This document shows positions 1-56,841 of a stretch of 56,841 nt of DNA, one piece after another. A program made the position numbers and the translations under genes. The DNA comes from a virus. Numbering within the stretch: the first letter of the stretch is position 1; each line of letters opens with the position of its first letter. The stretch lies in the IMG/VR virus record IMGVR_UViG_3300046455_000283, positions 1 to 56,841 of that record; one strand, given 5' to 3'. The notes beneath the pieces are model-generated. The model worked only from the letters and a program-made list of their open reading frames with translations, was not told the DNA's origin and searched no databases.

Positions 1-2243
1 GGTGGGGCATGTTCGATGCTACGGATGGTATCGTCGGGGGTACCACTGCGGGTACTCCTTACGTCAACGCGTACACAGTCCATGCATACACTACGGCCGC
101 TGGGTTGCCTACCCAGTTAGACTTCGAGAATCAACTCATGCACGCAGGTACTAAACTGCCTGGAGTCGGTGACCCTGCGGTGTGGGGAGTTAATGCCAAT
201 GGTGTATCCAATGGTTATAGCTTCTGGGATGACATCATCAAGGTCAAAGACTCAGGATGGGCTACGAAGAAGATCTGGGATACAGAGTTTGGTGAACTTA
301 GCGATGTTAACTATGCTAACTTCAACCCCTGGACTGAGCAGATCATGGCTGACCATCTCCGGATCGAAGTAAATCAATGGAACAGTTACTCCTTTGCTGG
401 ACCAAAAATCTACTATAACCTTCGAGATGACCAATCGTCAGGCAACGATGTCTGGACAGCTCATGGCGGTTTGTATCACCCTGACTTGACTCCTAAGCCT
501 CAACCTCTGGCGCAATTTCAGGCTCTCTCAGGCATGCCTGATGTAGACCCACCGACTGTAGTCATTGCGGTGATTGGGCCAGCATCTCCTCCCATTCCAG
601 ATCAAGTAGTTAGTGGTTCAGTACTCCTCTCTTCTACTGCATCAGACAATATTACTGATTATACTCAACTGACCGTAAAGTACTACCTCGATGGAGTGTA
701 CTTAGCTGATGCCTTCAATGCTGGTGGGTATGGTTTTATCTACACTTGGAATACCGTTGGTGTCTCAAATGGATCCCACACCCTTACAGCGAAGTGCACT
801 GACCTCGCGTTGAATGTGGGTACTTCTGCTAGTTACATAGTCAATGTCCAAAACGGTGCCACTGACATTACCCTCCCCACCTGTTCTTGGGTTTCTATTG
901 GAGGACAAAGTCCTACTAATGGATTGGCTATTGTTGGGTCTTCCGTTATTCTTGTAGCTTCAGTTGCAGATAACATCACTCCAACTGACCAACTCCTTGT
1001 TGAATTCTTTGCCGATGCCATTAAGATAGGACAAGCAGTTCCTCCTTTCCCCGGAGGGCAGGCTACCTATACTTGGGACAGTACCTTAGTACCCAATGGA
1101 AGTTATAGCTTGGTAGCCCGTGCTACTGACCAAGCGAAGAATGTCCGTAATAGTACTACGGTCTCAACCTACATCAACAACTCAGTAGTTAAAGTTCCAG
1201 TTCCTTCTCAAGTCATGGACCTTACTCGGACTGATAGCAATGATGCTACACTCCCTCGACCTTTCGTGATGGGTCGATCTCGTAAGGATAAGCGGAATGG
1301 AACTGCTCGTCCAGTCATTATCTGTCACCCCTATGGGGGTCTGGGCTGGAACATCATGCACGAGAATACTGGGTTTGACTCTCTAGTCCTTCGTCCCATT
1401 GTTAGCGCAGGTTATGCGGCTATCTGCGCTCGGTGTGGTGATGGCAACTTGGCAGTCCCCAGCGGTGGACAATGGGGAAATGATACTGGGATTGCTTCGA
1501 TGGCTAGTGCTCGTTCTTACCTTCAGAATGCAACTAAGGGAGCAGCTCGACCAGGAAAGATTGCCATCGTTTGTTTCTCCATGGGAGGAGCTACTTCTTG
1601 GAACTATGCTCGTAGCCTTGGTGCTGGGGTAGTTGCTGGGATTATTGGGATCGATGCTTGTACCGATCTTACTTGGGATCGAGGAACTGACCAAGAGCAC
1701 TGGAAGGGTGCAACTGCAGCTGCGGGTGGAACTACTACGATAGTTAAATCTACCGGAGGCTTTAGTTCCTACATGGTTGGTTGGACCATTCCCCGTAATA
1801 GCGGTAATGTAACCATCACGGCGTTTACTTCAGCGACTCAAGTGTCAGTTACTCCTCCAATGCCTACTGCAGTTACAGCCGGTGAGATACTTAACTTGGT
1901 ACCTGCTGATGGTAAGGGGTTGTTCTACCAGAACATCAATCAAGCCTACGGTGGTAATGGAGCAGAACCCGATGGAGTGATGAACGATGCAGCCTGGAAT
2001 GCGATCAAGACAACCCGAGACCCCTCACTCATGGTGGATTCAAGAGCTTTCATGCTTGACATTCCCTGGTTCGCTTCCTATGGAGAGCAAGATATCTTTA
2101 CAGGGGGTTCGACGCAGCAAAAGAAGTTGGGAAATAAACTCCACACAGTAAGGTACTCGATCGACCCAGCTGGAGTTCATGGTGGGATCTACTGCAAGCC
2201 AGAAGACCTTATCGCATTTCTTGATGGATTGGACTGGGGTTGA
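1..2243 (+). CDS. Tail protein, C-terminal 747 codons: glycosidase end, Ig-like domains, esterase (partial)
   Basis: This is the rest of the gene that begins at 56080; joined, it encodes 940 residues. The first part completes a clan GH-A-like glycosidase barrel: the motif WDTEFGE supplies the probable nucleophile Glu, paired with the NEP acid/base Glu encoded at the other window end. Two Ig-like domains follow, each ending in a 'NGSHTLTAKCTD' or 'NGSYSLVARATD' strand pair. The C-terminal third is an alpha/beta-hydrolase: CFSMGG holds the nucleophile Ser, and GEQD and GVHGG offer the Asp and His. It probably attacks cell-envelope glycan and ester-linked groups at the tail tip. The stop overlaps the TTG start of the hub gene. 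Domain calls are from motifs; substrates are unknown. Confidence 0.8.
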   Translation, partial: WGMFDATDGIVGGTTAGTPYVNAYTVHAYTTAAGLPTQLDFENQLMHAGTKLPGVGDPAVWGVNANGVSNGYSFWDDIIKVKDSGWATKKIWDTEFGELSDVNYANFNPWTEQIMADHLRIEVNQWNSYSFAGPKIYYNLRDDQSSGNDVWTAHGGLYHPDLTPKPQPLAQFQALSGMPDVDPPTVVIAVIGPASPPIPDQVVSGSVLLSSTASDNITDYTQLTVKYYLDGVYLADAFNAGGYGFIYTWNTVGVSNGSHTLTAKCTDLALNVGTSASYIVNVQNGATDITLPTCSWVSIGGQSPTNGLAIVGSSVILVASVADNITPTDQLLVEFFADAIKIGQAVPPFPGGQATYTWDSTLVPNGSYSLVARATDQAKNVRNSTTVSTYINNSVVKVPVPSQVMDLTRTDSNDATLPRPFVMGRSRKDKRNGTARPVIICHPYGGLGWNIMHENTGFDSLVLRPIVSAGYAAICARCGDGNLAVPSGGQWGNDTGIASMASARSYLQNATKGAARPGKIAIVCFSMGGATSWNYARSLGAGVVAGIIGIDACTDLTWDRGTDQEHWKGATAAAGGTTTIVKSTGGFSSYMVGWTIPRNSGNVTITAFTSATQVSVTPPMPTAVTAGEILNLVPADGKGLFYQNINQAYGGNGAEPDGVMNDAAWNAIKTTRDPSLMVDSRAFMLDIPWFASYGEQDIFTGGSTQQKKLGNKLHTVRYSIDPAGVHGGIYCKPEDLIAFLDGLDWG

Positions 2244-3451
2244 GTTACTACGACGATCATAAGCTGTTCGATGACCACGTCCCATATGACCCTGGTGCTG
2301 GAGCAGCTCCGAAGTATATTGCCGAGGACTTAGAGACAGATAAACTTCGGTATCTCTTCTACGGTCTTCTGGATAATCGGATCCTTGCCGAGCTTCCTAT
2401 TTCTAAGCCTCGTTTTGCTTCGAAGTTCAAGGATAGCGGAAACTTCAGCGGAGCAGTTATCCTGGGTGACGAGCGCCTGGCGAAGCTCGATGTTCTTGGA
2501 GCAACAATTCCTGAGCGCACTGCAGTCTTCATCGACTTCGGTGGTCAATTGGTGTGGGGTGGGATTATCTGGGGTCGAACTTATAACTCAGATACTAAAG
2601 AGTTAGGTCTCAGTGCTGATGAGTTCGGGTCTTTCTACGAGCGGATGTACATCGACACAAACCGAGTCTATACTAATGTCGATCAGATGGATATTGCTCG
2701 GGGGATTGTCATTGATGTCCAGCAAGATAAGGGCAAGGCTGCTGACATTGGAGTAATCGACAATGGCGAAACTTCTACTCGTACTCGTAAGCGGACCTAC
2801 CACAACTATGACTTCAAGCAAGTCTGGTCAGCTCTGAAGCAACTGTCAAATGTCCGAGATGGGTTTGACTTTAGTTTCGATGTCCGGTGGGGGGTCTTCA
2901 ATCAGCCTGAGAAAGTACTGAGTCTTCACTACCCCTTCCGAGGTCAAACCGGTGATGAGACTAACCTGTTGTTTGACTTTCCCGGAAATATTTCTAAGTA
3001 CGAGTTTCCAGAGGATTCTTCAGACAATGCTATGAAGACCACTGCAATCGGGTCAGGAGAAGGACCAGCTCAGATCACAGCGACTGCGATTAACCAGGCC
3101 TACATCAGTGCCGGTTACCCCCAAACTGAGACCACCTACTCCTACAAGGATATCATTGAACAGGATACCTTGCAAGGCCATGCCTTTGCTGACCTGGATC
3201 ATGTCTCAGACCGCTTTGAAGATCTGAAGATTACAGTGCCTCTCTTAGGTGACCCTCGCTTCGGAACTTATATCACTGGGGATGAAGCTCTAGTTCGTAT
3301 TGTTGATGAGCGATTCCCTCAAGGGTTACTTGGAGCAGACGGTAACCCCCTCTCGGAATCAGGAGATGCGTTTATGAGGATCATGGGTTGGGAAGTAGAT
3401 CCAACTGCTAACCAAGTAACCATCGAGTTGGCGTCGCCGGTGGTCCGATGA
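2240..3451 (+). CDS. Minor tail / tail hub protein
   Basis: A 403-residue protein starting at TTG that overlaps the preceding stop. Its beta-rich sequence, with 'FIDFGGQLVWGGIIWGR' near the N-terminus and 'DGFDFSFDVRW' mid-protein, resembles the hub or minor-tail proteins that actinophages place after the distal tail protein. It has no signal peptide and no membrane segment. The 4-nt overlaps on both sides point to translational coupling within the late operon. The family call rests on sequence style and position, so 'hub' is an inference. Confidence 0.6.
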   Translation: MSYYDDHKLFDDHVPYDPGAGAAPKYIAEDLETDKLRYLFYGLLDNRILAELPISKPRFASKFKDSGNFSGAVILGDERLAKLDVLGATIPERTAVFIDFGGQLVWGGIIWGRTYNSDTKELGLSADEFGSFYERMYIDTNRVYTNVDQMDIARGIVIDVQQDKGKAADIGVIDNGETSTRTRKRTYHNYDFKQVWSALKQLSNVRDGFDFSFDVRWGVFNQPEKVLSLHYPFRGQTGDETNLLFDFPGNISKYEFPEDSSDNAMKTTAIGSGEGPAQITATAINQAYISAGYPQTETTYSYKDIIEQDTLQGHAFADLDHVSDRFEDLKITVPLLGDPRFGTYITGDEALVRIVDERFPQGLLGADGNPLSESGDAFMRIMGWEVDPTANQVTIELASPVVR

Positions 3452-3903
3452 CTAATCTCCACAACGACCTTGAAGAACTCTTCGACCGAGTACGTACCCT
3501 CGAGACTACCAGGCGTCTTGGTTCGGTTGACGATAGTGGACTTGCGTTTACAACTGCCTTACTTCTTGACACCGTTGATCAAGTTCACACTGGGACCAAC
3601 ATTACGGTTGGAGTAACCTCGATCGTTGATCCTGCCGAGTCCTTCTTGACTTATGGGTTTGTTGGTGTGGATACGAGTATCGCTGTTCACACCATCACGG
3701 TGCCTTTGATCGCCAATCTAACACGAGCTACTCGTTTAACTGTCAAGGACATCACAGGGAATGCCTCGACTTTCAATATCACCGTTGCCCCCACCGGAGG
3801 TGACACGATCGATGGTTCGGTAAGTAGACTCATATCTACTAACCGGGGTTATGTGACCATCGTACCAAGGCTTGGTCAAAGTGACTGGGCTGTTATCAGT
3901 TAG
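3448..3903 (+). CDS. Minor tail protein
   Basis: A 151-residue protein whose start overlaps the hub stop by 4 nt. Residues 1-25 form an acidic amphipathic helix (DLEELFDRVRTLETT) that could trimerise; the rest is beta-rich with repeated short Thr/Val strands. This shape, a short coiled coil followed by a beta tip, is usual for small tail-tip or fibre proteins of actinophages. No enzyme motif is visible. Confidence 0.5.
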   Translation: MTNLHNDLEELFDRVRTLETTRRLGSVDDSGLAFTTALLLDTVDQVHTGTNITVGVTSIVDPAESFLTYGFVGVDTSIAVHTITVPLIANLTRATRLTVKDITGNASTFNITVAPTGGDTIDGSVSRLISTNRGYVTIVPRLGQSDWAVIS

Positions 3904-3910
3904 GAGTAAC

Positions 3911-4216
3911 ATGGATATTCCCGTGACGCTTCTGGCCGTGACCCTGGTCTACGGCATTGTGAAGTGGCTGAATGAGATCATCAACATCCCATCTCAGCTG
4001 AAGATTCCGCTTGCCGTGGTGATCAGCATTGGGAGTTTGTTCCTGATGCAGGCAACCGACTGGTCAGCTCAGCAAGAGTTCTTCGGCCGCAATCTCGACA
4101 CCATGAACAACGGCAGTGTAGTCGTCGCTGCCATCATTCTTGCGTTCGGTGCGGTGGGTTTGGACACCGTTTTCAAGACGGTCCGCAATGTCGGGGAGAA
4201 CGATCCCACGACTTGA
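3911..4216 (+). CDS. Holin-like membrane protein
   Basis: A 101-residue protein with a good ribosome site (GGAGT, 4 nt before ATG). It has about three hydrophobic segments (roughly residues 3-18, 28-46 and 68-88) and a hydrophilic C-terminus ending in NDPTT. It is the last rightward late gene, just before the convergent terminators. Size, topology and position fit a phage holin. The endolysin is far upstream in the same operon, and other small membrane proteins lie beside it, so which one is the functional holin is open. Confidence 0.6.
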   Translation: MDIPVTLLAVTLVYGIVKWLNEIINIPSQLKIPLAVVISIGSLFLMQATDWSAQQEFFGRNLDTMNNGSVVVAAIILAFGAVGLDTVFKTVRNVGENDPTT

Positions 4217-4220
4217 TCGG

Positions 4221-4307
4221 AGCTGGGGCTAAAAAACTTCAGCTCGGTCCCAGCTACAACAATCGCCCGTACCTGGAGAAATTGCTCATCATCTCTGGGT
4301 ACGGGCG
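4221..4307. terminator. Paired inverted repeats between convergent operons
   Basis: Two inverted repeats sit where the rightward late genes meet the leftward early genes. The first pairs AGCTGGG with CCCAGCT around an A-rich loop. The second is a perfect 10-bp repeat, CGCCCGTACC with GGTACGGGCG, around a 24-nt loop. Neither has a classic T-tract. Placement suggests a bidirectional terminator. Confidence 0.5.
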
Positions 4308-4423
4308 GTGTTGTGTGTCGATCGCAATGATCATGCATCGAGCGCAAAGGTTAAAGCGAGAGCGTTCCTATTGCGTCCCTAATCGACGGGATGACTCGAT
4401 GCGATATTTCGATCAATCATGCA

Positions 4424-4723
4424 TTACATGCCGAGCAGGGAATCGATCGTAGTTAACAGCGAAAGGGCTTGCGGAACTGAATAAGCCACGATCACCTTCC
4501 CTCCGGCTGCGTCGATCTGCTCGTGCACGAACTCTTGACGAGGGGACACCCTACCTCCAGGCATCTTAGTTTCCACACCAATGAAGTACCCTCGGTAGCA
4601 ACCGGCGATGTCGGGGAGTCCAGCCATCATGTGTGAGTTGCCATGATTCTTCCACACAAACGCACCACGAGCCCTCAGTGCATCCATGATCTTGCGAGAA
4701 AGCTTAGCTTCCGCCTGAGCCAT
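4424..4723 (-). CDS. VRR-NUC-type endonuclease
   Basis: A 99-residue PD-(D/E)XK nuclease of the VRR-NUC type. GLPD (D38) and ETK (E51, K53) form the catalytic core, followed by 'SPRQ' and an AAGG turn typical of the family. The ATG is preferred over an upstream GTG because a purine-rich site (GAAGAAG) lies just before it. The family acts on structured DNA such as Holliday junctions or flaps. It is the last gene of the SSB operon and overlaps the preceding gene by 20 nt. Confidence 0.8.
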   Translation of the reverse strand: MAQAEAKLSRKIMDALRARGAFVWKNHGNSHMMAGLPDIAGCYRGYFIGVETKMPGGRVSPRQEFVHEQIDAAGGKVIVAYSVPQALSLLTTIDSLLGM

Positions 4724-4913
4724 CGTGATCTTCTTCCATGATCTCAACACCAGGATTTAGCGTAGTAGCCGCATCGACCGCAGCTGACTTATTCTCGTAG
4801 CCTTGGTTGAGTGATCCACTTACTTTGTCACCAGTGTTTCGGTCCATCCTCACCCAGTCGAATTTGCCATCGACTCGGCGCTGAATAACTACGAAGTCGT
4901 TATCGGGGTTCAT
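4704..4913 (-). CDS. Small DUF1508-like protein
   Basis: A 69-residue protein. Residues 14-55 (GKFDWVRMDRNTGD, then GYENKSAA) match the pattern of the DUF1508/YegP fold, a small alpha-beta domain of unknown function. It ends in an acidic tail. It sits in an overlapping run of small genes after the SSB-like gene. The fold call is tentative. Confidence 0.55.
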   Translation of the reverse strand: MNPDNDFVVIQRRVDGKFDWVRMDRNTGDKVSGSLNQGYENKSAAVDAATTLNPGVEIMEEDHDGSGGS

Positions 4914-5211
4914 TGGTTTCTCCTATCAGCCCGGTAACCCGAGCAGTTGGATGGTTATCCTTAGCTTTTTGGAGTTCGGCTTGGGTAGCCTTGATGATGT
5001 CGATGGCCTTACGGATTCGCCCAGCGTGCGCTGCGTTATCCTGAGAGTCATAGGGCTCAAGCGTATAGGTAATGCCCCCGCTGATCATGACCTGGACCTT
5101 AGGGCGCTGGGCGAAGCGATAGTAAAGCTCCTTCTGAAGATCGCCAGTCATCTGCATAAGCGAGGTGATGTCTTCCGCTGGGACGTGGAAACTAAGAACT
5201 GCAGTCTTCAT
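4900..5211 (-). CDS. Hypothetical protein
   Basis: A 103-residue soluble protein that I do not recognise. It starts with a beta strand (TAVLSFHVP) and then has amphipathic helices, including a charged one near residues 60-85. It overlaps both neighbours by 4-14 nt, so it is translated as part of the SSB operon. Confidence 0.6.
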   Translation of the reverse strand: MKTAVLSFHVPAEDITSLMQMTGDLQKELYYRFAQRPKVQVMISGGITYTLEPYDSQDNAAHAGRIRKAIDIIKATQAELQKAKDNHPTARVTGLIGETNEPR

Positions 5212-5453
5212 GCTCTGGGCGCCCTTCCTATCGGTGGTAGGGATTTGTGGCCATCGTTCACTAAGTCCTTGATCAACAGACCAGTAGTTGCTGGGCTGAT
5301 CGGGGCATCTCGGTACCTATGCCAGATACGATCAGCGATCAGAGCGGCATGTGTGGGATTGTTCTTGGCTGGTTGAGCCTCTAGCGCAAGAGCAGCCATA
5401 AGCTGTCGGACTAGAGGAAGATGGTTTTGGTCGATACTAGAATATCGTCCCAT
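5208..5453 (-). CDS. Hypothetical protein
   Basis: An 81-residue, mainly helical, basic protein of unknown function. A strong ribosome site (AGGAGG) precedes the ATG. It is the first gene after the long hairpin that follows the SSB-like gene, so its mRNA level may be set by that hairpin. Confidence 0.6.
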   Translation of the reverse strand: MGRYSSIDQNHLPLVRQLMAALALEAQPAKNNPTHAALIADRIWHRYRDAPISPATTGLLIKDLVNDGHKSLPPIGRAPRA

Positions 5454-5469
5454 GGAACCTCCTAAAGAT

Positions 5470-5523
5470 GAGTGCCCCGGTCACCGAACCGACCGAGGAG
5501 GAAGATGCGATGCCGGGGCACTC
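5470..5523 (-). terminator. Perfect 11-bp inverted repeat after the SSB-like gene
   Basis: GAGTGCCCCGG and CCGGGGCACTC pair perfectly around a 32-nt loop. It lies between the SSB-like gene and the next gene of the same operon. There is no T-tract, so it may attenuate read-through or protect the upstream mRNA 3' end rather than end transcription fully. Confidence 0.5.
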
Positions 5524-5538
5524 AGATGGGTAGGGTGA

Positions 5539-6051
5539 TCAGACGTCGGAGATATCGATCTCGTCCATGTCCTCGTCAGCCAGAGCAACCTTCTTGCCCT
5601 TCTTCTTCTTCTTTTTCTTGGGTGCCTCCTCAACGCCCTCGTCGTCATCCATGTCGATGTCGCCGTCCAGGTCGCTGAGCGGGAAGGTTGCTGCGATGGT
5701 GCTCTGTTGTTTGTTGTCGTACTCATCGTCCTCGAGAGTAACGGCAATTTCCTTGCCCACCACCGTAGAAGGATCGAGCTGAACTCGTTTCTTCGGGATG
5801 TTGACCCCTGCGGCGGCCCAGAGTTGGCGAATCTTCCAGAGCTCGTTCTCTCCGAAGCCGCAGTACAGAGGATAGCTGCCAGTCTTCACTGAGATCGTGA
5901 AGAGCCACATCTTCTTCTTCTTGTTGTCCTTCTTGGTGACGTTCTCGACCTTTGTGATCTTGGCCTTGTAGTCACCTTCCGGTTGACGCTTCTTGTTGAA
6001 CCTTCCCCCGCCCTCTTTGACGTTAGAAAAATCCAGAGTTTCAGTTGCCAT
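5539..6051 (-). CDS. Single-strand DNA-binding protein-like
   Basis: A 170-residue protein. Residues 1-110 form a beta-rich core beginning 'LDFSNVKEGGGRFN', an opening shared by actinophage SSB/DUF669-like proteins, with many Lys and aromatic residues. Then comes a Lys-rich linker and a very acidic C-terminal tail (DEDMDEIDISDV), the usual SSB hallmark for recruiting partners. It is expressed from its own promoter with ribosome site AAAGGAG. It probably coats ssDNA for the polymerase and the Sak4-like recombinase next door. SSB function is inferred from tail and context. Confidence 0.7.
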   Translation of the reverse strand: MATETLDFSNVKEGGGRFNKKRQPEGDYKAKITKVENVTKKDNKKKKMWLFTISVKTGSYPLYCGFGENELWKIRQLWAAAGVNIPKKRVQLDPSTVVGKEIAVTLEDDEYDNKQQSTIAATFPLSDLDGDIDMDDDEGVEEAPKKKKKKKGKKVALADEDMDEIDISDV

Positions 6052-6080
6052 GTTGCTCCTTTGTGTCGGTCGTGCAATGG

Positions 6081-6109
6081 ATACTATATTATCTTCGATC
6101 CTCGGTCAA
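6081..6109 (-). promoter_or_regulatory. Promoter of the SSB operon
   Basis: On the minus strand: TTGACC, 17-nt spacer, TAGTAT. The predicted transcript has a leader of about 24 nt carrying AAAGGAG before the SSB-like ATG. Confidence 0.7.
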
Positions 6110-6124
6110 TATCTCCTGTTCTCG

Positions 6125-6940
6125 TCATTCCCCAAGCATCAAGGCTTCGAGTTTGGGGATAGTCGGGTTTTTGACAACGTCCGGCATCTTGAAGTCACTC
6201 CTAGCGCCGGTATCATATCGCTCGTGGATACCGATCTGAAGGCGTCGCTGCGGCAGCATTTCATCCAGAGTCCCCTTCTTAGGAACTCGAACTACATAGA
6301 GCCGGCCAATGACATCGACTACCGAGTAGACTGCTGCTCGGACTGCATTGGGAAGGTCAGCGACATAGTAACTACTCTCGTCGTCGCTATCCTCGTCACC
6401 ATTGCTGGCAGTAAGCAACCTCTCCTGAGAAGTGTATACCACACCCATCGGGAGTGAGTGGAAGTTCAGCAGCATCTGCTTCATCAGTTCGCCGGACTTG
6501 CCATAGTCGCTTCGTTGGACAAAGCCAGGTTTCCGATCAAGGTTGCGCTCTTCTTCCTGACTCATTACATAGCGTAAAGCCATGCTGTTCATGCGGGTGC
6601 ACCCATCGACTGAGAGATACTCGAAAGGAACATCCGTTTTACCAAGACCCAGGACCTTAGGGGAAAGCTCCCCCGTCCGCAAAGCTCCCCAAGCTTCCTG
6701 GATATCCTGCCACCTGGTGATTGGCCAGACATATGGATTCTTACTGACCATGGTGTCAGTGCCATGTTCTGGGTCGAGGACCAAGGTCTTCTCGATTCCA
6801 GCACTGACGCTGAGCCAGGTCTTCCCTTTCTTGTTCCGGGAATAGATCAACAACTTCCGTTGCTTGGCAGCATGTGTGGCTGGTCGCCCAACCTTCTTAG
6901 CTGCGAGGGCCAGATAGTCTGGCTCTTTAGCTCTTGCCAT
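6125..6940 (-). CDS. Sak4-like RecA-family recombinase
   Basis: A 271-residue AAA_24/Sak4-type ATPase. Its Walker A is YSRNKKGKT near residue 35, lacking the usual first Gly but keeping GKT. The segment around 'VPFEYLSVDGCTRM' supplies the Walker B Asp. Such proteins do single-strand annealing and strand exchange with the phage SSB, which is the next operon. The ATG has GGAGG 6 nt upstream and overlaps the stop of the small gene before it. Confidence 0.75.
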   Translation of the reverse strand: MARAKEPDYLALAAKKVGRPATHAAKQRKLLIYSRNKKGKTWLSVSAGIEKTLVLDPEHGTDTMVSKNPYVWPITRWQDIQEAWGALRTGELSPKVLGLGKTDVPFEYLSVDGCTRMNSMALRYVMSQEEERNLDRKPGFVQRSDYGKSGELMKQMLLNFHSLPMGVVYTSQERLLTASNGDEDSDDESSYYVADLPNAVRAAVYSVVDVIGRLYVVRVPKKGTLDEMLPQRRLQIGIHERYDTGARSDFKMPDVVKNPTIPKLEALMLGE

Positions 6941-7110
6941 TAAGTCCTCCAAGCCAAGATCATGGCCAGTCGATCGATCTCTTCTTGCTTCATGTCAAGC
7001 TCATCCGATATGTGTGGATCACCTGGATGACTCTCATCCCACAATCGACTAGCAGCAAAGCTCACGCATGCCGTTACTAAGTGATGGCGAGCTTCTTCCC
7101 TTACACCCAT
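6940..7110 (-). CDS. Small hypothetical protein (56 aa)
   Basis: A short gene with a strong ribosome site (AAAGGAGG) whose ATG shares a base with the stop of the nuclease gene, and whose stop shares a base with the Sak4-like ATG. The product is helical, with a 'DMKQEEIDRLAMILAW' C-terminal helix. No known family. The exact overlaps at both ends support it as real. Confidence 0.65.
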   Translation of the reverse strand: MGVREEARHHLVTACVSFAASRLWDESHPGDPHISDELDMKQEEIDRLAMILAWRT

Positions 7111-8156
7111 CAATCCTCCTTTTCTGGGTCTTTAGGATCATCGTAGTAATAATCCATTGGGTCTGCAGTGCTGAACCCTTGTCGTCGAAGCATGGTAGCT
7201 TCGCTCGAGATAAAGAGTTCGGCAGCGCAGAGTTGAGCGTAAGAGCATCGAAACTCGCAGTGACTGCCTGGGTTTCGCTCAGTGCTCTTACCAAACTTAT
7301 ACTTATCAAGTGCCCGAGCAGTACGAACTGCTTCCTTAGCGACTTCCTCAAGCATCTCTGGGCTCTTCTCCAACACATTGCGTCGGAAAAATGTGGATCG
7401 TTGCGGCTCACCGGGTACGAAGCGAAGACTCTTATGGTAAGCTAAGAGATCCGCATAGTCCTTCTTCTTAAATCCAGCGTCCTTGATGGCTTGGTTAAGG
7501 GTAGGATAATCGAAGTCAGTTACGGTCTTAGAGAACCGAGGGTGAGCTGTGTTGGCATACACTACGTTCGGTATGGTCGGTGCCTTGCGTCGTACATAGT
7601 TCCAGATAAACCCTTGTACGGGGAGGCCAGACTTAATTGCTGCCCATAGGTAGAGCGCAGACTGAGCATCGAGAATGCGGTACTGAGTGTTCGGTAACTT
7701 TCGGTTGAACTTATGGTCAACGATCCATAGTCCAAATTGATCCTCGATGATTAGGTCAACCTTGCCCCTGTAGATCATGCCATTCGGGAGCTCTACCTCG
7801 ATGGTATACTCAACCTCATGCACGATCCAGTGCTCGTTCTTATAGTGCCAGAGATAACTTTGCATCAGTCGTTTGGTCTCACCGGGAAGATCACCGATGC
7901 TGTCGCGTTCCTCGTCGAATAACTGGCCCCACTTGCCCAGCAACCGTTGATGTTCCTGCTCCCAGTCTCGACCATCGTAGTGTGCCTCGAGAAGAGAGTG
8001 ACCCCAGCTTCCCTGACGCAGAGGTTTACCAAGGTGCTTCGGCTTCAGTCGATCCACATACTTATACTCGAACTGCTTATGGCAAGTACGGAACCCACTG
8101 ATCATGGAGTGGGTAGCAATACTCAGATGGGACTCTGGGTCCACATATACAGGCAT
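7110..8156 (-). CDS. Cas4/RecB-like PD-(D/E)XK exonuclease with Fe-S cysteines
   Basis: A 348-residue nuclease. Its core motifs are 'GKVDLII' (catalytic Asp) and 'WIVDHKF' (D-x-K), preceded by 'GSWGHSLLEAHY' (catalytic His). A Cys in 'FRTCHKQF' and the cluster CEFRCSYAQLC near residue 308 fit the 4Fe-4S ring seen in Cas4/AddB-type nucleases. It probably resects DNA ends for recombination with the Sak4-like protein downstream, to which it is coupled through the 56-aa gene. The promoter lies in the 3' end of the polymerase gene. Confidence 0.8.
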   Translation of the reverse strand: MPVYVDPESHLSIATHSMISGFRTCHKQFEYKYVDRLKPKHLGKPLRQGSWGHSLLEAHYDGRDWEQEHQRLLGKWGQLFDEERDSIGDLPGETKRLMQSYLWHYKNEHWIVHEVEYTIEVELPNGMIYRGKVDLIIEDQFGLWIVDHKFNRKLPNTQYRILDAQSALYLWAAIKSGLPVQGFIWNYVRRKAPTIPNVVYANTAHPRFSKTVTDFDYPTLNQAIKDAGFKKKDYADLLAYHKSLRFVPGEPQRSTFFRRNVLEKSPEMLEEVAKEAVRTARALDKYKFGKSTERNPGSHCEFRCSYAQLCAAELFISSEATMLRRQGFSTADPMDYYYDDPKDPEKED

Positions 8157-8183
8157 TAGTTTCCTCGGTCGGTAAGCATGGCT

Positions 8184-8212
8184 ATCTTATCAGAACCCTC
8201 ATTCGATGTCAA
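8184..8212 (-). promoter_or_regulatory. Promoter of the Cas4-like/Sak4-like operon
   Basis: On the minus strand: TTGACA, 17 nt, TAAGAT. The -35 lies inside the last codons of the polymerase gene. A leader of about 27 nt has GAGGA before the nuclease ATG. Confidence 0.7.
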
Positions 8213-10694
8213 TATCCCCGTTCCAGTCCCATACTTGTGCTTCCGTCAATTCCTTGGCCCCACCCCAGTACCTACCCACCTTGATATCTGAGATGATAGG
8301 TACGTCGATGGATAGCCCGAAGAGACGTTGTAGTGGGAGATTCTCCATGGTGTACTTGATCAGCGGCATCGCCCGGCGAAGATCCTTGATTGCTACATCG
8401 AACATAAGTGAGTCATGGACTGTACCGATAGTCAGGCAATCCATTTGTTGCCGCTTCACTTGCGTATCAATGAGGACCATGGAGAGTTGACATAGGTCAC
8501 TACCGAACCCTTGAACTGGGGAGTTGATCGCTTGGCGTTCCGCTTCAGACCGTACCCCATTATCTTCAGACTCAATATCTGGCAGATGACGGATGCGTCC
8601 GATTGGTGATTGGACTCGCTGATTGTGGGCTACTAGGCGCCGCTGCTTAGCATGCCAGGGCTGCAAACCACGGAATTGCTCGAAGAATGTCCGTCGAATC
8701 GCCTTAGCTTCATCGAGCGAAAATACTACTTCGTACTTCTCGAATGCGGTTGTTACGAACTTGGGCGCCCCCATACCATAGACGAACCCAAAGTTGACTG
8801 CCTTGGCTTTCTTCCTATCTTCGGGAGTAACTTTTGATTCCGGCACCCCCAGTACCCATGCGGCAGTCGCTCGATGGATATCTTGCCCAGTCTGGTAGAG
8901 ATGCATCATTGTGGGGTCACGAGAGAGGAATGCTGCTATCCTTAATTCAATCTGAGAGAAGTCGGCTTCTACGAAAGCACGACCTGGGGGTGCACCGAAC
9001 ATCCCTCGAATGAACGGATCTCTTGGCACCTGCTGAAGATTAACCCCTCGACCCCTGTCTCGCCTCGCAGTAACTTTCTCTTCGTCAGCCTTACCCGAAG
9101 AGAGCCGACCAGTGACAGTACCTGCCAACTTGAAGGTTGTGTGGATTCGATCATTCTTGTCGGCGATCTCTTCGTAAGTTCCAAGAAATGAACTGCAGTA
9201 TTTCTGCCACTTCGCTCGTTCAAGAAGTAACTCTATTACTTTGTGAGACCCCCTGAGTTCTAGCAGAACTGCTTCCTTCATCGAGGGGTTGCCAGGACTT
9301 CCATCGTCCTTAACTTTACCCCTCTCAAGAACTGGAAACTTCAGATATTCGAAGAGCCACCATCGTGCGAAATTACTGGGGTTAAAGTTGACCGCTGCGG
9401 GTTTCCCCTTAGCCATTGTAGGCCAATTCGGGGTGTCCTCTGGGTCAGGTACCCACTTCATCAGTTTCTTATCTATCCTCGCACGCATATCATCTGCGAT
9501 CTTAATGCGAGAAGCGAGGCGTTCTCGGTCAATCCAGATCCCTTCGCGTTCAACATCAATCAGCAACTCATTCGCTGGTGTGGTAATGAATCGGAAGACT
9601 CTAAGCAGTCGAGGCTGGGCGATCAGTTCTTCTCGAAGTTGAAGATAGATATGGTATGTGTAATAAGTATCCAGCGCATTATACTGGAGCACCTCTGCGA
9701 GTGGAGTCTCCGTCAAACTCCCGGTGTTGATCGCCCAGGCTGCCACACCCAATCGTGAGGTTGCTTGCGGCTTGAGTCCTTTCTGCCTATTCTCATCGAG
9801 GATATGGCAAGCCAGCATAGTGTCAAAGGTAACTGAGATCGGTACTCCGAATTGCCTGAGCCACCGAGCATCGAACTTACCATTGTGTGCTACAAGCTTC
9901 CTAGGTGTACAAAGACTGCTACTGAGATAACGAAGAACAGACCGCCAATTTTTCCGAAATGGAGACTCAGGGTGATAGAGAGGTAAGGCCCAAACGAAGA
10001 CTCTACCTTTACGTACCATAGTTCCGGATAGAGATACGATTTTACCTGAGAATTCGTCAATTCCGGTGGTCTCAACATCGTAGCTGAGTAGGTCAGCTTC
10101 GTTAAGGGCGGCAGCAAGGGCTTTCACCTTCTTTGGTGTATTGACAATGATGACATGAGGCGGTCGTATCTTGGCTTTCACCCCGTTCACCTGCGCAGCA
10201 AAATACTGAAGCTCACCAAGGTAAGCAGGTCGTTGCCCTGGATTCCGAGATACCGCAGCTGGAGACACTGTCGGAAATACTTGGTAAGCTCCCCTGTCCA
10301 CGAGCTTACCCCGATACTTCATAATGCCAGAATGTCCAGTGGTAGCAGTAAGAGCCTCATTCCCGAGAGCAAGAATCCAATCGGGTTTAATGAGTGCAAT
10401 CTCCTGGTCAAGATACGGAGTACATGCCTTGAGATCGTTTCTGCCCGGATCAACATCGAAGTTCCTACACTTGATGGCTTGAGTAAACGCGCAAATGGTG
10501 GGGTCGATGCCAACTGAGGTCAAGTCTGCAATGAGTGCAGCTTGGTATCTCGGGGAGTTGGGCATCTTCCCCACCACCAGCACGGTCGCTTTCGTAGGTC
10601 CTGTAGCGGTAACGCACACTTGGCGTGCGCCGGTGCTCATCTTACACCTATCGCATTCCTCGACGCGAACCCCTAAAGCGATCTTTTTGTTCAT
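8199..10694 (-). CDS. UDG-like domain fused to family A DNA polymerase
   Basis: An 831-residue replicative polymerase. Residues ~1-175 resemble family 4/5 uracil-DNA glycosylase, with Fe-S-type cysteines (CDRC, RQVC, IKCR, KAC). The glycosylase motifs are degraded, however: GKMPN replaces GEAPG, and VSPAAVSRNP has Ser for the catalytic His. Next is a 3'-5' exonuclease (SYDVETTG, AHNGKFDARW, NALDTYYTY), then the polymerase: motif A DFSQIELR, motif B KAVNFGFVYG, motif C VHDS, where most PolA enzymes have HDE. The ATG is chosen because it lies 7 nt after a -10 hexamer with no ribosome site, implying a leaderless mRNA. Confidence 0.92.
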   Translation of the reverse strand: MNKKIALGVRVEECDRCKMSTGARQVCVTATGPTKATVLVVGKMPNSPRYQAALIADLTSVGIDPTICAFTQAIKCRNFDVDPGRNDLKACTPYLDQEIALIKPDWILALGNEALTATTGHSGIMKYRGKLVDRGAYQVFPTVSPAAVSRNPGQRPAYLGELQYFAAQVNGVKAKIRPPHVIIVNTPKKVKALAAALNEADLLSYDVETTGIDEFSGKIVSLSGTMVRKGRVFVWALPLYHPESPFRKNWRSVLRYLSSSLCTPRKLVAHNGKFDARWLRQFGVPISVTFDTMLACHILDENRQKGLKPQATSRLGVAAWAINTGSLTETPLAEVLQYNALDTYYTYHIYLQLREELIAQPRLLRVFRFITTPANELLIDVEREGIWIDRERLASRIKIADDMRARIDKKLMKWVPDPEDTPNWPTMAKGKPAAVNFNPSNFARWWLFEYLKFPVLERGKVKDDGSPGNPSMKEAVLLELRGSHKVIELLLERAKWQKYCSSFLGTYEEIADKNDRIHTTFKLAGTVTGRLSSGKADEEKVTARRDRGRGVNLQQVPRDPFIRGMFGAPPGRAFVEADFSQIELRIAAFLSRDPTMMHLYQTGQDIHRATAAWVLGVPESKVTPEDRKKAKAVNFGFVYGMGAPKFVTTAFEKYEVVFSLDEAKAIRRTFFEQFRGLQPWHAKQRRLVAHNQRVQSPIGRIRHLPDIESEDNGVRSEAERQAINSPVQGFGSDLCQLSMVLIDTQVKRQQMDCLTIGTVHDSLMFDVAIKDLRRAMPLIKYTMENLPLQRLFGLSIDVPIISDIKVGRYWGGAKELTEAQVWDWNGDIDIE

Positions 10695-10701
10695 GGCAGT
10701 C

Positions 10702-10730
10702 ATATTATCAGACTGCCGCTTCCCCGTCAA
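10702..10730 (-). promoter_or_regulatory. Leaderless promoter of the polymerase gene
   Basis: On the minus strand: TTGACG, 17 nt, TAATAT, then 7 nt to the ATG. It overlaps the last codons of the deaminase gene. There is no Shine-Dalgarno sequence, so transcription should begin at or next to the start codon. Confidence 0.65.
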
Positions 10731-11172
10731 TGACTCTCAATCTTTCCTGTTCTACAAATTCCAGCAGCCTTGCCTGGTGGTGTACTGGGATACCCGCCAG
10801 AGCTAGAAGATCGGAACCGGAATTATTGCGGTATGGCTCAGCCCAGTAGAAAGCTGAGATACCGGCATTGACGAGAAGTTTGGCGCAATTCAAGCAGGGC
10901 GCAGTAGTACAGTATACCTGAGCACCTTTGAGTGCAACCCCGGATCGAGCAGCATAAGCGATCGCATTAGCCTCAGCATGCACTGCTGTCTCGCAGGGGG
11001 AGTCGTCCTTATGCACGCAGTGAGGGAGACCTGCCGGTGCACCATTGTATCCGGTCATCAAGACCCTGCCGTCGATAGCGAATACCACACCGACCTGCTT
11101 GCGTGAACACGTACCTCGAAGAGAGACGATCTCTGCCATCATCATCAGAGATTCAGTCCTCGAATGTCGCAT
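10708..11172 (-). CDS. dCMP deaminase
   Basis: A 154-residue zinc deaminase: HAE at residues 65-67 and PCLNC (C93, C96) form the zinc site, with RGTCSRKQVG near the N-terminus as in dCMP deaminases. It converts dCMP to dUMP. The ATG chosen keeps the usual N-terminal helix and has GGGGAG upstream; a Met triplet 9 codons later is a possible alternative. It overlaps the synthase gene by 20 nt and closes the nucleotide cassette. Confidence 0.9.
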   Translation of the reverse strand: MRHSRTESLMMMAEIVSLRGTCSRKQVGVVFAIDGRVLMTGYNGAPAGLPHCVHKDDSPCETAVHAEANAIAYAARSGVALKGAQVYCTTAPCLNCAKLLVNAGISAFYWAEPYRNNSGSDLLALAGIPVHHQARLLEFVEQERLRVIDGEAAV

Positions 11173-11977
11173 GTGGCACTCCCCCTGCAACGATATGAGG
11201 ATACTTCTTGGCAAGCATGATTCGGTCAGGAGCAAAGATATGCAGAGAACTCATCAGCATCGTCAACTCTCCTGGGATGATCTCCAACTCTACTGCCAGC
11301 CACTGAGTCAGTCGAGCTGCCATGTAAACATCATCTCGGAAGTGACGAATCAGGTCGCATGAGCGCATAGTATAAGTGCAATGAAGCTGGTTGCCCCGGA
11401 TCAAGAAGTGATACCCGATAGAACAAGGTACTCGGGCTCCCATGGATACGGCATACCCATCTTCCGGAAACCAGATCGGGAGATATGCCTGGCGAGTACC
11501 GGGTCGGGTAACCAGGGTAGCAAGCAGGGTACCGAGATCTCCATAGGGATAACGAATCCCCGACATAACCTCATAGTTATTCTCCCCTGCAGTCTTAGGC
11601 CACATCCTCTCTGGATAAGTGTGAGAAAATTTTTCCCCATTTTTGAACTCTGTGTTCCCACGTCGAGCGTATGGCCACCACGCTTCTGACGGAGGAGGGT
11701 TGAGAGGTTTCCCACCCACCCGCTCTTGGAAGTGATCTTCAGCCCAAGGGAGATTCGGGTTGACGTAGTCCTGCAGAAGATCGATGTTGTAGGGGATTGG
11801 CATCTCGAAGAGCGCATTGCGAATCTCCCAGGTTTTCGCTGCGGGGTGCGACTCATCGACGATCGCTTGCCATTCGCCTACAAGAACCTCAGGCGCACTG
11901 AGCAGATCCTTCTCCATCGTCTCGATCACGGCCTCGAATAACACAGCATCCGCATAGGAGCGGTAGTAAATGGTCAC
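11153..11977 (-). CDS. Thymidylate-synthase family enzyme, dCMP-hydroxymethylase-like
   Basis: A 274-residue ThyA-fold protein: 'NPNLPWAE', 'YPYGDLG', catalytic PCS (C185), MRSCD (R205, D208), and 'HIF' in place of the usual HIY. Counting 11 residues from the RS arginine, the position of E. coli ThyA N177 is Asp (D216). Asn to Asp at this site is the known switch from dUMP to dCMP in T4 hydroxymethylase. It probably makes 5-hydroxymethyl-dCMP, though plain thymidylate synthase is not excluded. ATGA overlap with the preceding gene. Confidence 0.8.
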   Translation of the reverse strand: MTIYYRSYADAVLFEAVIETMEKDLLSAPEVLVGEWQAIVDESHPAAKTWEIRNALFEMPIPYNIDLLQDYVNPNLPWAEDHFQERVGGKPLNPPPSEAWWPYARRGNTEFKNGEKFSHTYPERMWPKTAGENNYEVMSGIRYPYGDLGTLLATLVTRPGTRQAYLPIWFPEDGYAVSMGARVPCSIGYHFLIRGNQLHCTYTMRSCDLIRHFRDDVYMAARLTQWLAVELEIIPGELTMLMSSLHIFAPDRIMLAKKYPHIVAGGVPHATFED

Positions 11978-13008
11978 TCGTCGTCCTCCTCTTCATTGAT
12001 GTCACCATCATATTCTTCCCCGTAAGTCCCGTCAATAGCGAGTCGGATCGGGGAAAGATCAAGCGTCGCAGCCTTGACCGAGGGCAATGGGTGGTAAGCC
12101 TTGAAGAATTCTTTCTCGTCTCCAACCTCGAAATCCTTGAAGTCCCTCTTCCAGTAGCTCCAGCCCTCAAATTCTTGAGCTCGTTCGTAACCCAGCACTT
12201 CGGTGTGGTAGCGGCGACGGATTCTGCGATAGGTGTTGTAAGTCATGTCGCCGAGAGTCTTGCCTTCGTCGTCCAGCTTGATCATGTTCTGCATCCATTT
12301 GCGGGACAAAGCCAGAGCTGGGTAAATGCGGAAATCTTCTACTCCCAACTTCTTCGGCGTCTTCCCCTTGAGGATAACCTTGCGAAACATCTTGGCTTTC
12401 TCCGGGTCGGGGTGGTTCAGGAGAAACGCCAGAGACTTGAAGTTGTGGTACTGCAGAGCTTCGTTGTACCAAACGAACTGGAAGTCTTCGACGTCCACTC
12501 CCATCGCCGTAGCCAGATATTTCCCGAGCATCCAGGCCACCGTAAGATCCAAGCCCCCGAGATATCCAAGGTAAGAAGTACGGGAGTACAAAGTGATCTG
12601 AGGTCGAGGTTGAGCCTTGTAAGTAACGGCCAACATACAAGAACCCCATCGTCGGGTAGCTTTGTTGGTATGGCCAGTTTCATCTCCACCACGAGGCTTC
12701 ACCACCTTTGTCCTAAGGGCAGCAATGCCCCGGCCTTTGATCCCAATCTTACCCGTAGCTCGGTCGAGCCAGTCGATGACATCGTCGGCCTCGAGGTACT
12801 GACGTACCATCATGGACCATCGACTTTTCGTAAGCCAGAGATCCTTAAGGTCGAAGTCCCAGGCCATGCTATCGGCCAGACTCATTGTGTTGTGGATCTG
12901 TACATCCACTGAAGTGACCATGTCCAGATCTCCCTTCTTTGCAAGGACTAAGCCCTCACAAAGTTGAAGGTTAAGATCAGTCATGGTCTTAGACTCATGG
13001 ATCTGCAC
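11974..13008 (-). CDS. Second, divergent thymidylate-synthase superfamily protein
   Basis: About 344 residues. The core aligns with ThyA: WGSC (catalytic Cys about 19 residues before the Arg), LYSRTSYLG, then D 11 residues after the Arg where ThyA has N177, then DFQFVW and 'YHNF', and a 'HPDPEKAKMFRKVILKG' end like ThyA's PLPKLIIKR. An acidic tail follows (EEEDDE). Start uncertain: GTG at 13008 overlaps the upstream TAG and is used here; GTG 13050 and ATG 12984 are possible. It may hydroxymethylate a nucleotide or partner the next enzyme. The specific reaction is unknown. Confidence 0.7.
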   Translation of the reverse strand: MQIHESKTMTDLNLQLCEGLVLAKKGDLDMVTSVDVQIHNTMSLADSMAWDFDLKDLWLTKSRWSMMVRQYLEADDVIDWLDRATGKIGIKGRGIAALRTKVVKPRGGDETGHTNKATRRWGSCMLAVTYKAQPRPQITLYSRTSYLGYLGGLDLTVAWMLGKYLATAMGVDVEDFQFVWYNEALQYHNFKSLAFLLNHPDPEKAKMFRKVILKGKTPKKLGVEDFRIYPALALSRKWMQNMIKLDDEGKTLGDMTYNTYRRIRRRYHTEVLGYERAQEFEGWSYWKRDFKDFEVGDEKEFFKAYHPLPSVKAATLDLSPIRLAIDGTYGEEYDGDINEEEDDE

Positions 13009-13151
13009 TAGAAAGACACCCCCAAAGATCTCAGCATTTTGATACAGCACCAGACCATGAACACCATGATGGTGAAACCGATGGAACCGATCACTGCGCA
13101 GACTATGAACTCCAGGTAGAGCTTCCCTCCCGGAGATAGTTCAGACGCCAT
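13008..13151 (-). CDS. 47-aa single-pass membrane protein
   Basis: An ATG with AAAGGA 7 nt upstream, overlapping the end of the pyrophosphatase gene by 11 nt. The product has one strong hydrophobic segment (residues 14-36) with a Cys pair (WCC) at its end. A membrane mini-protein in the middle of a nucleotide-metabolism operon is unexpected. Function unknown. Confidence 0.65.
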   Translation of the reverse strand: MASELSPGGKLYLEFIVCAVIGSIGFTIMVFMVWCCIKMLRSLGVSF

Positions 13152-13479
13152 CGTCAATCCTTTCGTGGTTGATTTCTAACTTACGGTCATATTCGTCAGA
13201 CAAGAACTCAGCACTGATCCCGGCAGTGATGCAGAACTCAAGGAAGAAGTGAAGGAAGTCTGCAATCTCCTCGTGAAAAGCCCCGACATCGGTCGGCCGG
13301 TCTTGCATTTTCCAAGGCCGATTCTTCAAATGGTTAACAGCCTCAGCTAACTCTTCGGTCATGCACCAAGCCAACTCTTTCAGTCGAGCTTGGACCACCC
13401 GATCGTCAAGTGCCCCACGATCTTCTTCTGGTGGAATTGATGCCCCGTTCACCAGCTCAATTGGATTGTGCCGGTCCAT
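13141..13479 (-). CDS. MazG/dUTPase-2-like all-alpha NTP pyrophosphatase
   Basis: A 112-residue all-alpha pyrophosphatase: the EELAE helix (E42, E43, E46) and EEIAD helix (E70, E71, D74) form the Mg site, followed by 'YDRKLEINHER'. This superfamily includes T4 gp56 dCTPase/dUTPase and dimeric dUTPases. In this operon, hydrolysis of dCTP and/or dUTP to the monophosphate would feed the deaminase and the synthase-like enzymes. Which NTP is cleaved cannot be read from sequence. Confidence 0.75.
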   Translation of the reverse strand: MDRHNPIELVNGASIPPEEDRGALDDRVVQARLKELAWCMTEELAEAVNHLKNRPWKMQDRPTDVGAFHEEIADFLHFFLEFCITAGISAEFLSDEYDRKLEINHERIDDGV

Positions 13480-13520
13480 CAGGTTCTTCTGGTTGGCGAA
13501 CAGATCGTCCAGTTTGTCGT

Positions 13521-14063
13521 TTAAGATGGGAGCAGTCCTTTCGTTCGACCCCAGCTTCGGACGCTGCGGAGGAGGTTCTCGTAACTTCTTGGAGCAGAGT
13601 CAGCGGTGTAATCCCACACCCAATTCCAAGACTGGCATCGAGCAGCAGCGAAGTGGTACAGATCGTAGATCGTACCGATGTCGTCCTTGATCACTACGTT
13701 GTTCTCGTCCTCCCAAACATTTTGCTCAACAACCCATCGAGGAGGTAGGCACCAGATGATGAAGGGGTCGAGAGCATCCAGCATGTTGAAAGCTGCGGTC
13801 GTCCAGACTAATGAATCGAACCCCTCTTCGAGACTTCGCCGAATCACTGGACCATAGATTGGTTCCGAGATGATGCGGTGACGATCGAAGATCGTTGGTA
13901 CTAAGCCGTGAGCCAAGTTGATCTCAGTCCATTCCTTCAGATCAACCATCTTCTGAGTTTCTTGGTCGACTACCCGAGGGGCAACATCCCACTTCAGGTC
14001 TTCAGTTAAGCGGCGGATGAGGGATGTCTTCCCTGAACCATCCGGTCCTTCGACTATGAGCAT
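13521..14063 (-). CDS. Deoxynucleoside monophosphate kinase-like
   Basis: A 180-residue P-loop kinase of the thymidylate-kinase type: GPDGSGKT at residues 6-13 and 'DRHRIISEP', the DR..S motif that contacts the monophosphate. ATG chosen for the GAAAGGA site upstream. It is the first gene of the nucleotide cassette, expressed from its own promoter. It probably phosphorylates dTMP or a modified dNMP so that it can be incorporated. Confidence 0.8.
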   Translation of the reverse strand: MLIVEGPDGSGKTSLIRRLTEDLKWDVAPRVVDQETQKMVDLKEWTEINLAHGLVPTIFDRHRIISEPIYGPVIRRSLEEGFDSLVWTTAAFNMLDALDPFIIWCLPPRWVVEQNVWEDENNVVIKDDIGTIYDLYHFAAARCQSWNWVWDYTADSAPRSYENLLRSVRSWGRTKGLLPS

Positions 14064-14088
14064 GGTTTCCTTTCGGTCGTAAGATGAC

Positions 14089-14117
14089 ATTCTATATCAT
14101 CCGCGTCCATTTGTAAA
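14089..14117 (-). promoter_or_regulatory. Promoter of the nucleotide cassette
   Basis: On the minus strand: TTTACA, 17 nt, TAGAAT. A leader of about 19 nt carries GAAAGGA before the kinase ATG. Confidence 0.7.
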
Positions 14118-14135
14118 CCTTCTTGTTCCTGAAAA

Positions 14136-15680
14136 TCAGTCTAGCACCCCCAGTAATTTATCCGGCTGCTGGAGGATGGCTCTCCCCAAGTCACCATCCC
14201 CTTGCAGTGTCTCATAGATTAACTCATCGACAGTCCCCTGTGCGATAAGGTAGTTAAACGAAGTTGATACATTGGCCAGGGCAATCCGGTCTTCGAACTG
14301 GGTAAAATCAGTCCAGCTATTGGTCAACGAATACCACACCATCGTCGCAGAAGTGCTTAAGTCAATCCCCAGAGACGAGGCAGCAGGCTGCCCGATCAAT
14401 GCACAGGGCGCACTATGCCCCTGAAACCCTGCAGGACCCCATTGCGACTTACGCTCAGCAGATGGTATGCCGCCATGCAATTCGTAAATAGGAACCTTAA
14501 GCGGAGTCTTCTTATGGGCTTCAACAATAGCTGAGATATCCGCTCTAAACCTAGCACCCAGTACGACTTTCTCACCGCTATCATACAGATCCTCGAGGAG
14601 ATCCACCAGTACATCGAGTTTGTCAGTACCAATGCGGATGAGCTTACCCTCTTCTCCGTTCAGTGGTGTGGTCTTCACTAACCCGCTGGCTATCTGAGCG
14701 AGCCTCATTCCTTGGACCAACGCGATCGGAGCTTCTGTAATTTCCCCCGACTTGAGTCTGGCAATCATATCCTCAGCCATCTGGCGGTAAACATCTGCGG
14801 TTTCCCCGGTGAGGTGGACTGGAATGATCTGATCGGGGAGACGAGGGGGTAAGTCATAACACTCTGCCCGAGTAACGGCGAAGGATTCGTCATGCAGTAA
14901 CCTATGAAGTCGCCGAAGGTTCTTGTTGTTAATCCACTTGGTGTACCCATCCATCTGTACCCAGCGCCCATACTCAGCCTTAAAGGTAGCAGCAGTGTGG
15001 GGTTCACCTTCATCTTCTCCATACTGTTGCTTCAGCAGGGGAGAATGGGGGTTCAGGAATTTCCACTGACTGTAAACATCGTACGCCCGCTTGCGTTTAG
15101 TAATGGGTGTTCCAGTGAGGATAGCTCGATATGGGGCGACGGTTCCGAGTCGCTGGATCATCGAAGTCTTGCGTGCACTGGGAGTTTTAATCCGGTGAGA
15201 TTCATCCACGATCATTGCTTGGGGAGCCCACCGGTTCAGTGCATTCTTGACATCGAAGCGTCCGCCTTTCTTCGTCGAGCGAATCGTCGCACCGAACTCA
15301 TCTTTACCTACAATGCGTCCCGGAGTAGAAAATGCGTCGAGGTTGACCAGAACAAAGACTATATCTGAGTGACCCCATGGCGGAAGCGGTACTTCTTTCC
15401 GTCCCTCTTTGTCCCAGAAGATGATGCGGTATTTAAACGGGCAGTGCGAATGTATCTCGTCTACCCATACCTCGAGCACCGAGAGAGGAGCTGCGACTAA
15501 AACTCGATTAACCCTTCCGGCTTGGTGAAGGATGGATACCCAGTCGATGGCGACCTTAGTCTTCCCGGTCCTAGGCTCCATCAACAAAGCTCCACCCCAA
15601 CCCACCTCGAGTAATTTCCGAAGTGCTTGGACTTGGTGCTTGTAGGGCTTGGTCTTGAACTTGTAAGTTTCCTTCTTCAT
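14136..15680 (-). CDS. SNF2-family DEAD-like helicase/translocase
   Basis: A 514-residue two-RecA-lobe enzyme: Walker A EPRTGKT near residue 39, DESH box in 'MIVDESHRIK', motif III 'LTGTPI', and C-terminal motifs 'YELHGGI' and 'FEDRIA' (motif VI region). SNF2-like phage helicases remodel DNA-protein complexes or drive replication and repair. The ATG shares a base with the stop of the zinc protein before it, so the two are coupled. Confidence 0.85.
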   Translation of the reverse strand: MKKETYKFKTKPYKHQVQALRKLLEVGWGGALLMEPRTGKTKVAIDWVSILHQAGRVNRVLVAAPLSVLEVWVDEIHSHCPFKYRIIFWDKEGRKEVPLPPWGHSDIVFVLVNLDAFSTPGRIVGKDEFGATIRSTKKGGRFDVKNALNRWAPQAMIVDESHRIKTPSARKTSMIQRLGTVAPYRAILTGTPITKRKRAYDVYSQWKFLNPHSPLLKQQYGEDEGEPHTAATFKAEYGRWVQMDGYTKWINNKNLRRLHRLLHDESFAVTRAECYDLPPRLPDQIIPVHLTGETADVYRQMAEDMIARLKSGEITEAPIALVQGMRLAQIASGLVKTTPLNGEEGKLIRIGTDKLDVLVDLLEDLYDSGEKVVLGARFRADISAIVEAHKKTPLKVPIYELHGGIPSAERKSQWGPAGFQGHSAPCALIGQPAASSLGIDLSTSATMVWYSLTNSWTDFTQFEDRIALANVSTSFNYLIAQGTVDELIYETLQGDGDLGRAILQQPDKLLGVLD

Positions 15681-16081
15681 TAGCCCTTCTTCACAGGTTT
15701 CGGTCCCTCTTTGACGTTGTAAAGTTTAGCGATGGCTGGAAAATTTGTGTGGAGTAATCGTCGAGACTGGCACTCAGGACAACTGCATCGCTTCCCTGGG
15801 TCATGGGTACTAGCATTGAGTATTAACGCTACCCCGATGAACTGCTTAGCGATCTTGAACCCTCCTCGGGGTTTACACCAAGGGCAGACAAATAGTTTAT
15901 CTACCTTGTTCTGACTGACCCTTACCTTGTGATCAGCATAGTTGTTGATCTGACAACGCATGCCGCAGAGGGTACACCTAGTGTACTTAGCCCAGGTTCG
16001 ATTAGCTTGGTGTTCTGCTATCTTAGCCTGTGCTTCCTCAATCTTAATTGCTCTGCGTGCTCCACTACTTCGGCGAACCAT
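15680..16081 (-). CDS. Zinc-ribbon protein
   Basis: A 133-residue basic protein with CTLCGMRC, CPWC and CSCPEC, enough cysteines for two zinc sites. The N-terminal 30 residues form a charged helix. It overlaps the UDG-like gene before it and the helicase after it. A DNA-binding or helicase-accessory role is likely but unproven. Confidence 0.65.
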   Translation of the reverse strand: MVRRSSGARRAIKIEEAQAKIAEHQANRTWAKYTRCTLCGMRCQINNYADHKVRVSQNKVDKLFVCPWCKPRGGFKIAKQFIGVALILNASTHDPGKRCSCPECQSRRLLHTNFPAIAKLYNVKEGPKPVKKG

Positions 16082-16553
16082 TGTCCCTCACTGTCTTCCT
16101 CATGAACCGAGTCATCCGACGACCCGCCTCTGGATATCGTTCAAAGAACTTACTCCAGCTGTGTGGAGATGGGAGCTTGGCGGCTCTGTGTAACCCCAAC
16201 CAAGTAACCCACTCGAAGTACTCGATCCTGAACGACATATTGAATGCCCGCCAGACTGGTGATCCTAAGAAGATCACGTCCCTAGGCTCCGTATAGATCA
16301 TGCGATCACGAATGGGCAGTGCTGCCTGGCGATAGAGAACAGCAGCCTGAGGGTGATTTCTAGGTATCCTAGGTTGCGACAATGGGGTGAGGCTGATAAT
16401 TTCGAAGTGCTCCCATAAGTCTGTCGCATGATCTCCCACACCGCATAGGCGTGCGAAGTGTGCCCCTTGTGCTCCCCCCAGGGGTCGACCACCCTGCTGA
16501 TAACGAGTGCCGACCCCTGGTAGTGCGATGATGAGAGTTTTATTCAGGACCAT
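16065..16553 (-). CDS. Uracil-DNA-glycosylase superfamily-like protein
   Basis: A 162-residue protein with the glycosylase-like pattern: 'ALPGVGTRYQQGGRPLGG' where family members have the G-x-x-PG loop, a central 'VIFLG' strand, and 'LPSPHSWSKFF', resembling the MUG/TDG LPNPS motif. A second UDG-like domain is fused to the polymerase. It could excise a modified or uracil base or only bind DNA. Family call moderate. Confidence 0.55.
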   Translation of the reverse strand: MVLNKTLIIALPGVGTRYQQGGRPLGGAQGAHFARLCGVGDHATDLWEHFEIISLTPLSQPRIPRNHPQAAVLYRQAALPIRDRMIYTEPRDVIFLGSPVWRAFNMSFRIEYFEWVTWLGLHRAAKLPSPHSWSKFFERYPEAGRRMTRFMRKTVRDNGSPK

Positions 16554-16639
16554 TTATACACGCCCCAGACAACTACCACCGCCAATGCAATCGCCAACGA
16601 GAGGGGCAATACCCATCCGGTGCTTTCGGTTTCGATCAT
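16544..16639 (-). CDS. 31-aa membrane mini-protein
   Basis: A single hydrophobic segment (residues 9-27, 'LPLSLAIALAVVVVWGV') with short charged ends. Its stop overlaps the UDG-like start by 10 nt and its ATG follows the previous stop by one base. Too small for family assignment; the tight packing supports it. Confidence 0.55.
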   Translation of the reverse strand: MIETESTGWVLPLSLAIALAVVVVWGVYKWS

Positions 16640-16640
16640 T

Positions 16641-16808
16641 TCAGCCCCGTTCTTCAAGTTGTTCGACCTTCGTGACTAGCAGGGTGTTTTCTTGACGAAG
16701 CATGTCGATCTCGTCAATCAGTTCCTGTACCCGCCACTCGAAATCCTTGGGGGCTTCACCGGTACGAGCACATTCCTTGATGACGGCAAAACGCTCATCT
16801 GAGAGCAT
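16641..16808 (-). CDS. 55-aa coiled-coil protein
   Basis: First gene of the helicase operon, with AAGGAGA 3 nt before ATG. The C-terminal half has heptads of Leu/Ile (VQELIDEIDMLRQENTLL) typical of a short dimeric coiled coil. Function unknown. Confidence 0.6.
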   Translation of the reverse strand: MLSDERFAVIKECARTGEAPKDFEWRVQELIDEIDMLRQENTLLVTKVEQLEERG

Positions 16809-16840
16809 GATTCTCCTTGGTCGCTTGATTGCTTAGCAGT

Positions 16841-16869
16841 ATGATATATCAACTTCGGACCCCGGTCAA
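16841..16869 (-). promoter_or_regulatory. Promoter of the helicase operon
   Basis: On the minus strand: TTGACC, 17 nt, TATCAT. The leader of about 26 nt ends in AAGGAGA before the coiled-coil gene. Confidence 0.7.
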
Positions 16870-17040
16870 TTGCCCTCGTTCTATTTAATCCCCGCCGATG
16901 CGATATGCGAGTGATCAGCAATGCGATGAGATCGTAGAAGGCTTCCGATTCAATCCCTAATCGAAGGGCACGGGGCGATTGATCGAATGATGCGCCAAGG
17001 CATTCTGCATACGCAGGGATCAACCTGCTAAACACACACT
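16870..17040. other. Intergenic spacer without a gene
   Basis: No open frame with a start site was found. It is rich in GATGCGATATGCGA-like and TCGATCA-like words that recur in the spacers near 4330-4440 and 25740-25850. A short CCCTAATCGA-type word occurs in each of these three spacers. No function assigned. Confidence 0.3.
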
Positions 17041-17062
17041 AAAGAACCCCTCCGAAGAGGGG
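17041..17062 (-). terminator. Rho-independent terminator
   Basis: On the minus strand: CCCCTC, TTCG loop, GAGGGG, then TTCTTT. It follows the stop of the acidic DNA-binding-like gene. Confidence 0.8.
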
Positions 17063-17082
17063 CCCTTCAGCAGTGCCGGCGA

Positions 17083-17589
17083 TTACTCGTCGTCGTCAAC
17101 CTCGAAGTCATCTTCGTCGTCAGCCTCAACGACCTTTGCCTTCTTGGTCTTGCCCGCCTTGGCGGCCTTGTCCTTCTTCTTCTTGGCGCCCCGCTCCTTG
17201 AGGTCGGCAAGAGCCTTCTGCTTCGCAACTTCCGGCTCACCGTCCTCGTAAGCAGCGATGATGGCCTTGACTTCCGGGTCCTTCAACCCTTTGGGCCAGT
17301 CGTAGCGGGACCGGTTGTCTTGCGTGATCTCCCGGTTGACGCGACCCGAGTCATCACGTGCCATGCGACGGATCTGTGCCCGAAGCTCCCGGCCCGTGAC
17401 GGTCTTGCCCGTCTTCTCGGTGAGGTAAGCGGACAAGTGGGGAACTCCGAAGGTGATGGACTCCTTCGCAGTCGTGCCCTTCTTGGCCTTGGCGGATGTT
17501 TCGGTCTCCTCGACGTCTTCGTCCAGGTCCTCGAGCTCGAGATCCTCTTCGACAGCCTTGGAGGCTTTGGTCTTGGTCTTCGTCGCCAT
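17083..17589 (-). CDS. Putative DNA-binding protein with acidic and Lys-rich tails
   Basis: A 168-residue protein. An acidic N-terminal stretch is followed by a core (residues ~45-110: 'GRELRAQIRRMARD', then 'RSRYDWPKG') and a Lys-rich then acidic tail. The core has the same order of elements as the three small paralogues at 17862, 25338 and 26735: a helix pair with an R-x-x-(L/I)-R motif, then a basic R-(Y/W)-x-W/I strand. A nucleoid-associated or regulatory role is plausible. Monocistronic, with its own promoter and terminator. Confidence 0.6.
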   Translation of the reverse strand: MATKTKTKASKAVEEDLELEDLDEDVEETETSAKAKKGTTAKESITFGVPHLSAYLTEKTGKTVTGRELRAQIRRMARDDSGRVNREITQDNRSRYDWPKGLKDPEVKAIIAAYEDGEPEVAKQKALADLKERGAKKKKDKAAKAGKTKKAKVVEADDEDDFEVDDDE

Positions 17590-17654
17590 AACGGCAACTC
17601 CTTTGGTTGTGTGGTTGTTTCGGTCGTGCGTTCGATTCGGTCGATCGCATTAGC

Positions 17655-17683
17655 AGTCTACCATAACGATGAATCAATGTCAA
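17655..17683 (-). promoter_or_regulatory. Promoter of the 168-aa gene
   Basis: On the minus strand: TTGACA, 17 nt, TAGACT; a leader of about 60 nt with AAAGGAG before ATG. Confidence 0.7.
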
Positions 17684-17691
17684 GGCGAAGA

Positions 17692-17865
17692 TTAAACTTC
17701 GTTCTCGTCATCATTTCCCCTGGACATGGGCGTTATGTGACGCGTAATTTTGCTCCTTTCTGGTCGGTGTTCATCGGGGCCCTCGCACTCGCCGTCACCC
17801 TGGCGGCACAGAGGGGATGCCGTCCCTCCGGTGCAGAGGACCCCGATGAAGACCGAAGTCTTCAT
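17692..17865 (-). CDS. 57-aa hypothetical protein
   Basis: An ATG overlapping the preceding stop as ATGA, with GAGGA just upstream. The product begins with a hydrophobic stretch, has three Cys, and ends in acidic residues. An overlapping rightward frame is also open but has no ribosome site. Moderate support only. Confidence 0.45.
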   Translation of the reverse strand: MKTSVFIGVLCTGGTASPLCRQGDGECEGPDEHRPERSKITRHITPMSRGNDDENEV

Positions 17866-18170
17866 TCTTCCTCCAAATCGAAGATGTACTCTCCTAAGAG
17901 ATCCTCTTCTTCCTGGATAGCTTCGAGCCCGATCTCTTCGTCGTCAACGACGTCGGCACCAGGGCCTTCAGCTTCTGTCATGCGGGGGACGTTCCAGTTC
18001 TCGAACTGCTTCCTGAAGCGGTCGATCTCCTTCTTCGTACCCTTGAATGCCCAGCGTTTGCCTTGGCCGGGTTGTTCCCCCTTCGGGGTGATTGATCGCA
18101 TGAACTTACGGAACGTTCGTGCGTCGGTACCTAACTCCCGTGCCATCTCTTTGGCACTCATTGCTGGCAT
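17862..18170 (-). CDS. Small HTH-like regulator, paralogue 1
   Basis: A 102-residue protein of the family seen again at 25338 and 26735. N-terminal 'SAKEMARELGTDARTFRKFMRSI' looks like a helix-turn-helix, then 'PGQGKRWAFKG' and a helix with FRKQFENW. The C-terminus is very acidic. Family members are probably DNA-binding regulators. ATG preceded by GAGGAG. Confidence 0.65.
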   Translation of the reverse strand: MPAMSAKEMARELGTDARTFRKFMRSITPKGEQPGQGKRWAFKGTKKEIDRFRKQFENWNVPRMTEAEGPGADVVDDEEIGLEAIQEEEDLLGEYIFDLEEE

Positions 18171-18202
18171 CAGCCTCTCCTCGGTCGGTATCTGATAATG
18201 TC

Positions 18203-18231
18203 ATTCTATCTCATCCATCAACATTTGTCAA
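18203..18231 (-). promoter_or_regulatory. Promoter of paralogue 1
   Basis: On the minus strand: TTGACA, 17 nt, TAGAAT; a leader of about 26 nt ends in GAGGAGAG. Confidence 0.75.
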
Positions 18232-18252
18232 TAGCGAGATAAAACTTTATAC

Positions 18253-18486
18253 CTAGTACAACCCCCGCCCGATTTGGCCGGCAGCCATTTCTCTCATTGC
18301 TTGCCACGTAGCCATACCTGAGAGAGCGGTAGAGGCTGCGTAATGGAGCTGAGCTGACTGGTGGTCTTGTGCAACGGCAAAGGCTTGAGCCTCGTCGAAA
18401 GCCGTAACAGCCAGCCCGGCATACTCGATACTGCTTCGGGAGATTGCTATCTCCTCGTTGGGTGTGAGCTTTTTCCTGAGCTTCAT
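18253..18486 (-). CDS. 77-aa hypothetical protein
   Basis: An Ala-rich helical protein with GGAGGAG upstream of the ATG, which overlaps the zinc-ribbon gene's stop. No recognised family. Third in an operon of KOW-like protein, zinc ribbon and this gene. Confidence 0.6.
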   Translation of the reverse strand: MKLRKKLTPNEEIAISRSSIEYAGLAVTAFDEAQAFAVAQDHQSAQLHYAASTALSGMATWQAMREMAAGQIGRGLY

Positions 18487-18599
18487 CGGATCTCCTCCAG
18501 AGCGAAGCCGCAGTTTGAGCAGTGGCGAAACCCCTTGGTCTCATACCACGCTAGCAGTATGAATCGCTTGCACCAGGGGCATCGACCAAAGACCCTCAT
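18483..18599 (-). CDS. 38-aa zinc-ribbon protein
   Basis: Two CxxC knuckles (CPWC and CSNC) 20 residues apart make a minimal zinc ribbon. It overlaps both neighbours as ATGA. Probably nucleic-acid or protein binding. Confidence 0.65.
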   Translation of the reverse strand: MRVFGRCPWCKRFILLAWYETKGFRHCSNCGFALEEIR

Positions 18600-18904
18600 G
18601 CGGGGAGCTTCTCGACCATGGTCGGCTTGACCCCCAGGATCTGCCCGTACCGGTTACCCTGCGGCTTGCGGTCGAGCATGACTTCGATCCGATTCGGCCC
18701 GAACTCCCGGATGACCCCTTGCAGGCCAGAGAGATACTTCGGTCGGACGTTGACCAGGATGATGCGATCCCCGATCTCAAGCGTGCCCGCAATCTTACGA
18801 GCGATTCGCTTCTTCTTGAGATCGAGAGTTTTGTAGATCATCTCGACATCGTCGTAATCGAGATCCGAAGCGAGGATCTCTTTGTTCAGGTCATGGACGT
18901 TCAC
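18596..18904 (-). CDS. KOW/SH3-barrel-like protein
   Basis: A 102-residue protein; the GTG start is chosen for AAGGAG 6 nt upstream. N-terminal half helical; C-terminal half a likely small beta-barrel ('GDRIILVNVRP', 'GLQGVIREFG', 'RIEVMLDR') like KOW or Tudor-type domains. First gene of its operon. Nucleic-acid binding is inferred from the fold. Confidence 0.6.
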   Translation of the reverse strand: MNVHDLNKEILASDLDYDDVEMIYKTLDLKKKRIARKIAGTLEIGDRIILVNVRPKYLSGLQGVIREFGPNRIEVMLDRKPQGNRYGQILGVKPTMVEKLPA

Positions 18905-18938
18905 TGTGTCTCCTTGGTTGGGTGAATTCGATAAGGCC

Positions 18939-18967
18939 ATGCTATCTGATCTTCAATCGGATGTCAA
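18939..18967 (-). promoter_or_regulatory. Promoter of the KOW-like operon
   Basis: On the minus strand: TTGACA, 17 nt, TAGCAT; a leader of about 28 nt with AAGGAG before the GTG. Confidence 0.7.
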
Positions 18968-18972
18968 GGCTC

Positions 18973-19269
18973 TTATCGCTGCCCGTTCCTAACCTTTAAA
19001 CCGGCCTTCTTTCGAAGAATCCGGCGTCGGTCGCGTTCACTCATGGCACCCCACACCCCATACTCTTGCTTGGTCTCGAGGGCGTACTTTCCGCACTCCA
19101 GGACTACCGAACATTGTTCACAGACGGCCAATGCCCGATCTAACTCTGAGACATTGCTTGGATGCATTACCTTAACATCGACCACCTTCCGACAATGGGC
19201 GTGTGCCCACCAAGCTGGACGTACTGAAGGTTCAGTCATCCAATAGGAGGGAAAGGTTCGAGCGGTCAT
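18973..19269 (-). CDS. WhiB-like Fe-S transcription factor
   Basis: A 98-residue WhiB-family protein: four cysteines C26, C50, C53, C59 in the C-Xn-CxxC-x5-C layout for a 4Fe-4S cluster, the GVWGA turn at 71-75, and a basic C-terminus (RRRILRKKAG). WhiB proteins are confined to Actinobacteria and their phages, where they bind the principal sigma factor and redirect transcription. This is the main evidence for the host group. ATGA overlap with the gene before it. Confidence 0.85.
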   Translation of the reverse strand: MTARTFPSYWMTEPSVRPAWWAHAHCRKVVDVKVMHPSNVSELDRALAVCEQCSVVLECGKYALETKQEYGVWGAMSERDRRRILRKKAGLKVRNGQR

Positions 19270-19439
19270 ATTACTCCCGTGGGCCCGGGGCAGTTAGGGA
19301 AGTTAAGGGCTTCGCCGATCTCCATCTGGCAAATCTCACAGCCCTCAGCTATCCGAATCTCTGCCTCATCGTCAGGGGCAAACACTGGCTCACCAGCAAC
19401 CTCGATAAAGATCATCGGAGTTATGGTGTGGCGGACCAT
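19266..19439 (-). CDS. Small protein with CxxC motif
   Basis: About 57 residues with a central 'GCEICQMEIG' and a further Cys near the end, suggesting one metal site. Start uncertain: this ATG lacks a clear ribosome site, and a longer frame reaches 19541 but would overlap the previous gene. Stop overlaps the WhiB-like ATG. Confidence 0.5.
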   Translation of the reverse strand: MVRHTITPMIFIEVAGEPVFAPDDEAEIRIAEGCEICQMEIGEALNFPNCPGPTGVI

Positions 19440-19459
19440 CTTATGTTGCCGAAGCTCTG

Positions 19460-19771
19460 TCAACCTCGACTCCCCGCTCGGGCGTTCATCTTCCGGCGCA
19501 CCCTCTTGCGTTGTGCTGGGGTCAATGGACGATCCGGGCATTGGGCGTAGTAGTTCGCCAACCTCTCATCGACCGTGAGCATCGTCGAATGATTGCGAGG
19601 TTTGTGCTGAGACCGCCCGTATGTGCGTCCAACAGCAGCCTTCTTCACTTGCCTGGGCTTCACGATCTTTACATCGTTCGACCAAGGCGTCTTGATGACG
19701 CTGGACTTGTTGCGCGTGAATTTCTCTCGGATGTTTCCGAGGCCCCTACGCAGGGCTCCATTCGCTCTCAT
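19460..19771 (-). CDS. Basic hypothetical protein
   Basis: A 103-residue, strongly basic protein (many Arg/Lys, 'RPLTPAQRKRVRRKMNAR' at the end). AAAGGAG lies 5 nt before ATG, which overlaps the stop of the membrane mini-protein. DNA or RNA binding likely from charge alone. Confidence 0.6.
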   Translation of the reverse strand: MRANGALRRGLGNIREKFTRNKSSVIKTPWSNDVKIVKPRQVKKAAVGRTYGRSQHKPRNHSTMLTVDERLANYYAQCPDRPLTPAQRKRVRRKMNARAGSRG

Positions 19772-19902
19772 GTCACTCCTTTGATTGCCTTGTAGATGAG
19801 CCAGGCGACTAACGCCCAGAATGCTAAGAGTCCTATGAAGATTAATAGGCACCCCAGTGCTGGATTCTCTTCTCCTGGCTCCCGCCATGGTCCAGTTACC
19901 AT
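19768..19902 (-). CDS. 44-aa membrane mini-protein
   Basis: One hydrophobic segment (residues 16-38, rich in Leu/Ile/Trp) with a short hydrophilic N-terminus. It overlaps the upstream zinc gene by 7 nt and the downstream ATG as ATGA, which supports it as a real gene. Function unknown. Confidence 0.6.
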   Translation of the reverse strand: MVTGPWREPGEENPALGCLLIFIGLLAFWALVAWLIYKAIKGVT

Positions 19903-20348
19903 TTTGGGAGATCCTCCTTTCTATGTCCGCAGACGGTGCATCGTGGTTCCCAGGCGGTGCACCTTCTAACAATGTGATGCCTGGAGAATAGGGCCATCAG
20001 TGTGGGACGGCGGCAGTATGCGCACCAGAGATGGCCAGGATGTTGTCCGGGTACTCCCGGGAAATACCGCTCACGTCGCCCATTCCTGCGAACGACAGGC
20101 GGTGCGAAGGGGATCACCTTCGATTGAAGAGCCGCGTCATCCCACTCATGCAGGTGCCTGCGTAATATTTTGAGGCCCTTCTCGTACGTCTTGAACTCCT
20201 TCTTGTACCAGCTGCCCCCTGACAAAATGACTAACCGCCAAGGTCGTTCGATGTATGTGGTGGCTGGGATGCTAGGCACCTTGCTCATCCACTTCTCAAA
20301 GACAGGGTTAGCCTCTAGCAGCTCGGTGAGAGTTATTTGTTCGGTCAT
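19896..20348 (-). CDS. Zinc-binding protein, first leftward early gene
   Basis: A 150-residue protein; the C-terminal third has CAYC, 'HHIVRRC' and CTVCGH, an HNH- or zinc-ribbon-like metal site. I cannot find a full HNH catalytic triad. ATG lies exactly 6 nt after a -10 with no ribosome site, so the mRNA should be leaderless. Confidence 0.65.
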   Translation of the reverse strand: MTEQITLTELLEANPVFEKWMSKVPSIPATTYIERPWRLVILSGGSWYKKEFKTYEKGLKILRRHLHEWDDAALQSKVIPFAPPVVRRNGRRERYFPGVPGQHPGHLWCAYCRRPTLMALFSRHHIVRRCTAWEPRCTVCGHRKEDLPKW

Positions 20349-20354
20349 GGCATC

Positions 20355-20383
20355 ATGCTATTATACTCTAATAATCCTGTCAA
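20355..20383 (-). promoter_or_regulatory. Leaderless leftward early promoter
   Basis: On the minus strand: TTGACA, 17 nt, TAGCAT, 6 nt, ATG. Confidence 0.7.
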
Positions 20384-20425
20384 TATCTTCATTCTCGTCA
20401 TACTGTGTTCACGGGAATGACGCAT

Positions 20426-20454
20426 TTGCCGTAAAGATGGAGACGATATATTAT
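20426..20454 (+). promoter_or_regulatory. Rightward early promoter
   Basis: TTGCCG, 17 nt, TATTAT, divergent from the leftward early promoter. A leader of about 33 nt ends in GGGGAG before the primase-helicase ATG. Confidence 0.6.
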
Positions 20455-20493
20455 GTGAATTCACTCAATCACGTTCTGGAACGGGGAGAATGC

Positions 20494-22656
20494 ATGGACC
20501 ATAAGCAACAATTGTCGATCATCTCGAAGCTATGGGGAGACCAAGATGGTTACGTCTTCTTTCCATGGATCGATGGTGGGGCTAAGACTAAGGAGGAACG
20601 CATTGCATCATGGAATGAGGGCATGGCTTTTCACTGGCCAGAGGATCGAACAAAGATTCTTGAGCACATGGGGAAACATGAACACGACGATCTCTACTGG
20701 TGCCCAACAATCTTCGAAGAGCCTCGACGCATACAGCAGTGGGCCATGGATCATCACGGACTTTGGGCTGACCTGGATGAGATTGATCCCCGTGAACTCG
20801 ATGACTTCGGACCCTCTTACGCCTGGGAGTCATCACCAGGTCGATACCAAGGTATCTGGATCCTCGAGGGAGCACGTCGGTTAAATATCGCCGATCGTGG
20901 TGCAGAGAATCATCGACTGACGTACTACTTAGGCGCTGACCGATCAGGCTGGGACATGACTCAACTCATGCGAATCCCAGGCTGGGCTAATCACAAGCCT
21001 GACTACAAGAAGAAATACGGCAAACCTCCAGTCGGTCGGTTGCTACGAACGTCAGAGCTGCAGAATTCTCGGCGAATCTGGGACATTGCCGAATTCGACG
21101 ATCTCCCACCAGTCGAGGGGTCGGAGCAACCGATAGAAATGGCGGTGCTGGAGGAGGAGATCTCTAAGATCGACCGCCACGAGGTTTACGCCCGAGTTCG
21201 TCTTAAGCTCCACACCGATGTGCGTGAGTTAATCTCTTCAAGGGAGGCAAGTGGTGACCGCTCCGATGTACTCTGGCGACTTGAAAGGGATCTGGCCGAC
21301 ACGGGTTGCACGGCGGCTGAGATCGTATCAATCCTACGCCCGACAGTATGGAATAAGTTTGAGGGCCGTAGTGATGAGATGCACCGCTTACTCACGGAGG
21401 CGACTAAGGCAGTTGCGGCACGACCTCAGGAGATTACGCAAGAACTTGAACAGGACCTTGAGGCCAAGCCCGAACCCGAGGACTTTGACACCCTCATGGA
21501 TACCGCAAAACCGCCTCTCTGGCTGGTACGTAATATCTGGCCCCAGGCAACAGTCGGCTTTATTGCGGGTCAACCAAAGTCGTGGAAGTCATGGACTGCC
21601 CTTGATCTCGCTTTATCTATCTCGACAGGAGCACCATTTCTCGGTCATTTTCGAGTGGAAAGACCGGGGCCGGTGCTTTACATACAAGAGGAGGACGGTG
21701 CGTCGCTGATCAAACTTAGGTACGGGCGCATGCGTCTAGGTAAAAAGACTGACAGCATGATCTATGATCGGGAGGAGGAGCAAGTAGTCTGGGTACCACC
21801 CGACGAGAATCAATCTCCGCCAAAAATGAAGGCCATGGTCCGTCGCGACTTTGTCTTAAGCGAACCTGGGTGGCAGTCATGGCTCGATGACCAACTGACT
21901 AAGGGGTACATTAGGGAAGGAGCTGACGCCGATACTGCTGAGCCGTATGTTCTCTTAGTCCTCGATCCATTGCTGATGATGGTCGGAGAAATTGAAGAGA
22001 ATAAAGCCTCTGCGATGAACGCTAAGATCTATAAACCCCTCAAGCTGTTAGCCAACAAACATGGTGTGGCCATCGTCATTGTTCATCACATGCGTAAGGG
22101 CTCGAACGAGGGCATCAGAGGTGGTCAGATGATGCTTGGATCTGCCGCAACGCACGGGGCCAGCGAATCTGCGATGTATTTCACTCACGACAAAGGTGGT
22201 CTTCACGTTGAGGTTGAGCACAAAAACGCCATCGGCGGGAGCTTTCGCCTCGGCAATATTAAGAATAAACGCTGGGAGCCCCATGTTATGAAGATCGACC
22301 TGTCTGGTGCCGAAGGAGCGGCTCTCTCACCTGGTGAGGTCGACGATAATTCAGTCATCACCGCTGATGAGGTTGCGAATGCGGCAATGCCTAAATCAAC
22401 CCCAAGAGGCGGGCGCCCCAAAGGTGGGGGTATTCGAGGGGGCAAAGCGCTGCAAGCTCTGGGATCGCTGGGGGGTAACGCCACCGTGAGGGATATCACC
22501 GAGCTCACTGGTCAGTCTGCAGTTGCGGTCAACGCCCAGCTCTCTCGAGCCCTCGATAAAGGTCTCGTCACGAAGATCGCCATTCCCGGGGCCAATCACG
22601 CATTTGGCAAGCAACCGAACCTTTGGACCTTAGCCTCAACTAACGGAAACGAATAA
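20494..22656 (+). CDS. Primase-helicase (RepB-like primase plus RepA/DnaB-like ATPase)
   Basis: A 720-residue replication protein. Residues ~1-190 look like an archaeo-eukaryotic-type primase: 'WADLDEID' (metal-binding acids) and 'SPGRYQGIWIL'. Residues ~345-590 are an AAA_25/RepA-like ATPase: GQPKSWKS as a Walker A keeping only K-S, 'LLVLDPL' as Walker B, and 'IVIVHHMRKG' as a sensor strand. The C-terminal 70 residues look like a winged helix. It probably primes and unwinds DNA for the polymerase encoded leftward. ATG chosen for GGGGAG 5 nt upstream. Confidence 0.85.
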   Translation: MDHKQQLSIISKLWGDQDGYVFFPWIDGGAKTKEERIASWNEGMAFHWPEDRTKILEHMGKHEHDDLYWCPTIFEEPRRIQQWAMDHHGLWADLDEIDPRELDDFGPSYAWESSPGRYQGIWILEGARRLNIADRGAENHRLTYYLGADRSGWDMTQLMRIPGWANHKPDYKKKYGKPPVGRLLRTSELQNSRRIWDIAEFDDLPPVEGSEQPIEMAVLEEEISKIDRHEVYARVRLKLHTDVRELISSREASGDRSDVLWRLERDLADTGCTAAEIVSILRPTVWNKFEGRSDEMHRLLTEATKAVAARPQEITQELEQDLEAKPEPEDFDTLMDTAKPPLWLVRNIWPQATVGFIAGQPKSWKSWTALDLALSISTGAPFLGHFRVERPGPVLYIQEEDGASLIKLRYGRMRLGKKTDSMIYDREEEQVVWVPPDENQSPPKMKAMVRRDFVLSEPGWQSWLDDQLTKGYIREGADADTAEPYVLLVLDPLLMMVGEIEENKASAMNAKIYKPLKLLANKHGVAIVIVHHMRKGSNEGIRGGQMMLGSAATHGASESAMYFTHDKGGLHVEVEHKNAIGGSFRLGNIKNKRWEPHVMKIDLSGAEGAALSPGEVDDNSVITADEVANAAMPKSTPRGGRPKGGGIRGGKALQALGSLGGNATVRDITELTGQSAVAVNAQLSRALDKGLVTKIAIPGANHAFGKQPNLWTLASTNGNE

Positions 22657-22742
22657 AAGGTAATGACAAACCAAACCTGCGGCCCTCACCCCTATCAACC
22701 ATCATCCCCATTTCAATTAATTCACCCCCTTATATCAATAAT

Positions 22743-22756
22743 ACCCCGAAGGGGTT
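22743..22756 (+). terminator. Weak hairpin after the primase-helicase
   Basis: CCCC-GAA-GGGG followed by TTATTAT. The 139-nt spacer is A/C-rich and otherwise empty. The short stem makes termination uncertain. Confidence 0.35.
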
Positions 22757-22795
22757 ATTATGATATAGGGGTAATAATGAATGAGGGGAATTGGT

Positions 22796-23482
22796 ATGGG
22801 GTATATTGTCAACAAACTAAAACAAACGAGAAGGGATATTGAACCAATGCCAATGCAACCTGACGATAGGGTTGAACGTGAAATCCGCCGAAGGATGGCT
22901 GACCTGATGAGTGCAGCCGGTGTGGATTCAGGCAGAATGAGCCTTGAGGTTCTTTATCTGCTACCGGAAGGATTTGTCCGGCAGTATCGGGCTCTCTTCG
23001 ATCGAGCTCTGCGATGGGACCCATCAGGCTCTGGTGGGGGGTTGGTTAATGAGGGACGGGTGACTGACGAGAAGGAGGGTAGGCGTCGGGCAAAGCTTGT
23101 CAGACCAAAGGATGCTGACGGTAATCTGTTACGGGATGGTAATGGTGAATTAGTCAAGCCTGGTGTGGGAGTGCGAAGTGATGGCCGAGGGAACGCCAAG
23201 GGCGGCGGGAAAAGGTATCGAGATATGCCGCTCGCTATTTCTGACGAGCTCGCTCTGAAGATTAAGGAGCTCGCTGATAGGAGACTTGGAACGCTGATCG
23301 AGGACGTCCGTCGTGGGGTGATCGGAGCTGCGGACGAATCCGCTAACTTCGTTCTGGCTGAGAAATTCCCTGGATCAGACAAAAGCGAACAATCGGACAC
23401 ATCGACACGAAAGAAAGAACTTTGCGTGACCTGCGGTCGAGGACGAGGACGTGGATGGGTACGCTGCCCGTTTCATCTCTAA
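22796..23482 (+). CDS. Hypothetical protein with C-terminal zinc knuckle
   Basis: A 228-residue protein. Residues ~30-90 are helical ('MSLEVLYLLPEGFVRQYRALFDR'), the middle is Gly/Arg-rich and likely flexible, and the end has CVTC...RCPFH, a small zinc knuckle. Similar proteins occur in actinophages without assigned function. ATG picked for GAGGGGA 6 nt upstream; ATG 22847 is an alternative. Confidence 0.6.
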   Translation: MGYIVNKLKQTRRDIEPMPMQPDDRVEREIRRRMADLMSAAGVDSGRMSLEVLYLLPEGFVRQYRALFDRALRWDPSGSGGGLVNEGRVTDEKEGRRRAKLVRPKDADGNLLRDGNGELVKPGVGVRSDGRGNAKGGGKRYRDMPLAISDELALKIKELADRRLGTLIEDVRRGVIGAADESANFVLAEKFPGSDKSEQSDTSTRKKELCVTCGRGRGRGWVRCPFHL

Positions 23483-23514
23483 GGATTGAAATGGAACAAG
23501 GTTTGAACAAGTTA

Positions 23515-23543
23515 TTGACGCGGGATTACGGTCATGCGATAAT
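23515..23543 (+). promoter_or_regulatory. Promoter of the 23.6-24.6 kb operon
   Basis: TTGACG, 17 nt, GATAAT. An ATG lies 6 nt further on (23550) in frame with the gene, but a typical ribosome site and second ATG follow at 23607. Confidence 0.65.
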
Positions 23544-23606
23544 AACTGCATGATCAAAACCGATCACCTCGATGCGAACGCACGGGGAAACAGAAAGGAT
23601 GCCGGA

Positions 23607-23861
23607 ATGCAAACTTCAAAGGAGGTGGAAGCCTCCGAAACCTATCTCTTCGAAATGATCGCTGGTGCGATCGAGGGAGTGATGGATGACGATGGTTTCT
23701 ACGAGGAACTGCAGGAGTATATTCTCCTGACGTCACAACGCGCAAGGGATGCGGTCGAAACAGGGGATGTCGATGTTCTCCTCAATCTTGAGGAAGAGAC
23801 GAAGATGCTTCTCCTTCGACGGTACGCTCTCTCGGTGCTGGAACGGATGATCACCCCATGA
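23607..23861 (+). CDS. Acidic hypothetical protein
   Basis: An 84-residue acidic, helical protein. The start is chosen because the leader CAGAAAGGATGC before it closely matches the one before the gene at 25338. A leaderless in-frame start at 23550 would add 19 residues; both forms could be made. First of four overlapping genes; function unknown. Confidence 0.6.
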   Translation: MQTSKEVEASETYLFEMIAGAIEGVMDDDGFYEELQEYILLTSQRARDAVETGDVDVLLNLEEETKMLLLRRYALSVLERMITP

Positions 23862-24070
23862 CGGAGGGGAGAGGGAGAAAAACCCTCACCGTTCGATGCG
23901 GGAATGGGGATGATTGGACGCTTCCCATTCCTGCGAGGGAGACTGCGTCGATACCCACTGCGGTTCTCGAGGTTATGAGAAACGCTGCGGAATTGAACGC
24001 AGGAGTTACCCCGACGGTTCACCTGGATTTCGGGGAGTACGGTCTGAAGTATCAACTCGAGGAAGGGTAA
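23858..24070 (+). CDS. 70-aa hypothetical protein
   Basis: ATGA overlap with the gene before it. Beta-rich small protein; no motif recognised. Confidence 0.55.
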   Translation: MTEGRGRKTLTVRCGNGDDWTLPIPARETASIPTAVLEVMRNAAELNAGVTPTVHLDFGEYGLKYQLEEG

Positions 24071-24074
24071 AAAC

Positions 24075-24317
24075 ATGGCCGGGAATAAGTCCGGGAAGGG
24101 ATTCATGGATAACCCCGATTGGAACGGGGAAGTCTACGCTGGGGTAACGCTCAGGGAAGACGGATCGATCGAACACATCGAGTTCGGGGATCAACCGTTC
24201 ACTTTCGGGGGTGACAACATCGGTGTGGGATGCCACTACGTGGAATATGCCGGGAACATGCGAGGTGGCGACTCAGTCATCGAACGGGAATTCGATGGGG
24301 AGCTGGAAACGACATGA
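24075..24317 (+). CDS. 80-aa hypothetical protein
   Basis: GAGGAAGG lies 8 nt before ATG. Gly- and acid-rich beta protein; no family recognised. Coupled by ATGA to the next gene. Confidence 0.55.
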   Translation: MAGNKSGKGFMDNPDWNGEVYAGVTLREDGSIEHIEFGDQPFTFGGDNIGVGCHYVEYAGNMRGGDSVIEREFDGELETT

Positions 24318-24571
24318 GTCATTCATTCTACGTCACGTTCCAAGGGATGCGGAACAGGGAACTGGATGCTAGAATTGACGGCATCTGTGCGAGAAATAAT
24401 GCGGAGCAGGGGGACTCTGGGACCTGGATGATTCCACCGTTCGAATCCGAGATGGAGTTCACAGTTGGGAACGGGGGAGTTGAGGGGTTCCTGACTGAGA
24501 TGGGGGAATTGGGTTTGAAGGAGCTGACGATCCAAGACCTCGATGAGATGGATTTTGACGGGGAATTTTAG
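24314..24571 (+). CDS. 85-aa hypothetical protein
   Basis: Last gene of the operon. An acidic alpha-beta protein ending 'DLDEMDFDGEF'. No function assigned. Confidence 0.55.
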   Translation: MSHSFYVTFQGMRNRELDARIDGICARNNAEQGDSGTWMIPPFESEMEFTVGNGGVEGFLTEMGELGLKELTIQDLDEMDFDGEF

Positions 24572-24954
24572 GGGAGTCTCCCGTCTCCAGGTAATCTAGT
24601 TTGGGAGAGCACTCTCTGCATGGGATCCCTCCCTCTAGTTGAACCCCGCTGTTTAGACACACCGTTTTCTTCCGGAAAAAGTTTATCGGAGCTCCCGTGT
24701 TTGGGCTCAAACTCGTTCCGCGACTCAACCCGGACATTTTACCCGGACTCTCCTACGGTTTGATCCGTCCGAAACATCGTGGTTTGACTGCGGAATGCTT
24801 TTGATAGCAGACCGTCAACGGTTTGGCTCGAGATCGAACTCAGGGGGCGTGTTTAAACCGGTATAGGGGGGCGCGATGCCAGCATCGCAGTAAACACAGG
24901 GGTGCATAGGGACACGACTCAGCCCCCTCAGATCGAGGGGACTGAATCGGGGGA
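24572..24954. other. Non-coding spacer with inverted repeats
   Basis: No supported gene. It holds several hairpins: TTTTC/GAAAA near 24662-24677, CGATGC/GCATCG near 24876-24889 inside a wider GTGTTTA/TAAACAC pair, and a long one at 24916-24948 (GACTCAG-C-CCCCTC with GAGGGG-A-CTGAATC) that ends the leftward 35-aa gene. It is a candidate for a replication origin or other cis element, without direct proof. Confidence 0.4.
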
Positions 24955-25062
24955 TCAGTCTTGAACGAGGCGCGAACCCATCGACCGCATGGTCAGAACG
25001 ATGGCGAGGGATTCTTGCGCGTTGAGACCCTCGGCGCGGAGCAGTTTATACATTGCAACCAT
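24955..25062 (-). CDS. 35-aa leftward mini-protein
   Basis: A lone minus-strand gene among rightward genes. AAGGAG precedes ATG, and a near-consensus promoter lies 33 bp upstream. The product is an amphipathic helix ('YKLLRAEGLNAQESLAIVL'). The full expression unit (promoter, ribosome site, hairpin terminator) supports it despite its size. Confidence 0.6.
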   Translation of the reverse strand: MVAMYKLLRAEGLNAQESLAIVLTMRSMGSRLVQD

Positions 25063-25095
25063 TTGCATCTCCTTGGTTGTTCGGGTGATAAATAA

Positions 25096-25124
25096 ATTCT
25101 ACCATAGGGTCAGCACCCTGTCAA
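25096..25124 (-). promoter_or_regulatory. Promoter of the 35-aa gene
   Basis: On the minus strand: TTGACA, 17 nt, TAGAAT. Confidence 0.75.
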
Positions 25125-25215
25125 CGATTGGTTTGAACTTTGATCCATCGTTATTATTGCGTGTGTGCGCGCGAATACCATACTGTTCGAACGATGTCAA
25201 GGCAAAACGATCCAA

Positions 25216-25231
25216 TGTGACCCGAGTCACA
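25216..25231. promoter_or_regulatory. CRP-like palindrome
   Basis: TGTGACCCGAGTCACA fits the CRP-family consensus TGTGA-N6-TCACA and is a 6-4-6 palindrome. Its centre is about 67 bp upstream of the predicted start of the next transcript, within the range where CRP activates. A phage regulator could bind it instead. Confidence 0.65.
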
Positions 25232-25255
25232 TGGCAAACAATGTTCGAACACGCC

Positions 25256-25284
25256 TTGACTTGGGTTTCCGGTTCAGATAAAAT
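25256..25284 (+). promoter_or_regulatory. Promoter of paralogue 2
   Basis: TTGACT, 17 nt, TAAAAT; a leader of about 47 nt ends in AAAAGGATGC before ATG. Confidence 0.7.
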
Positions 25285-25337
25285 GACCTCATTGAATCAA
25301 TCACCCTGATTGATCATAAACAGAAAAGGATGCTACC

Positions 25338-25646
25338 ATGAAGACGCTCACCCCCAAGGAGATTGCAGTCGATTTCGGAACAGATCCGAAAACGCTGCGG
25401 AAGTTCCTCCGTTCGATCACGCCGGTCGATGACCGCCCCGGGAAGGGATCGCGCTGGTCGATTCCCGGCAACGCGAAGAACTTGAAGAGTCTGCGGACGC
25501 AGTTCGATGCTTGGGAGATCAAGCGCAAGGAAGACGCCGCACGACGCGCCGAGGAAGCTGCCGCACAGGCTGCGACCGACGAGGTCGAGGACGACGCCAC
25601 CGAGGTCACCACCGACGAGGTCAACGAAGACACCGTCGAGGCCTGA
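25338..25646 (+). CDS. Small HTH-like regulator, paralogue 2
   Basis: A 102-residue protein: 'TPKEIAVDFGTDPKTLRKFLRS' (HTH-like), 'PGKGSRWSIPG', 'LKSLRTQFDAW', then an Ala/Glu helix and acidic tail. Same length and layout as the protein at 17862 and the core of 26735. Monocistronic with its own promoter, CRP-like site and terminator, so it may be a separately controlled regulator or nucleoid-type protein. Confidence 0.65.
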   Translation: MKTLTPKEIAVDFGTDPKTLRKFLRSITPVDDRPGKGSRWSIPGNAKNLKSLRTQFDAWEIKRKEDAARRAEEAAAQAATDEVEDDATEVTTDEVNEDTVEA

Positions 25647-25658
25647 TCTGCGACGGGG

Positions 25659-25685
25659 CCCCCTCTCGAGGGGGTCTCGTTGTGT
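25659..25685 (+). terminator. Terminator after paralogue 2
   Basis: CCCCCTC-TC-GAGGGGG followed by TCTCGTTGTG. Confidence 0.75.
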
Positions 25686-25896
25686 GTGTCATGTCCATGG
25701 ACAGAGCAAACCCTGACTGCTGTTTGACGCGATGCGAATGATCGACGAGGTTCAAACCAGAGATATCCAGATTGATCCAGGTTTGATCCGTACTAGCGAT
25801 GCGGGCATTAGGCGCATTGCATTTCGCCGGTCGATTAGGGACCGTTCCTCGAGGGGGCACCTCGGTCCGCGGCTGTCCGAATTGTTCGTTCCGGCC

Positions 25897-25925
25897 TTGA
25901 CATAGGTTGCGAGGTGTGGTAGAAT
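25897..25925 (+). promoter_or_regulatory. Leaderless promoter of the 32-aa gene
   Basis: TTGACA, 17 nt, TAGAAT, 6 nt, ATG. No ribosome site. The preceding 200 bases (25690-25896) contain no supported gene. Confidence 0.75.
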
Positions 25926-25931
25926 ACAGGC

Positions 25932-26030
25932 ATGCTTACCAAGGATAACCTACCGCTCCTCATCCTCGCCATCGCGTTGAGTCTCCTCGTGGTGTTCTCC
26001 GCGCTGACCAACTACGGCGCTCCGCACTAA
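25932..26030 (+). CDS. 32-aa leaderless membrane peptide
   Basis: A tiny frame placed exactly where a leaderless mRNA would start. Residues 7-25 ('LPLLILAIALSLLVVFSAL') form one membrane segment; the ends are short and polar. It could act on the host membrane or be a small toxin-like or lysis-related peptide; no family is recognisable at this size. Confidence 0.55.
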   Translation: MLTKDNLPLLILAIALSLLVVFSALTNYGAPH

Positions 26031-26148
26031 CGCGCTGACACGCGCTGGCTGAAACGCCACCGAGCTCGGTGTCCGGCGGCCGGTCGGAGCTGCCATGAGA
26101 GCTGCAACGTTCGGTCCCCACCTCGTTCCCGTCCCCATTCCACGCAAA

Positions 26149-26261
26149 TGTCCGATTTGTCCGGGGAACGGAGTCGATTGTCCGCTTTCTGACGAAATGT
26201 CCGATTTGTCCGAGTCGCTCCAAAATGTCCGATTTCTGTGTGACACACACGCATTTGTCCG
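26149..26261 (+). repeat. Array of TGTCCG words
   Basis: Seven TGTCCG copies in 113 bp, most inside (A/T)TGTCCGATTT, with two more close variants just downstream. The 318 bases from 26031 to 26348 hold no supported gene. Such spaced words usually mark binding sites of one protein, for example an origin or repressor array. Confidence 0.55.
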
Positions 26262-26348
26262 ATTTGCGGATTGGTGGTGGCGAATTGTCCCGACACGTCC
26301 GAATTGCCCCCGTAGGGGCGAATTCGGGGTCGATGGGCGATTTAGGCG

Positions 26349-26618
26349 TTATGCATGGATTTGATCGTCAATGCAGATTCGATAATCGCATCGGTGAATT
26401 GGGCAAATTTCGTAATTGAGGCAGAGATCGGCGATTTGCGCAGCATCGCAGGTTTTGAGCAATTTGAGCAATTCGGCGTATTCGGGCAATTGATCGGATT
26501 CGGGTGCATCGAGCATTTCGAGCAGTTCGAGCATTTCGAGCGGATCATTCGTTTCGAGCGATTCGGCAAAAATGCGATGGATTTGGGTGATTTGGGGTGA
26601 TTGCATCGTTTGATTCAT
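26349..26618 (-). CDS. Leaderless leftward gene in the G-restricted block
   Basis: An 89-residue acidic helical protein with Leu/Glu-rich repeats ('ESLETNDPLEMLELLEMLD', 'PEYAELLKLLK') and Cys in the last third. It contains no Gly, Val or Trp. ATG lies 6 nt after TATGAT with no ribosome site. Divergent from the regulator at 26735 and sharing its control region. Function unknown; a partner or antagonist of that regulator is a guess. Confidence 0.6.
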   Translation of the reverse strand: MNQTMQSPQITQIHRIFAESLETNDPLEMLELLEMLDAPESDQLPEYAELLKLLKTCDAAQIADLCLNYEICPIHRCDYRICIDDQIHA

Positions 26619-26624
26619 GCATGA

Positions 26625-26653
26625 ATCATATCATGCGGGGGGCGATTATGCAA
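26625..26653 (-). promoter_or_regulatory. Left half of symmetric divergent promoter
   Basis: On the minus strand: TTGCAT, 17 nt, TATGAT, 6 nt, ATG. Element for element the mirror of the rightward promoter. Confidence 0.75.
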
Positions 26654-26668
26654 TGCCGCAAAAGGGAT

Positions 26669-26684
26669 TGTGACATGGGTCACA
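26669..26684. promoter_or_regulatory. CRP-like palindrome at the exact centre of the divergent promoters
   Basis: TGTGACATGGGTCACA, again TGTGA-N6-TCACA and sharing TGTGAC-N4-GTCACA with the site at 25216. Its midpoint (26676.5) is the midpoint between the two divergent ATGs, so it lies 58.5 bp from each predicted start. One dimer could control both genes equally. Confidence 0.75.
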
Positions 26685-26699
26685 GTCCGATTTATCCCC

Positions 26700-26728
26700 T
26701 TGCATGATTCGATCATGCATGGTATGAT
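26700..26728 (+). promoter_or_regulatory. Right half of symmetric divergent promoter
   Basis: TTGCAT, 17 nt, TATGAT, 6 nt, ATG. Confidence 0.75.
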
Positions 26729-26734
26729 GCATGC

Positions 26735-27079
26735 ATGATCATTTCGGGGAATTCGCAATCGCGCATTTCGCATGATCATGGAATTCGGGCAAATCGCCCA
26801 ATTCGCTCAATCACGAAGGATGATGCCGTTATCGCTCAATCACGCACGCCGAAGGATATTGCGCTCGAATGGGGCACCGACGCAAAAACGCTCAGGAAAT
26901 TCTTGCGCAAGGATATTAAGGATAAAGGCCTCGAATCGCCCGGAAAGGGGCAACGCTGGGCAATTGATGCGCGATCGCTCAAATCCTTGCAAAAGCGATT
27001 TGACGCATGGAATGCGGCAAAAGCGATCAAAACTGATGATTCGCCCGAAACGATCGAATCGACCGAATCACCCGAATAA
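26735..27079 (+). CDS. HTH-like regulator, paralogue 3 (leaderless)
   Basis: A 114-residue protein. From residue ~38 it matches its paralogues ('TPKDIALEWGTDAKTLRKFLRK', 'PGKGQRWAIDA', 'LKSLQKRFDAW'). The first ~36 residues are not shared and include a segment (K-D-D-A-V-I) encoded where the paralogue at 25338 has its ribosome site and start, so the extension looks like a translated former leader. Only one Val codon and few Gly: even this constrained gene shows reduced GT. Probable local regulator. Confidence 0.65.
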   Translation: MIISGNSQSRISHDHGIRANRPIRSITKDDAVIAQSRTPKDIALEWGTDAKTLRKFLRKDIKDKGLESPGKGQRWAIDARSLKSLQKRFDAWNAAKAIKTDDSPETIESTESPE

Positions 27080-27091
27080 CCCAAAACGCCT

Positions 27092-27116
27092 GATTTCCCC
27101 CCTAACGGGGGGATTT
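27092..27116 (+). terminator. Terminator after paralogue 3
   Basis: CCCCCC-TAAC-GGGGGG, flanked by T-rich sequence on both sides. Confidence 0.7.
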
Positions 27117-27619
27117 CAGGTGGAATCACGAGAAAATCGGACAATTGCGTGCGACCTCCGCAAAGCCGACGGAAACGGGCAACTGCTCCCAACTCCGACG
27201 GAATCGCTCAAAGCCGACGAAATCGCCCAAACGCTCTCAAGTCCGACGAAATCGGACAAAGCCACAAACGCCCGCTCAAATCGGACATTGCGTGGAGAAG
27301 GTGCACAAGGCCGACGAAATCGACGCAAGGCCGCCCAAAGCGGACAACTTGCCAACCAAACGAACAATTCGGACAAGTCACCAACCAAACGCACAATTCG
27401 GGCAACTGCGGACCACCTCGCCCAACCTTCCCAACCTGCCCTCCTACCGACCAAATGGGATCCTCACGCACAAGGCTGGACAATTCGGACATGCGGGTCG
27501 AGGGCAAGCACTTTGTCGTGCCTTGTCCGAATTCGTCGTGAGGTGGCGAAATGTCCCTTTTGTCCGAGTCGCACGCAATTGTGCGTGAGGAGGCATTATG
27601 CGGAATTCGATGAAATACC
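27117..27619 (+). repeat. Spacer with degenerate 19-bp tandem repeats and TCGGACA words
   Basis: From 27160 to 27276 a unit like CAANKCCGACGRAATCGSN recurs with 19-bp steps (27190, 27209, 27238, 27257). Scattered TCGGACA words (reverse complement of the TGTCCGA in the array upstream) follow, and TGTCCGAGTCGC recurs near 27560 as near 26207. Several overlapping frames are open through here because stop triplets are rare, but none has a promoter or ribosome site that sets it apart. I call no gene. Confidence 0.5.
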
Positions 27620-27648
27620 TTGACTTCGCCCACCTCGCATGATATGAT
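27620..27648 (+). promoter_or_regulatory. Leaderless promoter of the first G-restricted rightward gene
   Basis: TTGACT, 17 nt, TATGAT, 6 nt, ATG. Confidence 0.75.
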
Positions 27649-27654
27649 GCATGC

Positions 27655-28050
27655 ATGACCTCAACCGATGCGCCTTTCATCCTGCAAATCACCCAAATCC
27701 CTGCAATTGATACCCTCCTCACCGCAATCAAACCTAATCGCCCCTCATTCGCCCTTGACGCCTACATTTCCACATGCCGCCTATATGACATCGACCCCTT
27801 CGATGCCGCCGACCTTGACGACAATCCCCATATCATCCGCGCACGCAATTCGCTCTTTTCCCTCGACCATACCGAATATGCTCCTTACGACTATTATACC
27901 GATTCCTGCCTCGACGAATTGACCTTAATCCTCGATTGCGACCGATACTCCGACAACGATGAATTCGCCCTCCAACACCGAATCATCGAATTCTGCTACG
28001 ATTCGAACGATTACGACCTTGCCGATCAATTGACCTCCTTAATCCCCTAA
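27655..28050 (+). CDS. 131-aa protein lacking Gly, Val and Trp
   Basis: An acidic protein, rich in Asp, Leu, Tyr and Ser, with one Lys and no internal Met. The gene has no GG, AG or GT dinucleotide, including across codon boundaries. It is leaderless and coupled (TAATG) to the next small gene. The regular 'DxxDLxD'-type helices suggest a folded helical protein. No family recognised. Confidence 0.6.
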   Translation: MTSTDAPFILQITQIPAIDTLLTAIKPNRPSFALDAYISTCRLYDIDPFDAADLDDNPHIIRARNSLFSLDHTEYAPYDYYTDSCLDELTLILDCDRYSDNDEFALQHRIIEFCYDSNDYDLADQLTSLIP

Positions 28051-28190
28051 TGCGACCAATGACCCGAATCCTCGACCTCGCCTACGATTCGCCCATCGCC
28101 CACCACGATGCCCTAATCGCCCTACTCCACCTAATCGCCCATCGCCATGCCCGACCCAATTGCCCGACTTGCGATGCCCTCGCCCGATGA
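28050..28190 (+). CDS. 46-aa CPTC protein, no Gly, Val or Trp
   Basis: Starts within the preceding stop (TAATG). A His/Leu-rich helix (residues 18-34) followed by CPTC, a possible half zinc site. Same dinucleotide restriction as its neighbours. Depends on coupling, since no ribosome site exists. Confidence 0.5.
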   Translation: MRPMTRILDLAYDSPIAHHDALIALLHLIAHRHARPNCPTCDALAR

Positions 28191-28193
28191 CCT

Positions 28194-28207
28194 CCCCCCC
28201 CCCCCCC
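28194..28207. repeat. Homopolymer of 14 C
   Basis: An uninterrupted C14 between the 46-aa gene and the next promoter. It is prone to length change in replication and sequencing; a C8 run occurs at 28641. Confidence 0.9.
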
Positions 28208-28245
28208 ACCTGCCCATGACCTCGACCATATCATCCTCACCTGCC

Positions 28246-28274
28246 TTGACCTCGATGACCTCGCATGATATGAT
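28246..28274 (+). promoter_or_regulatory. Leaderless promoter of the membrane-anchored gene
   Basis: TTGACC, 17 nt, TATGAT, 6 nt, ATG. Confidence 0.75.
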
Positions 28275-28280
28275 CATGCC

Positions 28281-28610
28281 ATGACCTATTCACCCCGCAC
28301 CATAATCGCCCTATTCGCCATCACCTGCCTGACCATCCTCACCATGACCTCAATGATCCTCAATCGCCCTACCTCGCACCATGCGCACCATGCACCCACA
28401 TCGCCCATATCCTCACATTGCGCTGAAGATGCCCTTGCCCTGACAATTCACCCATCACGCACATATGCCTGCATACCTGCCGATGACTTCGCCCCCAATA
28501 CCCGCCTTGCCTTCGCCTCTGCCTCAATCCTCCGCTTTTGCCCGACCCACACCGCCCAAATCACCATCGACTCCGATGATGCCGAAATCCTGACCAATTG
28601 CTCACGCTGA
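28281..28610 (+). CDS. Membrane-anchored 109-aa protein, no Gly, Val, Trp or Lys
   Basis: Residues 8-27 form one membrane segment ('IIALFAITCLTILTMTSMIL'); the rest is polar with a His-rich stretch and Cys residues that could form disulphides outside the cell. The gene has no GG or GT and a single AG. A surface protein exposed after infection, for example for exclusion, is one option; no homologue is recognised. Confidence 0.55.
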   Translation: MTYSPRTIIALFAITCLTILTMTSMILNRPTSHHAHHAPTSPISSHCAEDALALTIHPSRTYACIPADDFAPNTRLAFASASILRFCPTHTAQITIDSDDAEILTNCSR

Positions 28611-28807
28611 CCTAATCGCTCACGAACCATACCCAACCAACCCCCCCCACCCATACCGACACGAAGCGGACATTTTCCGCCCCGGACGGCTCTTCCGTCG
28701 AAGTGTTTGAACTTTTCCCAGACTCCATCCCTGTATGCCCCCTGAAAATCCGGGTTTTCCGGGTACCCCACACAATTCAACCTGCAGTACGAGACGGAAC
28801 AAGATCA
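28611..28807. other. Spacer with hairpins
   Basis: No supported gene. Contains GCGGA...TCCGC and GACGG-ctctt-CCGTC inverted repeats that may end the upstream transcript. The G restriction ends here at 28665. Confidence 0.35.
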
Positions 28808-28836
28808 TTGACTTCAATACAGGGCTATGATATGAT
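28808..28836 (+). promoter_or_regulatory. Promoter of the 28.9-29.5 kb operon
   Basis: TTGACT, 17 nt, TATGAT; a leader of about 33 nt carries GAGGAG. Confidence 0.7.
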
Positions 28837-28875
28837 GCCCTCATCAATTGCACCCGACCGAGGAGAAACATTGTC

Positions 28876-29100
28876 ATGCCCGTTCGCATCTTAGGCTATC
28901 AATGCCAAGAGAACCATTGCTTACACCCTCGAGACTCCCATCGACCCCTCCTAGGCGACCCCGACACAAAGCCTGAGAGGGGTCACTGCTATGTTAAGGG
29001 GTGTGGGTGTATGTCTTTCCGTGAACTTCACCCTTCCCCCTTTCTCGACCAAGTCTATGACATGGAGAACCCTTTCCCTTACCATCCACCAGTCCAATAA
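28876..29100 (+). CDS. 74-aa Cys/His-rich protein
   Basis: Contains 'CQENHCLHPRDSH' and 'CYVKGCGCMSF', enough ligands for one or two zinc sites. Short conserved mini-proteins like this are common in actinophages. Normal base composition, unlike the genes just upstream. Confidence 0.6.
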   Translation: MPVRILGYQCQENHCLHPRDSHRPLLGDPDTKPERGHCYVKGCGCMSFRELHPSPFLDQVYDMENPFPYHPPVQ

Positions 29101-29127
29101 GCAGTCTTCGACTTGATAGGAGACACC

Positions 29128-29301
29128 ATGACCGACCGACCGAGCTATACGCTCCGCAACGAGGCGGGTGAACTGGTCACGTTCTATGCCGATCCACTCG
29201 ACGGCAAGATTTACATTCCTGCCGGGCACTACACGATCCCGCAGGACCAACAGCCACTGACCCTCGACAAACTCGATCGCTTGGAAGGGGAGACACCATG
29301 A
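29128..29301 (+). CDS. 57-aa hypothetical protein
   Basis: AGGAG 6 nt before ATG. Small beta protein. Coupled by ATGA to the next gene, with the GGAGACACC context repeated at both starts. Confidence 0.55.
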   Translation: MTDRPSYTLRNEAGELVTFYADPLDGKIYIPAGHYTIPQDQQPLTLDKLDRLEGETP

Positions 29302-29459
29302 CCAAATCTCATGCTTCTAGAGCCTATGCTCGGGCTATACGGGAGAACCGTAACCAGAGAAACAGGGAACGGCAAAGAGGACGCTGGATCTGTGATTGCG
29401 GACAATGGATTTGCCCAGAAACTGTGCATGAACATAAGGCTTGTTATCCCGGCATGTGA
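29298..29459 (+). CDS. 53-aa basic zinc-finger protein
   Basis: An Arg-rich N-terminal half then CDCG...C...H.H...C, a single zinc finger. DNA or RNA binding likely. Starts inside the previous stop. Confidence 0.55.
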   Translation: MTKSHASRAYARAIRENRNQRNRERQRGRWICDCGQWICPETVHEHKACYPGM

Positions 29460-29674
29460 TTGCTCCCTCACTGATCATCATGCGATTCAGCGCAGGGGCT
29501 AATCCTGTAGAAGCGCTGAGGAAGCATGAGGAGAACAGGATTGCTTTGCATGATCACTGCTGCCTAATCGCATTAACTAAAGCAACTCACTCGCACGCGT
29601 GCGCCCGCTCTCTAACCATCAGGACAAGAACTTTTCGTCAGCTGTGCCATAGTTATCCGACAGTACGCGGCTCC
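29460..29674. other. Spacer before the late promoter
   Basis: No gene with a credible start. Contains CATGATCA-type palindromes and GCACGCGTGCGC near 29597, which could be operators. Confidence 0.3.
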
Positions 29675-29703
29675 TTGACGCGACGCACAAGATATGCGAT
29701 ACT
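29675..29703 (+). promoter_or_regulatory. Late promoter
   Basis: TTGACG, 17 nt, GATACT. It is the only strong rightward promoter seen before the structural genes. A GTG 6 nt later opens an 8-codon frame that may be incidental. Confidence 0.6.
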
Positions 29704-30002
29704 GTTAAGGTGACCGGTTTGACCTCTTGCGAGTGAAGACACCCATCCGATCCCCGGCGAGCTTAAGCCGGTCACCTCTCTACCCCAGGGTTATGCTTGA
29801 CTGAGACCCCCCAGCTCAGTTGACCATACAGCTAAAACGGCTGCTGCCCACGTCTCGGCGAAGTCCTTACTCCGTAAAGGTTTTGCTGATACCCTCTCTC
29901 CTCCCCGCCTCCTTAGCCCGGCAGGGTTGCAGGGGAGATTGCCCTTATCGGTCGGGGGCTCGGGACCCTGGGGTGGGTTCGCCATAACAGCCAAGGAGAT
30001 CT
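29704..30002 (+). ncRNA. Long structured leader of the late operon
   Basis: About 290 nt without a gene between the late promoter and the first tail gene. It starts with GGTGACCGG (29709) that pairs perfectly with CCGGTCACC (29768), then further possible stems (GAGAC/GTCTC; CCTTAC/GTAAAGG; GGCA/TGCC) and ends in AAGGAG. It could be an antitermination, attenuation or mRNA-stability element. Structure is inferred by eye. Confidence 0.5.
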
Positions 30003-30335
30003 ATGCTTACTAATCCAGTAGACTTGAGGGCACCCCAGGTGGATGTTCTTGTCGATTGGGGAGTACCGGTCTCGTTTAGGGTCCATACGGACTATAGTTT
30101 GGCTGGGTGGACAGGCGGAATATGCACACTGAGGGCCGAACCAGAGGGCAACCCCATAGTTAGCCATGGGTTAGACGAAAGCATGATCGGGTCGGGCTTT
30201 TTAACGGCTAATTTTACTGTCGCAGAGCTAGAGGGCACTATCTCGGGCGTATGGTATACGATTGAGGGGGTCCTTAACGGGGTTCCTCGGCGACTTCAGC
30301 GGGGCCAGATCCGCTTTGAGGAGCAGGTGGGCTAA
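30003..30335 (+). CDS. First late gene, small beta-rich virion protein
   Basis: A 110-residue beta-rich protein with AAGGAG before ATG and a 1-nt overlap with the tail fibre. Pattern '[22 protein letters not shown]' recalls the N-terminal attachment domain of some baseplate or fibre proteins. It may attach the fibre to the tail. Confidence 0.5.
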
Positions 30336-33300
30336 TGGCGATCATTGAAACAGAGCTTTTAATCACCCCGGTGGAGATTGAGCTTGTCAGTGCTAATCCT
30401 GGTGCTCCTGCTGGCGGTGGAGGTGGCGGCGGAGGAGCTGTTACTTCGGTGAACGGCCAGGTGGGGACCGTAATTCTCGGGGCGACGAACATCCCATTCG
30501 TTCCTGGCGGTACGATAGCCGCTACAAACGTCCAGGCTGCTATTGCGGAGGTAGCGGCTGAGGCCGGCGTTGGTGGAGGTACTGCAAGTAGTACATCGTT
30601 TATCCCTACAGGGACAGTGGCTAGTTCGAACGTCCAGGCGGCCATTCAGGAAGTCGCTACAGATTATGCGGCGGCTGATACGGCTGAAGCTACTGCTCGA
30701 GGGAACGCTGATACCACACTGCAGACGAATATTACTGCTGAGGCCACAACGAGGGCAAACGCAGATACTGCTGAGGCGACAGCAAGAGCTAATGCGGACA
30801 CTGCACTATCTGGGGCAATAACCGCTGGGGACAACCTGGCGATGAAGAAAGCGGCTAACTTTAGCGACGTGGCTGCTTTATCTACGGCTTGGTCAAACCT
30901 GGCCTTTGGGGCTATTTTAAACGTCCGCCAGTGGGGTGCGACAGGTACCGCTGGCGTTGATGATGGACCGGCAATCCAAAACTGTATAGATAACTCTCCC
31001 GTTGGTGCTCGCATCATATTTCCTGCTTCTGTGTATGAGACAGCTCAGCACCTGAGGCTCCTAGAACACCGGACGTACATCGGTACACACCACACCGGGA
31101 CAGTTATTAAGCAGCAGGACGGGGCTAACTTACAGGCCGCTACGGTCGGCGGAATCTTAGTCAGTAATGGCTGGATTAATAACTTCGGTGTGGATAACCC
31201 GATCAGAATCCTTGACCTGGGCGTCGATGGCAACAAGGCAGGCAACCCCACGAGCGATATTAATGGGATCTTGATCGACGGGTGGCAATCCTGGGTGATT
31301 GGCTGCCGGGTCTTTAACACCGGTGGTTCTGGTATCGTCGTAACGGACAAAACGCAGAATGGGACATGGGCAGGCGGTAGCGGACACAACATTGAGCACC
31401 GCTTGGAGAAGAACTGGATTACAACGCCCAACGGGCGGGGAATCTATGTTTGGGAGCAAACAAACGCTGGAAACCTCACCGACGGCTTCTGTCGAGACAA
31501 CATTGTTAACGGGGCATTGCTCGAGGGAATCTACATCCAGCGGGGGGCGGGTTGGGACATCACAGGCAACCACACATATACCGGCACGGGCCTTGGTGGA
31601 ACCGGTATCTGGGTCAAAAACGCATTCTCTACTCGGGTAACAAACAACTACATCGACAACTACGGTCAATCAGCTACGACCGGCTTCTACGCAGGTATCA
31701 GGGTTGAACTGACTGTCACCCGAGGCAGCCTGATTGCGAACAACACAATTTCCTGCAACGAGTCGGTGGCTGGTACTAATTACCGACACTTGTTCATCCT
31801 GGGTATCATCGCCAGCACATTTGGAGAACTGAAGGCAGTAGTAGCGAATAATGTTATTAATGGCTTGGCTGGTGGTACTGGTACAGGTTTGCGTGTTGAG
31901 TCTGGTACTGGGGCGGTCATGGACTGCATGGTCCTGGGCAACCGCATTGATAACTGCGGTACTCCATTCCAGGGGGTTGCAACGGGTGTCCTGCGGGGTA
32001 GGTTTGATCTCTTTGGGGTGGGTACTCCTGAGGGTGTTATCACTGCTCCAGTAGGCTCGACATGGACCAGGCAGGATGGCGGTACTTCTACGACATTCTA
32101 TGTCAAGGAGACTGGTACAGGTCCTATCGGCTGGACTGCTATGGCTCCAGGAGGTGGAGGTGGGGCTACTAACCTGGCCTATGATGCGGCTACTAGGGTT
32201 GTCTCGAGTGATACTGGGGCCGATGCGACCCTGACCTTGGCAGACGGCACAAATGCTGGTCTGATGACCTCGGCTGACTTTGGGAAGTTGTCAACCCTGG
32301 TCGCAGATCTGGCGGCGAAGCAACCATTGGACGCTGACCTAACCTCTATCGCCGCATTGGCGACTACGGCCTATGGTCGAGGTTTCTTGACGATGGCTAA
32401 CTTGGCTGCTGTTCAGACACTCCTCGGTACAGGTACTCCCTCATCGACAACGTATCTTCGTGGTGATGGTACTTGGTCAACACCGGCTACTGGCGCTGGT
32501 ACAAACCTTGGGTACACAGCTTCGACCAGACTCTTAACGTCAGACACCGGTACTGATGTTACACTGCCCCTAGCTGATGGTACAAACGCCGGCTTGATGA
32601 CCTCAGCTGATTTCCTGAAGTTGGCTAACTCCTTTGAGTTCAATGTCAAGGACTATGGGGCAACTGGGAATGGCTCGACGGATGATGTCACGGCCATCCA
32701 AAACTGCCTGAATGCCGCAGCTGCAGTTGGCGGAGTAGTTATCTTCCCTGCAGGAACTTACAAGATCACCGCTACTCTTAGTTGGCCTCGTGGTGTTCGA
32801 ATTCTTGGCACTCAGGGTACTTCGGCTAACCCAGCATTCTATCCGACCTTCATCTGGGCAGGATCTGCTGGCGGTACGATGATGACCATTGCTACTACGG
32901 GTTCAACAACGCCTACACCCCGTATGGACTTTATGAAGTTCGATGGCAACGGTACTTCACCTCTGGCTGCCCACGCAATTTCCTCAGCAGATCGGCTTGA
33001 CTGGGACTTGGAGTTTGCCAACTGCGCATTTGTCCGGTTCTCCTCGGATGTGATCGTGCTCTCTAAGGGTGCTGTCAATGCTCGATGGAATAACTGTCGA
33101 TTCGACCAGCACGGTGACTACGCAATCTCGATGCTCGATGCGGGAGTTGGGGTTTCTGACAACATCAGCGTCGCTGGGGGTACTTGGGATGGATGGGGTA
33201 CTGGTCTCACTACCAAGGGCTTTATCCAGTGGACAACCACCAATGCTTCGTCACAACTGAACCTTGGTGTCTCTGACTTCCGTCTTGAGTGCAATGGTGC

Positions 33301-34360
33301 TATTACTGCTCCTGCTTCTGGACCAAAGTCCATGATTGCCCTGAAACTGAGTGCATGGTCCGATCCGATTCTTCAGGCCAACGTCACTCTCTCCAACGTG
33401 ATCTGCAACGCAGTAGCTGGTGCGAACGATGTCTGTATGGTTGGCCAGACCGGAGGTACTGCAGCTACCACACGCGATCAGGCTCAAGTGGTTGGCATTA
33501 ACTTCCGATTCAACCAGACAATAGGTAACACGGCGAAGGTCATCGACGGGTTCTCCGTTGCTGGACCGCCAGTCGCCGATACGTACCCCTTCTTTGTCTT
33601 TGCCCCACTGACCAACCTTGGAGCTAACTCGGCTCAATACACCCCAATGGTGTGGATTGGTCCGGACATGAAGGTTCATGGGAACCTTACCGTTGATGGG
33701 ACCTTGACCGCTACAATAGCTGCCCTGGCTAATCAGGGTAGTTTTACAGGGCCTCGGGGTGGAGGCGCTGAAGGTCAGATTTGGCCAATCCTTGCAACGA
33801 TGGGCGTTGTCACTGATGCTACTTCTGCGATATACGGAGAAACCACTAGCGGCGCCACACTGTCCTTTGGGATCACCGGAGTCGATGCGACAGGTGCTGC
33901 TCGCACCCCGAAATTCCCTAACGCTACTGCAGCTCGAGCTGGTTTTGAGTTAATCGCCTTCAAGATGGATGCGAGCGCAAACACAGTTACTGTGGGGGTT
34001 CAAACCGGGGAAACGCTGAATAACACCGTTGATGGTACGGTGGTTCTCGCTGCCCGTAGTGACTATGTGCGAGCGCGTTGCGTGGAAATTGGGTTTGGGT
34101 CCGGGACTTATAAGTGGCTGGTCGTCGGCACAAACATTGGGGTAGGCGCCGCAGGGCCAGCAGGTGGTGATCTGACCGGTACTTATCCAAACCCTACCTT
34201 AGCTACTAGTGGAGTTAGTGCCGGCACGTTCGGCAGTGGCAGCCAGGTGCCAGTCATTACCGTGGACGCTAAAGGCCGCATCACTGCCCGTACGACCGCA
34301 ACTGCTGTCGCCGGTACTCCACCCATCGCTAAGATTCTTGCTCGCCAACAACTGAGATAG
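30335..34360 (+). CDS. Large tail fibre/spike with two pectate-lyase-like beta-helices
   Basis: A 1,341-residue fibre. Residues ~25-35 are a Gly run; ~105-165 have repeats of the type '[10 protein letters not shown]', a helical stalk. Two beta-helix domains open with '[18 protein letters not shown]' and '[23 protein letters not shown]'. They are separated by a duplicated motif '[13 protein letters not shown]', and the C-terminal part has '[14 protein letters not shown]', common in fibre tips. Beta-helix spikes often cut surface polysaccharide, though no catalytic residues can be named. Likely receptor-binding. Confidence 0.85.
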
Positions 34361-34366
34361 GATACC

Positions 34367-34765
34367 ATGGCTACTGATCCAGCATTTGCATCAGCTCCGA
34401 ACATGGACGCCAAGGTTCTTGGCGCGTTCGACGCATCGTTCACCGCACCGACGAATGTGACGACGTTGATCACCGCTCCAGCAGCGGGTACCCAGGTCTA
34501 TGAGGTCACCGTGCAAGGCTTAGCGACTCTTGCTGCCGGCATCGTGAACCTCTTTATCTACACAGGGTCTGTGTATGTCCTATACGATCAGTTCACCCTT
34601 GCCGCTTCACCGGCTGGATCAACAACCGTCGCTGCATGGCAGGCTCGTCGGTCTTACGCGAACCTGATCCTGAAGAATGGTTACAGTCTGCGGGCTTCAC
34701 ATACGACGACCGGCAATGACACGACCAAGATCGCCGTCACCGCAGTGGGAGCCGACTTCACCTAA
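34367..34765 (+). CDS. Fibre-associated virion protein
   Basis: A 132-residue beta-rich protein, Ala/Thr-rich, with no Cys. It follows the fibre at once and overlaps the next gene by one base. Probably a fibre cap or accessory tip. Confidence 0.5.
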   Translation: MATDPAFASAPNMDAKVLGAFDASFTAPTNVTTLITAPAAGTQVYEVTVQGLATLAAGIVNLFIYTGSVYVLYDQFTLAASPAGSTTVAAWQARRSYANLILKNGYSLRASHTTTGNDTTKIAVTAVGADFT

Positions 34766-35559
34766 TGAATCGAGGACTCCTCGCCGGTATTACGGCAGAT
34801 GCATGGAAACGGTATGACCCGTATATCAAGAACGTGCAGTTTGCTGGCGGCACTGCAGCTACGGACCCAACAACTCTTGGTACTGATGCTATTCAACTAG
34901 GTCGGTATCAACAGACTAGGTTCGGGTTTGTTATCTGTCAGATGTTTATCCAGTTCGGTGCTGGTGCTGCGCTCGGCACGGGCGATGCCATGAACTTCCG
35001 TCTTCCAGTACGAGCAGCCCGCTGGTCGGAATCATCTATCCTACCGACCGGCGCTGACATCCCCATCGGCCAAGGTCAACTCTGGCAAGGCTCAGCAGCT
35101 GACCCTGCCTACCAGAAGACTGTCACCCCAACTCTCGCTGACCCGAACGTGACACTGTTCAACGGCGAAGAGGACATGTACTGCCATCTCTTTCACTCAG
35201 GAAATGTGGCTCAAGGTACTGCGACTATCGCAGCTTCGGGTACCTCGGTCGCGGTTACACACGGGTTGAATGATAAGTGCCAAGCAGCAGACATTACTCT
35301 AGTACCGAGCGGCACGCCATCAGGATCAAACTGGCAAATGGCCTATGTCGACACGTTCACCACGACCGGGTTCACAATCCGTACGCGGTCGTCGGTCGGC
35401 ACCGGCGGTCAGTCCTTTGCCTGGCGAATTGATGCCCGACCCTGGACCGATGCTGGAGGCAATGGTAGTGTTCCTCAGTTAGTTGCACCTGACCGGCCTT
35501 GGGTGTGGGGTGCAGGACATTCGATCGGGATGGAAATCTTCTACGAGGCGCAGGCATGA
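34765..35559 (+). CDS. Tail-tip protein, paralogue A
   Basis: A 264-residue protein with N-terminal 'GLLAGITADAWKRY' and C-terminal 'TRSSVGTGGQSFAWRIDARP'. The next gene has the same order of motifs, so the two arose by tandem duplication. Probably an alternative receptor-binding or cap protein. Confidence 0.55.
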   Translation: MNRGLLAGITADAWKRYDPYIKNVQFAGGTAATDPTTLGTDAIQLGRYQQTRFGFVICQMFIQFGAGAALGTGDAMNFRLPVRAARWSESSILPTGADIPIGQGQLWQGSAADPAYQKTVTPTLADPNVTLFNGEEDMYCHLFHSGNVAQGTATIAASGTSVAVTHGLNDKCQAADITLVPSGTPSGSNWQMAYVDTFTTTGFTIRTRSSVGTGGQSFAWRIDARPWTDAGGNGSVPQLVAPDRPWVWGAGHSIGMEIFYEAQA

Positions 35560-36347
35560 GTGGTATTGATCGTGGGCTCATACGGGGACTTTACGGCAAC
35601 TGGGTAAACTATCTGCCTGAGGTTCGACGACTTACCATTGGTGGAGGTACCACTCAGCTAGCGAGAAGCAATGACGCGGTTGGTTCTCGACAGAGCAATG
35701 GTCGGTATATGTTGATTCCTGGTGGCGTCGTCATTATGCAGACTATCCTGAGCTTCTTGGACGGTGCTGGCACGGGCGATGCCTTCGGAGTAAGGCTACC
35801 TTTCCCACGCGACCTGCTTCACGATGATCTAATCGAAGGTACAGGGTTCGCCTACCAGTCTTTTAATAACCCTCAGGTTATCCAGCCAATCGTACCTCGC
35901 CCATTTGAGCAAGATCAGTTCATTGAGTTGAACCAGCAGGAAGATTTTTGGATGGGGTTTCAGTTCGAGATGTACAAAGAATACGGTGTTCAAAACCTCG
36001 TTAACCCACCTACTGGTTCTGCCATTACGAGCATAACAATCAACCATAACTGTCCTTGGACTCCGACAGAATCTGAGTTCACCATCACGCCGACAACATC
36101 CAACCCAGTGGGGACAGGGACGGCGTGCTGTTTTCCCTACGCAGTCATTGCAGTAACCTCGACAACCTTTACAGTCTCCTGGCGGTCACAAGTTGGGACG
36201 GGGGGCAACATCGACTTTGAGTGGCGATTGTGGGCACGACCTAACGGTGGGGTTAACCGGTATGTTGGGCCAACCAAACCTTACCTCATGGGTAACCTCA
36301 ATGGGGTTTACGCCCAGTTCTACTATGCAAGTCGTGCAGTAGCTTAG
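35556..36347 (+). CDS. Tail-tip protein, paralogue B
   Basis: A 263-residue protein, ATGA-coupled to paralogue A. 'RGLIRGLYGNW' and 'SWRSQVGTGGNIDFEWRLWARP' mirror it. Divergence is high, which fits selection for different receptors. Confidence 0.55.
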   Translation: MSGIDRGLIRGLYGNWVNYLPEVRRLTIGGGTTQLARSNDAVGSRQSNGRYMLIPGGVVIMQTILSFLDGAGTGDAFGVRLPFPRDLLHDDLIEGTGFAYQSFNNPQVIQPIVPRPFEQDQFIELNQQEDFWMGFQFEMYKEYGVQNLVNPPTGSAITSITINHNCPWTPTESEFTITPTTSNPVGTGTACCFPYAVIAVTSTTFTVSWRSQVGTGGNIDFEWRLWARPNGGVNRYVGPTKPYLMGNLNGVYAQFYYASRAVA

Positions 36348-36356
36348 GAGACTATC

Positions 36357-37241
36357 GTGACCACAACTAGTGGTAGCTCTCAAAGAGCTCTTGACTTCCT
36401 AAACCACTACATCGGTCAGTGGTCTTACGATCATGCAGCTGGAGCAGGAACTCGGTATGGACCAGTTACTCCCAACCATATCTTCCCGACAAATTCTCCT
36501 TATCGGATGTCTGATTGCTCTGGTGTTTTAATCCGAGCAGCAGTCGAAGGTGGGATGCGTCGATTCGAGGCGGGTATCCCTGAGTCTTCCGGTAGTATCG
36601 CCCGATGGGCAGATCAACATCGGGAGATGTTACTTTGGTCGATTACTGGCGGAGGACGGTATGGTAGTCTCAATGAGGCTATCCTGCACGCCCCACCCTT
36701 TGCCTGGTTCGTAATCGGAGGTTACAACAATGGCGATGCTGGCCACATCGTCGCCAAGTGGGACAATGTTCACACCGTTGAGTCAGCAAGTGGCCTCGGA
36801 GGTTTAAAGATTGGTCAGTTCAGTAGATTTACTGGGCGCTATCGCATTACTCATGCACTTTTACCCCCGATTAACTTCAGTGCACCACCCCCTTCAACTC
36901 CACCTCCACCTCCGGTATACACCTGGGTCCAAAGAATTGAGGATGATGACATGGTACGAATTGTACGCATCTGGTACGCGCAGCAAAACCAGCTGCACTC
37001 GTTCTGGATTCATGGACAACAGCTTCATCACACCTGGCAAGGTGCGAATGGGGACACCGGCCACGAGAACTTGAGTGCCAAGTACGGTATTCACGAGGCT
37101 CTTAAGCCCGATGCCACCATTAGCCTTGCAGTAGCTCCGAACCAGGACATGCTGGTGGGTTGCATGGCAGCTGATGAGGCAGAGATCGAATTCCGTTGGG
37201 GTTTCAAGGCAGCAGCCTGGGGCATCAGGGCATTCCGATAA
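36357..37241 (+). CDS. Endolysin, NlpC/P60-like peptidase
   Basis: A 294-residue protein starting at GTG with GGAGA upstream. The N-terminal ~170 residues are an NlpC/P60-type cysteine peptidase: DCSG with C54 and GH at H130. A Pro-rich linker (PPPSTPPPPP) leads to a ~95-residue C-terminal domain, probably cell-wall binding. It has no signal peptide, so it would need the holin. Small membrane genes follow. Confidence 0.8.
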   Translation: MTTTSGSSQRALDFLNHYIGQWSYDHAAGAGTRYGPVTPNHIFPTNSPYRMSDCSGVLIRAAVEGGMRRFEAGIPESSGSIARWADQHREMLLWSITGGGRYGSLNEAILHAPPFAWFVIGGYNNGDAGHIVAKWDNVHTVESASGLGGLKIGQFSRFTGRYRITHALLPPINFSAPPPSTPPPPPVYTWVQRIEDDDMVRIVRIWYAQQNQLHSFWIHGQQLHHTWQGANGDTGHENLSAKYGIHEALKPDATISLAVAPNQDMLVGCMAADEAEIEFRWGFKAAAWGIRAFR

Positions 37242-37245
37242 GTGG

Positions 37246-37518
37246 ATGAATTTGACCACGCCCCTCTCAGCTGGAGGTATAGTGGGGCTGTTCAGCATCG
37301 TTGTCTTCCTCATCGTCTGGCTCCTCCGAATCTGGTTACGACAAAACCGAGCTTCTGAAGAAAGACAGGATGCTCTGTCGAAGCAGATTACCGAGGCTCA
37401 CGAAGAAATGGAAAGCATCCGAGCAATCCATCGAGAATGTGAACGCAAGTTGAACCTGTTATACGCAGAAGTAAACAGTGCTGGTATTAGGATCCCGCCT
37501 TCAGTGTGGGAGCCTTGA
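37246..37518 (+). CDS. Membrane-anchored coiled-coil protein
   Basis: A 90-residue protein with one membrane segment (residues 8-30) then a charged coiled coil. It lies between the endolysin and another membrane protein, so it may be a lysis accessory (holin partner or spanin-like). Confidence 0.6.
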   Translation: MNLTTPLSAGGIVGLFSIVVFLIVWLLRIWLRQNRASEERQDALSKQITEAHEEMESIRAIHRECERKLNLLYAEVNSAGIRIPPSVWEP

Positions 37519-37685
37519 TGGATGAGCAGGAGAAACGCCAGAAGCTGTTCATCATCATCTGCGTTCTAACTCTGGTAGTTGTCTTGGCTATGACTGGGGC
37601 TGCAATTTACGCTTTCTTCCGGCTTGGGGATGCCTTGAAACAACCAGATTGTACACCGGCTGCTTTATACATCACCAGGAGATAA
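37518..37685 (+). CDS. 55-aa holin-like membrane protein
   Basis: Start shares a base with the previous stop. Charged N-terminus, one strong hydrophobic segment (residues 10-35), polar C-terminus. It could be the holin or an antiholin. Confidence 0.55.
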   Translation: MDEQEKRQKLFIIICVLTLVVVLAMTGAAIYAFFRLGDALKQPDCTPAALYITRR

Positions 37686-37686
37686 C

Positions 37687-37869
37687 ATGGCCGCCACACC
37701 AATGGAAAACTTTCTTGCAGATCTAAGGACTGCAGGGGATCTGCTGGCAAAGCCCGATGCCACTGCAGTTGACCGAGTGAACGCAGGTAAAGCCTTGAAG
37801 CGTGCTGGTTCACGAAACCCCTACGCTTTGCTGCGTCGCACATACGATGGAGGTCCGGCTTATGGCTGA
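37687..37869 (+). CDS. 60-aa hypothetical protein
   Basis: AGGAGATAAC precedes ATG. Small helical protein ahead of the small-terminase-like gene, which it overlaps by 8 nt. Confidence 0.5.
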   Translation: MAATPMENFLADLRTAGDLLAKPDATAVDRVNAGKALKRAGSRNPYALLRRTYDGGPAYG

Positions 37870-38494
37870 TGTCATGGAGCTTGACATGAGCAATGTGAGG
37901 GAACCTTGGAGAGGGGCGAAAATGCAGCCTCCTCGTACCAAGCCTCAGCCCAGTCAGGACAAGAAGAAGAAGCAAGCTCGGGCAAGGGCTCGTCGCCAGA
38001 TTCGCCGGGGTGAAACCCTCATGCGAGAAGGGCTCGAGGCAATCTGGAAGCCTATCGAGGAATGGGATGATGAAGAACTTGCTCGTGGGCGTCCTCGTAG
38101 CAATGACGGTACTTTTTCTGGACGCAAGCCCAGCTGGGTCACCCCAGAAGTACACGAAGCAGCAATCAACCGTTTCCGGAACATCATCCGGGAGGGTACA
38201 AACGCCGCCACCCATAAGGCCGTTGCCGTAGTCGTTTCAATCCTTGATAATGACGAGGTTGATCGACGCGGCAAGCCAGTAGTGCCAGCTACCACCAAGT
38301 TCGCTGCCGCCACCTTCCTGATCGAGCATGTCCTTGGGAAGCCGAAGCAGCACACTGAAGTTGACATCAGCGTCAAACTTCAGGGTCTTCTTGCCCACGC
38401 AATGGTAATGCCCGGGCAGGTCGTGCCGGCCCTTGCGGACGGTGTCATGGAAGCCGAGGTTGTTTATGACGACGAGGCCGAAGAAGACGACTAG
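37862..38494 (+). CDS. Terminase small subunit-like protein
   Basis: A 210-residue protein; ATG chosen for GGAGG upstream. N-terminus Lys/Arg-rich; residues ~95-165 have the helical pattern of small terminases and related HTH proteins, ending in 'FLIEHVLGKPKQ'; acidic tail. It would recognise the packaging site and load the large subunit, encoded 1 kb later. Confidence 0.6.
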   Translation: MADVMELDMSNVREPWRGAKMQPPRTKPQPSQDKKKKQARARARRQIRRGETLMREGLEAIWKPIEEWDDEELARGRPRSNDGTFSGRKPSWVTPEVHEAAINRFRNIIREGTNAATHKAVAVVVSILDNDEVDRRGKPVVPATTKFAAATFLIEHVLGKPKQHTEVDISVKLQGLLAHAMVMPGQVVPALADGVMEAEVVYDDEAEEDD

Positions 38495-38666
38495 AGATTT
38501 CATCAGGCCCAAAGACGACTATCGTCGTCGGCCTTACACCGCACCAACTTCCACACATACCGATGATCGAGGGAAGGTAGTCATTAGTGGACGATACTCC
38601 AAAGTCTGTTTCACACCTCTTGGACGCAACTATGATCGAGACTTGCAGCGCTTGCGGCCAGAGTAG
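38466..38666 (+). CDS. 66-aa basic hypothetical protein
   Basis: Overlaps the small terminase end by 29 nt; GAGG 7 nt before ATG. Basic and Tyr-rich. Function unknown. Confidence 0.45.
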   Translation: MTTRPKKTTRDFIRPKDDYRRRPYTAPTSTHTDDRGKVVISGRYSKVCFTPLGRNYDRDLQRLRPE

Positions 38667-38949
38667 GCAATGGCACGAAGAGATTCAACCCATGCACGAG
38701 TTCAATGCTCAGGGCGCATCACTCAATGCAGTACCTGCCAATCGCCCAGGGACTGAATCGGAAGCATCTGACGGGCAAGGGATGACCCGACGCGATCATA
38801 TCGTCAGGGCGCTCGGGCACGATGAGCCACTACGGGGAGTCTTGATCCAGAAAGGCATCCTCACTCCTGAGGAGCTTGGCTCCATGACAGACTTCCTCGT
38901 TGGGGTGTGGGAAAGGTCTGAGTCCAGTGAAACTGGAACTAAGCCTTGA
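38632..38949 (+). CDS. Hypothetical protein with CxxC
   Basis: About 105 residues; 'CSACGQSRQWHE' near the N-terminus could bind zinc, and the C-terminal 45 residues form a helical domain ('RRDHIVRALGHDEPLRGVL'). Start uncertain (GTG at 38587 possible). Confidence 0.45.
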   Translation: MIETCSACGQSRQWHEEIQPMHEFNAQGASLNAVPANRPGTESEASDGQGMTRRDHIVRALGHDEPLRGVLIQKGILTPEELGSMTDFLVGVWERSESSETGTKP

Positions 38950-39277
38950 CATTGTCATCCCTCGCATTATCGAGATAGGACTCGATGAGCTGCCCAACGA
39001 GGCTTGCGGGGTGATCGTTCCTGACCTTGAGAAGCCTCCCGATACTTGGGTGACTCAGCTCAGGAATCGAGCACTTACTCCTACCAATGCCTTCGCCATT
39101 GACGTGGCAACGATCCATGGTTTGGTAAGGGACAAAGAACTCTGGGCCGATGTCATTATTTGGCATACCCACCCTGGTGGGAATATCGGACCCAGTGAAG
39201 GCGACATGCGTACAAAGGTCGAGGGTGTTAACTACCTAGTGGTTACCCTTCCACGAGGAGAGGCTGTGAGATACTGA
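38927..39277 (+). CDS. JAB/MPN (JAMM) metalloprotease-like protein
   Basis: A 116-residue JAMM domain: E25, the HTHP motif (H80, H82), then S90 and D93 complete the zinc site. In phages such domains accompany terminase or tail genes and may process virion or host proteins. GTG start chosen to give the domain its normal N-terminus. Confidence 0.75.
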   Translation: MKLELSLDIVIPRIIEIGLDELPNEACGVIVPDLEKPPDTWVTQLRNRALTPTNAFAIDVATIHGLVRDKELWADVIIWHTHPGGNIGPSEGDMRTKVEGVNYLVVTLPRGEAVRY

Positions 39278-39399
39278 TGGCAAAGCACCGAGGTGCAAGC
39301 AAGGCCGCTAAGAAGGCATTCAACCGGACCTCAGGATCGGCCCGAGCGAAGTCGGCTGCCGCTGGACGCGCTGCCATGCGAACAAAGAAGAAGAAGTGA
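39277..39399 (+). CDS. 40-aa highly basic protein
   Basis: Almost only Ala, Lys, Arg, Ser and Gly ('KSAAAGRAAMRTKKKK'), like a histone tail. Start shares a base with the previous stop. May bind DNA during packaging. Confidence 0.55.
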   Translation: MAKHRGASKAAKKAFNRTSGSARAKSAAAGRAAMRTKKKK

Positions 39400-39569
39400 T
39401 CGCCGGCAAGTCTGAGTTCGGTTTTGTCAGCGGACCAACTGGACTTCCAGACAAACCTCTTGAGGCCCTGACCGCAGCTGAGAAATTGCGGTTAGGTTAT
39501 ACGGCTACGAGAGAAGATCCAACAGCCCCAGCATCCCGAGCGAATTGGCTAGGTGAGAGCCCGACATGA
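39396..39569 (+). CDS. 57-aa hypothetical protein before TerL
   Basis: GTG start inside the previous gene's end with an AAGAAGAAG purine run upstream; stop overlaps the TerL ATG as ATGA. No motif. Confidence 0.5.
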   Translation: MIAGKSEFGFVSGPTGLPDKPLEALTAAEKLRLGYTATREDPTAPASRANWLGESPT

Positions 39570-40939
39570 CCCAGACTGCCGAGGAGGGTCGAGTTCTCGA
39601 CAAGTACAAGTACTTTGAGGGATCGGGGTACACTCCCCATGATGCTCAACTTGTTATCCACCGTGATAGGTCAAGGCATAAGGCTGTATCGAATGGCAGA
39701 CGGTGGGGTAAAACTTTGCTTGGGGGTAAGGAAGCGGAGGTAACGGCCTTCGTGAAGAACCGCTTCGGCGAAGCTCAGCGAGGCTGGATCGTTGGTCCAA
39801 ACTACCTCGATGGGGAAAAAGAATTCCGAGTTCTCTACGACTCGCTCAAGGCATTGGGTGTGGATTCGACTTCACTCAAGTTCTTGAACAATGTCGATAG
39901 CGGAAACATGCACATCCTTACAGCTTGGGGCTGGGATGTTCAAGTGCGTTCCGCTCAGCACCCAGAAACTCTCGTTGGTGAGGGTCTTGACTGGGTGCTC
40001 TTGGTCGAGGCCGGTCGATTGCGGCGTGAAACTTTTACGCAGTATATTCGCCCGGCCTTGAGTGACAAACGCGGTTGGTCTTTGGCAACGGGAGTTCCAG
40101 AGATGGCTACCGCAAGTTCCCTCCTTTACTGGGGGTATCAGCGAGGCCAGGATAGTGGGAGACGATCCTGGGGTTCCTTCAAGATGCCCAGCTGGACGAA
40201 TGACATCGTCTTTCCAGGTGGTCGCTACGACGAAGAGATTCTCGAAGCGGAAGATGACCTGACTGAAGATGAGTTCCGGCGACAGTACGGCGGTGAGTTC
40301 GTCGAGCGGGTAGGAATTGTCATGAAAGAATGGGATGATGACATTCATCTCAAGGAGGTAAAGTTCCACTCTGATTGGCCAGTGTACGCCGCAGTTGACT
40401 ACGGTTACACGAACCCATTTGTATGGCTTTGGATTCAGGTGGACCCCTTCGGGCAAGTCTACGTACTCCAAGAGCACTACATCCGGCAGAAGGATGTTGA
40501 GGACATAGCTCAGAATGTTCTTAAGGATCATCCTTTCATGGAGAAGCTAGTGGCTTTCTATCCAGATCCTGCAAGTCCAGAAGACACGGCTGTACTTCAG
40601 CGAGTCCTTCACAAGCCGGCAAGGCAAAACACCGGTGGCGAACTGAAGACTCGTCTGAGCATGATTCGTCAGCGACTTAAGATCCAGAATTCCGACGCTC
40701 CTCCTGAGGATCATCGACCTGGCATTATCGTTGACCGGCGCTGCACCAGTCTCTCATGGGAAATGAGGGAAGGTTATCGGTGGCCAGAACACAAGAGCGA
40801 CATCAAGAGCGAATCAGAGTTGCCCATGGATAAAGATAACCATGGACCCGAGGCACTGGGCCGGTTTATCAAGGGGTACTTTGACATCGTTGGTGTGAGT
40901 CGTAATGCCCGTCAACGTACCGTTCGCCACAAGAGGTAA
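39566..40939 (+). CDS. Terminase large subunit
   Basis: A 457-residue packaging ATPase-nuclease. Walker A-like SNGRRWGKT near residue 42; Walker B 'WVLLVEAG' keeps the catalytic Glu but has Val for the usual Asp; nuclease domain begins 'AAVDYGYTNP'. It drives DNA into the prohead with the small subunit and cuts it. Confidence 0.92.
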   Translation: MTQTAEEGRVLDKYKYFEGSGYTPHDAQLVIHRDRSRHKAVSNGRRWGKTLLGGKEAEVTAFVKNRFGEAQRGWIVGPNYLDGEKEFRVLYDSLKALGVDSTSLKFLNNVDSGNMHILTAWGWDVQVRSAQHPETLVGEGLDWVLLVEAGRLRRETFTQYIRPALSDKRGWSLATGVPEMATASSLLYWGYQRGQDSGRRSWGSFKMPSWTNDIVFPGGRYDEEILEAEDDLTEDEFRRQYGGEFVERVGIVMKEWDDDIHLKEVKFHSDWPVYAAVDYGYTNPFVWLWIQVDPFGQVYVLQEHYIRQKDVEDIAQNVLKDHPFMEKLVAFYPDPASPEDTAVLQRVLHKPARQNTGGELKTRLSMIRQRLKIQNSDAPPEDHRPGIIVDRRCTSLSWEMREGYRWPEHKSDIKSESELPMDKDNHGPEALGRFIKGYFDIVGVSRNARQRTVRHKR

Positions 40940-40941
40940 CG

Positions 40942-42480
40942 ATGGCCTCAGACAATGGAGTATTTACTCCTTACAGCACAGTCCTACCCCTAATTGATGA
41001 GATCCCCTCGTGGGTTCCCAATGAGGATGGGCCTAGGATTGAGTCGTACGCGAAGTACGATCAGCTGTACTGGAACTACCCACGAGCGTTTAAGCTTCTC
41101 ACGAGAGGTGACGAGGCTTTACCGATCTACGTGCCGAATCCCAAGCAGATCTGTGACTCAACTGCGCACTTCTTAATGAAGGGTGTACAGATCAGCAGTA
41201 AGCAAACGGCAACGCAGGTTGCTCTGCAGAAGTTCTTGAAGAGGGAGGGATTCTATAGTCTTTTCCACACCAATAAACTCTCGGGGGTAACTCGAGGCGA
41301 CTACATCTTCCACTTGATTGCGGAACCTGGTAAACCTCAGGGTTCTCGGCTATCAGTGAAGAGTGTTGACCCAGCTTCATACTTCCCCATCACGGCAGAC
41401 AATGACCCGGACAAGTTGCTAGGTGTTCGTCTAGTTGAGCAGATCATAATGCCCAACAACGGCGACATCAATGTTCGCATCCAGGATTACTGGTATGTGA
41501 TCGACAAGGCAACGAACCGTCGCCGAGTCATGACCGGAGAGAGTATCTGGAAGACTCTTGATTGGGACAATAGGGATCGAGCTCAGAAAGTTGAAGTGAT
41601 CCGAGCCCCTCGAGTTCTTCCTGAAGGGATCGATCAGATTCCGGTCTTCCACTTCAAGAATGTGGATTGGCAAGGTCAGGACTTTGGATCGTCTGAGCTT
41701 CGAGGTTATGAGCGATTGCTTGCCTCGATTAACCAGAGCGTCACTGATGAGGAACTTGCTCTTGCCCTAGATGGACTGGGTGTCTATGCGACAGATGCCG
41801 CTGGTCCAGTCAACCAAGAAACTGGAGAAGACGAAGAATGGGAGATTAGTCCTGGTCGAGTAGTGGAGCTACCTTCGGGGGCATTCCTTAAGCGAGTCGA
41901 AGGTCTCGGCTCCGTAAAGCCGACACAGGATCATATCAAGTTTCTCACCGATTCTCTGTACGAGTCGAATGGAGCATTTCGGCCAGGAACGATTGATGTC
42001 CAGGTTGCTCAGTCTGGCATCTCTCTTGCAATACGATTCCTGCCCACGCTCGCAAAGACAGAACAACGGGAGTTGTCTGCGCAAGATATCTTGGCTCAGT
42101 TCTTCTGGAACTGGAAGAACTGGCATGGTATCTATGAGAACGAACAACTTCCCGAAGGTGAGATTACGATCGAGCTTGGGGATAAACTCCCTCTCGACCC
42201 TGTCCGCCGGATCAACGAGCTCAACAACATGCTCGACCGCAACGTCATCTCTCGCAAGTACTATCGTGAAGAGATGCAGAAACTTGGTTACGAGTTCCCC
42301 TCTAGTATCGAGGCAGATATTCTTAAGGAACTCGCAGCGATACAGAAGATCAATGCCCCGCCTCCGACCTCGGTCGTTGACGCGACAGGCAAACCAATCC
42401 CGGTGAACCAGAGCAATAACAAGAGTGCCACGAACGAGTCAAAGGGCACTGAGGCTACACCGGCCAAATCTACTAGGTGA
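40942..42480 (+). CDS. Portal protein
   Basis: A 512-residue protein between TerL and scaffold, with AGAGG before ATG. Typical portal features: 'VPNPKQICDSTAHFLMKG' early, a long helical C-terminal half with 'LDRNVISRKYYREEM', and a Lys/Thr-rich disordered end. Forms the dodecameric vertex ring. Confidence 0.85.
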   Translation: MASDNGVFTPYSTVLPLIDEIPSWVPNEDGPRIESYAKYDQLYWNYPRAFKLLTRGDEALPIYVPNPKQICDSTAHFLMKGVQISSKQTATQVALQKFLKREGFYSLFHTNKLSGVTRGDYIFHLIAEPGKPQGSRLSVKSVDPASYFPITADNDPDKLLGVRLVEQIIMPNNGDINVRIQDYWYVIDKATNRRRVMTGESIWKTLDWDNRDRAQKVEVIRAPRVLPEGIDQIPVFHFKNVDWQGQDFGSSELRGYERLLASINQSVTDEELALALDGLGVYATDAAGPVNQETGEDEEWEISPGRVVELPSGAFLKRVEGLGSVKPTQDHIKFLTDSLYESNGAFRPGTIDVQVAQSGISLAIRFLPTLAKTEQRELSAQDILAQFFWNWKNWHGIYENEQLPEGEITIELGDKLPLDPVRRINELNNMLDRNVISRKYYREEMQKLGYEFPSSIEADILKELAAIQKINAPPPTSVVDATGKPIPVNQSNNKSATNESKGTEATPAKSTR

Positions 42481-42528
42481 CCTAGTAGGCAATCGGGCGA
42501 GATGCCCCCAACCCAAAGGAAGCGCGAG

Positions 42529-43176
42529 ATGCGTGAAGTACCCTGGTACCTGCTGTACGAGGTTCTCACTGGATTCGAAGAATCTTCCGACGAAGAAAAC
42601 GAGGAAGAGGGAAACGAAGAAGAGGAGAACGAGGAGTCCAACGAGGAAGAAGAGGGCGAAGAGAAAGAAAAGCCCGACCCTGCCGCAGGACTCAAGTCGG
42701 CACTGCAGGCTGAACGAGCGGACCGGAAGAAGCTGGAGAAAGAAGTAAAGCAGCTTCGGAAGTTGCGGGAGGACGCGGAGAACGCGGACGCCAGCGAAGC
42801 GGAGAAGGCACGCAAGGAAGCTGAGGCGGCGAAGGGTTCGGTAACGGCCCTTTCAGTCAAGCTTCGAACGACGGTCGTCGATAACGAGATCACTCGATTC
42901 GCCGCCCAGATGAAGTTCCGTGACCTTGCCGACGCTCTGTTGTACGTGAACCGCTCCTCGATCGAGGTCGAACAGGACGATGACGATCCTGCCGATATTG
43001 AAGTCAACGAGGCAACCGTTGAAGCAGCGGTGAAGGCTTTGGCCAAGAAGAAGCCATACCTTCTCCAAGCTGATGGGGATGTCGATGAGACTGGCGGGAA
43101 CGTTGGACGACGGGGAAAGAAGGATGACGCGCTTAGCGATGACGCTTTGCGTGCTCGGTACCCAGCTCTCCGGTAA
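42529..43176 (+). CDS. Scaffolding protein
   Basis: A 215-residue protein, very acidic for residues ~18-52 (runs of Glu), then a coiled coil ('AERADRKKLEKEVKQLRKLRED') and a C-terminal domain. This is the usual GP20/DUF4355-like scaffold placed between portal and capsid. ATG chosen for AAAGGA. Confidence 0.8.
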   Translation: MREVPWYLLYEVLTGFEESSDEENEEEGNEEEENEESNEEEEGEEKEKPDPAAGLKSALQAERADRKKLEKEVKQLRKLREDAENADASEAEKARKEAEAAKGSVTALSVKLRTTVVDNEITRFAAQMKFRDLADALLYVNRSSIEVEQDDDDPADIEVNEATVEAAVKALAKKKPYLLQADGDVDETGGNVGRRGKKDDALSDDALRARYPALR

Positions 43177-43209
43177 CGGAGGGTTCTCAACAGGAAGGAT
43201 ACACGAGCT

Positions 43210-43569
43210 ATGGCTCGGATTGATAAGTACAATCCGGTCGGTGGCGGATTTCGCGCTCCGCTCGCTGCTGCCTGGGCTGGTCAGACCACCGCAATTGGTG
43301 TGGGACTGAACAGCTCTGGTCAAGTAGTAGCGGGTATCGGAGCATCCGGCATCGTCGGGGTCCTGTGCAAGCCCGATGCGGCTCCAGCAGGATCCATCGT
43401 TGACATCATGAAGGATGGTGAAATTGTGGAGTTTACCGGCGCAGCCGGGACGGCTTACACAGCCAACACCACGACTGGTGTCATTTCCAATGCCGCCGTC
43501 TCGGCCAGCCAGATCAAGGTTGGTACAACTGTCGAGGCGACGCGCTTAGTGGTGGGGGTGACTCGATGA
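43210..43569 (+). CDS. Capsid decoration/stabilisation-like protein
   Basis: A 119-residue Gly/Ala-rich beta protein with 'AAPAGSIVDIMKDGEIVEF', as in DUF2190-like head decoration proteins. It is just before the capsid gene and overlaps it by 4 nt. Confidence 0.65.
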   Translation: MARIDKYNPVGGGFRAPLAAAWAGQTTAIGVGLNSSGQVVAGIGASGIVGVLCKPDAAPAGSIVDIMKDGEIVEFTGAAGTAYTANTTTGVISNAAVSASQIKVGTTVEATRLVVGVTR

Positions 43570-44780
43570 ATCGACTCGAGACCATGAGCCCCCTGGAGCA
43601 GATGGTTGCTCTGGCTTGGCGACAAGAAGCTGCATCCATCCTTGGCTTCGAGGCTGATGACGGTGTCCTGAACCAAATTCTCGGTTTCGAGAAGGGTTTC
43701 AACCAGGCCGCTGACATCATCTACGAGACCACTGATGGTGCTTCGCTTCAGGATATGTGGCGGGAGTTCAACGCCTCTATCCAGCTCCTCAACAAGGGTC
43801 GGGATCCTCTCATCAACATGCTCACCTACACGGTGACCAAGAACACCGAGAAGGTCCTACAGCCCTCGTCTGAGGACTTCGAAGAGGCATCGGAATACGG
43901 AGAGCCGAAGGGTGTTCGCCTTGGCGTGCCGTTCGTTCTCGGATTCCCGTTCAAGTGGTACGACCTTGCGATTCGGTACACGTGGATGTTCCTCATCGAC
44001 GCGGACGCCGAGCAGGTTCGTGCGCTGAACGCCACTGCTCTCGAAGCATCTCGGAGGTTGGTCTTTGGCCAGGTGATGAAGGCGGTTTTCAACAACGTCA
44101 ACAGCACGGCCAACTTGACCAATGGTACCTCGGTGAACGTCTACAAGTTCTACAACAACGACGGCACGGTTCCGCCGCCGTACAAGGGAACGACGTTCGC
44201 TGGTACCCACCAGCACTACATCACTTCCGGTGCAGCAACGATCGACCCGGGCGACATGGCAGCCCTCGAAGATCACCTGTACCACCACGGCTACCGCCTC
44301 AGCGACGGATACAAGCTGGTCCTTCTGTGCAACCGCCAGGAGAGCCAGGTCATCCGGACGTTCGTTGCGGGAGTCAACAGCTCCTTGTACACCTTCATCC
44401 CGGGTCAGGCAATCGGCGGCGGGGTTTACCTGCCGGCAAACTCGGGCATCGTCGGTCGTCCAGGCGAGTCCGGCCCTGCGGGTCTTCTTGCAGTCGGCAC
44501 CTACGGTCCGTTCGTCATTGTCGAGGAGGATTACATCCCTGCGGGGTATGTCGTCGCCCTTGCTTCCAGTGGCGATCAGAACCTTCGGAACCCGATTGGT
44601 ATCCGAGAGCACCCGAGCCACAAGGGTCTTCAGTTGGTCAAGGGTGCACAACCTGACTACCCGCTGCAGGACAGCTTCTACCGCCAAGGCATGGGCACCG
44701 GTATCCGGCAACGTGGGGCGGGTGTGGTCATGCAGATCACGGCTGCTGGCACGTACACGATCCCGGCTGCTTACGTCTAA
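43566..44780 (+). CDS. Major capsid protein
   Basis: A 404-residue protein following scaffold and decoration genes. Length, composition and 'GIREHPSHKGLQLVKG' late in the sequence fit an HK97-fold capsid protein without a fused scaffold. Codon use is more GC-rich than in the neighbours, as expected for the most expressed virion gene. Confidence 0.85.
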   Translation: MNRLETMSPLEQMVALAWRQEAASILGFEADDGVLNQILGFEKGFNQAADIIYETTDGASLQDMWREFNASIQLLNKGRDPLINMLTYTVTKNTEKVLQPSSEDFEEASEYGEPKGVRLGVPFVLGFPFKWYDLAIRYTWMFLIDADAEQVRALNATALEASRRLVFGQVMKAVFNNVNSTANLTNGTSVNVYKFYNNDGTVPPPYKGTTFAGTHQHYITSGAATIDPGDMAALEDHLYHHGYRLSDGYKLVLLCNRQESQVIRTFVAGVNSSLYTFIPGQAIGGGVYLPANSGIVGRPGESGPAGLLAVGTYGPFVIVEEDYIPAGYVVALASSGDQNLRNPIGIREHPSHKGLQLVKGAQPDYPLQDSFYRQGMGTGIRQRGAGVVMQITAAGTYTIPAAYV

Positions 44781-44861
44781 GCCGGCATGATCTGGGTAAG
44801 GTAGTCGGTTGGAGAGCCTCGATCCTCCCCAGCCGGCTACCGCCCAGGAAGGAGCATTCCC

Positions 44862-45206
44862 TTGGCAAGTTACACCCCAGAGGCATCCGCTGTCTCCGGC
44901 TTGGTCGCAACATACCATGCTGCAGCAGCTACGGACATCCTCCAACAGAACGATGGACGCGTTGTGCTCATCGTTAAGAACACAGGCGGTGCATCTTCCG
45001 TCCTGACCATTGATGACCCGAACTCCGGCACTCCTCCGTCAGCAATTCAGTTCAACCCAGACGTAGCGGTGACAATCCCAGCAACAACGGGTGAACGGAT
45101 CATCGGACCATTCCCGCCGAGTCGATTTAACGATGCCACTGGCAACGTGAACCTCGCATTCTCGGCAACGACCGGCGTTACCTGGGCGGCTGTTCGACTC
45201 CCGTAG
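44862..45206 (+). CDS. Head-associated beta-rich protein
   Basis: A 114-residue protein with a TTG start and AAGGAG upstream. Immunoglobulin-like beta pattern ('RVVLIVKNTGGASSVLTID'). Position after the capsid gene suggests a head decoration protein. Confidence 0.55.
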   Translation: MASYTPEASAVSGLVATYHAAAATDILQQNDGRVVLIVKNTGGASSVLTIDDPNSGTPPSAIQFNPDVAVTIPATTGERIIGPFPPSRFNDATGNVNLAFSATTGVTWAAVRLP

Positions 45207-45243
45207 TCGGACATCCACACCAACGCCAAGAAGGAGTTGATCA

Positions 45244-45720
45244 GTGAGTCGAGAAATTGATCTCACAAAGAAAAGCTTCTCTGACGACGAGCTGGTGTAC
45301 CTCGCTCAGCGTGACGCGCTGCCCGAGCACATCGTCAGGGAGTTGGGTCCTGAGGGCGTAGCTGCTCTCATGCCCAATTCCGGAGAAGAGCGGATTCTGA
45401 ACCTCACCGGTGACATGGCCCCAGATGGGAACATCACCCAAGAGGAGTACGAAGCTGTTCTTGCTCGTCGTGCGAAGAAGGAAGCCAAGGATGATGAGGA
45501 GCGGCGCAAGAAGCTCCCTCAGCCTCAGGCCGTCGTCGGTGAGTACGGCGAAGGCTGGACTAACGAGACTCGGCGTACAGAACTCGAGAAGCGAGGACTG
45601 GAAACCGATGGCAACAAGGAAGAGCTCATTGCTCGGTTGCAGCAAGATGACCGGGATGATGGGGCAGTCGACGAGGAAGACCTCGAAGACGACACCGAAG
45701 ATGAGGACGAGGTTAGCTGA
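45244..45720 (+). CDS. SAP-domain virion protein
   Basis: A 158-residue, strongly acidic protein from a GTG start. Residues ~104-136 ('TRRTELEKRGLETDGNKEELIARL') match a SAP helix-turn-helix, a DNA-binding motif common in chromatin proteins. In the connector region it may touch packaged DNA or the portal. Confidence 0.65.
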   Translation: MSREIDLTKKSFSDDELVYLAQRDALPEHIVRELGPEGVAALMPNSGEERILNLTGDMAPDGNITQEEYEAVLARRAKKEAKDDEERRKKLPQPQAVVGEYGEGWTNETRRTELEKRGLETDGNKEELIARLQQDDRDDGAVDEEDLEDDTEDEDEVS

Positions 45721-46064
45721 TGGCTACTGCCGCACAAAGGACAGAGATTCGTCTCAAGCTTGGCGAGCCCATTCCCGAGGGCGGCACAGACTCAGACACC
45801 TTGTTCTCTGACGTGCAAGTTGACAACCTTGTCGATAAGCACGGTTCGGTGGACGAAGCTCTGGGGGAGGGATGGCAGATCAAGGCTGGACTCCTGGCTG
45901 GTCTTGTGGACGTTGCAGAGGGCGGCTCCAAGCGTAACCTGTCATCCCTCCACCAGAACGCACTACGCATGGCTGAAGTCTATGGCTTTACCGAAGCAAC
46001 CGCTCCGGGTGGTCAAGGCCATGTGAGAATTCGCCCACTCCATCGGACGGGATTCCAAGGATGA
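45720..46064 (+). CDS. Head-tail adaptor
   Basis: A 114-residue helical protein with the size and place of the gp15/gp6-type adaptor that docks on the portal. One-base overlap with the SAP gene. Confidence 0.65.
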   Translation: MATAAQRTEIRLKLGEPIPEGGTDSDTLFSDVQVDNLVDKHGSVDEALGEGWQIKAGLLAGLVDVAEGGSKRNLSSLHQNALRMAEVYGFTEATAPGGQGHVRIRPLHRTGFQG

Positions 46065-46435
46065 CCTCGATGGCTGAGCAAGTCATGCAGCGCAGAACTA
46101 CGCGAGCGTTTATTGCCGCAGACCCTACGGACATCCTATTGCTCCGTCAGGCTTTGGTAAAGAACGAACGTGGGGGTTTCAGTCCGACCGGAGAACCAAC
46201 TGAGATTCCAGCACGAGTTCACCTCAGCAAGTCTGGTCCTACCGGAGGTGAGGATCGCCTGACCGACTCAGGGCGTGAAATCTTCCTTAAGGACTTGCTA
46301 GTAGGACTCCATGACCTTGACATTGAAACTGATGATTACTTCGAGGCTGGTGGAGTAACCTACCAAGTGGGCTATGTATCACCCGACCGAAACTACGAGA
46401 CAAGAGCAACCCTGTTCTTGCGAGAAGGGGGCTAG
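46061..46435 (+). CDS. Head-tail stopper-like protein
   Basis: A 124-residue beta-rich protein ('DYFEAGGVTYQVGYVSPDR') typical of the stopper that closes the head. ATGA overlap with the adaptor. Confidence 0.65.
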   Translation: MTSMAEQVMQRRTTRAFIAADPTDILLLRQALVKNERGGFSPTGEPTEIPARVHLSKSGPTGGEDRLTDSGREIFLKDLLVGLHDLDIETDDYFEAGGVTYQVGYVSPDRNYETRATLFLREGG

Positions 46436-47446
46436 ATGAAGATTCGACCCTGGCTAGGTGTGGTAGCGTTATTTGCCTGCGCTCCTGGCTATGCTCATAT
46501 CTACTCTCCATCGGATGGAGGTGACAACTTCGTCACGGTATCGGCAGGGGTCCATCCTCTTAACGAAACCTCTACCGTCAATACCCCACACCAGACCCAG
46601 AATTATATCGGCGCTACATGGACCGACTCCAGGGCAGGAGGCGCTGATGGGAGTAGTCGCTTTGCGCTACGAATTCGAGGCACTGGTGACCTTGGCGGTA
46701 TGTACGGCGGTACGATCACCTATGCAGACAACTCAACCAACTGGGACGACTGGCACTATCGGTCGGGCTTGAAGGTCGAGAAGAACAACTTCGTAGCAGA
46801 TCGGCTTACCGTAAGGAATGAGGGTGATGCCGTTAAGGTGGGCGTTAACGGTTCTCAAGGGGGATCGAACTTTAGACTGAGTCGATCCCTTATCGACGGC
46901 ACTCACGACGATTGCTTCCAGAACGATGAAGGGCTTGGTGGGATCGTTCTCCAGCAAGACTTCTTCAGTAGTTGCTATAGCGGAATCTCTGCTCGTCCAA
47001 GTTCGTCGATCAATGCCAGCAACAAGCTAATGATCATTGACTCCAGTATCATCAACACTGAGGTCAAGGATTCTTGCTACAAGCCATCGAAGTATGGATG
47101 TCCCAATCATGCCGGGTTCTTGAAGTGGGATGAATCCAGCAATGGCTTGAAGCTGGTTTTGTGGAACAACACCTTCGCAACTTCTTCGTATCCAGAGATT
47201 GGGTCGATGGAGATGAACGCACCGATTGCTACGATCGGCAATGGCAGAACTGACAATTGTCATGGGAATGTCATTGATTGGTTGGGTGCTCCCTCAGGAC
47301 CGGAGTTTGAAGATGCGTTTGCAGATTTCCTTACCTGGCTTCCCCGTTGCCCAGACACCATCTTCAACGCAGGAACTGCGGCGACTGCGCATTACCTCGT
47401 TACGGTCATCCTCTGGAACCAGGCACACGCTGCAGATCTGGGGTGA
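46436..47446 (+). CDS. Secreted parallel beta-helix protein inside the connector module
   Basis: A 336-residue protein with a clear signal peptide ('MKIRPWLGVVALFACAPGYA', cleavage near residue 20) followed by repeated short strands ('NNFVADRLTVRNEGDAVKV', 'NKLMIIDSSIINTE') of a right-handed beta-helix, as in pectate lyases. Six or more Cys suit an exported protein. It interrupts the usual order stopper, gp10-like, tail terminator. Probably a moron acting outside the host cell rather than a connector. Confidence 0.7.
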   Translation: MKIRPWLGVVALFACAPGYAHIYSPSDGGDNFVTVSAGVHPLNETSTVNTPHQTQNYIGATWTDSRAGGADGSSRFALRIRGTGDLGGMYGGTITYADNSTNWDDWHYRSGLKVEKNNFVADRLTVRNEGDAVKVGVNGSQGGSNFRLSRSLIDGTHDDCFQNDEGLGGIVLQQDFFSSCYSGISARPSSSINASNKLMIIDSSIINTEVKDSCYKPSKYGCPNHAGFLKWDESSNGLKLVLWNNTFATSSYPEIGSMEMNAPIATIGNGRTDNCHGNVIDWLGAPSGPEFEDAFADFLTWLPRCPDTIFNAGTAATAHYLVTVILWNQAHAADLG

Positions 47447-47452
47447 GGCATA

Positions 47453-47839
47453 ATGGCGAGGAAGGGTAGTGGGGGAGTCAAGTTCTATTATGACTCTCTC
47501 ACTCCCAACCTTCGCCTCTTTGCTCTTCGCTTCGAAGGCTACATGGTTGTTGAGATGCGTAAGTGGGCAGCGATCATCGAGGAATACGCTCAGTCCCACG
47601 CACCTTGGAAGAACAGAACTGGTGATGCTCGACGCGGTCTCAGAGGAGAAGGCCATGCACGAGGGTTCTATCACTACATCGATCTTTCCCATACCGTTGA
47701 TTATGGGCTTTGGCTAGAGGTTCGTTGGAATGGTAAGTATGCCATTATCGAACCGACCATCCGTCGCCTGGGCCCAGCGGTTATGGCAGACCTCAGTATC
47801 CGTGGAGGAATCAGTGGCCCAGCCGCAGCTATTGCGTGA
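47453..47839 (+). CDS. HK97 gp10-like head-tail connector
   Basis: A 128-residue protein with 'SHAPWKNRTGDARRGL' and 'VDYGLWLEVRWNGKYAIIEP', a pattern of the gp10 family. It lies just before the tail terminator. Confidence 0.75.
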   Translation: MARKGSGGVKFYYDSLTPNLRLFALRFEGYMVVEMRKWAAIIEEYAQSHAPWKNRTGDARRGLRGEGHARGFYHYIDLSHTVDYGLWLEVRWNGKYAIIEPTIRRLGPAVMADLSIRGGISGPAAAIA

Positions 47840-48215
47840 GCGAATCTACACCGCTCTATGGACAGACGGGGATTGGCCCAACCTGGTGCCCGGTGAACTT
47901 TGGCAATACTCTTCGTTCGATCAAGTTCCAGAGACCAAGCCCTTCGCTGTCATAAGGTGGGACTTTGGTCAATCCGGTATTGTCCATCGGGGGATTGGCT
48001 CAACCAAAGCCTTCTCCATCTGGGCACATGACATTCCAGGTGACTATGTTCGTATCGACCAGATCTTGGATCGAGCTCAGCAGATTCTAGAAGCACTGCT
48101 GAACGAAGATGATTTCCTGGAATGCAGGAGATTAGATACTTCTCCTGATCTTGAAGACCCAGAGATGGGAACCATCCTTCGCTACAGCCGATTCGGTGTA
48201 GTGACTACAAGCTGA
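47814..48215 (+). CDS. Tail terminator-like protein
   Basis: A 133-residue protein; GTG start chosen for GGAGG 5 nt upstream. Alternating strands and a helix ('RIDQILDRAQQILEALL') fit the gpU-type ring that ends tail growth. Confidence 0.6.
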   Translation: MAQPQLLRERIYTALWTDGDWPNLVPGELWQYSSFDQVPETKPFAVIRWDFGQSGIVHRGIGSTKAFSIWAHDIPGDYVRIDQILDRAQQILEALLNEDDFLECRRLDTSPDLEDPEMGTILRYSRFGVVTTS

Positions 48216-48223
48216 GGAGAATA

Positions 48224-48754
48224 ATGGCAAAGGCAAAAGCTGCAGAAGAAGCGGTTGAAGAAGCTCCAGTCGCTACCACACTCATTTGGTGTGGCCCGGG
48301 TGATCGAATTGTCGATGTCAAGGATCTATTCCCAGATGCTGCTACCGAGGGAGTACCCGAGGATGCCGAAGATGAAGACGGTGTGAGTACCGTCCTTACC
48401 TGGGAGTACTCCAATGGCTGGATGATCGACGATCTCAACACTGAGATCTCTCGTCGCTTGCAGATGAGCGATGGACTCCTTCGTCCACCTTCCGAAGATC
48501 AAGAAGCGGCAGCTGTCGAAGTTCGCAAGCAGGCTGAGGCAGAAGCTCTGGCCCTTGCCGAGGCTGAAAAGGCCGCAGAGCAAGTTCGCAGTTCGGCGTA
48601 TGACGCGCATGATGCATCCGATTCATCGTCAGGAAGCGATACGGAAGGCGCCCCTGCGACGGAAACTGATTCACCGGTTATTCCCGATGCAGGCGAAACC
48701 ATCGCCGTAGGGACCGACACGGAGTCAGGCGACCCCGAAGCGTTGCCGAACTAA
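48224..48754 (+). CDS. Hypothetical virion protein with acidic tail
   Basis: A 176-residue protein: folded N-terminal ~85 residues, then an Ala/Glu helix and a Ser/Asp/Glu-rich disordered end. Common between terminator and major tail genes; role unknown. Confidence 0.5.
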   Translation: MAKAKAAEEAVEEAPVATTLIWCGPGDRIVDVKDLFPDAATEGVPEDAEDEDGVSTVLTWEYSNGWMIDDLNTEISRRLQMSDGLLRPPSEDQEAAAVEVRKQAEAEALALAEAEKAAEQVRSSAYDAHDASDSSSGSDTEGAPATETDSPVIPDAGETIAVGTDTESGDPEALPN

Positions 48755-48772
48755 GGCTCGGGGGGTTATAAG

Positions 48773-49000
48773 ATGGAGCTTCGCTGTGAGGCAAAGTTGC
48801 ACGGAATCGTCGAGGATGGACTAGGCATGCTCGAGGTTAAGTGCGATAGTCGCTTCTGCGGCCACCGGCCTGGTGTGGTAGTGCTTCATCGGTTCAACTT
48901 GCAAACAGGGGAAATTACAACGCATCGTTTCCTCAGTCCACCAATAGCAAAGGAGCAAGATGGCTCTTGCGACGAACGCGCTACCATACGGTCTCCGTGA
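48773..49000 (+). CDS. Com-like zinc-finger protein
   Basis: A 75-residue protein: 'LRCEAKLHG' and 'VKCDSRFCG' form one zinc finger like Mu Com, followed by 'GVVVLHRFNLQTGEITTHRF'. Actinophages often carry such a gene just before the major tail gene. It overlaps that gene by 41 nt and might regulate its translation. Confidence 0.65.
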   Translation: MELRCEAKLHGIVEDGLGMLEVKCDSRFCGHRPGVVVLHRFNLQTGEITTHRFLSPPIAKEQDGSCDERATIRSP

Positions 49001-49493
49001 CGTACGGTTAACGCCGATCGACGCTGCGGGTACACTTGGCACTCCCGTTGACCTCCCTGCTGCTCGGGTGTTCAGTTTCAGTGAAGCTGAAGACTTCGAG
49101 ACGCTTCGAGGCGATGATGGTGTCGTAGCGATCCGTGGTAAGGGTGCCACCGTTAGCTGGAACTTGGAATCAGGCGGAGTCTCTATGGCTGCCTGGCAGG
49201 TTCTCAGTGGTGGTGCTCTCACAACGACCGGCACGACGCCGAACCAAATCCGGAGGTACCGGAAGTTGGGAACGGATACCAAGCCTTACTTCAAGGCAGA
49301 GGGTCAGTCCTTCTCGGACTCTGGCGGTGATGTGCACGGGGTGCTCTACAAGGCCCGGGCATCTGACACGCTGGAAGGCGAGTTCTCGGACGGTACTTTC
49401 TTCCTGACGAAGGCAGGCGGTACTGGTATTCCCGACCTGAACAACATCCTGTACGACTTCGTACAGAACGAGACGGCGACTACAATTCCGTAG
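48960..49493 (+). CDS. Major tail protein
   Basis: A 177-residue beta-sandwich protein, AAAGGAG before ATG, followed by the tail chaperones. 'GKGATVSWNLESGGVSMAAW' and 'RYRKLGTDTKPYFKAEGQS' fit tube proteins of actinophage siphoviruses. Confidence 0.8.
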   Translation: MALATNALPYGLRDVRLTPIDAAGTLGTPVDLPAARVFSFSEAEDFETLRGDDGVVAIRGKGATVSWNLESGGVSMAAWQVLSGGALTTTGTTPNQIRRYRKLGTDTKPYFKAEGQSFSDSGGDVHGVLYKARASDTLEGEFSDGTFFLTKAGGTGIPDLNNILYDFVQNETATTIP

Positions 49494-49538
49494 CCGGCGA
49501 TCAAAGAGATCCCAGGATCCCAGGGAGGACATGATCTC

Positions 49539-50063
49539 ATGCCTAAGGCAGCAGCACAGAAAAAGAATACCGCTAGCACTCCAGTAACAAGCCCAACACA
49601 GTGGAAGAAAAAGTCTTCCAAGCAAAGTGTACCTCTCGACGTCCCTTCGGGGAATACGGCATTGGTGCGGGCCCCCGGCGCTGAAGAGTTCATTCAGATG
49701 GGCATGGTCCCCAACTCGCTACTCGGGATTATCCAGACGGCTGCCCAAAAGGGCGAGGCCCCTGCAGAACGAGAACTGCAGGACATCATGGAAGACCCGG
49801 AAAAACTCAAGGACATGTTCAAGTTCGTCGATGCCGTTACCATCTACTGCTGTGTTGATCCGGTAGTCCATCCCACACCAGGTGCAGATGACGAGTACGA
49901 CAAGGATCTTCTGTACGTGAACGAGGTCGATCTGGAGGATAAGATGTTCATCCTCCAATACGCGATGGGAGGTACTCGGGACCTCGAGACCTTTCGTAAG
50001 CAACAAGATGAACGTGTGGACCTTATATCTTCACGCGAAGACGTGGGGAGTGCGGCCCAGTAG
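49539..50063 (+). CDS. Tail assembly chaperone (upstream frame)
   Basis: A 174-residue protein ending in the zero frame shortly after the second chaperone frame opens. This is the gpG-like partner; it chaperones the tape measure during tail assembly. Confidence 0.75.
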   Translation: MPKAAAQKKNTASTPVTSPTQWKKKSSKQSVPLDVPSGNTALVRAPGAEEFIQMGMVPNSLLGIIQTAAQKGEAPAERELQDIMEDPEKLKDMFKFVDAVTIYCCVDPVVHPTPGADDEYDKDLLYVNEVDLEDKMFILQYAMGGTRDLETFRKQQDERVDLISSREDVGSAAQ

Positions 50064-50280
50064 CTTGGTCAATATTACCGACAGCTATGCTGCGTACTGC
50101 CTCGACGAAGCAGTTGCAGTGTTCGGTAATACCCTCTCAGCTGAACTTGACTCAGTGGAGGGAAAGAATGCATCGGAAATGGAGCTCAAGAGGAAGCGTA
50201 TCCTCGAAGATGCTCTAAGGGATCCGGACGAGGCGGCCCCAGTAACAGGTAGGTATCGTGACCCAATGGACCTGTTCTAG
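50008..50280 (+). CDS. Tail assembly chaperone extension (downstream frame)
   Basis: The frame is open from 49867 and holds 'GVRPSSLVNITDSYAAYCLDEAV', the typical gpT-like segment. Relative to the first gene it is +1 (or -2), not -1, so it is most likely made as a frameshift fusion. The ATG at 50008 has no ribosome site. I could not pin the slippery site. Confidence 0.7.
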   Translation: MNVWTLYLHAKTWGVRPSSLVNITDSYAAYCLDEAVAVFGNTLSAELDSVEGKNASEMELKRKRILEDALRDPDEAAPVTGRYRDPMDLF

Positions 50281-50289
50281 GAGTACTCC

Positions 50290-53200
50290 TTGGCTGCGTA
50301 TGATCTCGGCACCGCCCGAGGCAGAATCGAAATTGATGCGTCTACCCTAGGACGATCGTCGGCTGCTCTGCAAAGTGTAGGCCGTGCCATGATCGGTGTG
50401 GGGATCCTTGCCGCAGCAGGCTTCGGCGCAGCTGTCGTTTCTGCTGCTAAGTTCGAGGAACAGCTTTCTCGGTTCAAGGCGGTTACCGATACTCCTACGA
50501 AGTCGATGGAGGCTATTCGTCAGAAAGCTCTCCAGCTTGGTCGAGATTCTGCGTTCGGTGCTCAGCAGGTCGTTGAGGGATTCGTTGAGTTAGGTAAGGC
50601 TGGTCTAACTGCTCAAGACATCCTCAAGGGTGTGGGTGACGCAGCAGTTGACTTGGCTGGTGCCGGTGAGTTGGACATGGCTCGTTCGACGGAAATCCTC
50701 GTCAACGCCATGCGTACCTTCAAGATTCCTGCCGAGGGTGCAGTTATTGTCGCAGACCGCTTAGCGGGTGCGGCTAACGCATCAACTTCTGAGGTTGACG
50801 ATCTCGCAGTATCATTGCGCTACGCGGGACCGGTTGCAGCAGCAGCTGGTATTAGCTTCGGTGACTTGACAACGATGCTTGCAGTCTTCGCTAACGTTGG
50901 TATCAAGGGTTCAACGGCTGGTACTACTCTTCGTGGTATCATCTTGGGTCTGGCGGCACCAAGTAAGAAGGCTAGCGATACCATGAAGGATCTGGGTATC
51001 GTCACGGCAGACGGTGCTAATATCCTCTTCGATGCCACGGGCAAGATGAAGCCTCTGGGGGATGTCTTTCAGATTCTCCAGGATAAGACTAAGGGTCTTA
51101 GCAATTCACAGCGGATTGCTGCTTTCAACGCGATCTTCCAGCGCCGAGCTATTGCCGGTGCGGTAGAGGCAGCAGTCCAGGGTAAAGATGGCTTCGAGGC
51201 CATGAACAAGCAAATCGGCAACGTCACAGCTCACCAGGTGCTGAAGACGAAGCTGGATAACCTTGCCGGTTCGTTTAAGATCTTGAAGTCCAGCATTGAG
51301 ACCTTGTTGATCTCTGCTGGTTCTCCTATCCAGAAAACCCTGAAGAACTGGGTTGATGGAATTCGAGAGGTTGTTAACTGGATAGCGAAGTTGAGTCCTC
51401 AGACTCTTTCGTTAATCACCAATATCTTGGGGATTGCTGCAGTTATCCTTATTGCTGCCGGTAGCTTCTTCTGGATTGTCGGCAAGATGATGCAGATGTA
51501 TCGCATCGCTAAGGATCTGATCGCAGCCATCAGGTTGTTCTCTGCAGCTATGAAAGTGTTGGGGCTTAGTTTCCTGACTAACCCGATCTTCCTAATTATT
51601 GCTGGTCTTGTCCTACTCGGCATCGCCTTCTACCTATTGTACACTCGGGTCAAGGGATTCCGAGAGTTTATCGACGGAGTCTGGCAGTTCTTGCAGAAGG
51701 GTGCTAAGGATGCTTGGCATATCCTTGAGCCTATTCTTGGCGCTATCGGGGATGCCTTCGCAGCGGTGTGGGAGGTAGCACAACCGGCTATCGAGGCTCT
51801 AGTCAAGTTCTTTACCGAAGAGGTTGAGCCTAAGCTCAGTAAGATCTTCAACACCATCGCTGAGAATTGGAGACTCTTTGCTACTGTCTTCGGTGGTCCT
51901 ATTGGGATTGTTATTGCTCACTTCAACACCCTCAAGGACATTGTCACAGAAGTCTTTAACTTCATCGTCAACAACTGGAAGACTCTAGCAGCAATTGTCT
52001 TCCTGCCCTTGCTCGGTCCTATCGGCTTGGTAATTGGTGCCTTGCATCTCTTTGGCGCTAGCTGGGGTAAGATCTGGGATGGCATTGTTGGGGTTGTTAA
52101 AGGTGCCCTCAATATCCTGGAACCCTTCTGGGATGTCATTGCTGGCACATTTATCATCCCGATCCTCGAGGCTGCGTGGACTCAGGTCAAGGAAACCATT
52201 AGCGGAGTCTTGTCTATCATCAGCGGTTTGATCGACATCTTCGTCGGAGTCTTCACTGGTAACTGGGAAGAAGCCTGGCAAGGTCTGAAGGATGTCGTCT
52301 CAGGCGTATGGCGGATTATCTTGGCAGTTGTCCGAGGTGCCTTCAGTCAGATCTTGGCTTTGTTCCGCACTGCGCTGAAGATTATCCCTCTCCTTTGGGA
52401 CTTGGCTTGGAAAGCCCTCACCGCTGTTGTCGGGTTTGTGTGGGATACAATCGTCAGCTTGGTGGAGAATGCGTTCAATATGCTGGTGGATGTCATCAGC
52501 AGTGGCGCTCAGATGCTTGGAGACTTGATCGTTGGGGCTTTCGATGCGTTCTTGAGTTTCATGGAGGCTTTGCCCGGACGAGTCGGTTACGCCATCGGAT
52601 TTATTATTGGATTCTTTCTCTCTCTGCCTCAACGGATTGGTGAGTTCCTTGCCGAGGTCATCCCGATCCTGGTTAACTGGGGTCTCGATATGGCGGCGAA
52701 GGCCCTGCAGATCGGTCTCGATATCCTGACGTCGATTGGGCAGTTCCTTATTCAGCTCCCAGGGCAAGTGGCAAACTGGCTTGCGCAGACAATCACCTCG
52801 ATCGTTAACTTCATTGCCGACGCGATCCCTCGAGCCCTGAGGTTTGGTGCGGACTTTATTAGTGCCATCATCAACTTCATCAGTCAGTTGCCTGGGCGAC
52901 TCTGGGGTTACTTTGTTACTATCGTTAACAACGTCGGTGAGTTCGTTGGTAATGCGGTAGCGAAGGCAGCACAGTTTGGAGCAGACTTCTTCAACTGGAT
53001 TGTCAACAGCATCACCGGATTGCCTGGGAAGGTTGGAGAAATCCTCGACAAGGTCATCGAGGCCATCAAGAGGGCCATTACTGGAGCATTCAACGCAGTT
53101 AAAGACTTTGCTGAAGGTCTCTGGGAAGGCTTCAAGGATGGTCTTGGTATCAGTTCGCCTTCGTACATTGAGAAGGCAGCAGATGCTATCGTTGAGAACT

Positions 53201-53460
53201 TAGCTAGAAATGCTAAGAAACTCAAGCAACATGTCAGTACCATGCAGAATCTAAGTGCAGGGATTCCTAAGCAACTTGCGTTGAATCCAGCATTGGCCGT
53301 TGGAGCTGGCGCCGTACACATCACAGCCCCTCCGGTAACACCGCAAGTAACCGTGACTGCCCCACCAGTCCAAGCAGATCACATCGAGATTAACACCCAC
53401 ACTGATGCTGATCCGGAAGAGATTGTAAGGGCCTATACCTTCGCTAAGAGGTTGCGATAA
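50290..53460 (+). CDS. Tape measure protein
   Basis: A 1,056-residue protein with TTG start. N-terminal ~300 residues match the TP901-type tape-measure domain ('FEEQLSRFKAVTDTPTKSMEAIRQ'); the middle has many long hydrophobic segments (from ~370 on) with a Trp-rich repeat pattern; the C-terminus is Pro/Val-rich and ends at the Dit start. It sets tail length and probably inserts in the membrane. Confidence 0.92.
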   Translation: MAAYDLGTARGRIEIDASTLGRSSAALQSVGRAMIGVGILAAAGFGAAVVSAAKFEEQLSRFKAVTDTPTKSMEAIRQKALQLGRDSAFGAQQVVEGFVELGKAGLTAQDILKGVGDAAVDLAGAGELDMARSTEILVNAMRTFKIPAEGAVIVADRLAGAANASTSEVDDLAVSLRYAGPVAAAAGISFGDLTTMLAVFANVGIKGSTAGTTLRGIILGLAAPSKKASDTMKDLGIVTADGANILFDATGKMKPLGDVFQILQDKTKGLSNSQRIAAFNAIFQRRAIAGAVEAAVQGKDGFEAMNKQIGNVTAHQVLKTKLDNLAGSFKILKSSIETLLISAGSPIQKTLKNWVDGIREVVNWIAKLSPQTLSLITNILGIAAVILIAAGSFFWIVGKMMQMYRIAKDLIAAIRLFSAAMKVLGLSFLTNPIFLIIAGLVLLGIAFYLLYTRVKGFREFIDGVWQFLQKGAKDAWHILEPILGAIGDAFAAVWEVAQPAIEALVKFFTEEVEPKLSKIFNTIAENWRLFATVFGGPIGIVIAHFNTLKDIVTEVFNFIVNNWKTLAAIVFLPLLGPIGLVIGALHLFGASWGKIWDGIVGVVKGALNILEPFWDVIAGTFIIPILEAAWTQVKETISGVLSIISGLIDIFVGVFTGNWEEAWQGLKDVVSGVWRIILAVVRGAFSQILALFRTALKIIPLLWDLAWKALTAVVGFVWDTIVSLVENAFNMLVDVISSGAQMLGDLIVGAFDAFLSFMEALPGRVGYAIGFIIGFFLSLPQRIGEFLAEVIPILVNWGLDMAAKALQIGLDILTSIGQFLIQLPGQVANWLAQTITSIVNFIADAIPRALRFGADFISAIINFISQLPGRLWGYFVTIVNNVGEFVGNAVAKAAQFGADFFNWIVNSITGLPGKVGEILDKVIEAIKRAITGAFNAVKDFAEGLWEGFKDGLGISSPSYIEKAADAIVENLARNAKKLKQHVSTMQNLSAGIPKQLALNPALAVGAGAVHITAPPVTPQVTVTAPPVQADHIEINTHTDADPEEIVRAYTFAKRLR

Positions 53461-54350
53461 TGGCAAATCCTGGTGACGCAGTTTCCCAAGATGGACAGTA
53501 TGAGTTCTGGAACCCGAATGGGCAATCCGTTCTCATGGGTGCAGCTACTCCTATCCGAGTGCTTACCGTCGATGGACTCTTAGGTCTTGCCGACATCAAC
53601 AGCCTTCAGAGTGATCGATCCAATGCTCATGGTGCTTTCTATGGAGGCCCAGAGTTTATGAAGGGTCGCACGATCACGATAGAAATTGGGCTCGAAGAGG
53701 ATGATAACGAAGCAGTCGAAGCACTCATCGACCGTTTCCATGCAACCTTTCAACCCTCGGCGGGTGTGGGATACCTGCACATGAAGCGAAGGAATAAGCA
53801 GAAGCGAGTACTCTTCTGTAAGGTTCGACGCTCTATGTTCAAGGGTGAGTACCAGGTTACTCAAGGTTTAGCTATGGGTGCCATCGAACTCTTCGCTGCA
53901 GATCCTCGGATCTATGATGCAGATGCCCATACCTACCGAGTAGCTCCAGTTTCGATCTTTACTGGGCGTACTTATAACTTAACTTACGACTATACCTATG
54001 GTGGGGTTGGAGCTATCCAATCTTTGCTTATCAGCCATATCGGTAACATCCCAATGTATCCGGTAGTAAGAATCTTTGGTCCTTGTAAAGACCCTCGCAT
54101 CGAGAATATTACCACGAACCAGTCAGTTGACCTGGTAATAACTCTAGCATCAGGGCAGTACATCGAGTTGGATATGGATGTTCACTCAGCGTTGATCAAT
54201 GGTGAGTCGGCACACCGAGCAAGTGTTGATGGGAGAAGCCAATGGTGGGCTCTACTCCCGGGAGTAAACGAGATTCGTTTCTTCAACTACGGAACACAAA
54301 CAACCTGCTATGCTGAAGTTGATTGGCGTTCAGCATGGGCCAACGGATAA
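53460..54350 (+). CDS. Distal tail protein (Dit-like)
   Basis: A 296-residue beta protein just after the tape measure, with 'QGLAMGAIELFAADPRIYD' typical of Dit/minor tail N-terminal domains. It joins the tube to the hub and fibres. Confidence 0.7.
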   Translation: MANPGDAVSQDGQYEFWNPNGQSVLMGAATPIRVLTVDGLLGLADINSLQSDRSNAHGAFYGGPEFMKGRTITIEIGLEEDDNEAVEALIDRFHATFQPSAGVGYLHMKRRNKQKRVLFCKVRRSMFKGEYQVTQGLAMGAIELFAADPRIYDADAHTYRVAPVSIFTGRTYNLTYDYTYGGVGAIQSLLISHIGNIPMYPVVRIFGPCKDPRIENITTNQSVDLVITLASGQYIELDMDVHSALINGESAHRASVDGRSQWWALLPGVNEIRFFNYGTQTTCYAEVDWRSAWANG

Positions 54351-54359
54351 GGAGCTAGA

Positions 54360-55406
54360 ATGGCCGTCAGAAACCCACCCCTGCACATCCAGGCTGGCAG
54401 TTATACAGCTGAGAATGATCGACTGTTGATTGACAGCATCTGGACAGTTGAGGGCACCATTAAGGCAGGAGATCTCCTGGTAACTGCTGCAGGAGGTATG
54501 AATGTCAATGTCTCAGCTGGGACTGTAGTTGTCGAGGGGGATAACTCTGCGGTCCAGGGCAGTTATCTTTGTCGAGCTGACACCTCTCAAGGGCTTACCA
54601 TTGCTACGGCTAGTGGTAGCAACCCTCGCAAGGACATCATCGTTGCTGAAGTCTTAGACAATGCCTATGGTATTGCTGGAGATCTTTGGCAATTAAGAGT
54701 CATTGCAGGAAACCCTGCAGCTTCACCAGCAGAACCAGCGCTTCCCAACACAGCAGTCAAGTTGGCGGTGATAGATGTACCTACTAGTGCAGTGTCTATT
54801 GCTAGCGGTAACATCACCAACGTAGACTTCTATCACGCCTTTGGACCTGGTGCTGGTCCAGTCCCGATCAACTCCTTGTTCGCCTTGCCGCCTTCCCCTT
54901 GGGCTGGGTTGACTGTCATTGACAAGACGACTGGAGCTATGTACTACTGGACGGGGTCTGCCTGGTTAGCATGCATCAGTGAGATTCCACACATGGATGT
55001 ATCTCGTATTGTTCCTACGGCTGCTTTCAATGTTAGTGGAACGGCTTATGCGGACTGGCCTTCGGTTGGGGCTGGAGGACCGTGTCAAGTAGTTAACTTC
55101 TACAAGTCTCGAGCTGACACAAAGCTCATCTTTACCGCTGAAGGTGATGGGTATGCAGTGAACGGGGCGGGTCACCGCTATACTTTGGCAGTTAACTATG
55201 GTGCCGGTGATGTGGAGTTAACTCGATGGTGGGATTCTGGGTTGAATGTTCATGCTCACCATGGGGGAAGTCGAGCGGTCTCCGGTATTGGCGTCGGTAG
55301 CAAAACGGTTACACTGAGAATCAAAACTGATGCCGCTGCGGGTATTACGGCTTGGCAATGTGATACTCAGACTACTTGGAGTCTTAAGGTTGAGGAGGTC
55401 ATGTAA
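54360..55406 (+). CDS. Minor tail protein
   Basis: A 348-residue protein; 'WTVEGTIKAGDLLVTAAGGMNVNVSAG' at the N-terminus is common in actinophage minor tail proteins, and 'VIDKTTGAMYYWTGSAWL' precedes a C-terminal beta domain that may bind the receptor. Confidence 0.7.
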   Translation: MAVRNPPLHIQAGSYTAENDRLLIDSIWTVEGTIKAGDLLVTAAGGMNVNVSAGTVVVEGDNSAVQGSYLCRADTSQGLTIATASGSNPRKDIIVAEVLDNAYGIAGDLWQLRVIAGNPAASPAEPALPNTAVKLAVIDVPTSAVSIASGNITNVDFYHAFGPGAGPVPINSLFALPPSPWAGLTVIDKTTGAMYYWTGSAWLACISEIPHMDVSRIVPTAAFNVSGTAYADWPSVGAGGPCQVVNFYKSRADTKLIFTAEGDGYAVNGAGHRYTLAVNYGAGDVELTRWWDSGLNVHAHHGGSRAVSGIGVGSKTVTLRIKTDAAAGITAWQCDTQTTWSLKVEEVM

Positions 55407-56080
55407 TGGCTGGTGCTGCATCAAACTTTCCGTTTGACTATGATGTGCTGGCAATCCCTCGACCCGGAGACTTTGAGGACATTGTCAAACACTCTGATCA
55501 ACATGCCTCAGCGAACAATGGGCTCATGGCAGTCCAGCACTACATCGGGAGGCTTAACGATTTAACTTCCACTACGGTGACGGGGAAGTTGGCATTGCAC
55601 CAAGCCGATCTGACTCAACACTCGAGTGGACGATTGCTCAATAGTGTGGTACTTCAAAGTCCTCTTGCCCTTACTGGAGGTACCTTTGCCGGGGCTACTG
55701 TCCCGAGTACTCCAGTAGCTATTCCTGAGTTGTCCATCGGACTTCAAGTAAGTACTCGACCTTTCTTTCTTGAGTTGATGGTCGATTCTCTGAACTGTAA
55801 TGCTATCGCTGCAGGTGAGATGCAGTACTTCGGGATCCGAGACATGACCACTGGTAGTGCAGTAGCTCTTCCCCAAGAATCCTGGAAGTCAGTTCCACCC
55901 ACTACTGACTATCGTTCTTACTACCTCAAGTGGGGTCCTATCACGGCACCTTCGGGTAATAGGAACTACCGCCTGTACTGGACTCACACCAACTCAGCTC
56001 GAACTTGTAACATCTACGCAAGTACTCCAAATGCCCTAATTCCTGGTTCTCTGATTGTTCTCAACGCAGTGGAGTCTTAA
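55406..56080 (+). CDS. Minor tail protein
   Basis: A 224-residue protein. N-terminal 'DVLAIPRPGDFEDIVKHSDQH' and a helix then a beta domain. One-base overlaps with both neighbours. Tail-tip subunit; function unknown. Confidence 0.6.
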   Translation: MAGAASNFPFDYDVLAIPRPGDFEDIVKHSDQHASANNGLMAVQHYIGRLNDLTSTTVTGKLALHQADLTQHSSGRLLNSVVLQSPLALTGGTFAGATVPSTPVAIPELSIGLQVSTRPFFLELMVDSLNCNAIAAGEMQYFGIRDMTTGSAVALPQESWKSVPPTTDYRSYYLKWGPITAPSGNRNYRLYWTHTNSARTCNIYASTPNALIPGSLIVLNAVES

Positions 56081-56841
56081 TGCCTGTCGAACTTGGGTTG
56101 CAACAAGCTTACGGAACCAACACGCAGAACATCGATAAGATGGCGTTGGCTGGAGCGAAGTGGGTTCGTGTCAACTTAGACTTGGCCGGGGTCTATGCCA
56201 CACAGGCTGCCTATAACGCAGACACTCCTAACTATAACACTTCGTTTGGAAACCTTGTTACTCTTGTGAACTACATCCATTCCAAGAGTATGAAGGTGTT
56301 GATGTGCGCCGCCTACAACCCAGGCTGGTTAGGTTCTTACCATGGTGCACCTAGTGATAACACCATCTGGGCAAGGATGCTTCGACGCGCAGTACGAGAC
56401 ATGCCTACAGTTGAGGCATGGGAGATCTGGAATGAACCAAACAACCCCACATTCTGGGCTAACCCCAATTTTGTGGCCTATCGCCAACTGCTTCGAGCCA
56501 CTATCTTAGATATGCGTGCTCAGCAATCAACCTGCTTCATCATGCCGGCTGGCCTTTCGGCATGGGGAGCATGCTCTAACCAGACTCCCAGTACCTATAA
56601 CTACACCTTCGATGCTGGTATAGCACCGGGAGGACCAGGTATCAACGTCGCTACCTTCTGGTGGGGCATGTTCGATGCTACGGATGGTATCGTCGGGGGT
56701 ACCACTGCGGGTACTCCTTACGTCAACGCGTACACAGTCCATGCATACACTACGGCCGCTGGGTTGCCTACCCAGTTAGACTTCGAAAATCAACTCATGC
56801 ACGCAGGTACTAAACTGCCTGGAGTCGGTGACCCTGCGGTG
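56080..56841 (+). CDS. Tail protein, N-terminal glycosidase part (partial)
   Basis: The start (TAATG overlap) of the 940-residue protein completed at 1-2243. It forms most of a clan GH-A-like barrel: 'WVRVNLDL', 'MKVLMCAAY', and 'EIWNEPN' with E119 as acid/base. No signal peptide, as expected for a virion protein. The frame continues in register across the circular junction. Confidence 0.85.
   Translation, partial: MPVELGLQQAYGTNTQNIDKMALAGAKWVRVNLDLAGVYATQAAYNADTPNYNTSFGNLVTLVNYIHSKSMKVLMCAAYNPGWLGSYHGAPSDNTIWARMLRRAVRDMPTVEAWEIWNEPNNPTFWANPNFVAYRQLLRATILDMRAQQSTCFIMPAGLSAWGACSNQTPSTYNYTFDAGIAPGGPGINVATFWWGMFDATDGIVGGTTAGTPYVNAYTVHAYTTAAGLPTQLDFENQLMHAGTKLPGVGDPAV
56660..56841. repeat. 182-bp repeat of the window start
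   Basis: Bases 56660-56841 equal 1-182 except for A at 56787 against G at 128, a silent change (GAA/GAG). It shows that the sequence closes on itself at 56,659 bp. Confidence 0.97.

Follow-up and report, generated by a model that had tools for sequence, protein, structure and literature searches.

The window analysed here is the whole stretch of 56,841 nucleotides of viral DNA from IMG/VR record IMGVR_UViG_3300046455_000283. Its terminase shares 57 percent identity with that of Curtobacterium phage Shrew and 56 percent with those of Microbacterium phages Huwbert and Triscuit, and a WhiB transcription factor gene at 18973-19269 (Pfam E 2.7e-16) indicates an actinobacterial host. On the minus strand lies a leaderless gene (26349-26618) for an acidic 89-aa protein (pI 4.2) of a family with the motif CPxHxxD(Y/I)xxCxDD. 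A promoter matching the pattern TTGCAT, 17-bp spacer, TATGAT, 6 nt, ATG precedes it (26619-26653, minus strand), and a predicted terminator hairpin of the form CCCC-loop-GGGG, with a paired G run (pairing probability close to 1.0), follows it (26306-26319, minus strand).

This unit coincides with a block (26311-26656) that a sequence-only reading had described as free of CC, CT and AC on the plus strand. A direct count gave zero for each, and the 346 bp form the exact maximal run; read on the minus strand, which is the coding strand of the 89-aa gene that the same reading had placed there (ORF 26618-26349, inside the block), GG, AG and GT are all absent. We refer to this absence as the rule and to the three words as banned dinucleotides. 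When the block was shuffled 20,000 times, the mean number of banned dinucleotides was 39.4 (sd 4.3) and the minimum 23, and recoding the 89-aa protein with the codon usage of the phage gave a mean of 28 and a minimum of 16, against none observed. When all 560 dinucleotide triples were scanned, the two longest triple-free runs in the window were an 825-bp run lacking AG, GG and GT (27603-28427) and the run lacking AC, CC and CT at 26311-26656, while none of 40 Markov-1 simulated windows contained a triple-free run longer than 126 bp. The shuffles and simulations rule out a chance origin for the 346-bp block. Large ordinary genes of the window have coding-strand observed/expected ratios for banned words of 0.94-1.02.

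The 825-bp run is on the plus strand and resumes for 238 bp after a single AG at 28427, so that the second rule block spans 27603-28665. It contains a promoter (TTGACT-17-TATGAT, 27620-27648, by pattern match) 6 nt 5' of the ATG at 27655, a leaderless gene for an acidic 131-aa protein (27655-28050, pI 4.1), and a gene for a 46-aa protein with a CPTC motif (28050-28190), which is translationally coupled via a TAATG overlap. Another promoter found in the same way (TTGACC-17-TATGAT, 28246-28274) lies 6 nt 5' of the ATG at 28281, the start of a leaderless gene for a 109-aa protein with a hydrophobic N-terminus (28281-28610), whose one violation is the AG at 28427. Searches found no phage relatives of three rule proteins, and no direct relative of the 131-aa protein was found in viral contigs.

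The rule recurs in related phages and follows gene direction

We gathered contigs of relatives via terminase and primase. The rule was found in at least 10 related phages, in the region 3' of the primase, where the DNA itself shows no similarity. Its presence in Shrew, an isolated phage, and in independent metagenome contigs excludes an assembly artefact. Among 18,108 ORFs (those in overlapping loci were counted more than once), 44 had a ratio of banned words to expectation below 0.05 and one had a ratio of 0.05-0.1, so that rule genes form an isolated near-zero class. A rule-like run in L188 (12418-12875) was set aside as an ordinary TTGCAG-type tandem repeat.

The sequence-only reading had claimed that the rule flips when gene direction flips, and this holds both in the window and in the relatives. 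For 10 of 12 strict leaderless genes, observed/expected ratios are 0-0.04 on the coding strand and 0.69-1.03 on the template strand; the exceptions are two Shrew genes, which obey on both strands. Apart from Shrew, the two-strand symmetry that restriction-site avoidance would produce is thus lacking. Within 2 kb of L164, rule blocks lie on the minus, plus, plus and minus strands over genes that are themselves minus, plus, plus and minus, which excludes a replication-strand effect. The broader proposal, that the constraint is tied to the transcript rather than to the duplex or to replication, is supported by these 10 genes and by the L164 flips, with two caveats: the two-stranded Shrew genes and a two-strand depletion in a paralogous gene of the window (see below). 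On balance, the constraint very probably acts on the mRNA or on its synthesis.

The rule starts at the predicted transcript start and ends at the predicted terminator

To locate the edges, we aligned 17 rule genes from 10 phages by start (ATG) and stop codon. Per 255 nt, banned dinucleotides number 28, 11, 18 and 19 in successive intervals from -60 to 0, and 2, 1, 0, 1, 0, 0, 0, 1, 0 and 1 from 0 to 150. There are none in the last 60 nt 5' of the stop, 8 in the first 15 nt 3' of it and 52 in the next 15. Most rule genes have a -10 box (TATGAT or similar) 6 bases 5' of the ATG, so that transcription is predicted to start (+1) on the A of the ATG itself. Banned words persist to the base adjoining it, as in AAGGc|ATG in L086 and AAAGGT|ATG in L092, and several rule genes have promoter regions that are poor in them too.

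At the other end, in nearly all hairpin-bearing cases, the 89-aa gene among them, the rule is first broken within the 3' arm of a C-rich/G-rich predicted terminator hairpin. The Gs of these arms are predicted to be paired, and terminator function would also account for their presence. Shrew and L086 end in rule-compliant alternating hairpins, and the first break in Shrew (GTGTGT) lies 3' of the hairpin. The edges therefore match predicted transcript ends, a correspondence that the sequence-only reading had put forward for checking: at the ATG, 19 banned words per 255 nt give way to 2, and they reappear with the terminator stem. The extent of the rule is the outline of an mRNA, as drawn by its predicted ends. 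Terminator-like CCCC-UUCG-GGGG stems, often without a U tract, occur in both rule and non-rule units of the relatives.

Compliance is graded among leaderless genes and overrides protein sequence

Since exclusion of AG and GG forbids a Shine-Dalgarno (SD) site, rule genes must be leaderless or stop-start coupled. A ratio of banned words to expectation under 0.2 is seen in 14 of the 238 leaderless-type genes and in 0 of 1,285 SD-led genes, none of which is below 0.41. Compliance among the 238 genes with leaderless promoters spans zero to normal, with a median of 0.85. In partly compliant leaderless genes, GT occurs at 0.20, AG at 0.39 and GG at 0.48 of the SD-led rate. By the same measure, the best-surviving trimers are GGG (0.88), AGG (0.57), GAG (0.55) and GGA (0.54), and the most thoroughly removed are GTA (0.12), CAG (0.13), GGT (0.16) and AGC (0.20), together with GTG and AGT. 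GA is enriched about 2-fold in strict genes. Read as the fingerprint of a selecting agent, this order would predict a specificity for RG and GK that is most pronounced for GU and for AG flanked by pyrimidines.

In strict genes, banned words are absent in all three codon phases, which points to action at the nucleotide level and not to a codon effect. Amino-acid sequence yields to the rule: 18 rule proteins contain no Gly, no Val and one Trp. Fifteen of them have a pI of about 4.1-4.4. The family of the 89-aa protein separates protein from transcript. Its six leaderless single-gene members obey (0-3 violations), whereas four members that have SD sites or lie in operons (Huwbert gp7, L231, L232 and L233) show normal numbers of violations. 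The protein is therefore not the cause, and the constraint is tied to the kind of transcript. No family of window genes confined to rule-bearing phages was found, and a search of bacterial genomes found no members of the CPxHxxD(Y/I)xxCxDD family. The AlphaFold model (pLDDT 81) of a family member in L152, a protein of 133 aa, is helical throughout; fold comparison gave no PDB match at E<=0.001 and none in BFVD. The barstar family is absent among the Pfam hits, and no structural or family match was found that ties rule proteins to RNase inhibitors.

Two-strand depletion in Shrew and around several rule blocks

The rule block of Shrew (L137, PQ868981) spans 2713-4464, with a copy at 66223-67974, and lies in the last 1.8 kb of a 4,512-bp terminal repeat. 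About 1.7 kb of this repeat, genes 8-10 included, lacks 6 of the 16 dinucleotides over most of its length on both strands, and every G/C run in the block alternates C and G, with T before and A after. The two-strand obedience of Shrew needs either antisense RNA or a second, DNA-level constraint; for the former, a leftward antisense RNA from about position 4450 is predicted.

Around several rule blocks there is a weaker depletion of AG, CT, GT and AC on both strands that spares GG and CC and includes non-coding DNA. In the window, it partially affects the third copy of a phrog_21603 HTH-type gene (26735-27079, plus strand), at about two-fold on both strands. Copies of this gene near the genome end show the same pattern, with GG and CC little changed, in L223 (3405-3623) and L139 (3388-3606) as well, and the other copies in the window are normal. 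A second constraint, on the DNA close to the end of the genome, may lie behind the two-strand depletion, the Shrew block and the promoters poor in banned words.

Discussion

The phenomenon is well supported, and what we offer for its cause is a hypothesis. We consider an RNA-degrading or RNA-modifying activity the leading candidate for the selecting agent, at somewhat short of an even chance. Such an agent, an endoribonuclease or a CmdT-like RNA-modifying toxin, would read single-stranded RNA and disable messages containing RG or GK words, as we infer from the pattern, and would come from host defence or from a phage-driven shut-off. The phage would then keep a few small, mostly acidic proteins on immune messages, and these proteins might inhibit the agent or other defences. 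More tentatively, the whole may be read jointly: RG/GK-free "uncuttable" messages would be expressed while all other mRNAs are disabled by an activity that is specific for G dinucleotides, destroys or modifies RNA and belongs to host defence or to phage shut-off, and the small acidic products of the uncuttable messages would counter that activity or other defences. Most genes of the rule-bearing phages, including some leaderless ones, ignore the rule, and this explanation therefore has to suppose a special time or condition. We know of no enzyme of RG/GK specificity and found no candidate for one in the phage.

By analogy, precedents exist for each step of an RNA-agent mechanism. ACA-free messages survive MazF (PMC12123629), and in single-protein production, which exploits this, a message stripped of the word of an RNase survives, as we propose here; that system is engineered, concerns one trinucleotide and operates in Escherichia coli, whereas the rule is natural, concerns three dinucleotides and occurs in phage. 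As in MazF-evading messages, defined short words (GG, AG and GT) are wholly absent, here from the predicted +1 to the terminator stem. The mRNA ADP-ribosyltransferase of the CmdTAC defence is anti-phage and reads one dinucleotide, GA, which CmdT modifies in single-stranded and not in double-stranded RNA (PMC11618068). GA is allowed in rule genes and is enriched rather than depleted, which rejects avoidance of the CmdTAC target itself. Toxins of Actinobacteria cleave the anti-SD of 16S rRNA (PMC12620021), a cleavage under which leaderless messages would be favoured.

The most viable alternative places the constraint in transcription: a T4 Alc-style factor of phage or host would stop or arrest RNA polymerase at RG/GK words in the nascent RNA or the non-template strand, and rule units would be built for read-through. 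The strand, start and end of the rule fit transcribed DNA equally well, and the G run of the 3' arm is where polymerase should stop anyway. However, the terminal hairpins of several rule units, of alternating CG or of AT, comply with the rule, most phage genes are transcribed despite their banned words, and no such factor was found. We regard this explanation as plausible but unlikely. Less probable still is a DNA-level constraint close to the end of the genome, linked to entry, resection or terminal-repeat packaging, to which exposed single strands or the duplex would be subject. It would suit the Shrew block, with its place in the terminal repeat and its two-strand obedience, and the weaker, partly non-coding depletion around several blocks. 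Against it stand the coding-strand restriction in 10 of 12 strict leaderless genes, the reversals of the rule with gene direction over distances of hundreds of bases, the stops at predicted transcript ends, and the rule genes of L164, L134, L152, L161 and L174, which lie away from any recognised end motif.

That leaderless messages avoid SD-like sequence to prevent internal ribosome binding is improbable. The rule does track leaderless genes, and GGAGGU contains GG, AG and GU; however, the order of depletion contradicts this idea, since homopurine words should go first and SD-like trimers show the weakest depletion among the banned words, and no SD site arises from GU alone. Context-dependent mutation, by a deaminase or one-strand damage, would explain strand asymmetry and regional restriction and is very improbable, for the composition of the coding strands shifted towards C (41 percent in the plus block) and not A/T, ORFs, promoters and compliant terminators are preserved, and the near-zero class of ORFs is isolated. 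A restriction on codons, tRNAs or amino acids (Gly, Val, Trp, NAG and AGN codons excluded) can be virtually dismissed: those residues and codons are absent or nearly so, but banned words are missing just as completely from the codon 3-1 junction and from untranslated 3' parts, and the phase analysis refutes it. Avoidance of CRISPR PAMs is argued against by the reasoning that DNA targeting is not specific to the strand of the transcript.

Restriction-site avoidance mostly concerns palindromic DNA sites and acts genome-wide. The rule shares with it the purging of short words from phage sequence and differs in being strand-specific and in ending with the predicted transcript. The -10 box 6 nt 5' of the ATG is shared with the leaderless mRNAs of Actinobacteria, and most leaderless genes in these phages have near-normal numbers of banned dinucleotides, unlike rule genes. 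Avoidance of CpG and UpA in eukaryotic RNA viruses and cytoplasmic RNA (PMC3829696) is likewise dinucleotide selection at the RNA level, and is a statistical depletion, whereas exclusion from rule transcripts is near-absolute. We found no earlier description of such exclusion in the openly licensed literature searched. Selection on dinucleotides in viruses usually amounts to a statistical bias; in these soil phages, three of them are almost absolutely removed from whole natural messages, and the removal overrides protein sequence and recurs in diverged relatives. This implies a strong, previously unrecognised selective agent in actinobacterial cells that would read RNA two letters at a time, and the isolated pair of Shrew and Curtobacterium makes the idea directly testable.

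Several non-coding elements were seen alongside the rule units. In the window, TTGTCCGA/TCGGACAA arrays at 26070-26260 and 27137-27566 flank the units and are mostly inverted around them; TGTCCG occurs 16 times in these two flanks versus 22 times in the remaining window. Such arrays, which are possible operators, were also seen in intergenic regions of L229. A palindrome near GAATGCYRGCATTC recurs between transcription units in the intergenic regions of L134, L152, L164, L174, L092 and L137. Finally, a conserved end motif (CACCTCTGTGAGC, CCACGTAC) is directly preceded by a pair of non-coding blocks, the first TATAGGGG-rich and the second CCCC-rich, as at 20588-21041 in L166, 20368-20836 in L160 and 3950-4413 in L137, and each block obeys the rule on its C-rich strand.

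Follow-up and report, generated by a model that had tools for sequence, protein, structure and literature searches.

In the 56.8-kb virus record from IMG/VR that we analyzed (its whole length of 56,841 nucleotides is called the window here), two open frames diverge from a mirror-symmetric promoter pair with a perfect CRP/GlxR-type palindrome at its exact centre. Judging from this layout, we lean towards the reading that these are two leaderless actinophage genes which would be co-regulated by a single host Crp/GlxR-type dimer bound midway between them.

The virus encodes a WhiB protein (Pfam E=2.7e-16), and its major capsid protein is 46-49% identical to those of the best-listed Microbacterium and Arthrobacter phages, and other relatives of this capsid protein occur in phages of Mycobacterium and Gordonia. 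These features identify the virus as an actinobacteriophage. Its close relatives, with 88% capsid identity, are fragments that do not cover the divergent promoter. No similarity to cultured phages was found at the DNA level, a search for relatives of the primase/helicase protein gave none useful, and a non-exhaustive profile scan of roughly 30 proteins found neither an integrase nor a repressor of a temperate phage. Below about 20 kb lie replication genes that read leftward, and small genes with promoters of their own occupy the 25-29 kb region.

On the + strand, TTGCAT is followed by 17 nt, TATGAT, GCATGC and ATG 26735, and the - strand has the same order, TTGCAT, 17 nt, TATGAT, TCATGC and ATG 26618 (Table 1). 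The initial annotation had described both sides as TTGCAT-17-TATGAT-6-ATG with the palindrome midway between the two start codons, and a direct reading bears this out base for base: the centre of TGTGACATGGGTCACA equals (26618+26735)/2 and each ATG is 58.5 bp away. The site lies 15 bp outside each -35 box and overlaps neither promoter.

Table 1. Coordinates of the mirror-symmetric element and of related features in the window.
Feature	Position	Strand	Remark
Third paralogous MerR-like HTH gene	17862-18170	-	Without palindrome upstream
Second perfect palindrome, TGTGACCCGAGTCACA	25216..25231	.	Upstream of promoter 25256
TTGACT-17-TAAAAT promoter of 102-aa HTH gene	25256..25284	+	Gene has Shine-Dalgarno
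102-aa paralogous HTH protein, phrog_21603	25338..25646	+	
Sibling leaderless-type cassette TTGACA-17-TAGAAT-ACAGGC-ATG	25897..25934	+	ATG 25932
89-aa open frame, acidic, Leu-rich	26349..26618	-	Probable gene, without relatives
Whole mirror-symmetric element	26616..26737	.	122 bp; listed as inverted repeat
Leftward promoter, -10 TATGAT	26625..26630	-	ATG 6 nt on
Leftward promoter, -35-like TTGCAT	26648..26653	-	
TGTGACATGGGTCACA, perfect CRP/GlxR-type palindrome (predicted site)	26669..26684	.	Centre 26676.5
Rightward promoter, -35-like TTGCAT	26700..26705	+	3/6 to TTGACA
Rightward promoter, -10 TATGAT	26723..26728	+	ATG 6 nt on; extended -10 TGG precedes
114-aa MerR-like HTH protein, phrog_21603	26735..27079	+	Predicted leaderless start
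Sibling leaderless-type cassette TTGACT-17-TATGAT-GCATGC-ATG	27620..27657	+	Without palindrome
Sibling leaderless-type cassette TTGACC-17-TATGAT-CATGCC-ATG	28246..28283	+	Without palindrome

Mirror identity was scored at all window positions as a control. Here 41 of the 61 pairs are mirrored, against a window mean of 15.1 (sd 3.5) and a next best value of 32, and when the central 16 bp are left out 35/53 pairs are mirrored, against a maximum of 29 elsewhere in the window. The symmetric element is real and non-random. By element, the identity is 6/6 for the -35 box, 6/6 for the -10 box, 8/9 for the six bases plus ATG and 6/8 for the half-site, whereas the 17-nt spacers are mirrored at 8/17 positions (mostly GCATG ahead of the -10) and the stretch from the palindrome to the -35 at 7/15. 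Since the match is carried by the elements while the spacers have drifted, selection on the elements is suggested rather than a recent inverted copy. By simple arithmetic on the space available from one -35 box to the other, the exact centring alone would occur about once in 31.

With six bases between the -10 and the ATG, the expected transcription start is the A of the ATG or a neighbouring base. A Shine-Dalgarno sequence is missing before ATGs 26735, 26618, 27655 and 28281 and is present in most other genes that were checked, and ATG 26735 is the sole start codon of its open frame ahead of the conserved HTH domain. Three features, the distance of six bases from -10 to ATG, the missing Shine-Dalgarno sequences and the lack of an alternative start in the HTH frame, lead us to infer that the divergent genes are probably leaderless. 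The initial annotation had given the six-base distance but had missed both the leaderless starts and three further copies of the promoter cassette. The copies at 27655 and 28281 fit CCTTGAC(T/C)-17-TATGAT-6-ATG; in the one with ATG 25932 the -10 spacing fits and a weak AGGTG is present. The -35 box is TTGCAT in both promoters that flank the palindrome and TTGACT, TTGACC or TTGACA in the sibling cassettes, which have no palindrome. Outside this region, at 20348 (-), there is another leaderless-looking gene with TTGACA-17-TAGCAT-6-ATG. A motif different from the central palindrome, CATGCATG, is repeated at the starts: all four of its window copies (1.2 expected) lie within 1 kb, at 26616, 26714, 26730 and 27650, and the three that overlap leaderless start codons could mark a +1 operator.

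The HTH-like regulator on the right, as it had been annotated, proved to be a family-supported gene. The 114-aa protein matches the phrog_21603 profile over residues 40-103 (E=1.6e-11), with the conserved columns visible in the alignment, and the domain in its AlphaFold model (residues 36-101) has a pLDDT of about 90. The left partner had been annotated as an 89-aa gene, and here only part of the claim stood: the frame opens at exactly the mirrored ATG 26618 and stays open for 89 codons, but its coding score is weak (0.03, against 0.11-0.18 for the opposite strand) and no relatives of the protein were detectable in PHROGs or Pfam. Whether the frame is a real gene is thus uncertain. A suspected paralogy of the 89-aa protein with a 131-aa protein was dropped since the similarity is not significant. 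The sequence between 26400 and 26560 has a 9-nt period (TTCGAGCAA-like) and is open on both strands.

Repeats of another kind surround this region. Ten of the 18 window copies of the 7-mer TTGTCCG / CGGACAA lie within 26150-26300 and 27130-27570 and they are inverted around the promoter, with mainly TTGTCCG on the left, beyond the 89-aa frame, and CGGACAA on the right, beyond the HTH gene. Two other loci (L005 and L086) have comparable repeats, GGACAA or GTCCGATTTGTCCC, close to HTH genes. Such an array may be a binding array for the HTH protein, an origin or a centromere.

The palindrome itself is rare by chance. TGTGAC-N4-GTCACA occurs twice in the window against 0.005 expected under a first-order Markov model (P(>=2) about 1e-5), and the two copies precede two paralogous HTH genes, one each. 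The earlier account was incomplete in this respect, as the second perfect copy, TGTGACCCGAGTCACA, ahead of the 102-aa HTH gene had been missed. Its centre is about 9 bp, nearly a full helical turn, farther from its -10 than that of TGTGACATGGGTCACA, and it likewise lies upstream of the -35 of its promoter; this promoter has a good -35 and so adds no support for activator dependence. A terminator reading of the palindrome was rejected as weak, such sites being fewer than the shuffle expectation.

Another question is which protein would bind this sequence. In 79 actinobacterial genomes (about 0.33 Gb in total, the sum of the listed sizes) the palindrome has 48 matches against 0 for the reversed control, and therefore some widespread actinobacterial protein uses it; its density in the phage is roughly 250-fold above that in these genomes. 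No Crp-type HTH (PF13545) was found in the phage, so that the ligand would come from the host. The known protein of this kind is Crp/GlxR. The M. tuberculosis member of the family (Rv3676) binds TGTGA-N6-TCACA-like palindromes, its sites are concentrated from -60 to -40 relative to mapped transcription start sites, and one, at sucC in a divergent region, lies at exactly -58.5 (PMC4117774). Both earlier proposals on this point are upheld: the palindrome at the centre of the promoter pair is a perfect match to the TGTGA-N6-TCACA consensus, and a host factor is a likely candidate, with a host Crp/GlxR-type dimer as the likeliest ligand.

What finds no support is the regulatory logic of the initial annotation, which saw a finely balanced switch between the two genes. 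One symmetric site outside both promoters predicts joint movement instead: a single equidistant site presents equal geometry to both sides, therefore co-regulation in equal dose and no toggle would be expected. Overlapping operators of the CI/Cro type were not seen at the palindrome, which is single and 15 bp outside both -35 boxes. Activation is favoured because the site overlaps neither promoter and both -35 boxes are weak (TTGCAT, 3/6). The classical class I position of CRP in E. coli is -61.5. If the genes are leaderless, the palindrome stands at -58.5, which is 3 bp off that position and equal to the one at M. tuberculosis sucC. In a mechanism that fits these data, a host Crp/GlxR-type (cAMP receptor) dimer would occupy the palindrome, centred at -58.5 on both sides, and RNA polymerase would begin transcription at or adjacent to each ATG, six bases downstream of the TATGAT box. 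The bound dimer may recruit the polymerase to either promoter and so make up for the weak TTGCAT boxes; the expression of both genes would then follow the cAMP level and metabolic state of the host in parallel, in a class I-like co-activation, and through TGTGACCCGAGTCACA the paralogous HTH gene might answer to this cAMP signal too.

One other option is that the phage regulates itself, with the MerR-like HTH proteins (114 aa and 102 aa) binding the palindrome and so controlling the genes that encode them as well as the 89-aa gene, and the likeness to a CRP site being incidental. HTH paralogs do follow both phage palindromes, and the predicted domain weakly resembles RacA, a palindrome-binding MerR-like protein (5i44, prob 0.92 but E 0.21), and the DNA-binding domain of pSK1 Par. 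However, TGTGAC-N4-GTCACA was found within 800 bp upstream of the HTH relatives in 0/20 viral loci (IMG/VR), and the palindrome was accordingly rejected as a conserved operator of the HTH family. Conservation of the spacing in relatives, which had been proposed as a check, was looked for and does not hold, because the relatives have no palindrome. The third paralog of the phage also has none upstream, an HTH of the phrog_21603 family is absent from 10/11 viral records in which the palindrome is combined with a leaderless -10, and the enrichment across actinobacterial genomes likewise speaks against a ligand made by the phage; we regard self-regulation as unlikely. It is less probable still that the host Crp/GlxR dimer at the centre acts as a repressor and keeps both promoters down until cAMP falls. 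There is a precedent in phage T1, whose regulator promoter pir is repressed by the cAMP-CRP of its host (PMC6737242), yet a site 15 bp upstream of both -35 boxes occludes neither of them, and weak -35 boxes are what is expected of activated promoters.

The remaining alternatives concern the symmetry. If only the rightward HTH gene were real, the left half would be an inverted copy of the cassette that has since drifted, and the 89-aa frame would be silent; the recurrence of the cassette elsewhere in the phage, the coding score below that of the opposite strand and the lack of relatives all agree with this. But the -35, the -10 and the start are unchanged on both sides in spite of the spacer drift, which suggests function on both sides, and an open frame of 89 codons begins exactly at the mirrored ATG, so that we hold this to be very improbable. 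The inverted repeat could also be a structural element (a cruciform, an origin or a partition site) and no promoter pair. This would agree with the single-strand DNA fold (z = -4.8), with the flanking TTGTCCG/CGGACAA arrays in their inverted arrangement and with the resemblance of the HTH fold to partition and anchoring proteins. The fold energy, however, is explained by the mirror symmetry itself, and this symmetry coincides with the promoter elements and the start codons but leaves out the spacers; there is hardly any likelihood left for a purely structural role.

The layout was also looked for in other viral and actinobacterial records, using loci fetched by pattern that gave 75 distinct palindromes with at least one leaderless side. 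In 3/75 (the viral contigs L057 and L066, and L137) the other side is leaderless at an equal distance to within 1 bp, against 0.14 expected, and in 5/75 to within 10 bp, against 0.9 expected; one of the five (L026) looks like chance; the control used random positions although palindromes prefer intergenic regions, and these counts are indicative only. In the clearest analogue, L057 (IMG/VR 3300021560_000321), TACGAT-GTATGC-ATG flanks TGTGACGTACGTCACA on both sides, at distances of 53.5/54.5 bp from palindrome to start and in a strongly mirror-like form. Its diverged relative L023 (IMG/VR 3300036791_000264) has the same gene pair and has kept the palindrome, at 64.5/54.5 bp. In both, the palindrome is at or near the middle of divergent leaderless-type -10-N6/7-ATG pairs, as in our phage, but the gene pair is unrelated and no phrog_21603 HTH was detected in these records. 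The pair (L057:12815-14586) is an ATPase-like gene, GHKL/rIIA-like by eye, that diverges from a 180-aa protein; a search for relatives of the 181-aa protein of L057 gave none useful. In Glycomyces paridis (NZ_STGX01000009, L137) a perfect palindrome lies 55.5/56.5 bp from divergent leaderless-type starts, between genes for an XRE-type and a MerR-type regulator (by eye) and probably within a mobile element; unlike the phage case it is chromosomal and its promoter halves are unlike in sequence. In a strict search for the palindrome plus a leaderless -10, 394 actinobacterial genomes yielded only the Glycomyces element that had seeded the search, so this is no standard host layout, and two scans aimed at divergent -10s on either side of the palindrome gave no symmetric leaderless pair beyond L057. 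In a broad IMG/VR scan for the palindrome plus a leaderless -10, two apparent spacing peaks, at gap 33 (18 matches) and gap 48 (15), were discarded as mostly homologous unrelated families. Viral contigs with a GC content of about 60% (L025, L027, L053, L069 and L071) form a family that carries TGTGACCTGCGTCACA 44.5 bp before TACGAT-6-ATG, and the beginning of the downstream gene is conserved; this is another candidate Crp-controlled leaderless phage gene. That actinobacteriophages and related mobile elements repeatedly evolve a mirror-symmetric module of this kind, with a host-Crp site exactly midway between two leaderless divergent promoters that couples a pair of phage control genes equally to host cAMP, seems unlikely.

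Divergent control from a single CRP site is already known from E. coli, where 11 natural cases are listed and model promoters were built by El-Robh and Busby 2002 (as cited in PMC3105977). The likeness is one CRP target between divergent promoters, able to act on both; what is new is the symmetric leaderless actinophage version, in that the phage element is strictly symmetric, both its genes appear leaderless and its CRP site is predicted. The M. tuberculosis Rv0950c-sucC region (PMC4117774) is close to it in the TGTGA-N6-TCACA type, the actinobacterial class, the start distance of -58.5 (if the phage genes are leaderless) and the divergent arrangement, whereas the sites of M. tuberculosis CRP (Rv3676) belong to chromosomal genes with mapped start sites and asymmetric distances. 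For a phage that reads host cAMP, our limited literature search found only pir of the E. coli phage T1 (PMC6737242). There too a phage regulatory gene is under a host metabolic sensor, but by repression, while the geometry of the actinophage pair suggests divergent activation.

If our reading is true, an actinophage would set its own regulators by the cAMP of its host. The element would also be a compact natural test object, with equal activation geometry on both sides and no 5' UTR, in which one could measure directly, in an actinobacterium, how a single Crp dimer acts on two equal promoters. The palindrome is easy to mutate and the prediction is sharp: the two genes would be co-regulated, with no toggle between them.
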